Positions 1-64,000 of a stretch of 64,000 bases of DNA are shown here, piece after piece; position 1 is the stretch's first letter, and every line of letters starts with the position of its first letter. The stretch is from Prosopocoilus inquinatus (lineage: Eukaryota; Arthropoda; Insecta; Coleoptera; Lucanidae): assembly GCA_036172665.1 (NCBI GenBank), contig CM069877.1:20361001-20425000 (forward strand), read 5' to 3'. The notes beneath the pieces are model-generated. The model searched no databases. It had not been told where the DNA came from and saw only the letters and a list, made by a program, of their open reading frames with translations. Made by a program: the position numbers and the translations under genes.

Positions 1-846
1 CATCAACGTCCGTTGTTGCCACTAATGTAGATGCTGTGCGTGAAATGCTTGAGCGAGATCGACATGTGACATACCATGAGATTCAAGCATCCTTACGCAT
101 TGACATGAAAGCAATACACCAGATTTTGCATGATCATTTGAACGTACGAAAGCTTTGCAGTCGTTGGATCCCACAAAACTTAACAGAAGCGCAAAAGCAG
201 GGTCGTGTCAAATGGTGCGAAGAAATGCTCAAGAAATTCAATGGAGGTCGTTCGAATTTAGTTTATAACATCGTTACTGATGACGAAACGTGGATCTATT
301 CGTACGAGCCAGAAAGTAAACAACAATCTACCGTTTGGGTATTTTAAAATGAAACAAAACCAACAAAAGTTGTCCGTTCACGCAGTGCTGCGAAGCAAAT
401 GATTGCTTGTTTCTTTGGTTTAACTGGATATGTGGCAACCATGGGTTTAGAGGATCGAAAAATGGTGAATGCTGATTGGTAAACTACAATTTGTTTGCCG
501 GAAGTCATCGATCAAATAAGAAGAAACAATCGAAATCGACGAATTATTCTCCATCAGCTTTCACTCAGCTCGTCAAACAGTTGATTTTTTGTCCAACAAA
601 AAAGTTGAATTAACGACTCATTGTCCATATTCACCTGATTTATCACCTAATGATTTCTTTCTGTTCCCAAATATCAAAAATGAAATGCGTGGTGAGCAAT
701 TTTCGTCGGCTGAAGCAGCGGTTGAAACATTCCGGACACTGGTTTCTAAAGTACCATCTTTAGAGTGGAAAACATACTTTAGAAATTGGTTCGAGCGTAT
801 GCAAAAGTGTATTGACGTCAAAGGCGAATACTTCGAAAAACAATGA
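1..846 (+). pseudogene. mariner (DD34D) transposase pseudogene, cut by window start
   Basis: The translated pieces match a mariner transposase in order: a helix-turn-helix N-terminal part (36-345) with the TDDETWIYSYEP motif holding the first catalytic Asp, a middle part in the same frame after a TAA at 345-347, and a C-terminal part (about 580-846) with the SPDLSPNDFFLFP motif holding the third Asp. A second stop lies near 480, and a frameshift or deletion around 550-590 removes the His-Asp-Asn segment that should carry the second catalytic Asp. The protein cannot be active. The window begins inside the element, so its 5' end and left inverted repeat are not visible. The subfamily was not decided. 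Confidence 0.93.
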
Positions 847-904
847 TACCGTTTACCAAATTTCATATGCGTTTTTTCATACCATTTCCAGAAACTTTTC
901 CAGC

Positions 905-1890
905 AGCCCACCTACAATTTGTTTGACCCGAAGGGGGCTATCTCCCACCCTAACTCCCAGTAGGTGAGGCTGAGGGCAACTTTTAAATCGCAAATAGAAA
1001 CCACCATTTTTTTATTGCAGATTCTACGCCTCAAACTACGTAAGGTTTGTCTGAATCTTTGTTTTGTATTCCTGGCCGATGCCGTCGAATTTCTTCAAAA
1101 CCTACTTTTAGCGTTACCCAAGAACAACGACGTAGTAGGATTCTATTCCCATCGGGGTGCTTGTTTTAGGTGAGTCCCCTCGCTTCTTATCATCGGAGTA
1201 TTTATTAGTAATATTACTTCAGTGAGTGCACCACGTCGTTGTTCCTGGGTAAGGCCAACGATAGGTTTTTTTATCTTTAGACAACGCAATATCTTGAAAA
1301 CCATGCATAAGATCAAAAAACTTTATGAATGTAATTTGTTCGATCCCAGGGTCCCAGTTCTATCTAATCATACCAATCACACCCCATTGGGTGGGGCTGG
1401 GGCAACTTTCATATTACGAATATTAACCACCATTTTTTTATTGCAGATTCGAATTCTACGCCTCAAACTAAGTAAGGTTTCTCCGAATTTCTGTTTTGGA
1501 TTCTTGGCCGATGGCGTTGAATTTTTGTAAAACCTATCTTTAGCCTTACCCAGGAACAACGACGTAGTGCACTTAACCTAAAACAAGCATCCCGATGAGA
1601 ACAAAAACCCACTACGTCGTTGTTCTTGGGTAACGCTAATAGTAGGTTTTCCAAAATTCAACGCCATCCAAAACAAAGATTTGAACAAACCTTACGTACT
1701 TTGAGGCGTAGAATCCGAATCTGCAATGGTGGTTCCTATTTGCATTTGAAACTTGCCCCCAGCCAGTGAGTCACGATTGGTATAATTAGATAGGCCCCTT
1801 CGGATCGAACAAATTATATTCACAACATTTTTTGATCCGATGCATAGTTTTCAAGATATTGCGTTATATCAAGATAAAAAAAAACTCACA
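905..1890. repeat. Multi-armed foldback repeat
   Basis: One module occurs three times. Two copies are direct (about 1011-1180 and 1437-1573) and one is inverted (about 1608-1740). The inversion continues outward, so 1260-1420 is complementary to about 1745-1885. A short arm at 1229-1258 is the reverse complement of 1544-1573. The repeated core contains ACAACGACGTAGT next to an accepted-looking CCCAAGAACA string. No transposase is visible. It looks like a non-autonomous foldback DNA element, or several copies inserted into one another. Open frames inside it are by-products of the repeat. Confidence 0.75.
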
Positions 1891-2685
1891 CTGTATATTT
1901 TTTAACAAATTGTTATTTATCGAAAACATAATTTATTTCCATTAAAAAGAAATATATAATTACGTGAGATACACACGATTTCATAACATTCAACGAGATG
2001 TAGCTGGTTAGGTATTCATTGACACAAGTTCGATGTTATAACAGGATAATATTCACCTGCGGGTAGCAGACACCTTTTGATAAGGATATCTTGCTGGCTA
2101 CAATAGCTCAAGTACGTATAACGAACCCGCATCAGCTATACAAGGGCTTCTATGTATTTGAAGTCCATTATTTGCCGGTTTCAAAATAACTTTAGAGAAG
2201 GTTCACATCCGTTATTCCACAAGTGAGTAGTAAGACATTATTAAATACAGTAAATTTCCTCGTTAAATAATAACAGAGTATAACTTATAGAAAATAATAT
2301 TAATTTAATTAATGTGACGCATTAATTTATTTTTCCTGTGTTAACTCAAGTAATCAAGGCATTAAAATTCTTAAAAATTCCTTGAACATAAATGAGTTCT
2401 TAAACTAGTAGTTGTTTAAATTCCGTATGCGATTAAATTTTAAATCAATAAAACTAGAACTTCTTGACGCAACACCTTCGTAGTCGATGTGCGTAGTGAA
2501 GCCAATCACATTGTAACTCATTGGTTACAATTCTGAACGATCGGTCAGTGAAACTGCAGCCTAAAAGAACGTATTTTCTATATTTGTATATTTTCATACC
2601 GAGTAGTTAGTTTTAAGTACCTTCTCGAACTTAATAAGGCACCTGTGAAACCCAATTTCATATTGTTTGGACAGATTTTGGCGTG
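1891..2685. other. AT-rich spacer, nothing recognised
   Basis: No coding similarity, terminal repeat or RNA gene is apparent. A short hairpin-like string around 2508-2535 is too small to interpret. Confidence 0.6.
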
Positions 2686-3236
2686 GTAAGAGGAGACGAA
2701 CCAAATAGTGTTCAAAAAAGGCCGTACAAAATCAAATAGTGACTGAAAAGTGAAGTAAGCCATCTACTAGTGAGGGCAAAGTGGCGGAAAAAGTGTTAAA
2801 TAACGGACATTTGCTTCGTACATGATTATTTAGTGGCAGAAAGTGAAACCACTAGTGAGCGTGAAATAAAGTAAGAGGAGAAGGACCAAATAGTGTTCAA
2901 AAAAGGACGTACACAATTAATAGTGACTGAAAAGTGGAGTAAGCCATCTACTATTGAAAGCAAAATGACGGAAAGTGAAAATGACGAGCATTTGTTTGGT
3001 ATGTGATTATTTAGTGTCAGAAAATGAAACCACTAGTGAACTTGAAGTAAAGTAAGAGGAGAAAGACCAAATAGTGTTCAAAAAATTACATATAAAATCA
3101 AATATTGACTGAAAAGTGAAGTAAGTCATCCACTAGTAAAGGCAAAGTGGCGGAAAATGTTTTAAATGACGAACGTTTGTTTGATAAATTATTATTATTT
3201 TATTTAGTGGCAGAAAATGAGATCACTAGTGAAAAC
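2686..3236. repeat. Tandem repeat, three units of about 180 bp
   Basis: Three head-to-tail units begin with GTAAGAGGAGA at 2686, 2871 and 3052 and share the internal strings ACCAAATAGTGTTC and CCACTAGTGA. Unit lengths are about 185, 181 and 185 bp, and the copies are diverged. Coding potential is absent. The array ends about 35 bp before the palindromic element that follows. Confidence 0.88.
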
Positions 3237-3270
3237 CAACTTGCAACAAATTTTTAAATTTCCATATATA

Positions 3271-4950
3271 CAGGGTGGGTCATATGGGCGGAACAAACTG
3301 TATCAGTATGTACGAGAGACATTTTTAAGTAAGAAAATTCATATGAACCTACATACAGAGTGTTCATGGGAAGCCGCTGCAATAGCCAACTTTTTTATTT
3401 GTATTTTTACGAAGTAACTGAAACAGTAAAGTTTTAGGACCTTTTCTCCTCGATATTGTGCTACTTTCGAGAAAACAAATGACAATCAGGTTTTCGAGAT
3501 TTTCAATTGTTTTCAACTTTTCTTAATGGAACGTTAGGATTTTTATCATCGTATCGCGTTCAAGATGTTAAATTAATTGTCTCTAAAACATCATCTCCCA
3601 AAGCCTACTATTTTGTAAATTATTTAGTAACAAAATATTTGTGTTCACGGAAAATGGCTACAATAGCTAAGTTTTTTATTTGACATTTCACGAGGTAGCT
3701 TAAGTTTTAGGACTTTTCCTGCTCGATTTTATGGTATGTTGGGAGAAGCAGATGACTATCAAGTTTTTGAGATTTTCAATTGTTTTCAACTTTTTTAAAT
3801 AGAACATTCTGTTTTTTATTTATGGAATCGTGTTTAGGATGTCAAATTAAGTATGTCTCTAAAATATTATCTCTTAAAACAGATTGTTTCACAAATAATT
3901 CAGTCTTGATATTTGCGGTAAGAAGAGTCCCGTTATAATAGTCTTTTTGTTTACGAACACAATACAGTGCGCGTTAAAACAGAAGAATAAGGAAGTATGT
4001 TCAAACTGTCAGACCCGTGTGAACTGTCTTGATTAAAAATTTCTTTAATTTAGTTCATAGTTTGTGTCAAATATTAGAAGCGCGATAGGTTAAAATGTCT
4101 AATACAGTTATTTACTAAATAATTTATAAAATAGCATACTTAGGAGGAAAATATTTTAGAAACGTACTTAATTTGACAGTCTGAACACGATTCGGTGATA
4201 AAAAAATATAATGTTCCATTTCAAAAAGTTGAAAACAATTGAAGATCTCGAAAACCTGATAGTGATTTGTTTCTCCAAATATACCATAAAATTGAGCAGG
4301 GCAGGTCCTGAAACTTTTCTAATTTAAGCTACCTCGTGAAATATCAAATAAAAATGTTGGGCATTGTAGCCATTTTCCGTGAACATCAATAATTTGTAGC
4401 TAAATAATTTATAAAATAGTAGGCTTTGGGAGCTGATATTTTGGAGACATAATTAATTTGATATCCTAAGCGCGATACGAAGATAAAAAGCTTAACATTC
4501 CATTAAAAAAAATTGAAAACAACTGAAATCTCGAAAACCTGAGCCACTTGTTTTTCCGGAGGTACTATAAAATTGAGATGTCCTAAAACTTTTCTAATTG
4601 AAATAGTAGGCTTTGGGAGATGATAATTTAGAGACATAATTAATTTGACATTCTGAATACGATGCCATGATAAAAAACCTAACGTTCTATTTAAAAAAGT
4701 TGAAAACAATTGAAAATTTCGAAAACCTGATAGACATTTATTTTCTTCGAAAGTAGCATAAAATCAAGGAGAAAAGGTCTTAAAACTTTTCTATTTTCAG
4801 TTACTTCGTAAAAATACTAATAAGAAAATTAACTGGGGTAGCGGCTTCCCATGAACACCCTGTATGTACTTTTATATAAACTTTTTTTTACTTAAAACAG
4901 TCTCTCCTACATACTGGTAAAATTTGTTCCGCCTATTATGACTCACCCTG
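3271..4950. mobile_element. Palindromic TA-target MITE interrupted by a second palindromic element
   Basis: The outer ends CAGGGTGGGTCATA and the complementary TATGACTCACCCTG are flanked by TA at 3269-3270 and 4951-4952. The outer arms are 3271-3355 and 4863-4950 and pair along their whole length. Between them, 3356-4862 is itself bounded by CAGAGTGTTCATGGGAAGCC and its complement, again flanked by TA, and folds back on itself over about 600 bp per arm. Related copies of the inner element occur at about 11171-11500 and 29167-29972. No transposase is present, so both are non-autonomous. TA targets suggest the Tc1/mariner superfamily. Confidence 0.82.
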
Positions 4951-4952
4951 TA

Positions 4953-6440
4953 TAGAAGCTGAAACTAAAGTAGCATATTCTTGAAATAAAGAAAAAATCA
5001 AAAATTTAATATCCTATTCACCTGTGATTTAATTTTTAGAAAGTTAGCAATGATTCATTTTTTAAAGTCACATAAGTCACCTATCAAACAAATAAATACC
5101 TGAAAGTGAACTAGTAGATATTTGCCTTTTATATTTTTTGCCTTAATTAATTAATTAGTTATTGCATAAGCAACACAGCGGCAGTCAAACAGTGGCTCAT
5201 AACTTTTTGGTGTCCTAGCCTTACATTGCAGAAAAAATCATAAAGTACAGTTGGTTTGATTTGTTTTTCTCTGTACATTGTTTCAGTTTCGAACGTCAGT
5301 TTTGGAATGCCCTATATGTAATAATGTAATTCAAGTCTTATTGGGCGTTTTCGATAAATCAACTGCAGTAATCGGTTTACTGTATTTTTCCGTATGAATA
5401 TTTCTATCTCAATCGTGTACAGGGACAATTATCGAAAATGAGGATTGTCTTCATAACAGTTCCATTAACATTTATGTCTTATAAATTCAAAATTTAATTT
5501 CAGGCTTTTAGGAACAGATTCAAGCATGGATTTTTTGTTCGTCAATATCATTGCGATTTCTTTGGAAAATATATAATTTCATGCGCAAGAAACTGTAAAT
5601 ATAATAAATTGGAGGAGGGAAATTGCGTCTTACTTTTCTTTTTATTTATAGATCTTATTTTTCAATGCAGTAAGGAGCACATAAACTCACAAAAATGAAA
5701 CATAAAAGGAAATTTTAAGATAAGAAGACCAGCAATATTTCGAAGTTAACAGAATAATTTATGAAGAAATATTTATGGGAGCTATTCATGTGCATGGATG
5801 CTATGAATTATAAAACAAATATAAACGATTTTGTTCTCATTTAAATTTCCACATCGTACGAAATGGCACTTGCGAGGTGCTCCCCTTGAAAGTTTAAAAC
5901 CAATTTAAAGTTGCTAGCGGATGACGTTCTCATCTTCCATGTAACCGTTCTTGTTACAAGTGAATATTTAATGTTCTGCCCTTCGTACCCTTAAAATAAA
6001 TTATCAAATAATTTTCCGTTAATTTATTTTACAGAAAGGAAAATCTTATAGAGTATTAAATATGTGCAGAGGGCAAAGCAGGACATTAAATATTGCAAAC
6101 AAAATTGCCATGTTGGATATTTAGTTTGTAAGATTAATTTTCATTGAATGCAATTTATACCTACGATTTTTAATGCATTGCTACTAATGCAATTTGAGAT
6201 TTGTTAAGCGTCAAACGGTTTTCATGAATATCAGAGGGTAAACATAATTTCGAAGTTTTCGTCACAAATAATATTAACACTAAAACATACTTTTTTGTTA
6301 TTGTTCTCACTTAATGTTTCTAACGTTAATACTCTTGGATATACAAAATTTACCTGGTGCCAAACTCGCGTTGTTTCAAATAAAATCATCATTTATTGAA
6401 TCAAAGTATGATCAGGTCAATTATACAATCAAATAATCAA
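4953..6440. other. AT-rich spacer, nothing recognised
   Basis: No convincing coding, RNA or terminal-repeat signal was found in this stretch. Confidence 0.55.
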
Positions 6441-6447
6441 ATCATAT

Positions 6448-7764
6448 TCAGAAACACAAGCTTGATTCAAGAAATTTTGTCATGGTGTAGTAAGACTTTT
6501 CTAGTAAACATAATTTTAACTTGCTTTTCAAGATTGCCATGCTGCTTTCTTTCCAATGATTCGGTACTTTATTATACAGAATTAGTCCAATAGAAATTGG
6601 ATCAGACGTATTCAGTCTATGAAATGGTACATATAAATTTGTTCCTAATCTGGTAAGATAATTATGCATTACGGTGAGAGTTGTTATCTTTGTCTGTATT
6701 TCTTGATATGTAAAACTTGTTGCAGTATGTATGTGGACACCAAAGTTAAAATATAAAATTTCTACAGCTTTCGTTATCAGGGACGCCTTCAATAGCTAGT
6801 ACCACTCTTTTTTGGAGTTTAAGCGCAATTTTCATGTTGGGGGCGTGGCCCCATAAAATAACCCCGTAGATCAACACAGAGTGAAACAGGGCAAAGTATG
6901 CGCTACGAACAGCTTCTAAGTTGATAGTTCGTTTAATGCTCTAATTGCATAAATTGCCTTAGGAAGATTATTCGTTAAACCAGGTATGTGACTGTTCCAG
7001 GTTAGCTTTGAATCAAGATGCAGACCCAAAAACTTAGCACAGTTGTTAAGATTCTTCTTTCTGTTAGTTGAAAATAACATCATTTTAGTCTTTGTTTTAT
7101 TTAATTTGTTAGCACCGAACCATACAGCAGCATCATTCTGCGCTTGATTAAAATTTTGCTGAAGAAGTGATTCATTATTACTCGATGTTATTAATGTTGT
7201 ATCATCGGCGTACACCACTGTTGAACAATTTAGATGAAAAGGTAAATCATTAATATAAATTAGAAAGAATAGCGGTCCTAATAGAGAGCCTTGAGCAATT
7301 CCGCAAGTTATGTCCATGGGTACACTGTAGTTGCCGTCGTGATATATAACTTGCATTCTGTTGCATAAGTAGGCTTCTAATAAACGTAGTGGTATCCCTC
7401 GGAAGCCATAATACTTCATTCTCTGCAGAAATAATTCATGATTCATCGCGTCAAACGCCTTACTGAGATGGCAGAATTGCGCTTTAAATTCTTCATGGTT
7501 TTCAAATTTTTCATAGATATAACCGTACTCTTTTCTTTCCGGAAACCAAACTGTTGTTCGTTTAAGTAATATGCTTCTGTAAAAAGTCGAATATTTGCTT
7601 CCGAATTATAGCTTCAAATATTTTTGAGAAGATTGGTAATATATGTAGGTCTAAAATTATTTGGATCTTGTTTATCTCCTGTTTTGTATATTAGAATAAC
7701 TTTTGCAATATTCATCTTATCAACAGCTTTCCCGATTCTAGCTCTACGGAGAAGGAGTGAGTCA
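6448..7764 (-). pseudogene. Jockey/CR1-like non-LTR retrotransposon reverse transcriptase remnant
   Basis: Reading leftward from about 7764, the minus strand encodes an N-terminal RT stretch (IAKVILIYKTGDKQDPNNFRP), then QQFGFRKEKSTV near 7560. A frameshift precedes the long open part 7446-6916, which has GIAQGSLLGPLFFLIYINDLP and the catalytic VYADDT box. A different frame then gives the typical YGVILWG region near 6850 and a C-terminal thumb-like part down to 6448. At least three frame breaks and one early stop are present, so this is a dead copy. No endonuclease domain is visible upstream, as expected for a 5'-truncated non-LTR insertion. Clade assignment within the Jockey/CR1 group is by motif style only. 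Confidence 0.9.
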
Positions 7765-7809
7765 TTAAAAGATATAAACCAAAGGCGCCAAAGAAATAAA
7801 CCCAGCTGA

Positions 7810-8290
7810 AAGATTCAATACAGAATGATTTCAAATTCCCAATAACGTGCGATGGTATTCTTTATCCTCCAGAAGATTTTCAGTCACTCATGCGTTCAGT
7901 GTATGGACTAGACAATAATGCAACACAATTACCGTAGAAATAAATATTGATTTAACAAAAATCAAAAATACAAAATCTGAATGCCTGGACGAAAGACAAA
8001 TAATACGACACAATCGTCAAAACATCAATCTAAACTTAAAGTGGTCACAAAACAAGTAATTGCGATGAATCAGATCTGATCGAACATGTGGACTTTTCTC
8101 CAAGAAGATGGGATGGACTCTACAAACTGATTAAACTAATTAAAGTAATTAACTCTTATTAAACTTCTTCACGTCATGTAACCGCAACGTGTCGTCATCC
8201 GCAAATAAATAAAATAATAAAGCAAAGGGAACACTTTACAGTTTAGGTTAACTGGCAGAGTCAAAGTCGTCCAACAGGTGTCGCACTAAA
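7810..8290. other. Unassigned AT-rich sequence
   Basis: No features could be supported between the RT remnant and the twin MITEs. Confidence 0.5.
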
Positions 8291-8296
8291 CCTACG

Positions 8297-8622
8297 GTGA
8301 TTAAAGTTCTAAATCGACACACTTCGTGTTCAGGTAGCGATATTAGTGATTTTTTCTATCTATCCTTGTCTCACAGTAATCTCGTCAAAGGCTAAAAAAA
8401 CCCATTTTACTGTAGCTGCGGAGAATAACATAACCTAATACATTTTTGACTAGACAATCGGCTATAAACTACTATCATCGTAGTAAACAGAATTCCCTAA
8501 AAGTGTTGATTTCCTTGTTGCTCTTGCGACATTTGTATTTGTTATCTTTGTTACACAAGAATCTCGGAATGAGAATGTATTGGCGTTACCTGAACACGTA
8601 AGTGTGTTGATTTAGTGACCTT
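8297..8622. mobile_element. MITE, first of two tandem copies
   Basis: The left end (TAAATCGACACACTTCGTG then TTCAGGTAGCG) is an imperfect inverted copy of the right end (CGTTACCTGAACACG then TAAGTGTGTTGATTTAGTG). The terminal inverted repeat is about 40 bp. The interior is AT-rich and non-coding. Confidence 0.8.
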
Positions 8623-8623
8623 A

Positions 8624-8866
8624 ACGGTGATTAAGGTTCTAAATCGACACACTTTGTGTTCAGGTAGCGATTTTTAATATCTATCCTTGTCGCACAATAA
8701 TCTAGTCTAGGGTTAAAAAAAAAACACAGTTGAAAGTTTCACAAATGGCATTTTACTGCGGAGAATAACATTTATGTTTGTATTGTATTTTATAAACTCG
8801 AAATGGGAATGTGACGGCGTTACCTGAACACGTAAGTGTGTTGATTTAGTGACCTTAACAGTGATC
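8624..8866. mobile_element. MITE, second tandem copy
   Basis: Same terminal inverted repeats as the copy immediately upstream, with about 80 bp less interior. It directly abuts the first copy in the same orientation, and both share the internal GCGGAGAATAACAT string. Confidence 0.8.
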
Positions 8867-9085
8867 ACGAAACCTGCTGCCTAATTAGGGGCAGACCCGC
8901 TTTACGATGCTCGTGTGGTCGGGATACAAAGAGCTTACTTTCTTCTTCAGCGACGGACAATTGCCCCTGCCAGGAAAAAGAGTCGAAAGAATAATAATAA
9001 TCCGGCCGAAAAGGATCCAAAAATCCAAAAATGATGTCAAGTAATGCTAATAATAACGGAAATGGAATATACTTGCTTTAATTAA

Positions 9086-9216
9086 CGCTTAAACGGACAA
9101 AGTGGTAAGGGACCGGCCTTGTAATCGTAAGGTCGTGGGTTCGCACTTCGCTCGAGATATTTCTCGGGGGTGGTCATTGCTCATTTCAGGTACCCTTCAG
9201 TGTTGGGGATACATGA
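9086..9216 (+). mobile_element. tRNA-derived SINE, copy 1
   Basis: The head has an A-box-like AAGTGGTAAGGG (from about 9100) and a B-box-like GTGGGTTCGCAC (9135-9146) at tRNA-like spacing, followed by a tRNA-unrelated body ending near CAGGTACCCTTCAGTGTT. The same arrangement is found at 13071-13200. It does not fold as a functional tRNA. The tRNA ancestor cannot be decided, although the CTTGTAA segment would suit a threonine anticodon loop. Confidence 0.72.
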
Positions 9217-9246
9217 CTTATAATCCCGTTGGGCAAAACACCACAC

Positions 9247-10055
9247 ATAAAAAAAGATTAAACAGATCATTGGTTAAAGTGCCATCAGCATTTTACTCGT
9301 ACGTGGCACTAGGAGTTGATCTATTTCCATATGAACTTAAGATTTGAATTTTGCTAACAATTGCACAAATTCACGGAAAAATACAACACACAACCTGCCT
9401 CAAACGTATCAGTATCAGTATCCTCGGTATTTAGCTGAGACATTCGCTTTTATTCAGCAAGCAGTGCGGGTTTAGGCCCGGACTTGCCCAAAGAAACCAC
9501 GGCATTCTTCGTCGTACAAAACGCCTCTAGGCCCTGTTCGTCGCTATCCTCATTCCCGAATGTGCTAGAAAGCTGGTGTGTGAGATGCACAGTACCTCTC
9601 CAGTGTTCGTCGCCGCCTCAACGATACTCACTGGTGTTCGACTTTCGACGACGTACAAATGGGACTGCGAGATAATTGTTATCGTACAATTTTGATTTTT
9701 TCTTTCCCTACTTCTACCGCTTCTTCGGATTCAGCGTTACGTAACTGGATCGTCGTCTCTGAGTACCAAATACTGGGTTCGGCGTAACTGGTCACTTAAA
9801 TATTTACGTAGTTTTGTTTTTAGCTTTTGTCACTTTTTTCAAGTCAGACCAGCAGTAATTTTTCTTTGTTTTATGAGAAGAAGAATTTCATCGCGTAACC
9901 TTTTGTATTACTTTTGTAAACGTCGCGATTGGGCCCAAACGTATGCGGTTTGTACTCGCCTTTCTCGTGTAACTAAACTTTTATTTTATGTCGGAACGTT
10001 TTGAGGAGTTCATGACTTATTTGACTTTTGTGTTAATCGCCGAAGGCACTAATTT
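9247..10055. other. No recognised feature; GC-richer patch near 9480-9680
   Basis: A 63-codon open frame at 9484-9675 has no recognisable motif. The stretch otherwise holds no repeat or RNA signal that I can identify. Confidence 0.5.
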
Positions 10056-10058
10056 CAT

Positions 10059-10171
10059 CGAAAAAGTAAATAATATTGAATTACAAATGTTGGAAGAGAA
10101 AAATTAATTAAACAGTAAAGTCAAATTGCAATGGTGGGAAAAACTGTAATTCAATATTATTTACTTTTTCG
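10059..10171. repeat. Perfect 27-bp inverted repeat with a 59-base loop
   Basis: Bases 10059-10085 are the exact reverse complement of 10145-10171. The right arm ends only 11 bases before the hammerhead-like core at 10183. It may belong to the same Penelope-like remnant. Confidence 0.85.
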
Positions 10172-10182
10172 ACGTTAGCAGC

Positions 10183-10215
10183 CTGATGAAGGTTTAAACA
10201 CCGAAACCGCTCGCT
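10183..10215 (+). ncRNA. Hammerhead ribozyme core (Penelope-like type), possibly degenerate
   Basis: CTGATGA at 10183-10189 is followed by a short stem (GGT...ACC) and GAAAC at 10203-10207. A permissible CTC cleavage triplet ends at 10212, after a minimal stem III. AGC before the core pairs with GCT after the cleavage site. Minimal stem III hammerheads are known from the repeats of Penelope-like elements. No reverse transcriptase lies next to it, so it would be a solo repeat. Confidence 0.55.
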
Positions 10216-10289
10216 AGAATAAATTCTAATATTAAATTAGGAAGTGCTTTAATCACCCAATCAAAATTTTATCTAATTATGGACCATAA

Positions 10290-11165
10290 TCAACAATGTA
10301 ATGTATACAGTTAATTATTTTGTGTTTGGGTTTCTTTTGATGGGATTTTGGGTTCATTTAGAATTTACCCCGCCCCTTCTGGCGAGTCATTTATTGTCGG
10401 GTTTTTATCGGATGAATATTTAAGACCCTCTCCTAGCGCTGGTCCATATCTTTAGGAAACGTTACCCAAAAGCTAGGAGGCGTCCTCAGGGTTTTCAGCA
10501 TCTGGGAAGTCCCCTCCCCCATCTCTCTAACGGCCACTTGTGCGTATCTATCGCCACCACGACAGTTTTCATTGAGCTACTGGGACAGCAAAACGTTTCC
10601 TGGGATTAAGAATTTCACAGGTAGGTCCGAGCGGCTGCGGCATATCCATAAATTCCATAAATTGATAACCCCGTGCGCACAGGTGGTTGTTACGGGCAAT
10701 ACTTGTCTATCATTCGCGTCCAACAATGCAGGGCTGGCGCACATAGGGGTATTGGACCCAAAAAGTTGGCCAAAATTATTTTTTCATATTTTCGCATTTA
10801 TTCGGTGATAATACAGTATTTTAGGCTGAAATTTGTTATCTGTTAACATATATCGGGCGCACACTTTAATTATGCACCATGTTATGTATGCTTGTTGCTA
10901 CATTCTTGTGTTGTATATCTGTTAAGACAGACTGCCATCTAGGGAGGAGGCAGAGTACTGTAACCACCGACTGTAACGTTCGCTTGTGCTTAATAAATGG
11001 TCCAATCTAATAAAATAACATTTATTTAATATAGCCTACAGAGGCTATATAACACACCACATGAATTTCTTTTAATTCCTGCCCCCCGTTGAAGTTACTG
11101 TTGAAAAAGCAACATGAATGAATATGATCTATCCGTTCGCCGCAAGATGTCTCTTTCATTTCCAG
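10290..11165. other. GC-richer unassigned segment, possible LTR-like end
   Basis: The part 10380-10760 is noticeably richer in G+C than its surroundings but has no interpretable frame. At 10841-11054 the sequence begins TGTTAACA, contains AATAAA and ends TATAACA, which resembles a solo LTR. No target duplication was found, so this remains a guess. Confidence 0.3.
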
Positions 11166-11170
11166 ATTTT

Positions 11171-11500
11171 ATACAGGATGTTCATCAGGAACCGGTACAC
11201 TAGCAAATTTCATTATTTGCATTTTTATGACGTAACTTAAATTAGAAGTTTCAAGACTTTCCTACTCGAATTTAGGGTACCATCAGAAAGACAAATGATT
11301 ATCAGGTTTACGAGATTTTCCATTGTTTTCAATTTCTTTAAACAGAACATTTTTTTTATCATCGTATCATTTAAAAAAGTTGAAAACAATCTCCTCAGGT
11401 ACCATTAATTCGAGCAGGAAAAGTCCTGAAATTTCTCTAATTTAAGCTACCTACTGAAATTTCAAATAAAAAAAGTTAGTAATTGCTATTGTTGCTGCTT
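11171..11500. repeat. Truncated copy of the foldback element of 3356-4862
   Basis: It starts with TACAGGATGTTCAT and continues with strings shared with the other copies (GAGATTTTCCATTGTTTTCA and the complementary GTTGAAAACAAT, TTTAAGCTACCT). The two arms are much shorter than in the copy at 3356-4862, and the right end lacks the terminal motif. Confidence 0.7.
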
Positions 11501-11719
11501 TTGAAGCAAATTCATTCTAAAACATAAAAATTTTGAATACTTGAATGGAAAGTATCTTGTCCCTTATCAAATCACACAATCAATCACATAGCAAGTTCTA
11601 ATATATTTAAATCTATCTGTTTTATATTTTCACAACAGTTCACTACTATTACTATAAAAACTATTTTAATTGAATATTTTCTCTACAGAATTTATGGCCA
11701 CCCCAACAGTTCGAAAAAA

Positions 11720-12360
11720 ATCATTTGATTGATGGATTGACTTAGGAGCTGCTAATAATGAAGATCGACTATTATTAATTTCTACATATTGATAACTAAT
11801 AGATAATTATGATTTTAATAATTTTAAAGACGTACCTCTAACACCATAAAGGAACAATTTATGCAAAAGTATATCAAGACCTTTTACTATGTCGCCAATG
11901 AGTTTAAGAATTGCTTTGACAGTGCTCTTATCAGTCTGAAACCAAATTGGTTTTCCGTAAACAATTTGAATCTTTCAAAATAAGGTAAATGTCTTTTTTT
12001 AAGTACTTCAATAATTTTAGAACAAATCGGAACAAGAGTAATCGGACGATAGTTATCAAGATGATTAACATTTCCTTTCTTTAGAAAAGGTATAATTTTA
12101 TGCAATTTAAGAATATTAGGCAATTTTCAATTTTCAAAGGCCTTACGAGTAAATTGTATGTTTCCTGGACAGTTCTACTGCTAATAAAAAAGTAGTCATA
12201 TGTCCAAGACTTTTTCAAATTCATAATGACATTTAGAACCTCATTTTCACAGACGGGATGTAAGAAAAAGGACGACTTATGGTCCACATTCTTAGGCAAA
12301 AAATCGATGATATTATAAAGACAGTGAGGGAGAGATTTAATAATATTTTCTTTAATAATT
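11720..12360 (-). pseudogene. Non-LTR retrotransposon reverse transcriptase fragment
   Basis: On the minus strand, 12355-12120 gives an RT-upstream segment. Then 12123-11887 gives NHLDNYRPITLVPICSKI followed by FTENQFGFR, the early RT blocks of Jockey/CR1-type elements. A third frame from about 11880 to 11720 gives the HKLFLYGVRGTSLKLLKS block. The catalytic YADD box is not present because the copy is cut off before it. Frame breaks separate the pieces. This is a different copy and probably a different family from the remnant at 6448-7764. Confidence 0.85.
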
Positions 12361-13070
12361 CATAATTGATTATATTCCAACATGCTTTAGACTTTTATTA
12401 AGTTTGGTCCCAAATTTTGAGAAATAGTTTCAACAAATGATGTAAATTTAATAACAACGCGTAAAATATGTCCTTACTTGCGATTGCTACAACTTTATAA
12501 TACGAATGATACTTTTTACACGGCATGTATTTAATCAACATCTAAATATTATTATTTCAGTACACAAAATAATTTAAACTGTACTCTAAAATATTGACTG
12601 AGCTTCTTTAGGTAAGTAAGCCAGGAATCAAACTCAAATGATCGATACTTTTTTCTTTTTTAAACAACGATTAATGTAATTATCTGAGCATTCGTAAAAT
12701 AGTTTGGGTATTTCAAATTTAATTTAAGATAAAATGCAAACACAAAAAAACACATAAATCAAGTAATAAGAAAAGGTATTTGGAGTTTTTTTTTCTGCTT
12801 TAAGCTGCACAATGCACTATACCTTTTGGGTATCAAACAATAACTTTTATTAAAAATTTCTATCGAAAAGTTCAAATAGTATTTACGCTGTTACTTTAAT
12901 ATCGAGAAACGTGTACGTACTTATTTATGAATCGATATTAAACGGCACATTAGTTAAGATAATAAATAAATTAGAAAAAAAGATTCTTACTCAGTATTTC
13001 GAGAGATAATGTAGAAATTTGTTGTGCTAATGTATAATAATTGCTCGACAATTATGTTGCTATATTAAAT
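12361..13070. other. AT-rich spacer, nothing recognised
   Basis: No coding or repeat signal could be supported. Confidence 0.55.
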
Positions 13071-13200
13071 CGCCTGAACGGTCCAAGTGGTAAAGGACCG
13101 GCCGGCCTTGTAATCGTCGTGAGTTCGCACCCCGCTCGATATATTTCTTGGGGATGGTCGTTATTCTCTTCAGGTACCCTTCAGTGTTAGGGAGAAAATT
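13071..13200 (+). mobile_element. tRNA-derived SINE, copy 2
   Basis: Matches the copy at 9086-9216 across the tRNA-like head (AAGTGGTAAAGGACCGGCC, then GTGAGTTCGCACCCCGCTCG) and the start of the body (CAGGTACCCTTCAGTGTT). A small duplication GGCCGGCC distinguishes it. The two copies separate after this point, which marks the end of the shared unit. Confidence 0.72.
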
Positions 13201-13288
13201 CGACACTGATACCCCTTCAACGGCGAGGAGGTTTGCAAATGACAAAACCATGGAACATTTTACGCACTTTACACTCCCTCTCCTGAGG

Positions 13289-13400
13289 TCCTGACAAGTC
13301 TATGACTTAGGCCTAGTATATACTTAGATACAAAGTCGCGCAACAATCGCGAAACATTGTTGCGAGACAAAGTATCGAAACTGTTTCTATACCTTATCGC
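13289..13400. repeat. Repeat end shared with 15297-15634
   Basis: The string TAGGCCTAGTATATACTTAG with ATACAAAGTCGCGCAAC is the inverted counterpart of the right end of the repeat at 15343-15634. It is a partial copy of that family. Confidence 0.65.
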
Positions 13401-13417
13401 ATGTCCACACTTAAGCT

Positions 13418-13750
13418 TATAGTCGGGCCGCCGAAGAAACGGAGTGATCACGCGCTGCTCTTGTGACACCGACAAGGAAAGCCGTATTTACATCAAACAC
13501 CAGAAATTACCACTTACCACTATTTTATTCAAATATTAAATTAAGTCTTAAGAAAGACTGATTAATAATAACGCCAATTTGTTAAAAATAGGAAAAATAC
13601 GAACTACTGGAAATATGACCACGTTGTTACTCTGCAGAGTGACCGACACTGTAGGCTAGTGTAAATCTGCCGGTACTTAGCTCACAAAAACAGCAATCAC
13701 GTCTATATCACGCAGTTTTATTACTCCGTTTCTTCGGCGGCCCGACTATA
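13418..13750. repeat. Perfect 28-bp inverted repeat pair 277 bp apart
   Basis: Bases 13418-13445 are the exact reverse complement of 13723-13750 (core GTCGGGCCGCCGAAGAAAC). The interval is AT-rich and non-coding. The GC-rich arms stand out in this region and suggest terminal inverted repeats of a small DNA element. No clear target duplication is seen. Confidence 0.7.
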
Positions 13751-13755
13751 GTTCT

Positions 13756-14438
13756 GGATACGCAAAATATTTCTTGCTGACTGTTTTTGATTGCTTGGTT
13801 TCTTTGAAAGAACCAATCGATTCGCAATAAACATTTAGCCTACCTATCCGGATGTTCAATGTAAAACGACGCCGACGAAAACGACATTTTCTATAAAATT
13901 GGAAATTTACCGTTAAACGCAATAATTAATATGAATTTTAACATTTGAGTGTCAAGTGAATACTAATTTAGTTATTTATATCCGAATGTTTTGCGTCTCT
14001 GTTTTGTTTTTAGTTTTAAATAAATTAATGGCCATTCTTCCCAATATTTCTTGTTTGAAACTTATTAGAATAATAAAAAGACAAGCACTAACATTAATAT
14101 TATGTAACGTAATTCGGTCAAAAATAGTTTTTCTCGATTTCTAAACAATCGAATCAAAAGAGCTTGCGTCATATTGCCTTAAACTTCGTGGTCTAGAATG
14201 ACAAGCTGCGGTCATTCAAACCTCAATCTTTGGTACGTGAACTGCCATGACCAGCGATATTGGAATTGCTGCCTGTAGCATCGCTGCTTGATATGGTTCT
14301 CATGCTCAGTAAAAAATTAAAAATAAAAGAAAAGCAAAACATTGAACTATTTATTTTATCGGCGAAGTTGGCTTTTAAAGTCCATAAATCTTTTTCAACT
14401 TCAGAAATTACAATTTTGTATTTTTGGATTAAATCTTC
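13756..14438. other. AT-rich spacer, nothing recognised
   Basis: Short open frames here have no motif. A short palindromic GGTTTCTTTGAAAGAACC string occurs near 13797. Confidence 0.5.
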
Positions 14439-14440
14439 TA

Positions 14441-15091
14441 CAGGGTGTTATCGAATAGGATGGGAATAATTACACCACGTATAGACTGCGTTAAAATGTT
14501 ACGATTTAACCTAATTTATCTATATACAAAATTTTTCGTTTATGTGATATAACCTATAGAAAAGAACTACGCAACAATTAAGTATTGCACATTGACAGAT
14601 AAAATTCCATCTAATGTTTTCAAGGTAAGTTAGAGCTTTTCGAAATTTCGAGTTTTTGCTGCAATAAAATCTTTCGACCTAATTATCTCGAAAACGGTTA
14701 ATCTGACGGAGATGGAACTTGTTCATTTCTAGTACAATTTTATTCGTACATTTCAATTTTTGTTTGTGTAGTCTTTAAAAAGTGACAACAAGTAACTTAT
14801 TTACTAAAATAATAAACTTTCCTCAGATCTATGCCAATGGTGCAGAACGCTCAATTTTCCATATGATATATCCATCCCTGTATTTCACTTATACTGCATG
14901 TCAAATTTCAACGTTCTACCTCAAACCGTTACAGATATATTTGAGAAAATATTCTTTTCAAGTTACCTCTTTAGGAGGTTATACCTCAGGAACAAAAGAG
15001 TTTTGTATGTAGATAAATTAGGTTAAATTGTAATACTTTAATGTGGTCTATACTTGGTATAATTATTGTCATCTTATTCGATAACATCCTG
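14441..15091. mobile_element. MITE with about 95-bp terminal inverted repeats and TA target
   Basis: The left end CAGGGTGTTATCGAATAGG and the right end CTTATTCGATAACATCCTG are complementary. Pairing continues inward through TTTAACCTAATTTATCTA and its counterpart TAGATAAATTAGGTTAAA. TA flanks both ends (14439-14440 and 15092-15093). The interior is non-coding. Confidence 0.85.
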
Positions 15092-15296
15092 TATATCTAT
15101 TTTTATTATTCGATTTTTATACTCTACTAAAAAGACGTCCTACAAGGCTACAAGCAAGCTGTACCATGTAAATCTAGTTTTCTTTGAGACCACATAATTA
15201 AAAAAAAATACAGGAGAGCCGATAAAATACAAAGGTCATTGATTGTGAGCGAGATTTATCGAAATTGTGATCTTCATCTTTTTTATCCCACGTCCA

Positions 15297-15634
15297 AATG
15301 TTGCCCAACACTGTTTCAAGTTTCCCATTTGAAATGGGAAACAAAGATTCTGCGATTTTTGTCCCCGAACACTAGAGATATATTACATTTTGTCTAGCAA
15401 ATGTTTCGAAACAATCGCGAAACAAGACTCTGAAACAAAGTTGCGCGATTTTGCATCCAAGTGTTTATTAGATTTCGATACAAATGTTCGGCGATTTTGT
15501 CGCAGAACACTTGAGATACACCACATTTTGTTTAGCAACTGTTTCGAAACAATCGCGAAACATGACTTTGGAACAAAGTTCCGCGACTTTGTATCCAAGT
15601 ATGTACTAGGCCTTAGTTGGGCAAACACCACAGA
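15297..15634. repeat. Small repeat element with an internal 139-bp duplication
   Basis: Bases 15370-15472 and 15509-15611 are direct copies, both carrying TTTCGAAACAATCGCGAAAC. The ends TGTTGCCCAAC and GTTGGGCAAACA form a short imperfect inverted repeat. A partial copy lies at 13289-13400. Open frames on both strands arise from the repeat and are not genes. Confidence 0.65.
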
Positions 15635-15851
15635 TATAAAAAAATATTAGTAATATTATATTGTTCTAGTTTTATAAACCATTTGGTTTATTTGAGGAAT
15701 AAACATACAAATTTAGCTTGTTCAGATAAATTTATGCACATTTACTTAGATAAAAAATTTATTTATAGCTCAATTAAAAATTTCCGTTTTTTTACACTGT
15801 GGTGGTACTGTTTACCATGCCATGCAATTATTTACACATTACACATTATAT

Positions 15852-15987
15852 TGTGGCGAGCCACTCAGCACTACGTCACATTGAAGGCATCACCTATTAC
15901 CACCGACTTCTGTCGGTTCATTATTATGCGTCATCGGCCGTCACGCCACCATCGAACAAACTCGAATTTTCCAGCGCTGGAAAATTC
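15852..15987 (+). repeat. Ty3/gypsy 5' LTR, truncated
   Basis: It aligns with the first part of the 3' LTR at 21795 (TGTGGCGAGCCACTCAGCAC) up to GGAAAATTC, then the sequence changes abruptly. Roughly the last 200 bp of the LTR, including its TATA box and start site, and the primer-binding site are missing. Confidence 0.92.
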
Positions 15988-16017
15988 TTAAATAAGTACA
16001 GTATCGGAAAAAAAACA

Positions 16018-17570
16018 ATGGCTGCGAGAAAAGTGTTGTTGAAAGACTTAAAAGTGGCCGAATTAAAAACCGAATTGGAAGAACGAGAGTTAGAAACCTG
16101 TGGTTTGAAAGGCGCACTTCAACAGCATCTCCGATGCGATTTGTTGACAGCTGGTGAAGATCCAGAGACGTTCCTTTTCGAAATTTCATGTGATCCCGTC
16201 GATTTTAATAAAATCTTGAAAAATGAACTTTGAGAACAATCCAGAAATTTAGAGGAAAAGCTTCTAGAACAATCTGGAAATTTCAAGGACGAACTTCGAG
16301 AACAATCCAGAAATTTGGACGAGAAGTTTCTAGAACAATCTGGAAATTTCAAGGACGAACTTCGAGAACAATCCAGAAATTTGGATGAGAAATTTCTAGA
16401 ACAATCTGGAAATTTCAAGGAGGAACTTCGAGAACAATCCAGAAATTTGGACGAGAAGTTTCAAGAACAGTATGGAAATTTAGAGAAGCTTCTAGAACAA
16501 TCTGAAAATTTCAAGGACGAATTTCGAGAACGATCTGTAAACTTCAAAGACGAGTTGAAAACTTAATTGGTGGAACAATCCAGAAATTTAGAGGAGAAGT
16601 TTCTAGAACAATCTGGAAATTTGGACAAATTATAGAATAAATTATTAAACAATCTAGAGACTTAGACGAGAAATTTCGAGAGCAATCCAGAAATTACGAC
16701 GAGAAATTTCTAGAACAAACAAAAGGACTCGAAGATAAATTAGTAGTAAAAATATCGGAAGAAACAAAGAACCTGCAAGAAAATGTGGAAGAAATAATAT
16801 TCCAGCAGGATAACAAAATCAAAAATCTGAAACAAATCATGGCGGGATTGCGAGTGTTCGGGGATCAGCCACCAGTAGAAACACTAGAAAATAATGAAAC
16901 CCGAATTGTGGAAGCACCAGCAGAAAACTCGAAATTGAAAATAAAACCACCAACGTTCGATGGAAAGTCTTCTTGGCCCAACTACTTCAAACTTCGTTAA
17001 TGGTGGATTTGAGAGGGGACGCCATCGATGTGCTACAGACGATGCCGCCAGAGGAACAAGAAGACTTCGACAAGCTGGTGAATAGGATGGAAATGCGTTA
17101 CGGACAGGCCCATCTGACCGAGGTATACCATGCGCAGTTGAGGAATCGCTGTCAGAAATCCGGAGAAAGTCTTCAGGAATTCGAAGCAGACGTTGCGCGT
17201 CTTGCCCAGTTGGCATATCCCACAGCTCCTGTTGAATTCCTCAAATGTTTGACGGTGCAGACCTTCATAGATGGAATCCGTGACCCAGACAACCAGCAGG
17301 CATTGAGAATGACCCATCCGAAGACGTCCAAGAACGCATTGGCTTATGCCTTGGAATTTGAAGCAGGCACTGAATCCGCTAACGCCAAGGTGGGATTTGC
17401 TATAAAGGAACGACCCAGGGAGTATGCCACCGCCGAGGATGTTCGCCGCATTGTGAAATAGGTCTTCAAGCAGAAGAAGCCGCTAGTGTGTTGGAATTGC
17501 CAGGAGGAAGGACATGTTCGCAGGCGATGTCCAAAGCCCAGACAGGATCCAAGGAAGCCACAGTTAAACT
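16018..17570 (+). pseudogene. Ty3/gypsy gag pseudogene with SAP-like N-terminus
   Basis: The ATG at 16018 opens a segment whose residues about 6-36 (DLKVAELKTELEERELE through LKGALQQHL) match the SAP helix-extension-helix DNA-binding motif. A TGA at 16231-16233 stops it, but the frame continues into repeated Glu/Lys/Asn-rich sequence (16232-16566), then further stops. A second gag part (16785-17000) ends in PPTFDGKSSWPNYFK. A deletion and frame change lead to the capsid-like part 16997-17458 (RGDAIDVLQTM ... FIDGIRDPDNQQAL). After a TAG at 17459 there is a zinc knuckle, CWNCQEEGHVRRRC (C-X2-C-X4-H-X4-C, 17489-17530), in the gag frame. Gag packages the element's RNA; the SAP-like part could bind chromatin (inference). 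Confidence 0.88.
16232..16780 (+). repeat. 66-bp minisatellite encoding paired 11-residue repeats
   Basis: Units begin with GAGAACAATCC at exactly 66-base spacing (16232, 16298, 16364, 16430), and degenerate units continue to about 16780. Each unit encodes two related 11-mers, EQSRNLDEKFL and EQSGNFKDELR. The pattern predicts a long charged helix or hendecad coiled coil in gag. Copy number is likely to vary between element copies. Confidence 0.9.
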
Positions 17571-18204
17571 AAGCCGGGTCGGTGCAGAGGGGCAAACGTC
17601 GACCCGTATTCAAAGGCCCCCAAAGACGAAAGCCAAACAAGTAATATCCCTACGGCAGTTAACCAGCAGTGTCTTCGTGGATGTTACCATTGATGACATT
17701 CCTCACACCATGTTGTTGGATACGGGTGCGACGAAAACCATCCTAAGACCCGACGTCATCAAGTCATCTGGACGGACCAAGCCGACCAAGTGGAGACTGA
17801 AAACTGCAACTGGAACATCAGCAACTGTCCACGGCGAAGTAGAGGTTATCATCACCATTGTTTCAACTCCAATAAAACACCGTGCACTGGTGGCAGACAT
17901 AGAGGATGAGGCAATTTTGGGCATGGACGTCATGTGTGCCCACAGGTTCCAATTGGACTTAAAGCGTGGCGTGATGGCGGTCAATAATGAGGAGTTGGTT
18001 CTACATCAACGAGGAGACGTGGCCGCTCGAGTAGTCCTCGCTGAAGACGTTGTATTACCCAGCAGGACTGAGGTTATCGTCGACGCAAAACTGGACGGTG
18101 TTTTTCAAGATGGGCAAGTCATTATGGTTGAACCTAATACTGATGATCAAAGGATTGGAAGAGGAGTCCTCGTTGGGAAAATGTTGTTAACGGCGAAGAA
18201 GTAG
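17488..18204 (+). pseudogene. Ty3/gypsy aspartic protease region
   Basis: The frame is shifted by -1 relative to the gag/zinc-knuckle frame it overlaps. That is consistent with programmed frameshifting in this superfamily, but could also be mutation. VFVDVTIDDIPHTMLLDTGA carries the catalytic DTG at 17719-17727, and a second conserved hydrophobic-Gly block (AILGMDVM) follows about 70 residues later. The frame ends at a TAG just before the RT region, which continues in another frame at 18224. Confidence 0.88.
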
Positions 18205-18223
18205 TAAAGTACCTGTCCGCCTG

Positions 18224-19552
18224 ATGAACGTCAATTGTTTCTCCGTCAATATCAAGAAGGAAACCATCTTGGGAAGCTGCACCATGGTGTCCTCCATCTC
18301 CCGCCAACTTGAAGCAAACGTGCCAGAAGCAAAAGTCCCAACGAAATTATGGGAAATGGTTATGTCAACAGCCCAGGAATTGACTCCAGACCAGAAGACA
18401 AAAGCAAAGAATCTGATCGGCCACTATCAAGATGTATTCGAGGTAGAAAATGGATCCAAGGGAAGAACTGATGTCGTGAAACACAAAATAGAGACTGGAG
18501 AAGAAAGACCTATCCGTCAAGCTCCAAGGCGATTACCGTTAGCGAAGCGTGAGGAAGCGGAACGCATTATTCGTGAGATGGAAAAGGATAATGTAATAGA
18601 ACCATCAAGCAGTCCGTGGTCGTTACCAGTAGTGCTTGTGAAAAAGAAGGATGGGTCCACCAGGTTCTGTGTAGACTACCGGTTACTCAACAATGTCACC
18701 AAGAAGGACAGCTATCCCCTGCCACGGATTGATGATACCCTGGACATCCTGGCCGGCTCAAAAATCTTCTCAACTTTGGAATTAAAAAGTTGATATTGGC
18801 AAGTGGAACTGGCGCCTGAAGATCGAGAAAAGACGGCGTTTTCCATTGGTATGGGTCTGTGGTAATTCACAGTGATGCCATTCGGGTTATGTAATGCTCC
18901 AGCGACATTCGAGAGGTTAATGGAGACGGTTCTGAAAGGTCTGTCCTGGACAATGTGCATGGTGTACCTTGACGACATAATTGTCGTGGAAGAAACGTTC
19001 GACGACCACCTGAGGAACCTGGAAGGAGTGTTCCAGCGGCTTCGCGGAGCTGGACTAAAGCGTAGCCTCAAGAAGTGCCACCTGTTCCAGAAGGAAGTGA
19101 ATTACCTGGAGCACATTGTTAATGGAAATGGAATCGCCGTGAACCCAGTGAAGATTCAGGTGGTGAAAGACTGGCCAACTCCCAGAAATAAACACCAAAT
19201 AAGGAGTTTTCTTGGCCTGTGCACTTACTATCGGCGCTACGTTCCTGGATTTGCAGACATTGCTAAGCCGTTGACAAAACTAACTGAAGAAGGTCGTCCA
19301 TTTGAATGGGACCAACAGTGTCAAATTGGTTTTGAACAACTAAAGCAGTACTTGATTAGTGCTCCTATTCTGAGTTATCCTCTCCCGGAAGGCAAGTTCG
19401 TGGTGGACACAAATGCTAGCAACGTTGGGATTGGTGGCGTACTTTCCCAGATACAAGAGGGGCAAGAGAAGGTGATCGGCTACTTCAGTAAAGGCCTATC
19501 AAAGCCGGAACGAAACTATTGCGTCACAAGAAGGGAATTGCTAGCCGCGTAA
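18224..19552 (+). pseudogene. Ty3/gypsy reverse transcriptase and RNase H start
   Basis: RT fingers and palm are clear: [20 protein letters not shown], then [17 protein letters not shown], then MPFGLCNAPATFERLM, with the intact YLDD box at 18965-18976. Two in-frame stops occur near 18792 (after LELKS) and 18862 (after GMGLW). The first catalytic Asp of the usual LDLKSGY block reads Glu here. The RNase H motif begins DTNASNVGIGG, where the family normally has Asp instead of Asn in the TDAS position. The frame ends at a TAA at about 19550. Both changed active-site residues and the stops show a dead enzyme. Confidence 0.92.
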
Positions 19553-21185
19553 AAACGATAGAATATTTCTACAAGTACTTGTATGCTAGACGCTTCCTCC
19601 TGAGGACCGACCATGCCGCTCTAAAATGGCTTCTCCGTTTGAAGAACCCAGAAAGGCAAGTTGCACGATGGATCGAACCACTTCAGGAGTACGATTTTGA
19701 AATTGAGGGCAGGAACTAGCCATCGAAATGCCGATGCTTTGTCGAGAAGACCCTGTGCCGAAGACTGTAAGCACTGTAGTCGTTTGGACGAGAAAGTAGC
19801 CACGACTGCGAGGACAGCCATAGTTGACGACAAATGGCAAGACGAAGAACTGCGAAGAGACCAGGAGAACGACCCGGATTTGAAATTAGTGCTAGAGTGG
19901 AAAAACAGAGACACGAGGCCTACCTGGGAAGAGGTAGCACCATGTGCACCGTCCGTAAAATCATACTGGGCGCAGTGGGACTCCATAGTGTTGGATCGTG
20001 GTCTTCTGAGACGAAGCATAGAGAATCAGGAAGGCATGGAACAGAAGACACAGTTACTAATCCCCAAGAATAGGGTGCCAGAAGTTCTGAGGGAACTTCA
20101 CGATGGAACTTCGGGAGGGCATCTGGGAGTTAAAAAGACTATGGAGGAGGTGCGCGAAAGATTTTACTGGGTGAACTGCAAGGAAGACGTGAAGGATTGG
20201 TGCAGAAACTGTGCAGTCTGCGCAGCCAGCAACGGTCCCCATAGGCGGGGCAAGGTCCCCATGAGACAGTACAACGTTGGAAGTCCTTTTGAGAGAGTTG
20301 CCATCGATGTAGCCGCCCCGTTTCCAGAAACGAATGGTGGAAACAAGTACATCGTCGTGGTAATGGACTACTTTAGCAAGTGGGTTGAAGCTTACGCCCT
20401 ACCAAACCAAGAGGCAGTCACTATTGCTGAAGTCCTCGTCATTGAATGGATTAGTCGGTATGGCGCACCTATAGAACTGCATTCAGACCAAGGAAGGAAC
20501 TTTGAATCGGCCTTGTTCAAGAACGTGTGTTCTCTGCTCGGCGTACGAAAAACTAGAACAACTGCACTCCACCCACAGTCGGACGGAATGGTGGAAAGTT
20601 TCAATAGAACCATCAACCGACATTTGTCCAAGGTCGTTTCCGATCATCAGAGGGACTGGGACACGTACATTTCCCTGTTTCTAATGGCATACCGCTCGTC
20701 CGTTCATGAGACAACAGGGGAGACTCCAGCGAAAGTGGTATTCGGGCGAGAGTTTGAAGTTTGGTGTGAAGCCTGGCGAAGTCTCTGCCGACGAAGATTA
20801 CGTGAGCAAATTACGCAGGAAAATGGACGACATCCACAACCAAGTGCGTCACAATATACAGACGGCCAGCGATCGGATCAAGGAACACTATGAAATCAAC
20901 GCTCAACACGGAGAATACCAACCTGGAGCACTGGTCTGGCTTTATAACCCCCAAAGACGTCGAGGCCTCTCCCCAAAACTTCAGACCTCTTGGGAAGGTC
21001 CTTACAAGGTGATGAAACGGATCAACGACGTCGTTTACCGCATCAAGAAGGTCCCCCATGGCAAACCCAAAGTAATCCAGTTCAACCGGATAGCCCCTTA
21101 CCATGGAGAAGCAGATGAAGGGACAGTAAAAAGAGGGCAAGTTTCCGCAAGTGAACTTCGAAACCTTCATGTCTCATCACGCTGA
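19550..21185 (+). pseudogene. Ty3/gypsy RNase H end and integrase
   Basis: A frame change near 19549 leads to the RNase H tail (RTDHAALKWLLRLKNPERQ), and another near 19720 leads to HRNADALSRRPC. The integrase has an HHCC finger (ELHDGTSGGHLG ... WCRNCAVCAAS). Its catalytic triad is Asp 20306-20308 (VAIDVAAPF), Asp 20486-20488 (LHSDQGRNF) and Glu 20594-20596 (SDGMVESFN), with D-35-E spacing. A frameshift near 20745 moves the reading to the C-terminal part, which ends with WEGPYKVMKRINDVVYRI, a GPY/F-like module. It stops at 21183-21185. Its end overlaps the ATG of the accessory frame by 17 bases. Confidence 0.93.
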
Positions 21186-21894
21186 AGGAAGTAAGGCACG
21201 GTTTGGAGTGACCACGGAGAAGCAACAAGATCTCTTTAAAGTGCCACTGGAGTACAGTCTGGCCCACTGCGTAGCAGAAGACCTGAAAATGTCCAAAGGA
21301 ATTGCTCAGGTGTTTAGGAAGAAATTTGGTCAAATCGAGGAGCTCCGAAGACAACATCCCGTGGTAGGCAGGAGCTTGCAGATCATTGATTCGACGGCAG
21401 ATCGGAGGCGCCACGTGCATTATTTGGTCACTAAGAAGACATCAAGCGGTAAACCTGACTATCAAAGTATGTGGAGAGCCCTATATAGCCTGAGGAGACA
21501 GCTAATAGACAACCACCAGATGAAGTTAGCCATCCCCAAATTGGGCTGCGGATTGGACGGACTAGACTGGAGAGTAATTCGAAGCATGCTGGAAGTCATC
21601 TTCCACAGAACGGGAATTGAAGTCCTAGTCTGCAGCCACCACCCACAGGCAACAGTCAGCAACAGCAAAACCGTAGACTGCTACTTCTTCCAGACGGGAA
21701 GTTGCAAGAATGGGCCAGCTTGTAGATTCCGACATCCTCCTTCAAGACTATCACTAGGAACATTTCCAGACGAAACGTTTTTAAGAAGGGGCAGTGTGGC
21801 GAGCCACTCAGCACTACGTCACACTGAAGGCGTCAAGAAGTCGGTTCATTATTATGCGTCATCGGCCGTCACGCCACCATCGAACAAACTCTAA
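21169..21894 (+). CDS. Accessory 3' frame of the gypsy element: OARD1/TARG1-like macrodomain plus CCCH zinc finger
   Basis: The first ATG (21169) gives 241 residues with no interruption, overlapping the end of the integrase frame by 17 bases. Residues about 20-157 resemble the OARD1/TARG1 class of macrodomains, which bind ADP-ribose and remove it from acidic residues. Visible landmarks are DLFKVPLEYSLAHCVAEDLK, a GIAQVFRKKFG helix, YLVTKK (Lys89/90) and PKLGCGLDGLDW (Asp130). In the human enzyme a Lys and an Asp in the equivalent blocks are catalytic (established knowledge; equivalence inferred). Residues 171-189 form a C-X7-C-X5-C-X3-H finger. The last 33 residues are encoded inside the 3' LTR. 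No stop or frameshift occurs, unlike gag-pol. A role in countering ADP-ribosylation or binding RNA is inference. Confidence 0.85.
   Translation: MSHHAEGSKARFGVTTEKQQDLFKVPLEYSLAHCVAEDLKMSKGIAQVFRKKFGQIEELRRQHPVVGRSLQIIDSTADRRRHVHYLVTKKTSSGKPDYQSMWRALYSLRRQLIDNHQMKLAIPKLGCGLDGLDWRVIRSMLEVIFHRTGIEVLVCSHHPQATVSNSKTVDCYFFQTGSCKNGPACRFRHPPSRLSLGTFPDETFLRRGSVASHSALRHTEGVKKSVHYYASSAVTPPSNKL
21781..21794 (+). promoter_or_regulatory. Polypurine tract of the Ty3/gypsy element
   Basis: The purine-rich string AAGAAGGGGCAG lies immediately before the TG of the 3' LTR, the usual place for plus-strand priming. It is also coding sequence of the accessory frame. Confidence 0.8.
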
Positions 21895-22119
21895 TTTTCC
21901 AGCGTTGGAAAATTCGAGACGGCAGCAAAGGATATAAAATCGGCCGGAGTTGACTCAGGAGTCAGTCGAATTCTAACAGCGATCGTCGAAGTTAGATTTT
22001 AGTGTGTAAATAAATTGTTACAAATAAATTAGTTTGTAAGCATTATTAAATTACGGTTAAGTTTTTACCGAGTGTTTTATTCGTTTAAATAAATAAATTT
22101 AAACCCTAGAAACGTAACA
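21795..22119 (+). repeat. Ty3/gypsy 3' LTR, complete (325 bp)
   Basis: It starts TGTGGCGAG and ends AAACGTAACA, followed by the ATAT target copy. It contains the stop of the accessory frame at 21892-21894, a core promoter and several AATAAA-like polyadenylation strings after 22000. Confidence 0.93.
21933..21967 (+). promoter_or_regulatory. LTR core promoter: TATA box and initiator
   Basis: TATAAAA at 21933-21939 is followed at the standard distance by an arthropod-type initiator TCAGTC (21962-21967). The A of the initiator is about 31 bases after the start of the TATA box. The matching part of the 5' LTR is deleted, so this copy could only promote outward transcription to the right. Confidence 0.7.
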
Positions 22120-22123
22120 ATAT

Positions 22124-24095
22124 TAAGAAATATATACTGTGAAATAACAAATGGAGAATAAACATTTTTACGTGAATATTGATAAACACGCAAAACTTTC
22201 CACGCATACGTACATAAATGAACCAATTTAATAATGATTTACGAACGCAGGCTTTACTGAAAATAGATTTCGCTTCTTATCGACCTGCCGCAAAAACCGA
22301 CAAATAAATTTGAAATATGAGCAAATAAATTACAGCTTTTTAATATGATGCTCAATAAAAGATTACGAGCCCGTAAAAAAACTCAATTTAAGCAAGATCC
22401 TGCTCAAAATTTTACGTCTCTCGTGTTTAATTGCCCTCTGCCTCTACACGTCGTCCTAATGTCATTTAAGCCATCAAAAAAGTGCTAAAAGTTATACATA
22501 GTAACAAAATTTGTATTAAGACTGAACTGCTTGTGATACTTTCTCATTGCATTAAAAATCTTTATGTTAATAATACCAGACTGTAGAGTATTAATTCCAG
22601 ATTAATTAAAATTTAATACTGTGCAAATCGCGTTTTGTGTTCACTTCAGAGTTTTCATGTAAAGAATGAGTTTTAATCTCAGTAGATTGTCTTAAAATTA
22701 ATTTAGAATCAAATTCAGATACTACGTCTTGGCATTCATGTTTCATAACACTAAAGCAAAGCAGGCAAATAAGTAGTTACACTTAAGGCAATTTAATTTA
22801 CATGATCCAGGTTTACCTTAACGGAACTACACATTTCGTTAGGGCTGAAAGGCACACAAACTCTGTCAGAATATTAAGTTGCAATCAAATAAACATGCAA
22901 GTTCTTTACATTTACGTACATACTACTAAATACATACAGGGTTAGTTAAAAGTATGGAGACGGTCATTTATGGGACTCCATTGCAATCTAATCGATATAT
23001 ACATATAATACAATGCTGTATAGCAAACTTTTTTCATTAAAGTTAATTATAAATGATGAAATGGTAAAGTGTAGTTTGATGTTTGACCTTGAAATTCTTT
23101 CATTTGCCAAAAAAAAAATTGATATGTTCCATTAAAGAAAACTTATTCAAGTATTTTGATTGTTTTTTTTTTATATCACCACTATAACCCTGCGTAAAAA
23201 CGTTTCATTTGTGCTAAATGCTTACGTCTTCCTATATTTATAGAGTACCACCCTTCAGCATTATTATTAATACAGTGATCAGATTGTTGAAGCTTTAAGA
23301 GTATTAGCTCCTTGTATATATTTTTCCGTTTCTGCAAGTACAAAATTATTGGTAACTTTTTTTTAATAAATTTTCTAGTGGCAACAAAGTCGTCGTCGTT
23401 TCTGGTTACAAATGAATGAACAATTTTTCACAAAATTTTTACGTGTTCAGATAATTGTTATCATATCAGCACACGCTTGATATACCTTTATAATTTTTTA
23501 ATATTCATTTTTAAAATTAACGTGTTTTTGTAAAGTGCGCTGCAAAATAGCAATTTAAAATGCTTTGCCCGTCAATTAAATTTGTCAATTTAAATTTGCA
23601 CTAGCTGGAAAAATCTCACTTTTCTTAACTTGAAAAAGAATATATTATTTATTTTACATTTGAAGAAAAAAACCTTATTATTTATAAAAGTTTTGCTTAC
23701 ATATAAAAATGATTAAAAAGCTCAGGAACTGACGTTCGTTCATGGCTTTTTATAATACTTACTTATTTACTTTCAATAATCTATCCAAGTTCGTATTACA
23801 TTTAAAATTATATCGCGTTAGCCGAGATTATTAATGTGATTAATTTACTTATTAAGTTTTTCTTGCCGGTAATCAATACCCTTAGTTAAAGCTACGCTCA
23901 CGTTATTACTTAACGAACGACCATTGAGAAATTTAATGTATTGCATTCATATCACAATCCTCTTCTGTATCAAATGCGTTAAATTTAAAGGGCTGTTAAA
24001 TTTTGCTCCTGCGGTAACAACCAACCATGAAACTGTATTTTAAATTTTAAAGCACCTCTAAATTTTAACAACCAGTTAATAAAATTTAAGCCTCG
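22124..24095. other. AT-rich spacer, no gene recognised
   Basis: A TACAGGGTTAGTTAAAAGTA string at about 22936 resembles one end of a TA-target MITE, but no partner end was found. The rest shows no coding or RNA signal. Confidence 0.5.
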
Positions 24096-24443
24096 TTTTC
24101 ACGCTGAGAGCTTCTGTGATAATTGTTCTCGTGAAAGTAAGGCCCGAATTCAGAGACTCCAAATAAGTATTACTTGCACCCCTTTTGAGTAAAAAATTTT
24201 GTTTCCACGATGAGAGTTTCTGTGGTGAAAGTAATTATTGCTGTCATAAGAGGAAAGCGTGTAAATTACTCACGTCTTTACGATAACTTTCGTACTATCT
24301 TCTCTGACTAGACATAGAAAGTAGCTCTCGCGATAATGTGATTCATCTGAAAATATTTGTTCCCGCCATGTTTTTGTAAGAGCTACTGTCGTGGAAGCAA
24401 CAGTTACTCTTGCGAGTGTAGCTACACAAGCTCTCACCGTGAA
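24096..24443. mobile_element. MITE-like element with nested inverted repeats
   Basis: The ends TTTTCACGCTGAGAGCTTCTG and CACAAGCTCTCACCGTGAA are inverted copies. Internal strings ACGATGAGAGTTTCTGTGG and GAGCTACTGTCGTGGAAGC repeat the theme inward. Both strands have short frames produced by the repeat only. Confidence 0.6.
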
Positions 24444-24969
24444 TACCATCAATATTCAAATTGTCTTTTTTCTTTTTCATAGTAAGAGACGTGTAGCGCA
24501 TAAAAGCCAATTTAATTGCGTTTTCAATTTTGTAATAAAGGAATCACTTTAAAAAAACAATGGAAAATATATCGAAGCCATTTCACTCAACGACTGCAGA
24601 ATAAATATGAACACACTGTATAATGAACGATGGAAAAATTATTCATAAATTCATTACTTTATCACCTCATTTTAAGATCTAGAAAGCTAACCATTTCACA
24701 CAATTGCAGCAACGCTTCTTGTGGACCAATTTTAACACATCTCGATGCTGAGCACGAACTCGTTCGTATTCAAACTCAGGTCTGCTGTATAGTTAACATT
24801 TCAAAGCAGGATGGGTTTGTGTCACGTACCTTAAACATGAATGATGCACTAGATAATAAGAGCATTCACTTCCTTAGAGTCTTGTCTCAAACAATACATT
24901 AATGCAGATTTTGAAAATCTGTTTTCGCTATTACTCAAACATTCCAAATATACACGCGTTAGTTTTGCA

Positions 24970-25255
24970 GTGACGGCAGTATAACTGATAAGTGAATTAA
25001 TGTATTATGCCAGTATTTTTAAAAGTTACATTAATAAAGAATTACAACATTCTTATGATTACTAATTTGAAAGAAACTATAAAGGCAATTCTGTTACACA
25101 TGTAATTTACATAGACGGCTGGCTTCTGATGGATGAGCGCGAAGATAGAAGTATCTCGAGCGTGTAAAACGTACAGCAGAAGAGTTAAAATCTCCGCCAC
25201 TGTTTTGTTTATCTTTATACTACTTTTAATCAGATATCCTACAAAAGGTCGGGCT
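24970..25255 (+). repeat. Dispersed repeat, copy 1
   Basis: Shares order and sequence with 33521-33810, for example ATGTATTATGCCAGTATTTT, AATTTGAAAGAAACTATAAA and CTTTGTTT(A/G)TCTTTATA. The copies are diverged, with insertions. No terminal repeats or coding capacity were seen. Confidence 0.7.
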
Positions 25256-25580
25256 TTAGTAATAAATATACTGAATTGGAGTATACGTGTAATTATTCGT
25301 GTATTATTTTAACATCTAGATTAGAAGTTCCGTTTATTTCAATTTCATATTTCATGTTTCTTCTAAGCTAAGACACCAGATTTTTCACACTGCCACCCAA
25401 GATCTGAAACTTTATGAATTTTGTGTTATTACCAGGGAAATGAAACCGGCCACATATTCCGAGAGCAGTAGAAAAAATTAGTGTTCGGACTGTATCAGTC
25501 CCACCCAAGTTCTGCGAACTGCGTACACTCCCACTCAAACAGAAACGACACAACGTCAATTTCGATTACATAATTATATG
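25256..25580. other. Unassigned sequence
   Basis: A GC-richer block around 25380-25550 (ACACCAGATTTTTCACACTG and beyond) has no identifiable partner or frame. Confidence 0.4.
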
Positions 25581-25584
25581 TATT

Positions 25585-25760
25585 ATGGTGCTATTCAGAA
25601 AGTAAATTTAAGTAACTTTAACTCTTTAACGCTTTAAACTTTAAAATGTAAAATTAAAGAATCGTCCAGAATCGCATTTTCGCCTTAACGTTTTAAATTT
25701 TAAAGTTTACAGTATTAAAGAGTTACAATTACTTAAATTTGCTTTCTGAATAGCACCATT
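25585..25760. mobile_element. Palindromic MITE of about 175 bp
   Basis: It starts ATGGTGCTATTCAGAAAG and ends CTTTCTGAATAGCACCAT, and is complementary almost through its whole length. A further partial end (TAAATAGCACCATTAATTA) sits near 25830, suggesting an adjacent fragment of the same family. Confidence 0.85.
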
Positions 25761-25849
25761 TAACTCCTTTTTTAAAGTTTTCTTTAGCTTAAATTCTTAA
25801 ATTTTTAATTCCTTAAATTCAAATATTTCTAAATAGCACCATTAATTAG

Positions 25850-26939
25850 GGATCACTTATGCTAACACTAACACTAATATGATGAAAGATTAAAGGATTA
25901 TCACTTGTAGTTATTCGAGTGTCTCATTTAAAAGTTCTGACGCACTAATTGGAAAACCCTATAGATATCTACTAGATATAAACGAATGACCGTATTACTT
26001 TTAGTGTTTATTTAAATAAGTTGAATGAATTTCGAAAATAAGGATAGAAATTTGGGTCATGTCTGTTGTGTGAGTTATAGGTTAGCGATAACGATGTACT
26101 AAAATATTTTCAGACACTTCCGTTCATACCAAAAGCAGCCGTTAACTATCTTGTTATCCGTTCTCGAAACAATATTGATACTGCTGACTGTTTTTATGCA
26201 AGGTAAACAACAGATAATTACAATTATTATTAAAATTACTATTATTATTACTTATCAAACATTCAATATTTCAATTTTGAAAATTGAAACGTCTCGGGGG
26301 TTTGTGAATAGATTTTATCTTAAATGAAATATTCCATTTTTTATTGAATTTCTGAATTTCTCTCAAAATACAAAAAAAGTTGGCATAAGAAAAATTAACC
26401 GTTTCCTATACCTGCAGTACAGAACACTGTTAAAATTAAATAAACCAAAACATTTCAAATTAATTTGCCATCCAATTTTAACTTCACTTTCCAAACCGAA
26501 GAAAAGTAGCTTGCTGTATTTTTTATTTCAGGTGCCCGTTTTATCAGAATTCTTCACATAACTTTCTACACATTTACAAAAATATATTTACACTAAAATA
26601 TTTTCATTCGTCTCAGAAATATTTTATCTGCTGTATTATTCAAGACATTTATCCAAACACTTTATTTTTATTCAAATTAACAATTTCTTTGTCATTGTTT
26701 TAGCAGTTGCAATAAAAATATGAAATAAGTATAGAAACAGAACTACTGTCACTAAACAATTCCAACACTATGAAAACCAATGGGAAAGATTTATTTACAT
26801 GGTAAAGAGTGAAATCATTCTGAAGCTACATATCTCAAAACGACTTGAAACATGTTTTCTTATAAAACGCAGTTTCTTGCCTTAGCGTGAACTAAAAATA
26901 GTAAAGGTGTAAGTGGTTTAGTAATAACTTTTTTCTTAT
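25850..26939. other. AT-rich spacer, nothing recognised
   Basis: No coding, RNA or repeat signal could be supported. Confidence 0.5.
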
Positions 26940-26943
26940 TCGT

Positions 26944-27075
26944 GTTTCCACAGCTACGCTGCCACACTCTTTGATTGGTATAAACTAGAAAATATTCTCA
27001 TTGAATCTCCTATAGAAATGAAGATAGTGACACCGCTGTGGAAATACGTATCTACGATTATAAACAAATTGTGAT
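26944..27075. repeat. Inverted pair of decayed hammerhead-like repeat ends
   Basis: On the plus strand, ATGAAGA (27018-27024) is followed by GAAATACGTATCTACG (27041-27056), close to the active-looking core on the minus strand at 27895-27935. On the minus strand, 26975-26944 gives GGCAGCGTAGCTGTGGAAAC. Both are likely decayed Penelope-type repeat ends facing each other. The first core base is changed on the plus-strand copy. Confidence 0.45.
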
Positions 27076-27894
27076 AAGAGGACATTTTTTTTCTTATTTG
27101 CTCATATCCACATAAAAGAAGTCTAGAGACAAATCTGGTAATCTGGTATTTGTATACAGTGACATATTTTATTATGCAACATATCCTTATGTTGCTTTTA
27201 AAAATAATCATAATCATAATAAAGCATGGTAACCATAGGTAACTAATACCGCTAATTCAAATAATCTAAAGTGATTTTTTGGCGTTGCAGAGTTTCCATT
27301 GACGATTTCGAAATAAGTTCGACAGGACGTCATCAAATTTATGTTCGCAAAAATACCCGCTTTTAAAACTGACTTTTGATAGATATTAAATGTTATGTTA
27401 TTGTTCCTTTCCATATTTGTCAGGCAGACAATAATACAGTGGGTAATAGAAAGCACAAATTTCCGAAGAATTTACCTAATATCACTGCTTGTTAATTATG
27501 TTTTCACCCCCACTCTTATGAAACAGTTTTAAACCGTTCTTATGAAGTCGCTTCAAAACAGAATGAATACCCTTCAAAAACTAAACGCTATGACGTCACT
27601 GTTTCAACGCAAAAATGGTTATGTTTCAAAATTTACTAGAATGTTTTGAAATAGTTTAGCAGCAAAAAAACACCTTAAATGTCTAGCACACTTTGAAATA
27701 AAACTTTCGCTACAAATTTTAAGATTACTTCATGTTAAATTCTTTTTTAAACAGATAGTGAGCACGAGGAAACTTACACTTACTAAATTGCACTCACGTA
27801 CAGATCAAGAGAAAACGTAAACGTCTGGTAGGAATAATAAATAACATCACATTTTACATAATTGAAATTAATCTCCGCCCACAATAATTTTATA

Positions 27895-27935
27895 TCCGTA
27901 GATACGTATTTCGGCAGCTAAGCTGCCATCTTCAG
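27895..27935 (-). ncRNA. Hammerhead ribozyme core (minimal type I)
   Basis: Reading the minus strand, CTGAAGA (27935-27929) fits the CUGANGA core. A 6-bp stem GGCAGC-TTA-GCTGCC follows, then GAAA (27912-27909), the palindromic UACGUA and a possible cleavage triplet AUC. Such very short stem III hammerheads occur in repeats of Penelope-like elements and are thought to act best as dimers. A decayed relative lies at 27018-27056 on the opposite strand. Confidence 0.62.
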
Positions 27936-28020
27936 TGCGCTACCAACTTAAAAGCACTTAAAAAGATCTAAAAACAATCTAATCATCCTAAAAAATACAT
28001 ATATATGTCTAAATGTAAGT

Positions 28021-28450
28021 AAATATAAATTAATATGTATATATCTAAAATAACCGTCAAAAAAACCTTACAAATAAGAGCTAACTAAACAACACGGAAA
28101 TATGGAAAAAAAATTCTCCAAAGACCCGAAAAAAGGTCTTAGTCTAACGAGTAAATAAGTATAAATACCCTGTTATTTGATACCTAAAAATCCTTAAAAT
28201 AAAATAAAATATATATATTATGTATAAATCGTCAAAAAAAATCACCAAATATAAATTAATAATATGTAAACACCTAAAATTAACCGTCAGAAAAACCTTA
28301 CAAATAAGCGCTAACCAAACAACACGGAAATACGGAAATAAATAGTCCAAAGACCCGAAAAAAGTTCTTATTCTAACAAATAAATAAGTATATAATTCCC
28401 TGTTGGGACACCTGTAGAAAGCAAGAAAAGCCTTAAATAAATTAAAACAA
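28021..28450. repeat. Two tandem units of about 227 bp
   Basis: Both units (starting 28021 and 28247) carry AAATATAAATTAAT, CCGTCA...AAACCTTACAAATAAG, AACAACACGGAAATA and CCAAAGACCCGAAAAAAG. Given the hammerhead motifs on either side, this may be the long-repeat region of a Penelope-like element, but no RT is adjacent. The long minus-strand open frame over the array lacks any motif. Confidence 0.75.
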
Positions 28451-28610
28451 AAATCAGTTAAATACGTCAACAACTTGAAGCACGTCATCAAGCGGCCAGG
28501 GGGTTGATCCTATATTGTTCGAATTTTATAGCCAATAACAGTCAAATCCTTAGGCATTCATGTATCGAGCATGTCGTTTGGTTTCCGGTGGAATTTCTCG
28601 AACTACTCTT

Positions 28611-28650
28611 CTGCTGATGAGGCCCCAATTAGGGCCGAAACAGCTATGCA
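28611..28650 (+). ncRNA. Hammerhead-like core with a 5-bp GC stem II, cleavage site doubtful
   Basis: CTGATGA (28614-28620), GGCCC-CAATTA-GGGCC (28621-28636) and GAAAC (28637-28641) match the conserved core and stem II exactly. The following AGCTATG has the palindromic AGCT expected for a minimal stem III, but ends in ATG, and G is not a permitted cleavage-site base. CTG before the core could instead pair with CAG after it, giving a plain hairpin. It is therefore probably a decayed Penelope-type ribozyme. Confidence 0.5.
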
Positions 28651-29166
28651 GAGTGGGCTTGAGAAGCCCCACTGCAATTTTAACTAACTTGCTACGTGCT
28701 TTAAACAAGTCAAATTTTATCAAACGCGGTTAGAGGGAAAGTAATGTTTTATTATAAAATTAATATGCCACGGGACAGTTTTTGATTGGATTTTAAATAT
28801 CTTAACGTTACATGCACCCAAAAAAATGTTTTATATTTAACTAACTAAACCTATATTTTTATTTTAGTCATGAAAGTAGAGTTTCGTTTTAAACGTCAAC
28901 AGAGAAATTCCATCCAGAATTTATCGTTTCGTGTTCGAAATATTCAGGCACGAAATATCGTGACATGTCACAAGTTACAAAATTAAACTCAACAAACTTA
29001 CAAATCCGCTTGCCTTATTGATTAAAATTTCGGCTAAAAACAGAACGAGATTTATTTTTGCTTCCGCATAACAATATATCATAAGGTGTCTCCCTTTAAT
29101 CATCATTACAGAATCGGTTTACTAAACATGAATCTTGAAAGAGCATATTATTATTATTAATACATA

Positions 29167-29972
29167 CAGGATGTTCATGGGAAGCCACTACAATAGCCAA
29201 CATTCTTATTTTGCAGTTTATTTGCAGTTTTACGAAGTAACTTCAATTAGAAAAGTTTAAGACATCTCCTCCTCAATTTTATAATACCTCCGGAAAAACA
29301 AGTGACTCAGGTTTTCGAGATTTCAGTTTTTTTTAATGGAATGTTAAGTTTTTTTTATCTTCGCATCGCGTTTAGGATGTCAAATTAATTATGTCTCCAA
29401 AATATCAGCTCCCAAAGCCTACTATTTTATAAATGATTTAGTAACAAAATCTTGGTGTTCACGGTAAATGGCTACAACAACTAACTTTTTTAATTGAAAC
29501 TTCACAAAGTGATTTCTTAAATTAGAAAACTTTCAGGACTTTCCTGCTCAATATTATGGTACCTTCGAAAAAACAAATTACTCTCAGGTTTTCGAGATTT
29601 TCAATTGTTTTCAACTTTTTGAAATGGAACATTATGTTTTTTAGCATGTTGTCGCGTTCAGGACATCAAATTAAGTATGTCTCTAAAATATTGTCTCTCA
29701 AAATAGAATGTTTCATAAATAAATCGGTCTTGATATTCGCGGGAAGAACTGTATCGTTACGATAGTTGTTTATTCACGAACACAATATTGGTGCTCATTG
29801 AAACAGAAGAATAAAGGAAGTGTGTTCAAACTATCAGACCTGTGTGAACTGTTTTGATTAAAAACTTTTCTAATTTCAGCTACTTCGTGAAATTTCAAAT
29901 AAAAAAGTTAGCTATTGCAGCCATTTTTCATGAATACCAAGATTTTGTTACTAAATCATTTCTAAAATAGAC
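29167..29972. repeat. Truncated foldback element, relative of 3356-4862
   Basis: It starts CAGGATGTTCATGGGAAGCC after TA, and runs through the same internal landmarks as the copy near 3.4-4.9 kb, including the central ATTCGCGGGAAGAACTG and TGTGTGAACTGTTTTG strings. The right end breaks off near 29972 without the terminal CCCTG, so the copy lost its distal arm. Confidence 0.78.
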
Positions 29973-32700
29973 GTGTGCCGCGGTCTTCTCTGCCGTGTAA
30001 AGTATTCAAGATAGTAAAGAAACTTAAACGAGCTCTATTTTATAAAATTATTTTTGGCTATACAGAATTTCAGTAATTGAGAGGAATACCAAAGCTATAT
30101 TTTTTTAAATGCAACATTTTTACATATTTCGAAAGTACGCATAATGAGTAGGTTATAACCGAAAATTTCAGAAGTTTAATTTAAGAGTTTGTAAGATATT
30201 AATGATTATGTGTAAAAATTTCTCTATTTTGGGCTCTTATAGTTTCATTATTTATTTACATTTCGTCGTGAATCTTTGTAGGTAGTTATTACAATATCTC
30301 ATCTATAGAAATAGCTTCGATCTGTTAGTTATAGGGTGTTGAGTTTTGCAAAATATGATTTACCTCAAAATTTTCAAATGGAACACCCGGTATATAACTA
30401 TTGCGAAACACTGTTTTAAGGAGCTTTCATATAACACCAAATGTATTTGAGTAAACTGAAGGAATCGCGAGACAGCAATGAAATATTCTATTTTCTTTCA
30501 ATATTAACGTTATTTAGCCTTACCGTCCGGTTTTTCTTTACTTAACCGATCTCATATCACTTAAGGTAAGTGAGATCTCCATGTTTAGACTCGAAAACTG
30601 AGCACCTTGCATATCGTTATGAGAAAGTGTAAAATAAGAGTGTAACTGTGGAAACAAAGAAATAGAAGTGTGAAATAAAAAAGTAACTAGAAAATAAAAT
30701 CGTCAGATTATATGATATATGATATCATATGATATGATATCTCATACACTAGCACTAGGTTTACTATTGAGGGTATGGTTAAAAATTATGTATGAAACAC
30801 TTTGCATAAAATATTACTATTTAAACGCAAGTTTGTGTTGTCAAATAATGAATGTCAACGATTACTAATTTCCCAAATTAATGAAATTGTCAAAAATGGC
30901 ACTCCAGCTTTGTTGCAATTAGTTTTTATCATTACAAGTTTTTATTCTTGTCATTCTTTTATTCCCAGTCGCGAATAAAATAGCAGATACACCTCAGGAG
31001 AGAATGTTATTATTTCGTCGTTGGAATGCACCTCACATATTTTTTTTCCTTTTTTTATACCCGCTATTCTCAATCTCTGTTTAAATTTTAAGTAATTTAA
31101 TTTTTTTTTTTGTCAAAATATCGAAGAATCCTTTATTTTATTCAATTTTATTGATTATAACAGCTACTAAAAAAATTATTTGAACATAAAACTGAGTTCG
31201 TGAATCCTGAATTTTAGTACCTATTATTTTTTACTATGGTATAATTAAGGCCTCAGCCCATTATATTACGTGTTTAGTACACGCTGTATTATAAAACACA
31301 TACATCAAGGTAAATTACACTATCCCGAAAATAATGATCCAAATTTTTGTAGTTACTAATTTGATTTACGCATGTAAAGGAATATTTTATTAAACTATTT
31401 TATTTATGATGTTATGATTTTGGGTCGGAGAAATATATTTTGCGCGGTTCAAATTCTAATGAAGCGGGCAATATAAGATATTAGACCGTAGCGTGTAAAC
31501 AAACGGGAGGGCTGCGGAGACAATTAACGCCGCTACAGCAATTATATTACTCAGTATATCAAAAAGCAGAGCAATATTGCCGCAACAAAAAATTACAGTT
31601 ATAAAATCAACTCTTCTTGTTTAAATGTGTAAAAATTTTCAGAGTAATTAGTTGACCAGTTGTAACTCGACCGCCGGAATATATGGCGACATGGCATCAT
31701 GTAGTAAGAACGCCGTAAATTATTTTCACCGTCCCATTACACAATGTGCCTGTTCGATGGATTTTTACGGCGCTACTGAAATGATGGCGTGAACTTATTC
31801 AAATCCTATCCTTAATAATGATGTTTGTATTTTGGATCCTTTTATGTTAGAACCCCTCCTCTTAGCAACTGCAAAACTTCTGGTAATCCCTTCCAGGTAT
31901 GGTAGTATTCTATATTATTAGTAGGAAATTCGAGTTTCGCGAACGGTAATATTTGGTTCAACATCAGTGCTATACTGTTTCAGGTGTAAAATGTTACAGA
32001 CCGTTCTCTTACCTGTAGACGTTAAACCACTTGGGAACATGCTACGAGCGTTATAACTATAGCATCGAGGAAAATAGCCCGTCCAGTCTCCCAGATGCCA
32101 ATTACGCATCGTAACACCCCCGGTGTAGCGCAGATCTGAATCGTTCGATTGCCCGGTTTAACAGAGACGCGCGTTGTTGAGTATTCTCAGGTATTCGAAA
32201 TTCGAATAGGGAAGAAAATACTAAAATTTCTCAAGTATTAATTGTTATTAAAATTAATTATTAAACAACGTTCCAAATTTTCGTTTCTTTCGATTTGCCG
32301 TGAGAATGTCTTGTCTTTTAAAACGAGAAAATGATCTCTCAATATAACAGATTGAGAGAGACGCTTTCTGGGAGTAAATTTTGAACTCTTCAATATTTAC
32401 GGAGAAACTGAGCAATCAAATAAATGTCGAATCGTCAAAATCAAAATTAATGAGATGCAAAATTCGATCGTAGAATCCCCGTGCCTATCGGAAATGCAGC
32501 GAGAAATCGAGCCCCGCCGCGCGCGGAATACAACGCCTCTGAGTTTGGACCTTCAGATTCGAGGCCTTAGTTATAACCAGACCTAGACGGATTTTAGGCG
32601 GAAGGTCTCGTTAAATATGCCAGGAACTACTAATATGCTGAAGCGATCATAGACGAAAAAAGATCGAATCTTTAACGCGTCTGCCCTGTAAAAACGAAAC
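29973..32700. other. Long stretch without recognised genes
   Basis: Noted only: an ATGATATCATATGATATGAT-type palindromic run near 30712-30750 and a GGAACACCCGGTATA MITE-like end near 30380. A 63-codon minus-strand frame at 31918-32109 lies in a GC-richer patch but has no recognised motif. Confidence 0.45.
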
Positions 32701-32704
32701 AATA

Positions 32705-33430
32705 AGGCTGGCCACACATTTATAGAGTAAGAGCACTTTTCTACAAAACGTTTTTGTCTAATCTTGTTAGAACATGCTGTTTCAATGCTTTAAATAGGAC
32801 AAAGCACACACTGGTAGAACAAAACAAAAAAGGAATTTAAAACACGCTAAAACAATTACAGTCAAAATTTTTTACTTAAAGCGATTGCAGTCAAAATGTT
32901 TTTACTTAAAGCGTTTTGATCTGCGTGTATTTTTTAATATGAAACTAAAGAAGACGTTTTTTCTTTCAATGAAACAAGAGAGAAAAGAAAAGAAAAAATT
33001 GCAACCAAACGTAGTACTGGTTCCATAGGTTTTCAAAGTATTTTTTTAACTCTTTCTTCATTTATAGGATCCATCAAACAGCGTCTTCTTTTATAACTTA
33101 TCCTCTCTTTTGCACACATTTGTAAAAACTGCCACATACTAAAAACAATATCTTCATCGTCCGAAGTCATGGTAACAGCTAACTAACGAGTTTAATAAAC
33201 AAAAATTAAATAAAACAGCGATTTATCTGTACGATTTAGTTTAATCAGCAAAAAGAAAGAGGTAAATGATTCATCCGGAACATTTTTTGTCTCTTCGATG
33301 TTACGTCGCGTTGCTTTATAATGCAGTAAAACGTTTCGCGTGAAAACGTTTTGCCCGAAAACATTTTGTTTCATCAGTGTGTGACTAACCGAAATGTTTT
33401 GAATAAACCAGTCGAAGCCCGAGAACTCTA
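32705..33430 (-). pseudogene. Possible PIF/Harbinger transposase N-terminal remnant
   Basis: On the minus strand around 33170-33020 a frame begins MTSDDEDIVFSMWQFL and contains RRRCLMDPINEERVKK, resembling the basic leader and the W-V-x-P-I-N block that precedes many Harbinger transposases. The catalytic region is absent. The flanking GGCTGGCCACACATT (32707) and CAGTGTGTGACTAACC (about 33376) could be weak inverted ends. The assignment is tentative. Confidence 0.35.
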
Positions 33431-33520
33431 TGCGGCACATAATAACCACTACAGTTCTAGTCGACAGGATACAAAAACTACATATAACCGAAACATTCCC
33501 AAATGAATACGCATTATTTC

Positions 33521-33810
33521 TGTAATGACGGCGCTATAATTGATATGAATTAAATGTATTATGCCAGTATTTTTAAGTTAGATTAAAGAATTATAATATT
33601 TTCATAATTATTAATTTGAAAGAAACTATAAAAGCGATTCTGTTACCCACGTAATTTAGATCAAACGGTTGCTTCTGAAGCAATGAGCCCGAGGGTGATA
33701 GGGCCTCGGGCATATAAACCGTTCAGCGGTGACGTTGGAATCTACGCCGCTGCTTTGTTTGTCTTTATAGATACTGTTTTTTTCCAGGTATCCTAGAGCT
33801 TTAGTTATAA
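33521..33810 (+). repeat. Dispersed repeat, copy 2
   Basis: Second copy of the repeat at 24970-25255, in the same orientation. This copy contains a GC-rich hairpin, GAGCCCGAGGG...CCTCGGGC, around 33687-33710. Confidence 0.7.
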
Positions 33811-34342
33811 CCGTCTAATTCTCTAGTAGCCGCTTTACACCATCTAATTGTCCAATTGATTTTAAATATGACTTCAGAAATATGCGTTCACTTCACATAA
33901 TTTGAGTTATGCGGTTTGATTTTTCATCTAACGTTTCATAACAATGGAGTTGTCCATTTAATTTTTTCAAATGCTTTTATCAAATGCAAAAATCAAATCG
34001 AAAATCAGATAGTGTAAAGCGTTAGAGGATACTTGTAAGTACCACGGTTATATTAAATTTCAATCCGGGCTTTCCACGTGTTATGTAGTGTGTTTCATTG
34101 TACACGAAAACACCTAAATAATTCTTTTATTAATAACGCAATTATTATATCAGTTATTCAGACCATGAAGATGAATATTTTTGTAGGAATGATATTTTTT
34201 AGGGTCCAATTCTAGTCGATTCGAGTAAAGTCATACTAGCCGTTAATGTAGAATAAAAGATTATTTACAAAAGTTGATGAAATGCAGAAATGTATTATAT
34301 GCGAATTTTTTGGTTAAAGTTTGCCTTAATATACATATGAAT

Positions 34343-34740
34343 ATACCGGGCCTTCTTTTACTGTATGCAAATATTTAAACCTGTAATACATCACCATAAA
34401 TAGCAACGATTGAACTCTTATGTCCATAACAAAAAGCTAATAGTTTTCGAGAGAAATGCATTGGTAGGTTTTCTCCAAACCGTCTGAGAACGGCTGGCAC
34501 AGCTAACGAGTGGATGGTAGGCCGCCTCGCACGTTTGAATGACGACGCGTATGTAGGTTAGTGTTTCGCGATGTCGTAACCGAACACATTTTTGATTCGT
34601 ATGACGCCTAATAATAGATCGTAACAATAAAAATATTTTAAATGCGTTCACAAAGCGCCTGGATTTATTAAAATAAATAAATGCAATTTTACTCCAAGTA
34701 ATTACAATTTTATATAGTTTCAAAGTATAAACCGGCGATA
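34343..34740. repeat. Dispersed repeat with TACCGGG end, copy 1
   Basis: Aligns in direct orientation with 36603-36960 through AATGCATTGG, CTGGCACAGC, TTTGAATGACGACGCG, GATTCGTATGACGCCT and TTATTAAAATAAATAAATGC. The shared left end is ACCGGG. The minus-strand open frame over it shows no motif. Confidence 0.75.
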
Positions 34741-34835
34741 CTAGATGAAAAATGCTCCTCAAAAACGCGGGTGAGTTAAATTAAAGTTAAATAATGACAT
34801 CATAATTTTATTTTTCGCATATTGATTGATATCTT

Positions 34836-34965
34836 AGGGTCCGTTTTTCAGTCACAAGTTAACATTAACCTTTAGTTTATTGCTATGGAAACAATTGTCT
34901 TTGTACCTGTTACCATGGAAATAAACTGAGAGTTAAGGTTAACTTGTGATCGAAAAACCTGGCCT
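34836..34965. mobile_element. 130-bp MITE with about 52-bp terminal inverted repeats
   Basis: Left AGGGTCCGTTTTTCAGTCAC pairs with right GATCGAAAAACCTGGCCT, and CAAGTTAACATTAACC pairs with GGTTAACTTG and its neighbours. The centre is a short non-palindromic stretch. Confidence 0.85.
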
Positions 34966-36600
34966 TAAAGTTAAAGTATTCTTGCATGCATTTCATGAGT
35001 CCCAGTTTCGTATTTCTTTTGATGCCAGTTAGTGCGACAATTTTTTGCTGTTTTTACAACGGACGGCAACCTGCCGCCTTGCGTTTAAAGTAAAGTAGTA
35101 TTAACATTTTTCTGCAGTTATGAAAAACTGGTGCACAAATTTTCGGATTTATTCATCGATGTTTGACATCCTAAAATAAATAAAAGTAACAATACTTGCC
35201 CAGTGAAATAAAATTTTAAATTAAATAAAATTTTAAATGAAATAATTAATAAACGATATCAGTGATTATTATTACGAGACGTTGCAGAGTTTATTTGAAT
35301 GCGAGACAGATTACAGAGGAAAGCATCACTGACCTTGCTACATTTCTTTCTCGCTCATTTCAGCAGTTCCAAATTAGAATTCAGAATTGAAATGCGAATC
35401 GAATGCAACTTATGCAAAAGAGTCCTGTCTAGTTTAATAGCTCTCAAAACGCAATTTATCGGTATTTACAAATTATAATAAATTCATATATAATTGATAT
35501 GTTAGAAAAGACATACTGTACATATTAGCTTCGTCTGTTATCCTGCAATGGTGTACAGCAATACATACTTTTTCCCAAAATATGCTGTACAACCTGAAAT
35601 CTCTGTGTGGTATTTCAGTATCAATAAGTATGATTCTTATTAAATTATGCATTTTTTTTAATTAAGCACTTTATTGGATTCGAAATCGTTTGATATGCCC
35701 CGAAAAGATTAAATTTTGTCCATATACATCGTAGAAACAAATTTGTAATTTACATATAATCCCAGCTCTACTGATCACAAAAATACTCCAAACAGGAAGT
35801 TTCGCTGAAAATGTTTAATTTCATTTTCTCCAGAATAATACGAATCGAAAACTACAGCGACCGCCAAAAAGTTCGCCCCATAAGAGCATTTTTTATGATT
35901 GATTTTTTTTACTTTTTGTGCCACTAGTTTGTGCACATTCTATGTATAACCAAATATAAGCAGGACTGATCTGGTTACCTATTTAAAATACGAAAACTAA
36001 AATTTCCATTTTTAGGGTCCCTCTCTTTATCTTGTAAAGATAAGGTATACATTTGGAGTTAGCATTGGTTCAGTAAACGTAAGTCGGTGTGTAACGATAA
36101 CCAGTGGTCACCTGGTCATATTTAATTTCACATTTTAAAGTTAAAGTAGTTGCAGAGATAATTCCTTTTCCTGTAATGGTTGTTAATTTATTTATTAAAT
36201 ACTATCATTTTTAAATTGGTTTTCTCTTTCGAAAAAAGTTATTCGTATTAAAGTTACTTTCAGAACGGAATCGAGGTAAGTGGAATTGAAACAATTTTGT
36301 AAAGACATGACATTTGTTTCAGTGTCTGTTCTTAAAGCAAACAAAACAAGTAGAACAAACGGCAGTCACCTTTTTTTCAAATGGATACATAAGTCTTTTT
36401 ATATTTGATTTTTTCTCCGAATTCAATGATATGCCATGACTTCATTTAGGTCCAGTATTTACGAAAATAAATGCAGTAAAAGATTTAATTTCGACTGAAT
36501 TATCCTCAAAAATTACTGGTGTACCTTGAAAAATTTGGTTTGAAAGTGCAAAATTGAGACAGAAAATTGACGAACTGAAAAAAATAATGAATTTCTTGAA
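34966..36600. other. AT-rich spacer, nothing recognised
   Basis: CCGCCAAAAAGTTCGCCCC near 35863 resembles the end of some Tc1-like elements, but no partner was found. The rest is uninterpreted. Confidence 0.45.
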
Positions 36601-36602
36601 AA

Positions 36603-36960
36603 ATGTACCGGGTTTTAATGTGTGCGAATATTTAAACTTATAATACATCAACATAAATGGCAAAGATTGAACTTGTATGTCCATAAGAAAAAGATAACAG
36701 TTTTCGAAAAAAATGCATTGGCAAATTTTCACCAAACCGTTTCAGAACTGCTGGCACAGCCTGCTCTCGCGAAGACCGTCTCACCTGTTTGAATGACGAC
36801 GCGAATATAGGTCAGTGTTTCAGGATGTCGTAAACGAAGATCTATTTGATTCGTATGACGCCTGTTAGTAGTTTGTAACAATCAAAACATTTTAAACGCG
36901 TTCACAGAGCGCGTAGTTTTATTAAAATAAATAAATGCAACTTCACTCAACTGTGCCTCA
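36603..36960. repeat. Dispersed repeat with TACCGGG end, copy 2
   Basis: Direct-orientation copy of 34343-34740, about 2.3 kb downstream of it. Numerous point differences show both are old. Confidence 0.75.
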
Positions 36961-38126
36961 ACAATACGGACGAGTTAAATAATGTTAATAAATTTAAATT
37001 TACTGAACAAAATAATAATTTACTTAAGAAATCATTTACCACATAAGCAAACCATGTTACCAAGTGACGATATTGACACTGTCCCTTTTTTTGGCTAGAT
37101 ACTTAAAATTAACAGAAGAATCGGGGAATTCCCTTGTCCTTAAAAATACCCAACACAGCGTATCTTTGACACGCTAGATAAATTTGTCCCAAGTAGAATT
37201 GAATATAAGATTACAAAAATTCCTTAAACCGATCGATTTTACTTAACATTTACTGATAATTGCTTTCTAAAATTAATCTTAAATTCATTGTTTGCGCGAC
37301 GGGACTTTTCGTAATTAAAACTCAACACAATGAAGTTCGTTCTGAAGGCATTTATACCAACGATAATAGTATATCCAGCGCTGAATACTGACGTTGTGTT
37401 TTTTGCCAGTTGGCATTAAATAAATGGATAACATTCAACTCTAATAATAGAGCAAAATGAGAAATAATATTTGTATTAATTCGAACAATTTGAAATAAAT
37501 GATTGATTTTTTTTTTTCATAATAACACTAAAAACAATTCACGTTGAAATAGAAATCTATCCCATCAGTTCTGTTTGTTGTTTATTGATTGTATTGAAAC
37601 AAAAAGTATAATAAAAAATTAGTGTTATATAGTTTATTACTCAATAGTTACTAAAATCATTTACAAAGTCATTAAGTCATTTAGAACATGGTTAACACAA
37701 TAAAAAACAATTTGTCTAATAAACGAAACTCATTACAAAATGCTATTAATCACAGTTAAACAAACGGGGAGTGTAAGATATGCTTGCTTTTTCTGTAGTG
37801 TGCAGGACTCAGCAATGCAACACCAAATAAGAGTATTATACCATATGCCCGTCTGACATTAGGACATAGCGATTAACATGGAGGAACAGAAGTCGCTTTA
37901 TAATATCTGCCTGAATAAATTTATATGAGTACGTAGGATATATTCAGAAAGACCATAAAATTTAAAACATTTTAATACCGGATTTGCTGGATTTTAGCTG
38001 CTATTTTCTTGTAAATTAAGAAAAAAACAAATTTTCTTATTTGGCTTCAACAATGTGTTTTAATCAAAGTTGTAAACGATTCTCGTGGACAAGTGGTAGT
38101 GTCGAGTTTGATCGAATTACGTAACT
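36961..38126. other. AT-rich spacer, nothing recognised
   Basis: No coding, RNA or terminal-repeat signal could be supported. Confidence 0.5.
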
Positions 38127-38136
38127 GTCAGGTTTA

Positions 38137-39445
38137 TGACCGGTTTCACAAAGCTTTGTTAAAGCGTTGATTAACTCTTCAACCGTTAAGTTTAATCAGT
38201 GTTAAAAATTTGATGCTGTTTCACAAAACAAAAAACTATTATGTTAATCTGTGATTAACTAATTGGAGTTTACGTTTGGCAACATCGAGAAATTGCCACT
38301 TTGATACCGCTTTAAAGTAATCTGTCCGGCACGGCGTCAGGCAGTGTGAGGTTAGAAACTCAAAATAAATAAATACATCTTAAATTCTTCGCATTAGTGC
38401 AGTCAGAGATTTTTAAAAATGAAACAGGAAAAAGAAAGAGAGGAAGGAAACTTTAGTGCAGTTGAATTACTTGAACAAATTTGGCAAAAACACATTTTCT
38501 GTTGTGGTACAGTTCAGCGGGATTACCACCAGGTGAAATAATTTTAACAAGAGGTACAATCTGTGGTGCCAATGACATGATAAAAGCCTAATATTAACTT
38601 ACGGAGCTTCTTCTATTGGCAATTTAATTAACTGTTTGCTTTGCCTTGCAATAAGATGAGTGACACGATGAATTATTCTACGTATCGATGGTTTCTGAAA
38701 GTATCAGGAATCAGGTGTTGAAATATTTCAGTGGATAATAACGTAAGTTTATCAGCAACTGATTTGTACCATAAAATAAATTTATTTTTGCTTGTTGGAG
38801 GTTCTAGTGTGGGACCAAAGCATTCCATAACTCCTTTGGAAAAGCGAAACGTTAAATTCATTATCATCCAAATCATTAAAAGGATTATTTTTGTCTCTTA
38901 TAAAATGAATCCTACCTTAAGGAGGCATTTCTTTATCGTCAGAGAAGAAAGTGAGGTTGCAGACATTCTGAAGTAATTTTGAATTGTTCGTTGTTGAAAA
39001 TAATTTCCGAAATAGTGTTGTAAAAATTAATCAATAAACCAAGTGAGTAAAAATTACAGAAATGTCATTATTTTTCATATTTAAGGTACGTTACATTTTT
39101 AAATAAAATTAAAAATTAAAAATAATTATTTTTTAGATATATGTGTGGAATTTTTTTGCTTTATAATAACTATGGAAAATTCACTCGTTACTTTTTAATC
39201 GCTCGAATTCTATCGATTAATCTAACGCCTGATTAGACAGAAGTAAACGAAGCGTTATCTCTTAATCGAGCTTTGTGAAACACTTAACGGAGCATTAAGA
39301 CTATTTGACGACCGATTAGAGAGCGAGCCGTTTAGTAATCATCGTTAATTTAATAATCGTTAAATGCAGTTGTTTTCCTATTTAATCATTCGTTACAGAG
39401 TTAATCGAAACTTAAATATTTAACGAAGCTGTGTGAAACCGGCCA
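38137..39445 (-). mobile_element. PIF/Harbinger element with TTA target duplication
   Basis: Ends TGACCGGTTTCACAAAGCTT and AAGCTGTGTGAAACCGGCCA are inverted copies, and TTA flanks both (38134-38136 and 39446-39448). The 3-bp TTA/TWA target is the hallmark of PIF/Harbinger. The element carries degraded transposase sequence on the minus strand. It interrupts the outermost bases of a hAT-type MITE (39449-40176). Confidence 0.9.
38440..38770 (-). pseudogene. HARBI1-like (PIF/Harbinger) transposase remnant
   Basis: Minus-strand pieces in different frames give, in family order, LLINLRYYPLKYF, then FQKPSIRRIIHRVTHLIARQ continuing SKQLIKLPIEEA, then HVIGTTDCT and KIISPGGNPAELYHNRK. In Harbinger transposases these are the N-terminal helical region, the helix-turn-helix-like segment and the block with the first catalytic Asp (GTTDCT). 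Frame breaks separate them and the rest of the catalytic domain is not recognisable, so it is a pseudogene. Confidence 0.82.
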
Positions 39446-39448
39446 TTA

Positions 39449-40176
39449 GAGTTGTGTCGTTCACGAATAATTAAGTTGTTTCGAGCGAATCTTTTGAGTA
39501 AAGATTCGTTCATTTCGTTCGTTCGTGAACGAACGAATCTTTTCGAAAGATTTGATTCAGATGAACGAAATGAACGAATCACGCTGCACCGTAGCTTCCA
39601 ATTTTATTCGTGCATTTTTCACCTCTTGTTTTCATCTATTTTAATAATGAAAATATGTTATATGAATCATCCTGTACATTTGTACATTTTTGGAAAAAGA
39701 ATAAAATTACTTTATCAATAACATAACACAGTATATTAATCAAAAAGTTTGTGATATGTACGGCTTTCAATAACATTTCCAATGTTCAGGTAGGCTGTGA
39801 GTGAAAAATTTTTAAACAGTTTAAATTTCCTGTCAAATCTCAGTCAGATTATTTGAAAATTAAATCTGAGCATAAAAGAAGTGTTGGTTGGAAATAATTT
39901 AGTGTTTTTAATATAAATAAAGGAAAATGTAATTATTGTTTGAAAGAAGTGTGTACGGCGGGAATCGATATAACAAATACGGCGAGCGACCCGATCCGTT
40001 CTTTCATTCATCGGGTTCATTTCGTTCATTTCGTTCATTTCGTTCATATCGTTCACCGACTCAAAGATTCGTTCGTTCGTTTTTTTAAGAACGAATCATT
40101 TGAGTCATTCATACTAATAGTATGAACGATTCGTACTAATAGTATGAACGATTCGTTCGTGAACGACACAACTCTA
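39449..40176. mobile_element. hAT-type MITE, left edge split by the Harbinger insertion
   Basis: Ends GAGTTGTGTCGTTCACGAA and TTCGTTCGTGAACGACACAACTCTA are inverted. The first two bases (TA) of its left end sit at 38135-38136, on the far side of the Harbinger element. GTCAGGTT occurs at 38127-38134 and 40177-40184, an 8-bp target duplication as expected for hAT. Next to the ends are stretches of TTCGTTCA-like microsatellite. No transposase is present. Confidence 0.85.
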
Positions 40177-40309
40177 GTCAGGTTGCGGTGTGTCTTTTTT
40201 TCATAATTTTTTTTAAAGTTTGAATTTCTTTTCAAAAATGCATCTGAACAAGTTTCTTCTTTCTTTTTTTCACATACTTTATTTAATTAAAAAAATATCA
40301 GGTTAAAAA

Positions 40310-40400
40310 AATTTAAAAATGTATATTTTCTACTTAGGATTTGAACCTGTAACCTCTCCATGCCGCAACTTCGCCGGTAACTGCCTGGCCACACAAATAT
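40310..40400 (-). repeat. Possible tRNA-derived SINE or tRNA relic
   Basis: The minus strand has a perfect B-box-like GGTTCAAATCC (around 40350) preceded at tRNA-like distance by TGGCCAGGCAGTTACCGG, an A-box-like string. The anticodon arm does not pair, so it is not a functional tRNA. Confidence 0.35.
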
Positions 40401-41730
40401 GGTTTATTTCTCGTTTCTGATCTGGCTGTTAAGTGTGCAAAATAAAAATCATTTCCTTTTTTCGTTATTTTTAAGTAATTAACAATTAAAATATCATACA
40501 TTTAATATCAAAATACTTCAAATGCCCAATTCTTTCCGACTGCAACCTGCAAATTGCTATGAATTTATTCAGGAAGATAATATAAATTAATTTCTGTTTT
40601 CCCATGTTAATCCCAATGTTCTAATGGCAGACGGACATACTGTATATATCATATATATTATACTGAATTATGTCGTTTTGATAATTCTGGTACTTGAGAC
40701 CTAAATTATGATAATGACATGTTGAAGACCTCTACTTGAAAGCAGTAATTATGTAAGTATCATACGCGATGTAAATTGGATTTTTTTCATATCATTCCGT
40801 TAGAGCTACTGATAAATAAAAAGGTTCCTTATTTCTGGTATTTCGATGAGAAACACTGAAGTAGATATTTAATAAGACAGAGGCCCGAGTTTAAATGCGG
40901 TATCTGGCACGTTATATCGGAATCAATTTCTGCTTAGCTATCAACAAGCTCTTCATGTCGCAAAGATCTCTCAGGTATTAAAGTTTACAGTGTGCTATCC
41001 GAAAAATCAAAGCGTTCAATAGAGTTTCTACATACATTTAGAACAGGAATAGAATCATATCTTTTTGGATAAGTATCTGCATAGGTACGCTAGACGAATA
41101 TTTTTCCGATAAATATTGAATGTATTTTTTTTTATAAAATACATGTTACTGCACGAACTCTAAAAGTACGTTACGCCTTTGTAATCTTATGGTCGCTTAA
41201 AAAAAGCCAAAACTAAGATATTAGATTTGTTGATACACTATTTAACAGAAAATCGCATGGTGAGTACAGGAGTGCTTAAAAGAAAAGCGACGGCGATGGC
41301 GGTATGGTTTAAATAAGTTTAGTTTAAATAAAGATCAGGTTCGTACAATTTTATTACTTTTCGTCGCGTTTCTTTTAAGCACTGTTGCACAAAATATGCG
41401 CTGCAGATGTTAATTACGCAATGTTCCACAGAATTGAACAGAAATAAACAACCTTCACATTTTCCGAATTCACAATAGGTACTTCACTGTCCTATTTTTA
41501 CCTTTATAATATCACAAAGGGTACGACGTCTTTTATCTCCATAGTTAGTAGAAATGACGCATTTTACAAGTAAACCCAGGCAACAACGCCGGAGGTACAT
41601 TCTATTAATAAGCAATAATTTAATTGAATTTACCTGTTAGCGGCGAACGTCCGCTAGTTTTTAATTAAACAAGCGGATTGTATTGCTTTTGAGTTAAGCG
41701 CCGAATCGGTTTAATTTCATTTCACACGTC
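40401..41730. other. AT-rich spacer, nothing recognised
   Basis: No coding or repeat signal could be supported. Confidence 0.5.
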
Positions 41731-41736
41731 GTAGCA

Positions 41737-42437
41737 GGGGCCTTATTCTCAAATCAGCAAACGTGCATGTCGAATGCGACATTGCTAAAATGTCTACTAA
41801 AACTAATTCTCAAATGTCGCGTACGACAAATTTTCGACATTTTTAGTAGAGATATTGTAGAGTGGTCAAAACCACTCTCCATTTGTCATGTCGTGTACGA
41901 CACGAACAGAACGAGGTTATGTAATTTCATTTCGCAGGTGTGTTGAAGTGGTTATTGATTTCGTGCATTAAATTATGGCAGAAGAATTATTCAAAATTTA
42001 GAAGAAAATGAAGGGGCAATGATGTATTTCATATATCTTTTGTGAATTTTCCACATAAAATTACTACATTATTCTCAACCTGCACTAAATTACTTAACAG
42101 TTCTTTCTGTCGCGCATTACAATATTGTTTTTTATTTGTTTCCATAATTTGTTGTCTGGATGCACGAGGGAGCCCTCTACTGCACGATACTGATAAACAA
42201 AAATTATGGTGGTAAATTTCAGATTTGCCAACTTGAATAATATGAAATATGCGGCCGAATGCTATTCAATTGAACTAATATACAACGTTGTCAAATCGCT
42301 TCGTCGACAATCGGAGTCGCGTACGACATTCACTTCGAATAGTGTTTGAGAATACAGAAATCAAAACTTGTGCGACTTTAGTCTTCGACAATTGTCGATT
42401 TCTAGTGTCACCACTCGACATTTGAGAATAGCCCCCC
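41737..42437. mobile_element. MITE with GGGGC...ATTCTCAAA ends
   Basis: Left AGGGGCCTTATTCTCAAAT pairs with right ATTTGAGAATAGCCCCCC. Internal ATGTCGAATGCGACATT and CGACAATTGTCGATTTC-type strings repeat the CGACA theme near both ends. About 700 bp, with no transposase. The target duplication could not be fixed because of the G/C run. Confidence 0.78.
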
Positions 42438-42439
42438 AG

Positions 42440-43660
42440 GTCTTAAATTTTATGGTTCTATTTGAGAACGCGTTTCAGCAAAGTACTCGGCTTAATTACG
42501 GGTTCCATGAGGACTGGAATTAGTCTTTTGCTCGGATTGGGAAAGATGCCGCACGATCTTCCAGAATTGACTCGCGATGAGTATTGGAATAGTCCGAATT
42601 TAATCAGAATGGAAAACGAAATCGTGACGGATTATCGATTTCTGAGTTATCTTACCAATTTCATAACCCTGACAATGAGGTGCACATCGAAGGGATCTAT
42701 CAGAACCAATATTTGTATTTCTAATTATTAAAAATAATAATGTTCGAATTAATTTAATTAATTGGCTAAGTGTTTAATTTGAAGACGACTAAAAAAATAT
42801 GGTGAATACCAAAGTGGAAATAGATCTTACTGCGTACCCTCTTCGCAATACTGTTAATTAAATTACATTCTTCGTTAATACCATTGAGATATGAACATCA
42901 AATTAATTTAATTAAGTACCCAACATTCAAACACGGCGAAAGGTTAAAAAAATCATTATTTATATACAAGGTGAACTTAATAGTTTAGTAAAATGTTCTC
43001 TTGAGAAAGACAAAATATTACGATTCGCTCAATAATGTTTTACATAAAAGTTGTCTGAAGAACTAAAACCGGGCAATTTTTAACGTTCATATTTTTCTCT
43101 GACCGTTTCTTTACATTCTTTCATTTTGTTTCGTGAATTCTTCGTTGAAATTCTTATTTCTCCCGACTTTTGCTTTAGGTTCAATTTAAATGCGGACGTT
43201 GTCATCTGATTGACGAACCTTTCTTCAGTCATACTCTGTGGTCATTCTACTCTAATTTTCGGAAATTAATCTTTAGATGTAGCCAATGGTCAAACAAATC
43301 AATATATTTATCGATTAATTCTGTTGACGTAACGGAAATGACGCAGTGTTCCTTCCTTTTGAGAGTTCATCTCACGACATTATGATTCTGGTGGCTCCAT
43401 TTTGCAGACGCGTTGTTTCCGAGTGCAATTTATGGATTTTTGTTAGGTCCCGGGGCTTCGTAAATTACCCAGTTGAGTGAAAAAAAAACAGTTTATTTTT
43501 ATTTGAATTTGGAGATTTCGGACACCTGTCGTCAAAAATCTTAAATTTCTGTGTGGTGTCTGAACATTCTCGGACAGTAATTTTTTTTGTAAAAAATACA
43601 TTTTTTTAAATAACAGTAAGCCTTAACTTAATATTCACACGAAAAGTTACGCTGATGATC
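42440..43660. other. Unassigned spacer
   Basis: An 89-codon plus-strand frame at 42462-42731 has no recognised motif. Nothing else could be supported. Confidence 0.45.
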
Positions 43661-44190
43661 CTCACCAAAACTTTAATCTAATTAATTTAAAACTTTAATT
43701 GTAATTATAATTTAGACAATAATACTAACACTCTCAATATGGCCTCACGAACCTAAAACACTTTTAACCCCACTAATCAACCAGAGAATATTCCAATTTA
43801 TCCCATTTGAAACTTTAGATTTTACCACTCCGACATTTTTGGAAGATCAAAATGATCAAAATGGCCTCGTCAACTTTAATTTCAATTTTGAACAACATAA
43901 TCCTAACCATAGTTTATTCCAACCTACACAGTTAACCCAAACATTTGAAATGTTTCATAATCTCAATTATAACGTCTGACATATCTTTAATTCCCCTATA
44001 GTACAAGGTCATAAATTTCACAAAAGGTACCTGAATTTGTCTAACGTAGAATTTACCTCATAAAGAGATCACTTTATTGAATAAAGACCCGAAATTTTCC
44101 ATCAAACCCAAAATTAATAATTCCAAGTTAAATAATTTTTTAATACTTACTGAATTCAAAGAACAAATCAGGTTTGGATACTCTGAATAT

Positions 44191-44298
44191 TTGTAAGTAC
44201 AAAGTTTCCTGACGAAGCTATAAATCTACAGAGAAACGTTGAGTGTGTTCCCACCATATTTCTGTCCGCTTCAAGATTAAAAAACTTTGTACTTACAA
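44191..44298 (+). ncRNA. Hammerhead core enclosed by a perfect 17-bp stem, in the Penelope-like leader
   Basis: TTGTAAGTACAAAGTTT (44191-44207) is the exact reverse complement of 44282-44298. Just inside the left arm is CTGACGA (44209-44215), and GAAAC follows at 44233-44237. That is the topology of a type I hammerhead with a long stem I and the remaining bases as stem III (TTGAG pairs loosely with CTTCAA). Stem II is poor, so activity is doubtful. Placement directly before the Penelope-like RT matches the known location in such elements. Confidence 0.6.
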
Positions 44299-45740
44299 TT
44301 TTCATCGGATAAGAATCAACTTCATTTCTGAATTTTTAAATACTTACAATTCAAAAGCTCATGACAACACAGATTCAGATACCCTCAACTATGTAAAAAG
44401 AAAAATCAAAGATCACAACTGGATTGTTAGTAGAGCAGACAAAGGTTCTTGCCTTGTCTGTCTTAATAAAGAGGATTACTTTCACAAAGTTGAAAACTTC
44501 TTAAATGACAATAATTTCATCTCCCTCAGTTCAGACCCCGGACCTAAATTCAACAAAACTTTAAGATCCATAGTATAGAAAAATAAGAACGGCCCCTTAA
44601 TAAATAATAAACAACATTTGTGTATGAATCCGTTAACACCCAGTTTATGTGGGCCACCCAAGGTACATAAACAAAATGTTCTCATCCGTCCAGTTGTTAG
44701 TTTTTGTAATTCCCCGGCATATAAATTGGCTGCAACACTAGACTCCATTCCTAGAGAACACCTTTTCTTAACCCATAAATATACTGCCAAAAATACCGCT
44801 GACCTTGTCAACAAATTACACCCTTGTAATATTAACCAAAATTCTCATTTCTTTGGATGTAGTTAATTTATTTACCACTATACCTATTCAAGTCTCTCTT
44901 GATTATGTTAACGAACTGCTTTTAGAATCTGATTTGTCTGATGACAAATCAGACAAATTAAACTCTAAAAACAGTTCGTATTCGCTGTATTTCTGAATTA
45001 TTATTACAAATAACTTTAAAACAATTTTTTTTTTCAATTTAATAACAAATTTTACGGACTATCCTGCAGTTTATTTATGGGTTATAACTTAAGCCCACTC
45101 TTAGCTGAAATTTTTATGAATAACCTTGAGTCTATGTTTTTCAATTCCGATCACCCACTTAAAAAAACATTAAATTCTTTGCCCGTTGCGTTGTTGATAT
45201 ACTGGTAGTTTTGATGGGTGATGCCACTATTGCTAATCTTCTTCTCGATTTATTTAGTACTTTTAATAATAATATCAAATTTACTCTCGAAATCGAAAAA
45301 GACATAGCTAGACATTAACATTCTTAGACTTCCCTCATCCCTTAAATTTAAAATCTTCAGGAAACCTACGAATACGAACGCCACAATTAATTTCAACCCT
45401 AATTACTCCTTCCAATATAAATTATCGACTGTTTCTTCTTTTTTACAGAGCTTTTTCAATACCTATGAGTTTTTCCGATTTCACCGTAGAAATTAAAACT
45501 ATTTGTCAAATTAAGCACAGCAATAATTTTTCTATTGAAATCATCTCCAATCTATTTTATGAAAGTAAGAATATTCTCATTAATAGAGCCGTTTTCCCCA
45601 GCTTTGAACATACCTTGACCTCCTCTAATAACTTCATGTACGTTTCGTTAGCCTATCTAGGTACTATTTCCGAAAAACTTAGAAAAGCTCTTAAGAAGCT
45701 TGAAGGCATAAAGATCAATTTTTCAAGTGATTATAACTAG
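44243..45740 (+). pseudogene. Penelope-like reverse transcriptase pseudogene, endonuclease missing
   Basis: Penelope blocks follow in order. DHNWIVSRADKGSCLVCLNK and EDYFHKVENFL occur at 44400-44500, and LCGPPKVHKQNVLIRPVVSF near 44650-44720. After a frame change come SLDVVNLFTTIPIQV near 44850-44890 and LSPLLAEIFMNNLE near 45090. Next is FARCVVDILVV near 45178, where the family has an aromatic-Val-Asp-Asp box and the first Asp reads Val. Finally VSLAYLGTISEKLRKAL occurs near 45640-45690. Several stops and shifts occur between blocks. The GIY-YIG endonuclease that should follow is absent: the sequence runs into another repeat at 45738. Confidence 0.92.
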
Positions 45741-46727
45741 ACTGCGGAAGTTTAGGCACTAAAAAATTCAGTTTTAGGCGCCTAAAAAGACTTATAAATA
45801 TGTAAAATAGGCACAAATAAAGTATAAATAGTCTTCAAAATATTTGTGTGCATGTACCGGGTGGAAAGTTTCAAATCCGAACATAGCAAACTTGTATTGA
45901 AAACTATGTGTGAATTGCTGCTCGCCATTTGAAGATACAAAAATGGCAATGATATTAGAGAAAAGAAAAAATTATGGACAATATTAAAATTATTCCTAAA
46001 TTTTAATACTTTCGAAATATAAATAAAATTTTCAAATTTTAAACGAAAAATTTAGTCGCCTATGTCAGGTTTGAAACTTTCAGTTGTTTCAATTACTGGA
46101 AAATAATTTATACGTCAGTCAAAATGTATTATGAATTATTATACAGAGCAAATAATAGGTATATAGGTACTCTTGTCGTTTAAGTTACAACAATTCTTTC
46201 TTTATTATAATGATAATTGTATTCTACGTTATTGCACACAAAATAAATAAATCTTGTTTCTGATACTATCCATAAACTTGAAATGATGCCATGGACAATC
46301 AATACCAACACATGTCGATACGAAATCAGTTTTAAATTCAATTGTACTAAGAATTAAATAAGTTTCACACTGTTCAAGAGTTAATAACACATAAATGTAA
46401 AGAATATTTAAAAAAAAAACACTTTTTCTAGGAACTGTTTAAAATTTTTTATAATTCGCTATCTTTTAATTAAGACGTATAATGGCATCAAACGTAAGAA
46501 AAATGTTAACTGATCTCTTTTTCGTACGATTTTTTTGAAAAAAGGCACATTATAGGGATTTTATCTAAAATAGGCCTTTAGGCATTTATGCATAAATAGG
46601 CAAAAATAGGCATTATGAAACTTTACCATGAACAGTAGCTACGTGAAACGTATTTATAGCAAGGTCCTATCAAAATAGTGTTTAGCAAATAAATAGAAAA
46701 GGCATATGCCTAAACTTCTACAGACTA
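45738..46727. mobile_element. TAGRCT...GTTTAGGC repeat element, copy 1
   Basis: Left TAGACTGCGGAAGTTTAGGC and right GCCTAAACTTCTACAGACTA are inverted copies. The interior is AT-rich, with repeated TAGGCA-type strings near the right end (about 46560-46620). It has no coding capacity. It begins exactly where the Penelope-like remnant ends. Confidence 0.72.
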
Positions 46728-46737
46728 CACAGTATGC

Positions 46738-46870
46738 TAGACTACGGATGTTTAGGCACCAAAAAATTTAATTTTAGGCGCCTAAAAAGAGCTAAGCTCA
46801 TATATGTGTAGAACTGGCACAAATAAAGTATAAATGGTTTCCAAAATATTTATATAACAAAATTAATTAC
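46738..46870. repeat. TAGRCT...GTTTAGGC repeat, partial copy 2
   Basis: Direct repeat of the left end of the previous element (TAGACTACGGATGTTTAGGC, then TTTTAGGCGCCTAAAAAGA and GGCACAAATAAAGTATAAAT). The copy stops being alignable at about 46870. Confidence 0.75.
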
Positions 46871-47284
46871 AGTAAAAATCAAGTAAATCAGAAACATATT
46901 TTTATTATTTATCTTAAGCAGCCTTTTCGAATAGTTGACTCCAAAAGATCTGTTCGTCCGGATTCTTTTTTAGAAACTGTTTAGAAATTGTTTTTTTTTA
47001 ATTTTTCTTCTAGGTATATTTGCTGCCTGTTAATTTGGTCGTACAATAGCATCAAACGTAAAAAGAAAAAAGAAAAATATGAACTCACCCCTTTATTGCA
47101 AGCATGAAAAAAAATTACATCTCCGTCAGTTGCAAAACAAGGTGAATTTTTAATCCATTCTCAATTTAAAGCACTTATTCGTCCGTTTCCAATTCATAAT
47201 TGGAATAGTTCGCCGATTTGCTGTCAAAATGATTTTGTTAAATCTTAACTGGTTTTAATTAATTTGTATTTTATTGTCCTGGTA

Positions 47285-49613
47285 CAGGCTGTCCCATTTT
47301 CGATGGTATTCTATAGATAACTCCGTTAATAATAGAAATATAAAGAAACTAAGCGGGCAATATTGGGTCAACTTTTTATGTAAAAGGTTAAATCAAAAAT
47401 TTGCTGTTTCTTACTGTTTTCGTGGTACAGTCGAAAAACGAAAACTCACCAAATCTTCAATAACTTTTTTATTTTTAAAGATATTAAAAAATGATAATTA
47501 CACTTTTTATTCGACTTTTAACGTAGATCACGGTTTCTTAATTAAATTACATGAGGGGTTAAACAATTAATCTATTTGTTACTTTTTTGCGAATTATAGT
47601 AGGCCTGGAATCATGTAAAACAATAAAATATTCATTAAACTGTAGTCTTTTAATAAATGATAAATTAAGACACCGACAGCATTAGCGTTAAAGAGCTAGA
47701 AACAATTTTAAACAGTAATACACATAAAATCTGTTTCTTATTTATTTACCATCAAGTAGGTTGCGATTTTATTTTATTAGGTTGACTATTGCAGTAAAAT
47801 TAGATAAATTAATGTCATGTCATTGTAACATGCCAAAATGTGAAACTTCAAATCAGATAGATCAACCGGTGTTTTCAACTCTCAATTTCCCCAATGAACA
47901 ATATCAAGTAATAACTTCGGACGTAAATACATCTTGTGACGAAAAGAAAATATTGCAATATTGCTTCATTTGCAATAACCTTAAACTCAAAATCAAAAAA
48001 TGACTTTCATTGTCAAAGTTCAGTTACTTACATAAGTATGTACCACTTACTTAATTTCACGGCATACTTCGATGGTAAATACATAAAAAAAGCTAGTATA
48101 AACATAAGCAATTCTAAACATAAACAAAAGGTGCTTTCTTTCGCTCATAAAATCGTGATCCAAACGTATTTTGATTCAAAAACAGACATTCTTTTCTTTA
48201 AATCTCTCTATTTTTGAAACTTGTTTGGATTGAATTATGGTTATTTACAAATTTGTCAATTAAAAATTCAAGCCAGGTGTTTTGTTGCAACAACTACGAA
48301 ATTCAGGTCCAAACTATTCGAAACACGATTCAAACTTTCAAGCGAAAGAAAGCACATTATAGAATGGGTTTTGAACAATAATATAAACTCAGTTGCCAGA
48401 CGTAACCAAAATTTGGTTTCAATGTGTGGTATTGTTTAAAAAACAATGCAATGTTTTAGTACATATTTGATGGAAATCTAACTGCCGCCCGTTATTTTGA
48501 AATATTAGAAAACCAACTTTTGGATACCATGCCACTAGATCAGAGAAGATCTGTTTTGTTTCCAAGACGGAGCACAATGCCTTAAATGATTATCTAAATC
48601 AAAATTTTCCTTTTGAGTAGTTAGGAACTTTCGGACCAATAAAGTGGCCTCCAAGGTCTCCTGGTCCGTCGTCCCTAGATAACTACCTTTAGGGACATTT
48701 GAAACATAAAACCTATAAAAAAAATTATAGTACTATGGCTGAACTCAGATATAATGTTTAACATACATTTAGACCTTTTCAAATTTCTAATGCCTTATCG
48801 TTAATAAGTAAAATATGCTTTTCTTGTTTAGCCCAAAATGGTGGTCATATGGAGCACCTTTATTAATATTTATATAGTTTTGTTTACTGCTTTCAGTTAG
48901 TTTTTTTTATTTCTATTAATTTTTTTCGTTGCGTCACTGTTAATAGATATGTAATTAATTCGTTGTAAACTGAGTTAGTTTATATTATTGTTCAAAAGTG
49001 TATCTTTAAAATTGCTTAAGTTTATACGTTTATTAGTGTTTAAAATTATTTCTAGCTCTTTAGAGCTAATTCTGTCGTACTGTGTACTAATTTATCATTT
49101 ATAACTACAGTTTAATGAATATTTTTTTGCTTTACATGAATCAAGGCCTACTATTAATTCGCAAAAAAGTAACAAACAAATTAATTGTTTACAGCTCGGC
49201 CATTTTCGAAAATAATATCTATATATTATATATTTTTAAAAAGCTTGAAAAATACTCTTTCTAACGATGTCAAAGCTATGTGCTCCATTTAAAAAATCAT
49301 ATGTTGGCTTCGTATCTCGACTATTATGAACTTCTCATGTAATTTAATTAAGAAACCATGATCTGCGTTAAATGTCGAATAAAAAGTGTAATTATCATTT
49401 TTTTTTATCTTTAAAAATAAAAAAGTTATTGAAGATTTGGTGAGTTTTTCGTTTTTCGACTGTACCACGAAAACAGTAAGAAACAGCAAACTTTTGATTT
49501 AACCATTGAAGTTAGCATAGAAAGTTGACCCAATATTGCGGCCTTAGTTTTTTTTTATATTTCCATTATTAATGGAGATACTTATAGAATACCATCGAAA
49601 ATGGGACTCCCTG
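47285..49613 (+). mobile_element. Tc1/mariner-like element with long terminal inverted repeats
   Basis: The left end CAGGCTGTCCCATTTTCGAT and the right end ATCGAAAATGGGACTCCCTG are complementary, and TA flanks both (47283-47284 and 49614-49615). The inverted arms extend inward for roughly 450 bp, with diverged insertions. The centre carries degraded transposase coding sequence. The TA target and the transposase motifs agree on the IS630-Tc1-mariner superfamily. Confidence 0.87.
48390..48720 (+). pseudogene. Tc1/mariner-superfamily transposase remnant
   Basis: Broken frames give NLVSMCGIV, then FDGNLTAARYFEILENQLLD and MPLDQRRSVLF, a FQDGAQ-like block with one catalytic Asp, and IKWPPRSPG followed by SSLDNYLGHLKHKTY-like sequence. 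These resemble the QDGAPxH ... WPxRSPDLxxLDFFLWGxLK order of this transposase group. Stops and shifts are frequent. Upstream open frames from 47761 may be its N-terminal part but show no clear motif. Confidence 0.75.
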
Positions 49614-49873
49614 TACTTTAGATTTTGCCGTCAGCTGTTAAATTTAATTGTTTTTGTAAGTTTTGACGTAGTTTTTAATTTTTAAAATTACGGATCGATT
49701 TAGTAACTTTTGTTATTCAAATTCTCCCCATTAGGGAATTTTCTTCAACATTTTTGTGTTACTTTACTTGCTTTTCACTTAGTCGCTTATAAAATGTCTT
49801 CACGTGAACACCATTTTTAATTATACGACCAAGGTTTGTCGTAGTTTTGTTAATGATTTTTACACTTTAAGAC

Positions 49874-49989
49874 TTATGCTGCAATTCCGAACTCGATCGT
49901 AAGCATCGTAAGGTATTATGGTGCCATTTAAAAGTACAGATCGGAAGTATCTTACGATGCTTACGATAGAGCTCAGAATTGCAGCATAA
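49874..49989. mobile_element. 116-bp palindromic MITE
   Basis: Left TTATGCTGCAATTCCGAAC with CGATCGTAAGCATCGTAAGG is inverted at the right as CTTACGATGCTTACGAT and GAATTGCAGCATAA. Only about 30 bp in the centre do not pair. Confidence 0.88.
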
Positions 49990-51930
49990 ATTCCTTAAAT
50001 TCTTTGTAGATTTGAGAATGGTCACCGACCAAAAAATCTTAGTCTTCTGTTAATAAACAACAACATTTTACTTCGACTTAAAAGCGTTTTAATGTCTTAA
50101 GGCAAAAACAAAAACTTTCCAAACTTTTATTGTAGACATAAACATTTTACAGTTTCAGTTCAAGATAAACGCTTGTGTTTTGTTTTTTTTCTACTCGACA
50201 ATTCATTGCTATTGTAACGCAGCACAACTATTCCACTATCCAATTTACATCTGAATTTTCAATGCATTTTATCTTGAAAACTATACACATTAAACCCCTT
50301 TCATCTACAGTTTTTTTGTTTGTTTTTTTTTCGAATATTACCTGTAGTTAACGGATCGGACACTTATTTTTAATCATCCTGTATGTACATATATTTCAGT
50401 TTTATTAACAAAATAATTTTTGTCCTTTTTAATATTCAAAATAATATTTTTTGTCATAAAATGAGTTCATTTGTGCATTTTTGCAACTATTCCTACTATT
50501 TTTTTTTTGTATTTTGATCTCCGCAGCTTCATAGAAAAATAATGCGATCATAATGATAATGCGTCTGCGCTAGTGTTATAATTATCTCACAACATCTGGG
50601 TTAATAGTATTAGAGTCGCACGTCAAAAAATTTTAATGCCTTTACTTGAAGGTTAATATCGAAGTTTCTCGTAAAAGTATTCCACTACTACGTTTCACTC
50701 TGATATAATTTGTACACCATTGAATGCACTCCTACAAAGTAGGCAGAATTCAAATTTATTTAAAATAAAGAATACACAATTCGAGAAATAATGATGTTTT
50801 TAAGACTAAAAATTATTTTCAAATTTTGAACAAAACAAGGTATTAAAGACCTAAAATCGATGTAATTATCTAACTGCGTAGAAAATGTATTGTGTGTGCT
50901 CGGTAATAACGAAGAAGAACTCGATATGTACGCAGGGTCGGGTCGAAATTAATACAACAAACCATCAGAAAACTCTGTCACAAGAACAAACACTACAGAT
51001 ATTTATCTGTCAATCATGTGGTTCTATTTCAGGCCGTACGAATAAATTTCTCTCGTTTTCCCGCTCCCCTCAACACTCTCAACGACCCTATAATTTCAAA
51101 AGTTGTTTTGTTTCGTGGTGCAAATGTTGCTCATTTAATAGAGAATTATATCAGCTTGTGCTCCCATTTTATAAGGCAGTTCGGTGAAAGATGAATGGAC
51201 TGAGAAGTTTCCAAGTAAATTTTGACGTATTTCACAATGTCGCTCGTTGATTAGAATCTATTAATATCATTCAGGATTGTTGACTATTATATTTCTAAAT
51301 AATACTATTTGATAACTTAAATAATAGACCAAATATTAATATCACTATTTTTCTGTTTCTGTATTATTCGTCCCATTGTTTTCTAAACTTTTATCGAGGC
51401 CTGAAGTTATCATGATTACATATGAATCACCCTGTATGGTGATCGTATAAACGTAAAACTTCATTTTTTTGTTTATAATAAACATAGTAATAATAAACAA
51501 TGGACGAAATTGATCAAAGACACAATTCAAAAAGGAACGAGAATTAAATATTTGAAATACCAATAATATTTTAATCTTGTACCAGTGCTTCTACTAAAGC
51601 ATATTCCACTCTTAGATTGCAGTACAGGTCTTACGGAGAATTCGGAGACATATAAATAGCTTTATTGAAAAACCATGAAAGCATATAGCTATACTTCATA
51701 TTAAAGTTGGAACACGCTACAGAATAGATTTCCTTTTAAGAAAACAAATTATTACAATACGTATACGAACATATCGTACCTGCGCATATCAATTGAATTT
51801 TCGGCAGAATTGTGGATTAGGATTATATAAATTCGCCGAACGGTGAAATTTATTTTAATTCGCCGGACTGCAGAATTTCCGAAATTTAATGCACGATTCA
51901 CCGGCAAACGTTTAGTCACAGCGTGGGTAT
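49990..51930. other. AT-rich spacer, solo MITE-like ends only
   Basis: CATCCTGTATGTAC near 50378 and CACCCTGTATGG near 51430 look like single ends of TA-target MITEs without partners. A 100-codon plus-strand frame at 50885-51187 contains several Cys residues but no recognised domain. Confidence 0.45.
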
Positions 51931-53300
51931 TGATTAAAACGATAAAATGAGCACCACCTAGTCTTAACCGAAGACGACGAAAGAGCCGAAGGTAAAAGGA
52001 ATGTGGAAATGATTCAAATTATGCAAACAAACAATAAACAACGGCCCCAAAGTGTGTGGTGGGCTTAACGCCACCAAGTGTGTATAGGTATGGATGTTCA
52101 TCCAAAGTTTACGTATGTGTATCATTAACGGAAATGTATTCAAAACTCAACAATAAACTAAATTCAAAATTTAACCAGTAGCGGATCCGTCATCAGTCAG
52201 CTTTTAACGCCCAAGTGTGTCTAATTATCAACTAAATCAAACTGCGTGAAGTATATACAATACTTCTAAAATGCAAACAATAAATTTGGCAAAATCGCAG
52301 AACGTCGAGAAAGCGTCGTTCCTCAAGGCAATCATCAGCCGTAACCCAAACGCAAAGATCACGTAGCCAAACTAGGACCTGCTGCCAAAATCAGGATCCA
52401 TCATCCAACAAAACTTGCAGTCAGAATAAAAAGCAGCCAAAACAGAACTAAAACTAGAACTGGAACTGAAACTGAAAGCCTATGGAGGAACGAAAAGTTA
52501 ATCGTTAACAACTTGCACGCAAAGGAAGCAATAGTCACCACGTACCTGTCCTGCGCCTTTAGGAATCAAGCTGAGAAAACTATGATCCACCGACGCCATC
52601 GTCAAAGCTGACATCAAACAAAGGAAACCCCGAGGTTCCTTTCGCCAACGAAAATCGAGTCGCCCCAAAGGACGGCCCACATGAAAAGGGACCTAGGACC
52701 GGAAACCATAAACAGACGTCGGGGATATTGCAATAACTGACGCTGCAAAGAATGTCACAGATTCTTAAAGAAAAACCAAACATATCCCCGCAAATTCGAA
52801 AAGGAATGGTTGCACGAATGAAAACCAATCTGACACAGACCGAGCCAATCATGTAATGTCTACAAACACGAATGACAATAAATGTCAAAGGTGCGACTAA
52901 AAAAACACCAGCAAGTTGTTAACGCACAAAAAGACCGAGTTTGCATAAAAAAAGGCTAGACGAAACGGAAATGTTTACGGCCGTGTGAACGTCTGAAATC
53001 ATAATTTCGCAATGTTTGAGAAGAACAGAAATCCTGTTAAATCAACAAAATATAACGCCCACGCACTCGCTTCTAAAAGATGATTTCACCCTAATAACAG
53101 AAATCAAAACCTTCATGCGATAAAGTTTATTTCTATGATAAGTTACAAGGAAGCTGTGATGATAGAAGATAGCGGAGATTTCGCTGATACAAAGAAACAC
53201 TTATTCAAATGGTTTGTGTTCATATCCGAGCTTCGAGAATAAACGCTCATATAAGCGAATGTAATAATGAGAATTAAACGGACTATTTTTCTGTGTGCAA
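51931..53300. other. GC-richer unassigned block
   Basis: Codon-like sequence with frequent stops occurs around 52271-52860. A start ATGCAAACAATAAATTTGGC at 52271 gives 31 residues before a stop, and a Lys/Arg/Pro-rich stretch follows. It could be a decayed retrotransposon gag, but no diagnostic motif was found. Confidence 0.3.
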
Positions 53301-54380
53301 AAAAGCCATCTATCGTCTATCATCATAGCTCCCTTATGAACTTACTCGAACTCCCAAAGCGCAAAGAAATTCGCATTAAAAAGACTACGGAAATTAAGTC
53401 CAAACGAAACGATTTAAATTAGAACGCCAAGCGTGTATTTATTCGAAGAATAACGAAATAATATTATTTCAGGGTCATAAAAAACTGAAAAGGTAATAAA
53501 GTCGACGGAAAGTTTTGGGTGTGTCAACTCGATAAAGCGTGCATAAACCAAGCTCTACGAAGACGGAATAAGAAAACGAAGTTCTAATATTGTACAATTC
53601 GGAAATACATAGGGATGGTCGGAATATACAGGCCGTTGTCTGGAATAATTTTCAACACCGTAACAAGTTCGAGTACAACCTGGACGTGCAATCGTATCTT
53701 TCTTCCTGACGACTATTGTGTCCTGTATCATCCATTTCAAGAAGTTTTGTATTTACATTGTTGCCGTAATAACAGGACGAACTTTTCAGTTTAATGTAGC
53801 GGGATATTAAAAGTTCACCCACTACCATAGAGAAGGTATAAACACAAGATTTTTTGAAATGGATGAACGAGGAGATAAAAGATGTCAATAAAATATCAAT
53901 AATATACGATTACGCGCTCAGGTTTACCCTACCTTATCATAGTGAATGCAACTCTATGAAGGAATTCTTCCGAGTTTGGTTCGGAAAATTACCTCAACAA
54001 AATCTTCAACACGTGGCAAATTTTTTAAAGGAAAAGCAAATTAAGACCAAAAAATTTTTGGTGATGTAAGTTTCCTCGGGAAAATATAACGATTTCCATT
54101 TGCATCTTCCAAAACGAAGAGTACTGAAATAGGACAACTCATACATTTAGATTATTGCGGATTACCGCACGAAAAATGTACTGATGTACCAAAAAAAACG
54201 GATAAGCGGCCATTCGCATAAAAAAAAATGTTGCAAATCGTTTTTGACTGCAGTGAAAACCTCGAGCAGCTTCTATACAGCTGTTGCTGCCCTATTTGGG
54301 GCTTCTTCAGCAGAAACATAGCTCGAAATTCCCACTGCAAACCAAAAACGACTTGACCAATTTATTCGCAAATGCGATGT
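53301..54380. other. Spacer without recognised genes
   Basis: A string GCAGTGAAAACCTCGAGCAG near 54250 recurs at about 54917, outside and inside the inverted repeat that follows. Confidence 0.4.
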
Positions 54381-54387
54381 AATAGTT

Positions 54388-55316
54388 GTGAATAGCAAGG
54401 TTGGTAGAGCTGGACTGTGTATTAGAAGGTTGCCTTGATCTGCGGCGGGGAAAGAGGTTGCGTATCTCATTACGTCATGTCACGTGATAAATTCAATTGG
54501 GTATATTTACGAGATTTTTGCGTTATTTGATCAATAGGATCATAGAATTGATTCCATTCTTAGTGTATTAGATTTTAGATTAAGATTTAGGAAACAGATT
54601 AAAACCCACTCTATTTACTTCACTGTGACGGATAGAAGTTTCGTGTGACCTCGCGAGTTACTTTTACTGGGAAGAAATTTCAAACTGCATACTAAATGGG
54701 AACGAGGAAACCTACTAGATGGAATATCAGTTTTACCAACCTTGGTGAATAGATAAAACAGCGACATCCTACGATCGCTTTTTGACCTGATATTGCAGTA
54801 GGATAGATAAATTGAAGCTGGTTTGCTACATAATAAGTTTACCCCATGCAAGGCACACATGCTTGCTGTCAATGAAATGAAAGTTTTAAAAAATTTTGTT
54901 GCAAATGGTTTTTAATTGCAGAGAAAACCTCGAGCAGCCTCGTTTTTGATTGCAGTGAAAAGCGACCGTAGGATGTCACTCTTTTATCTATTCACCCAAG
55001 GTTGGTTAAACTGATATTGCATCTAGTAGGTTGCCTCGTTCCCATTTAATATGCAGTTTGAAATTTCCTCCCCGCAAAAGTAACTCGTGACGTCACACGA
55101 AATTTCTATCCGTCACAGTGAAGTAAATAGAGTGAGTTTTAATCTGTTACCTAAAGTTTAATCTAATTTATTCAAAATGGAATCAGTTCTATGGTCCTAT
55201 TGATCAAATAACGCAAAAATCTCGTTAATACGCCCAATGGAATTTATCACGTGACGTGACGTAACTAGATATGCACATCTGTCCCCTCCGTTGATCAAGG
55301 CAACCTTGCTATTCAT
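54388..55316. repeat. Long inverted repeat, arms about 350-390 bp
   Basis: The left arm (54388-54780) and right arm (54960-55316) are complementary in order: TGAATAGCAAGGTTG, CACGTGATAAATTC, TTGCGTTATTTGATCAATAGGA, TTCACTGTGACGGATAGAA, AAATGGGAACGAGG and ATCCTACG. The spacer holds CCTCGAGCAGCCTCG-type sequence. A transcript would form a long hairpin. No terminal motif or target duplication was found. Confidence 0.82.
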
Positions 55317-55478
55317 AATAAAAAGAAAGTTCTGGTGTTAACTTGAAAATATGTGATATTGAAGAACCGAAGTTAGTTCTGTCAGAAATTATTAGTGAAG
55401 GGTTCAACCAATACATTCATGAGCATAACCAAGAAATAAATATGCAAACGCAACAAGAATAACAAGACGTCTCTCAAT

Positions 55479-55812
55479 CAGAATTGGGCAAAATTTATTC
55501 GAATGACGAATAAAGATAACAAATTTATTGGTTAGATTTATTTGTCGCACGAATATATTAATATTATATATATTAATAATAATTGCAAGACCAGTTCAAA
55601 TAATTTTAAAGATTAGAGACAGTAAAATTCCAAGATCAAAATTTAAAAAAAAGATTATTTTTTTTATTTCAAGAATAATTATCTAAAATAAAATTATTTG
55701 TCATTAGTGAGTGACGAATAATTAGCTATTCGCGAATAATTTATTTCACGAATAATTTTTTTATTCAGATAATTATCTAGATAAAACTTTATTCGAATAA
55801 TGCCCAACTCTG
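55479..55812. mobile_element. hAT-type MITE with near-perfect 8-bp target duplication
   Basis: Left CAGAATTGGGCA and right TGCCCAACTCTG are inverted. The flanks are CTCTCAAT (55471-55478) and CTCTCAAC (55813-55820), matching at 7 of 8 bases. Many ATTCGAATAA and GAATAATT strings fill the interior. Confidence 0.85.
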
Positions 55813-55858
55813 CTCTCAACTAAACTTTGATCAAGAAAAATTGCAAATAGTGGACAAT

Positions 55859-55991
55859 AGGGCCTATCCTGTATCGAGTCCGTTAAATTTAACGAACTGT
55901 TTCTGTGGTAACAACCAATCAAGAAGCTTTATGATTGGTTGTTACCATACCAACAACTTTAAATTTAATATACTCGACACAGAATAACCCC
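55859..55991. mobile_element. Palindromic MITE of about 133 bp
   Basis: The centre GGTAACAACCAATCA...TGATTGGTTGTTACC is a perfect hairpin of 15 bp or more. Outward, GTATCGAGTCCGTTAAATTTAA pairs imperfectly with TTAAATTTAATATACTCGACA. Confidence 0.82.
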
Positions 55992-56084
55992 CAATCTCCG
56001 AGTTTCTTGATTTTAATGAAAGTCCGGCGTACTGAATATTCTAAGCCCACTTCATACAAAAAAGTTAAAAACTGCTAAGATTTC

Positions 56085-56330
56085 AGCAAGTGGAAAGAAG
56101 TTAAAGCACTTAAAGAAAATAGCTCTTTGCGTCTATTGACCCGTAATTTGATTTGATTTTTTAATGACGATTGCAGTTTCAAGAGGGATGAAACTTCACC
56201 AGTTCGACATGAAAGCGCCATTTCTATACTGGAAATCACAAGAAACAATTTATATGCAGCAACCTATTATTTATAAAGATGGAACAGATCGAGTCGGTGT
56301 GGCCGAATTGCGGCGGATGTTCATGTTAAT
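56085..56330 (+). pseudogene. Ty1/copia reverse transcriptase fragment
   Basis: Two frames give DFSKWKEVKALKENSSLRLL and then MKLHQFDMKAPFLYWKSQ with ETIYMQQP and YKDGTDRV. These match the start of the copia RT (W-x-x-A-x-x-E-E/D block, then QMDVKTAFLNG and IYMEQP blocks). Only this early part of RT survives, and a frame change separates the pieces. The block with the first catalytic Asp (FDMKAPF) is intact. Confidence 0.82.
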
Positions 56331-56646
56331 CCCTGTTAAGCATAACCGTCTTGCGGAGGGTCAAAAATTGTACCTGTAAGTGGGCAGTCGGATTGCGGTC
56401 GTCAATGCTTACAATTATAATCAAAATAATCCATCCAGAAATTTGGGTAATTGTTCTGACAATATTTGTCTGTAACCAATAACCATACTAGAAGAGTAAA
56501 TTAAAAAAAACTTTGTTGGTTCAACCCTTCCTTTTGGTTTTAAAAATTATTTTTCTTAAGGACAAGACAGGTTGCAGATATCAGTCTGATTGAATCTGTC
56601 GCTTAAAACATACGGCAATATTCAATACACACAATAGAGATAATTT

Positions 56647-56941
56647 TGAGTGAGCGCGGCAAACAGTTGATTTGACAACAATTATAAATTTTATAAAAAG
56701 TACGGAACAAGTGCAGGAGTGAAGTGGCGTTGCACATTAAAAACTTGTAATACCAAAATTTATGTCAATGAAGGACTCAAAGTTTTGTTACAGAGTAATG
56801 AATGTCATAACAATCCAGTATCAAAATATTTGAATAGACAGATTGTATTCTGCAGCGTTAAAAGAAAGATGATGAAAATTTATATGAGCGACCTCAAAAA
56901 TTGTTATACAGCGAAATCGAAAACAATAAACACGCGGGTCA
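56647..56941 (+). pseudogene. FLYWCH-type zinc-finger gene, 5' part, split by the BEL insertion
   Basis: SERGKQLI, then after a one-base shift DNNYKFYKKYGTSAG and VKWRCTLKTCNTKIYV, form a FLYWCH-like finger with C-X4-C. The His pair reads CHNN, so one ligand is changed. The LNRQIVFCSVKRKM stretch that follows resembles the linker of insect FLYWCH proteins, many of which belong to Mutator-like transposons. The BEL element interrupts the gene after GGTCA (56937-56941), and the continuation is at 63736. The gene was already decayed. Whether it was a transposon or a host gene cannot be told here. Confidence 0.7.
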
Positions 56942-57586
56942 TGTTTCGTATTCGCTTAATTTAACGAACCCGGTGATGCAACCACCGTATGCAAAATTAA
57001 TCCACGCGTCCTGGAAGGTTGTAAGGCTTCTTTAAAACGGTTCGCGAGAATTAATTACAAATGTTTGTCGCCGGCACGAGGATAAAAAACCAAGTGGTAA
57101 CTTAAAACGTATTTAATTTGACTATTTACATAAAATTGAAAATGCTTGAAATGCAATGAGTTGCGGGCCTTAGAGTCTGCAGGGCATCCAACCGCCCTGG
57201 ACAAGTCGCTACGTACAACTGAATTCTGAAATGAAATATTCAAAGAGTCTAAAAATTTCTCTGAAAAACTAAATGGAAGTGAAGCGTAAACCTTGATTGG
57301 TTAGGAAATATTTTCCCAGGGCGGCTGCATAGCAATGTTGTTCCCAGACTTTCCAAAAAGCAATTTACTTAAACCTTTTCGGAAGAGAAATATAAAATTG
57401 TACAAGTTAACAATCTGAGAACTGAATCTAAATGAATACTGACGAAAATCTCAGAAGGTGGCCTGTGAGTAACATAGCCTGGACATCTGGTATTTGCGGG
57501 CAACTCTGTTGTGAGAAACGACTAAATTCTACGTAAATGATATTCTAACATTAAATCTTAATAACTAAAAAAATGAGTTCGTAACA
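56942..57586 (-). repeat. BEL/Pao 3' LTR
   Basis: On the minus strand it begins TGTTACGAACTC and ends GCGAATACGAAACA. It matches the other LTR across 645 bp. Confidence 0.96.
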
Positions 57587-57600
57587 TATCCGCCCGCCTT
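57587..57600 (-). promoter_or_regulatory. BEL/Pao polypurine tract
   Basis: The minus-strand AAGGCGGGCGGATA directly precedes the 3' LTR and is the expected plus-strand priming site. Confidence 0.75.
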
Positions 57601-57651
57601 GAAAGCTCGTGCTTTCAACCGAACACACACTAACTGAGTGTCTGACACGCA

Positions 57652-60450
57652 CTAAACAACTGGCAACACGCACAGCTTTGATGCTCCTCTTCGGATGGTT
57701 CCTCCAGCGGTTTTGACTGTGGCTGCACGGGAAACGCCATCGTTGCCTGGAAAAGCCTCTTCGATCCGTCCAACGCGCCACTGAAGTGGAGGAACATTAT
57801 CCTCACGTACAAGGACTAATGCACCACGTTCCAGTTGAGGACCTGAGCTAGACTTCCACTTGCCCCTTGCCTGGAGCTGACCTAGGTATTCCTTTGCCCA
57901 TCTTCGCCAAAAGTGTTGTTGAATCTGCTGAAGATACTGCCACCTTGATAAACAATTTACATGCAGATGGGTCAAATCGGGTTCTACAGTACTAATTAGC
58001 GAGCCTCCAATCAGGAAATGAGCCGGGGTAAGGACAGAGAGGTCATTTGGATCATTGGATGCCGGGGATAATGGGCGTGAATTTAAAATCGCTTCAATTT
58101 GTATGAGCAAAGTGAGCATTTCTTCGTATGTAAGTGAGGTATTGCCCATTACACGCGTTAAATGACGCTTTACAGATTTTACGGCCGCCTCCCAGAGTCC
58201 GCCAAAGTGAGGAGTGCGAGGTGGAATAAAATGCCAGTTAATCTTTTCGTTGGATAGGTAATTTTGTACTCTTGAGATTCCCTGTTGTGAATGGACTGAC
58301 GTTAAAAGCGCTTTGAGTTCGCGATCAGCTCCGACAAATTGGGTGCCATTGTCGGAATATAAATTTGACACTTTTCCGCGGCGAGACATGAAACGTTTTA
58401 GGGCTGCCAAGAAAGATTCAGTCGTTAGATCACTTGCTAACTCCAAATGTATGGCCTTTGTCGCGAAACAAACAAAAACCACACCGTAAGTTTTGATTAT
58501 ACGACTATTTTTGCGTTTGCCTTCTTTGATTTTGATTGGCCCAAAGTAATCAACGCCAGAGTTCTCGAAAGGTCGACAAGGTGTGACACGATTTTTCGGT
58601 AAATTGCCCATGATTTGGTGACCTTGGAGAGGATTGACCTTGAAACAAGGAATACATCTTCTCAATATTCCCTTGACTGTGCTTCTTGCTGCTAAAGGCC
58701 AATACTTTTCTCGAACATAATGAACTGTTGCTTGAACTCCTGCGTGCAGATGCTTAAGATGTTCTTTCCTAATAATCAGCTCAGTCAGTGGATGCTCGGA
58801 AGGTAAGAGAATTTGATGCTTTTGCTGATATGGTATATCAGATTGTGCTAGCCGTCCCCCAACTCGAATTAAACCATTTTTATCGATGAAAGGGCTCAGT
58901 GACGATATGTGGCTCTTAACATCCAAGCCTTCCTGTCTTCTCATCTGTTCCACTTCTTTCGCAAAGGATTCTTGTTGCGCTGCCCTGATTAACGTAGTCA
59001 AAGCGATGTTTAATTCGTCGACCATTAATGGGCCACTGCGACAGAGGGTATTGTTTGAACCAGTGCGGAACTTTACATTGTGCTGAAATCGTATACAAAA
59101 AGCCAAAACTCGAATTAGCTTGTTGAGGTCCGAGTATTTCGTGAACAGATCTCTAAAGAATGAATTGTTCTTTTCCTTCATGTCACTACTAAAAAATACA
59201 GCTCGTCTTTCAAGAACCTCATTGTCATGCTCAGGAAGTTTATTGGTGACTGTCCAGTGTACTTCTGATTGACAAAGCCATTCAGGACCATTCCACCAAA
59301 GAAGAGAATTTTGTAAAATGGTTGGTGAACTACCTCGGGAAACTATGTCAGCTGGGTTATCTTGAGTACGAACATGTCGCCAATCCAGGACTTGAGTTAA
59401 CTCTTGGATTTCGCTTATTCGATTGGCTACGAATGTTTTCCACGTTTTGGATGAAGCTCGCAACCACGCCAGTACAATAGTCGAGTCAGTCCAGTAGCAG
59501 ATCCTGTCGATTTTTAATGTTAATGTACATGCTATTTTATTCATCAATTGTGCTAATAATAATGCACCGCAAAGTTCCAGCCGGGGTAGAGAAGTCGCCT
59601 TCAAGGGAGCAACTCTTGATTTTGCGCAGAGGAGATTGCAGGAAGTATCGCCCTTCTTGTCGATTGTCCTGATGTATATACATGCTCCGTATGCTTGTTC
59701 ACTTGCATCACAGAATCCGTGTATCTCGGTAACTTCTGGTTCATTAATATCTATGACGCGACGAGGAATCTTAAAATGTTTGATATCCAGAAGTTGACAT
59801 TCGTATTGTGACCATTCTGTATGTAGATCATGTGGTAAAGACTCGTCCCAATCTATAGACAATGCCCACAATTTTTGCATGAATAATTTAGTATTGACTG
59901 TAAAAGGCGAAATGAGTCCCAGAGGATCAAAGATTTTTGACATCGATGATAATACACTTCGTTTTGACGCTCTCTTTTGCACAGTGGGAGCGTGCACAGA
60001 AAATTGCAATGTATCAGTACTTGAATTCCATTGAAGTCCTAGTGTCTTGATGGTTTCCGATTTGTCAATTTCAGTAATTGTATCATTACCATGTGTATTG
60101 AAGTCTTCCCTCGGCAAAAGATCGCTGCAATTGGATCCCCATTTCCTTAAATGAAATTTTCCCATTGAGAGCAATTTACTGACGTCGTCTCTAATGGCTA
60201 TTGCATCCTCTAAGGTGTTGGCACCGGTCAAAAGGTCGTCCACATAAAAATCTCGCATAACGATCTCGGAACCTATGGGATGTTTGTGTTTTTCATCAAG
60301 AGCAAGTTGTTGCAGTGCCTTGATTGCCAAATATGATGCAGATGCCGTGCCGTAGGTAACAGTAGTCAGTTCAAAGGTTTTTATTGGTTCTGAACGATCT
60401 TCGCGCCATAAAATTCTCTGAAGCGGTGTTTGTGAATTTGAGACAAGAAC
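57652..60450 (-). pseudogene. BEL/Pao polyprotein, distal part: RT, RNase H, integrase
   Basis: It continues in the same frame immediately after the amber codon at 60451-60453, for 932 residues to the stop at 57652. The RT catalytic box FYVDDLL lies at residues 68-74. BEL-type RNase H follows (FCDAS 246-250, WTDST about 320-324). The integrase has an HHCC finger (about 564-602) and the catalytic triad Asp634 (GVDYFGP), Asp700 (YSDNGTQF) and Glu754 (GLWEAAVKSV), with the wide D-E spacing usual for BEL. The end carries the DUF5641-like domain typical of Pao integrases. All active-site residues looked for are present. Unless the amber codon is read through, this part is not made. Confidence 0.95.
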
Positions 60451-62817
60451 CTAACGGTACATTTTGGCTATGTCGGCGGTTAACGCAAATTTAAACGTTC
60501 GGAATCTTGCAACTATTTCAAACAGATCTTGCTGAAGCTTCGGACCTACTGCCAATGTATCGTTTAGAGAGATTCCAGAGGATGATCTTGCGGAACCGTC
60601 AAATACCACGCGTACCCTTGTAGTGGCACTGCTTTCCTTCACGACTGCGTGATGCGGTAAATAAAAATGAGTAACTCCTTTTGATTGCTCTTCTGACGGT
60701 ATCAACTTCATGTGCCCCAATTCTAAGTATTCTCTTAGAAATTCCTTGTAATCAGCCATCAGCCGTGGTTGCTTATTTAATTTTCTTTCTAAGGCGTACA
60801 GTCTCTTTTCAGCTTGTTCGCGCGATTCTCCAAGCTCCGGTGCATCAGGTCTTATTGGAAGAGAGACTATAAATCTACCTTCTGCGTCTCTTTTGTAGGT
60901 ACTGTTAAAAAGATTTTCACAAAATTGTTCTTCTAGTGAAAGTGAAACTGATCCCGTACAGGTTTCCACTTCCCAGAATTTCGTGAGGTTTGCATAAAGC
61001 TGATCGTTAGTAATCATATTACACATAACTGTTTTTGTTTTCGATCCAGATGGATTAAGATGGCCGGAAAGTACCCAACCGAGCAGTGTTTTCTGTAAAG
61101 TTGGTTGTCTTTTACCTGTATTTATTTGTCCGACGCACAACAGCTTATAAAATAAGTCGGCCCCGATTAGCATATCAATAGGTCGAGACATATGAAAATC
61201 TGGATCTGCTAATTGGATATTTGCTGGTATTGTAACGCTAGCTTTTGGGAAAGAGATTAGTGGAATGTGTTCTGAAATAGTATTCAAAACTAAACATTCA
61301 ATATTTTCTTCAAATTTATTGCGCATTGCTCCTATTCTTACGTTAACAAGGTGAGATACAGTAGTTGTGGTTTGATTAATTCCTGTGATTGCTATTTGTG
61401 ACACTTTTCGTGGAAGGTGTAATCGATTTGCAAATTCTTGAGTAATAAGGTTACTCTGTGAACCGCTATCCAAAAGAACACGACAATTGAAAGTGCGGCC
61501 CTTATTATCGTATACCTTAATCATCGCTGTGGATAATAAAACTTGGGATGTCAAATGGTAAATGGAAGTGCAAGTAGTTAAGGACGTCACCCCTTGTACC
61601 TGAGGTGGTTCCTTAATCTCCACCAGCTGATTTGTCACTTTCTCCTTGTGCAGTAAAGTATTGTGTTTCTGAGAACAAGTCCTGCAGTTTCCAGCTGAGC
61701 ATTTGGCTACTGAATGACCTAGTTGTAAGCAATTAAAGCACAACCCTTTGTTTTTAACTTCACGCAATTTATCATCTATCGCGAGGTTTAGAAATTGTTT
61801 GCAGGAATAGATTTTGTGCGCCTTATTACACAACGGACATGATAGTGCTGTCGTACTAATGTTTGTTAATGACTTTTTGTAATGATTCGACTTGCTTATT
61901 GACGACGCAACGACACTACTTGGTTTTTGAATTGCTTCCAGCGCATTACATTTTTGCGTGAGAAAATCTACAATTTGTTTGAAACTCGGAAGTTCATTCG
62001 CAGGTAGACTTGATTCCCATTCTTTCACAGTGGTACTATCTAATTTGGATGTTACGAGGTAAATTAGTAAATCACACCAAGTTTGCGTAGGCCGTTTCAT
62101 CGCGGTCAATGCTCGAACGTGCGTTAATACTCCATCAAGTATTATCCGAATTGCCGAAAAACTCTCTTTACCTGCCGCAGGTAGTTCGTGCATTGCCTGA
62201 ATGTGCTTATGTACTATGATGCGCTTATTATCATATCTATCGCGTAACATTTGCCAAGCGTCATTATAATTAGCAGGAGATATTTCAAGTGAATCATTTA
62301 ACGCAGACGCATTTCCGCGTAAAGCACTTTTCAGATAATGAAATTTGTATGTGTCCGAAATGGTTTCATTTAAGTGGATTAATGAGTTGAAGGTATCATA
62401 AAACGGAAGCCAGTCTTCGTAATTTCCAGAAAACGTAGGTAAATGGATGACGGGTAGTTTTATCGGTAGCTTATTGCCGAAAGATGCTCCGGAAGAATTT
62501 AAATTTGTTGTGTTGCTGCTGTGAGATACGATTGCTTGATCGCCGCTAAGAATCAACGTCTCCGCTTGTTTCATTATCGCAAAATATTCGTTTTCAAATG
62601 ATTCGCGTTCACGATTTGCAGGATTTATTTCTGTTTCATCTACTAGCTCTATTTCTAACTGAATTTTCTCGAATTCGTCCAAAATACTTTCAAGCTGACT
62701 TCGTCTATTTCTTATTTCTAAGTGATCGTTTTCCGTGGCATTTTCAAGGAAGGTTCTGTAACGCGTTAATTTTGCTTTTAACGCGCTGCGTTGAAGCTTT
62801 AGTTTCTTTAGCGTCAT
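60451..62817 (-). pseudogene. BEL/Pao polyprotein, proximal part: gag, protease, start of RT
   Basis: The first ATG (62817) opens 788 residues and ends at TAG (60453-60451). The N-terminus is a Leu/Lys/Glu-rich helical region. Residues about 125-280 match the DUF1759 gag domain of BEL elements (LPTFSGNYEDWLPFYDTF). Cys/His clusters lie at about 327-339, 360-373 (CFNCLQLGHSVAKC) and 378-390. The aspartic protease (DUF1758 type) has VLLDSGSQSNLI, with catalytic Asp at 450. RT begins about residue 690 and reaches the first catalytic Asp (LTADIAKMYR) just before the stop. The stop sits where the family normally has a Gln codon, inside the RT rather than at a domain boundary, so it reads as a point mutation. 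Confidence 0.95.
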
Positions 62818-63069
62818 TGTATGATGTAAAATGAATTAGAAATGATAGCAACGGATAAGAATAAAGCGATTTTGGACAAATGAGGATTAGAAAGGCAATT
62901 GATTGGAGACTCACCTTTCCAATGTGTGATATTCTTCTCGGGACCACTACGGACGGTTGGCACGATGCTGTCGAACTCCTTCCGCTCGTCTTCCAGGGAA
63001 ATATCTTGATATAACACTATGGGTTCGTGTTATCACTTTGCACATTAGTCACTTAATTTTTTAATTAAT
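62818..63069 (-). promoter_or_regulatory. BEL/Pao leader between primer site and gag
   Basis: About 250 bp of non-coding sequence between the primer-binding site and the gag ATG. No conserved element was recognised in it. Confidence 0.6.
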
Positions 63070-63085
63070 CCGGCTCGAAGGACCA
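63069..63085 (-). promoter_or_regulatory. BEL/Pao primer-binding site, tRNA-Tyr type
   Basis: Next to the 5' LTR the plus strand reads TCCGGCTCGAAGGACCA, which corresponds to the 3' end of animal tRNA-Tyr including CCA. The minus-strand genome RNA would therefore pair with tRNA-Tyr as primer. The identity rests on my memory of tRNA-Tyr acceptor sequence (CCTTCGA pairing with TCGAAGG). Confidence 0.85.
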
Positions 63086-63730
63086 TGTTTCGTATTCGCT
63101 TAATTTAACGAACCCGGTGATGCAACCACCGTATGCAAAATTAATCCACGCGTCCTGGAAGGTTGTAAGGCTTCTTTAAAACGGTTCGCGAGAATTAATT
63201 ACAAATGTTTGTCGCCGGCACGAGGATAAAAAACCAAGTGGTAACTTAAAACGTATTTAATTTGACTATTTACATAAAATTGAAAATGCTTGAAATGCAA
63301 TGAGTTGCGGGCCTTAGAGTCTGCAGGGCATCCAACCGCCCTGGACAAGTCGCTACGTACAACTGAATTCTGAAATGAAATATTCAAAGAGTCTAAAAAT
63401 TTCTCTGAAAAACTAAATGGAAGTGAAGCGTAAACCTTGATTGGTTAGGAAATATTTTCCCAGGGCGGCTGCATAGCAATGTTGTTCCCAGACTTTCCAA
63501 AAAGCAATTTACTTAAACCTTTTCGGAAGAGAAATATAAAATTGTACAAGTTAACAATCTGAGAACTGAATCTAAATGAATACTGACGAAAATCTCAGAA
63601 GGTGGCCTGTGAGTAACATAGCCTGGACATCTGGTATTTGCGGGCAACTCTGTTGTGAGAAACGACTAAATTCTACGTAAATGATATTCTAACATTAAAT
63701 CTTAATAACTAAAAAAATGAGTTCGTAACA
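63086..63730 (-). repeat. BEL/Pao 5' LTR
   Basis: It has the same sequence and length as 56942-57586 and is followed outward by the GGTCA target copy. It should drive transcription of the element leftward. Confidence 0.96.
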
Positions 63731-63735
63731 GGTCA

Positions 63736-63822
63736 TTTAAATTTAGTGAAACAAACAGCATAAAGAAAATAATATATGATCAAAGGCGAAATATTCTTCC
63801 GCCTTTGCCAAAAAATATGCTC
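63736..63822 (+). pseudogene. FLYWCH-type gene, 3' part after the BEL insertion
   Basis: Directly after the target duplication a frame reads SETNSIKKIIYDQRRNILPP then LPKN before a TAA at 63820-63822. The R-x-x-x-P-x-L-P-K style of this stretch resembles what follows the finger and linker in insect FLYWCH proteins, and it is on the same strand as 56647-56941. The frame is one base out relative to the 5' part, consistent with a gene that was decaying before the insertion. Confidence 0.55.
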
Positions 63823-64000
63823 CTAATTCGATCACCATAATAACTAATTAAGGAGAAAATTTTTTACTTCAAAATTCAGTAGATTCTATTTTAATCATTT
63901 TTTCAACAACTACAAACTTGAAAAACCTTTGCACAATTTTCTTTATCAATTACACAGGCCGGCAAAATTATACTTTTTATCTGGGATTTGAATTATTTTG

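Follow-up and report, generated by a model that had tools for sequence, protein, structure and literature searches.

The 64-kb stretch of DNA analyzed here (the window) contains a Ty3/gypsy retrotransposon, in a single and damaged copy, whose Pol ends in an unusual C-terminal module. In this module, which follows the integrase C-terminal domain immediately, a TARG1/OARD1-type macrodomain is joined to a CCCH zinc finger. This association of a Ty3/gypsy element with a captured enzyme domain is real, widespread and conserved. We propose, as the best explanation of its use, that the module is a packaged eraser of ADP-ribose placed by the host.

The element spans 15852-22119 (+) and is bounded by ATAT on either flank (15848..15851 and 22120..22123), an identical four-base target-site duplication read from the sequence; ATAT is also found on both sides of several other copies (L086, L105, L108 and L097). 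The 3' LTR (21795..22119, +; TGTGGCG ... GTAACA) was recognized because it matches what is left of the 5' LTR, is flanked by ATAT and has the same ends in sister copies, and directly 5' of it lies a polypurine tract (21783..21794, +; read from the sequence) whose codons give the LRRG motif. The 5' LTR remnant (15852..15987, +) also begins with TGTGGCG and agrees with the 3' LTR at 39/41 and 74/76 positions; its 3' part and the region expected to hold the primer-binding site are missing. In sister copies, TGGTGTC, a candidate primer-binding site not matched to a tRNA, stands one base past the LTR. Just upstream of the element, at 15357-15609, a 115-base repeat occurs in two copies (85% alike, starts 138 bases apart).

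All coding parts are on the plus strand. The gag region starts with a SAP domain (16018..16233; Pfam SAP 26.7 bits, cut-off 23.9), followed by 33-base repeats (about 16183-16760, from the repeat listing) and by a capsid part assigned by position (16973..17461, an ORF that matched no Pfam family), and it ends with a CCHC zinc knuckle seen in translation (17489..17530; C-X2-C-X4-H-X4-C). The aspartyl protease (17488..18204; gag-asp_proteas 38.7 bits, Asp_protease_2 37.7) precedes the N-terminal part of the reverse transcriptase (18224..18793), an ORF in a broken frame that alone has no Pfam match; the corresponding stretch in sister copies L162 and L163 forms a single frame with the rest of the reverse transcriptase. 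The YLDD-containing reverse transcriptase part with RNase H (18872..19552; RVT_1 59.1, RT_RNaseH_2 86.6 bits) and the integrase zinc-binding domain and catalytic core (19661..20893; Integrase_H2C2 73.6, rve 47.5 bits) come next. The integrase C-terminal domain (20706..21185; Integrase_p58_C 38.5 bits) is in a different frame from the core in this broken copy, which has several frame breaks. The macrodomain-CCCH part (21169..21894, open frame 21130-21894) was identified by Pfam, phmmer and predicted fold. The Pfam domain order of protease, reverse transcriptase, RNase H and integrase is that of Ty3/gypsy elements, and two TG...CA LTRs (the 5' one truncated), the target-site duplication and the polypurine tract are further marks of this group; together, domain order, LTRs and duplication uphold the earlier assignment of the carrier to Ty3/gypsy.

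The sequence-only reading had described an uninterrupted 241-residue frame that overlaps integrase by 17 bases and ends in the 3' LTR, and all of this is as claimed. The ORF at 21169-21894 (+) encodes 241 amino acids without an internal stop (first ATG at 21169, frame open from 21130, upstream TAA at 21127), shares 17 bases with the integrase C-terminal frame (end 21185), passes through the polypurine tract and ends 100 bases inside the 3' LTR. The encoded protein (P0001) matches solved human OARD1/C6orf130 in phmmer with an E value of 5.3e-29, and its predicted fold is a macrodomain closest to TARG1, in agreement with the OARD1/TARG1-like domain that had been named. The proposed profile search gave a divided answer: Pfam zf-CCCH (PF00642) scores 29.4 bits, above the cut-off of 20.5, whereas Pfam Macro (PF01661) scores 18.2 bits, just below the curated cut-off of 22. 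Despite this sub-threshold score, the TARG1 sequence match together with the predicted fold shows that P0001 contains a macrodomain; the lack of a significant macrodomain match or fold, named beforehand as speaking against the reading, was looked for and did not occur. The macrodomain covers about residues 12-157. The finger, whose C-X7-C-X5-C-X3-H pattern had been noticed earlier, has the spacing C171-X7-C179-X5-C185-X3-H189 (21679..21735, +; placed by Pfam zf-CCCH and the ligand positions). In the alignment with 2eee, whose chain numbering is 3 lower, K89 and D130 of P0001 align with catalytic Lys84 and Asp125; the TARG1 catalytic dyad is named in PMC9411070. The domain matches are far beyond chance.

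The window copy is one of many. From a first look at its own genome (650 Mb, in which the window occupies C9:20361001-20425000), which gave 2399 candidates, 150 were scored, and all 150 match. Among these copies, 129 have open frames of at least 350 amino acids, 42 of at least 1000 and seven of at least 1900, the last being about the length expected from the window coordinates (1959 codons between the gag ATG and the last codon of the macrodomain frame). The integrase C-terminal motif and the macrodomain share one open frame in 25 of the 30 best copies (the window copy is among the 30), and it is interrupted in five, of which the window copy is one; from the ATG, at least 230 residues are open in 26 of these 30, which were picked by score. 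Thirteen window-type copies from the OARD1 search described below (L142-L154) lie close together; their open frames measure 1482 to 1970 amino acids.

Relatives aligned to the window have their integrase C-terminus in one window frame and their macrodomain in another, which indicates that the window copy lost the common frame near the junction. Since the frame is continuous with Pol in most sister copies and many relatives, the 17-base overlap is a trait of the damaged window copy. A self-standing third ORF is ruled out by the continuous frame in 25/30 copies and 20/38 relatives: the domains had been seen correctly, and a broken Pol had been taken for a separate ORF after integrase. An insertion private to this copy, which had been listed among the outcomes that would overturn the reading, is likewise ruled out by the many genome copies and by protein relatives in the elements of other insects.

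A protein search with the window protein gave 201 matches, and the best 120 of the 201 were used. The nearest 32 (P0002-P0033; 33-57% identity to P0001 in an alignment made without Harmonia) were counted as the window element type, and a second search added P0122-P0127, giving 38 relatives. Their source names include Aromia, Molorchus, Exocentrus, Callosobruchus, Gonioctena, Leptinotarsa, Diabrotica, Pyrocoelia, Holotrichia and Harmonia, ten genera that we take to be beetles. Thus the suggested search of other insects' elements for the same domain did find it. The integrase C-terminal domain PF22938 is in the same protein in 20 of the 38, and in P0123 (Harmonia) the integrase core, C-terminal domain, macrodomain and finger are all in one protein; its predicted model is of good quality in parts of the C-terminal domain, the macrodomain and the finger, with pLDDT mostly below 50 in the integrase core. 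In Callosobruchus maculatus, the gene models P0124-P0127 join macrodomain pieces to other domains, perhaps through prediction across insertions or exon capture. Elsewhere, a genome-contig collection gave 28 pattern matches and no relatives, and a viral-contig collection gave 221 pattern matches and 149 relatives, the best 80 of which are L001-L080. Among these viral contigs, L001-L042 have TARG1-like macrodomains with 29-44% identity to the window's protein.

Conservation of the catalytic residues was counted over 39 rows, the 38 relatives and the window's protein. The Lys is kept in 36 rows and is Arg in two; the Asp is kept in 34, is Gly, Glu or Asn in one row each and is deleted in P0019. 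The remaining protein in both counts, P0127, does not extend to these positions. A universal loss of the two residues, which had also been named as grounds for rejection, is therefore not what is seen. P0016 and P0028 lack both residues and P0033 lacks the Asp; these three and P0019 may be dead copies or ADP-ribose readers. The finger pattern is present in 23 of the 39 rows, and many of the others are fragments; P0023 (Pyrocoelia) and P0029 extend beyond the finger's place yet have no finger. By named species, at least one protein has the catalytic pair in 8/10 (the exceptions are Diabrotica and Holotrichia, each represented by one protein), and the finger pattern occurs in 7/10 (not in Diabrotica, Holotrichia or Pyrocoelia).

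The element has a high copy number and recent insertions. LTR pairs were sought in 12 copies, which yielded seven near full-length pairs, one partial pair (L092), one mixed case (L101) and three without a match in the stretch examined. The seven near full-length pairs differ at 1 to 9 of 326-362 aligned bases (97.3-99.7% identity), and the partial pair agrees at 253/254. For selection, the main set comprised 34 of 55 loci (29 distinct), all of the same length, with the polypurine tail and without a break in the frame; the 55 candidates included eight loci from other families and one mixed locus. All values are biased downward by the choice of copies, which favored open frames and a high protein score (similarity to P0001 or P0034). 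With that bias, dN/dS across the 34 copies, a comparison that the sequence-only reading had proposed, is below 1: 0.295 for macrodomain plus finger (codon bootstrap 0.157-0.491), 0.403 for the macrodomain alone (0.203-0.734), and 0.139 for spacer, finger and tail (0.035-0.458), where the polypurine tract, a DNA element, in itself lowers the tail value. The integrase C-terminus with linker gives 0.218 (0.103-0.526), lower than the macrodomain alone. A first set of 18 copies, kept from 30, had given 0.246 (0.106-0.526) for the macrodomain, and the window copy compared with 25 others gives 0.09-0.29.

When the window's genome was searched with OARD1 of Photinus, 114 matches resulted, and 26 loci (L129-L154) were looked at. 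They comprise the host OARD1 gene, 16 window-type loci with integrase in frame in all, two loci of family B, one of C, five of D, and L136, whose best match is a window-type fragment. The host gene (L129, C5:3752646-3753242) is in two pieces with 59 and 60% identity to Photinus OARD1 and an intron between them; its protein is 66% identical to that of Photinus, which together with the named relatives points to an insect as the host. That the element's domain is a recent copy of this host gene is ruled out: the host gene has an intron inside the domain, whereas the element's macrodomain has none, and in the larger tree described below the host gene falls among the OARD1 genes of Photinus and other insects, outside the clade of the elements. 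On the proposed capture of a host enzyme, a joint clade of insect OARD1 and the window type was not rejected (AU test p 0.346), so that descent from insect OARD1 further back may apply.

Families B, C and D are three further Ty3/gypsy-type families of the same genome that bear a TARG1-like macrodomain. Members were noted at L130, L131 and L159 (family B), at L135, L156 and L160 (family C), and at L137-L141, L155 and L161 (family D). Of the five family D loci among the 26, four have 1916-aa open frames. In C and D (one copy each scanned), the macrodomain lies in one frame after the aspartyl protease and before the reverse transcriptase. Family B has a gag with CCHC knuckles, a protease and then the macrodomain; no reverse transcriptase was found in its two longest downstream frames (L157). 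With 45-50% identity between their reverse transcriptases, the window type, C and D are deeply separate lineages. The macrodomains of B, C and D in the rows of the larger tree keep both Lys and Asp. In P0082 and P0129, the macrodomain precedes a retroviral aspartyl protease (Pfam), and P0057 and P0128 align with P0082; these four proteins are from ena, jgi and lgn records. The macrodomain thus has three positions in the Gag-Pol of retroelements: it follows integrase and is joined to a CCCH finger, it lies between the protease and the reverse transcriptase, or it precedes the protease. The longhorn beetle Rhamnusium bicolor has OARD1-like proteins in several versions (P0038, P0045, P0053), which may belong to another macrodomain-bearing element.

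The number of captures was assessed with two trees. The first started from 148 proteins, of which 15 were set aside because their macrodomain parts are short; three of these were restored and 22 near-copies were collapsed, leaving 114 rows; the larger tree has 122. The window type forms one clade in both (support 97 and 94), and P0082, P0057 and P0128 group with P0077 in both (97 and 82). The P0082 group lies near bdelloid rotifer-named proteins in the first tree (support 80) and two Rhamnusium bicolor proteins are sister to the window type there (support 90); neither grouping is seen in the larger tree, although a joint clade of Rhamnusium bicolor and the window type was not rejected (AU p 0.684). 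The AU tests used 53 of the 122 rows, leaving out six window-type proteins, one of B, one of D and many others, and their groups were named after the first tree had been seen, both of which weaken the p values. With these limits, a single clade for all retroelement macrodomains was rejected (p 1.5e-5), as was a clade of the window type with the macrodomain-before-protease group (p 0.0123), and on these two rejections at least two captures are supported. A single ancient capture, with later movement of the domain within elements, would agree with the clade of the window type and B, C and D, which was not rejected (p 0.547), and with the weak backbone of the trees (58/111 inner branches drawn open in the first, 54/118 in the larger). 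It fits poorly with the rejection that follows once the before-protease proteins are added and with the three places of the domain, and we consider it improbable, if slightly less so than before the rotifer grouping of the before-protease proteins was lost in the larger tree.

Several known systems resemble this arrangement in part. Solved human TARG1/OARD1 (C6orf130) chains of 146-160 residues consist of the domain alone, whereas in the window element it forms an intronless Pol tail with a CCCH finger. Viral macrodomains are known from RNA viruses; those of alphaviruses, coronaviruses and rubella virus differ in this from the window element's TARG1-like domain, which is in an LTR retroelement. 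An extra enzyme, dUTPase, is present within the Gag-Pol of some retroviruses and retroelements and is packaged in some retroviruses. The likeness is that the polyprotein includes a host-type enzyme, whose position in families C and D is likewise between the protease and the reverse transcriptase, but the window element's enzyme would by homology remove ADP-ribose rather than act on dUTP. Chromoviruses carry a chromodomain at the integrase end (PMC3605345). In both cases the added domain comes directly after the integrase C-terminal domain; in the window element, however, it is a macrodomain with a CCCH finger, and no chromodomain was matched by Pfam in the scanned pieces of this element and its relatives' proteins, so that it does not classify as a chromovirus. 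Bdelloid rotifer LTR retrotransposons, with extra ORFs of GDSL and DEDDy types (PMC5408684), are likewise LTR elements which took up enzyme genes; the words macro, CCCH and ADP-rib are absent from the main text of that paper.

What the module does can be approached through what has been kept. Both catalytic residues are mostly kept, which suggests an active ADP-ribosyl-hydrolase, and the elements of beetle relatives also keep the domain, so its probable use would be to undo host-placed tags. As part of Gag-Pol, the macrodomain would be packaged in the particle with the element RNA and later the cDNA, and the CCCH finger, which suits a nucleic-acid substrate, would hold it there on nucleic acid. 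It could then strip ADP-ribose added by host transferases from element proteins or from the ends and bases of RNA or cDNA, which would otherwise be marked or blocked before or during integration; linear cDNA with free ends would be a target for such modification. The sites from which TARG1 removes ADP-ribose are Glu/Asp, DNA and RNA phosphate ends, and DNA thymidine. DNA ends are modified in vitro by human PARP1-3, 5' phosphates of both nucleic acids by TRPT1, and 5' phosphates of RNA by PARP10, 11 and 15 (PMC9411070). ZAP/PARP13, a CCCH protein, restricts human L1 (PMC4441479), and insects and the window element may differ in this respect. The module may act against a host PARP response, as the sequence-only reading had already suggested. 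Some relatives lack the catalytic pair, some lack the finger, and dN/dS is higher for the macrodomain than for the integrase part, all of which count against an eraser. Nevertheless, an eraser within the particle appears to be the economical reading, and we hold it to be somewhat better than evenly probable.

Its main rival arises from the place after integrase, which recalls the chromoviral chromodomain (PMC3605345). The macrodomain might read ADP-ribose on host chromatin, for example at DNA breaks, and steer integrase there, the role proposed for the chromodomain of chromoviruses, while the finger helps to hold DNA or RNA. P0123, which combines integrase core, C-terminal domain, macrodomain and finger, agrees with such a tether, but binding alone would not need the catalytic residues (Lys kept in 36/39 rows, Asp in 34/39). 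Moreover, families C and D of the same genome carry the domain between protease and reverse transcriptase, far from integrase, which favors a packaged enzyme over an integrase-bound tether and leaves the latter unlikely. Somewhat less likely still, the enzyme may serve the element's own parts, regulating Gag or integrase or clearing ADP-ribose metabolites, with no part in host defence. Within the polyprotein it would indeed meet Gag and integrase first. However, Pfam found no transferase domain in seven scanned pieces of the window element, so the ADP-ribose tag would have to be host-derived, and recruitment in deeply different families would fit an outside pressure better. That the module is a useless passenger, a piece of a host gene swept along, is suggested by the state of the window copy, whose pol is split into separate frames along its whole length and whose 5' LTR is truncated. 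This reading is disfavoured, and we regard it as highly improbable, given the length of frame open in 26/30 copies (chosen by score), the upper dN/dS bound of 0.491 for macrodomain plus finger (biased sample), and the retention of the catalytic pair and finger in most named species at 33-57% identity (Harmonia outside that alignment).

A literature search, with subscription papers, preprints and Repbase outside its scope, found no report of a TARG1-type hydrolase in an LTR retroelement polyprotein. Taken together, we tentatively put forward, as a possibility that we would not yet call probable, that LTR retroelements took up TARG1-type hydrolases at least twice, at three places of Gag-Pol, as an eraser, carried inside the particle, against host ADP-ribosylation of particles, RNA or cDNA ends. 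Since Ty3/gypsy families of deeply separate lineages have the domain, and the catalytic pair is retained in most cases, ADP-ribose removal seems to help such elements. The macrodomain-CCCH module offers an activity that can be assayed in a well-delimited domain, together with numerous natural copies for comparison. If the proposal is true, insects would have a defence that ADP-ribosylates retroelements, and the elements an enzyme to counter it; the retained macrodomains suggest that hosts and retroelements contend in part through ADP-ribosylation.
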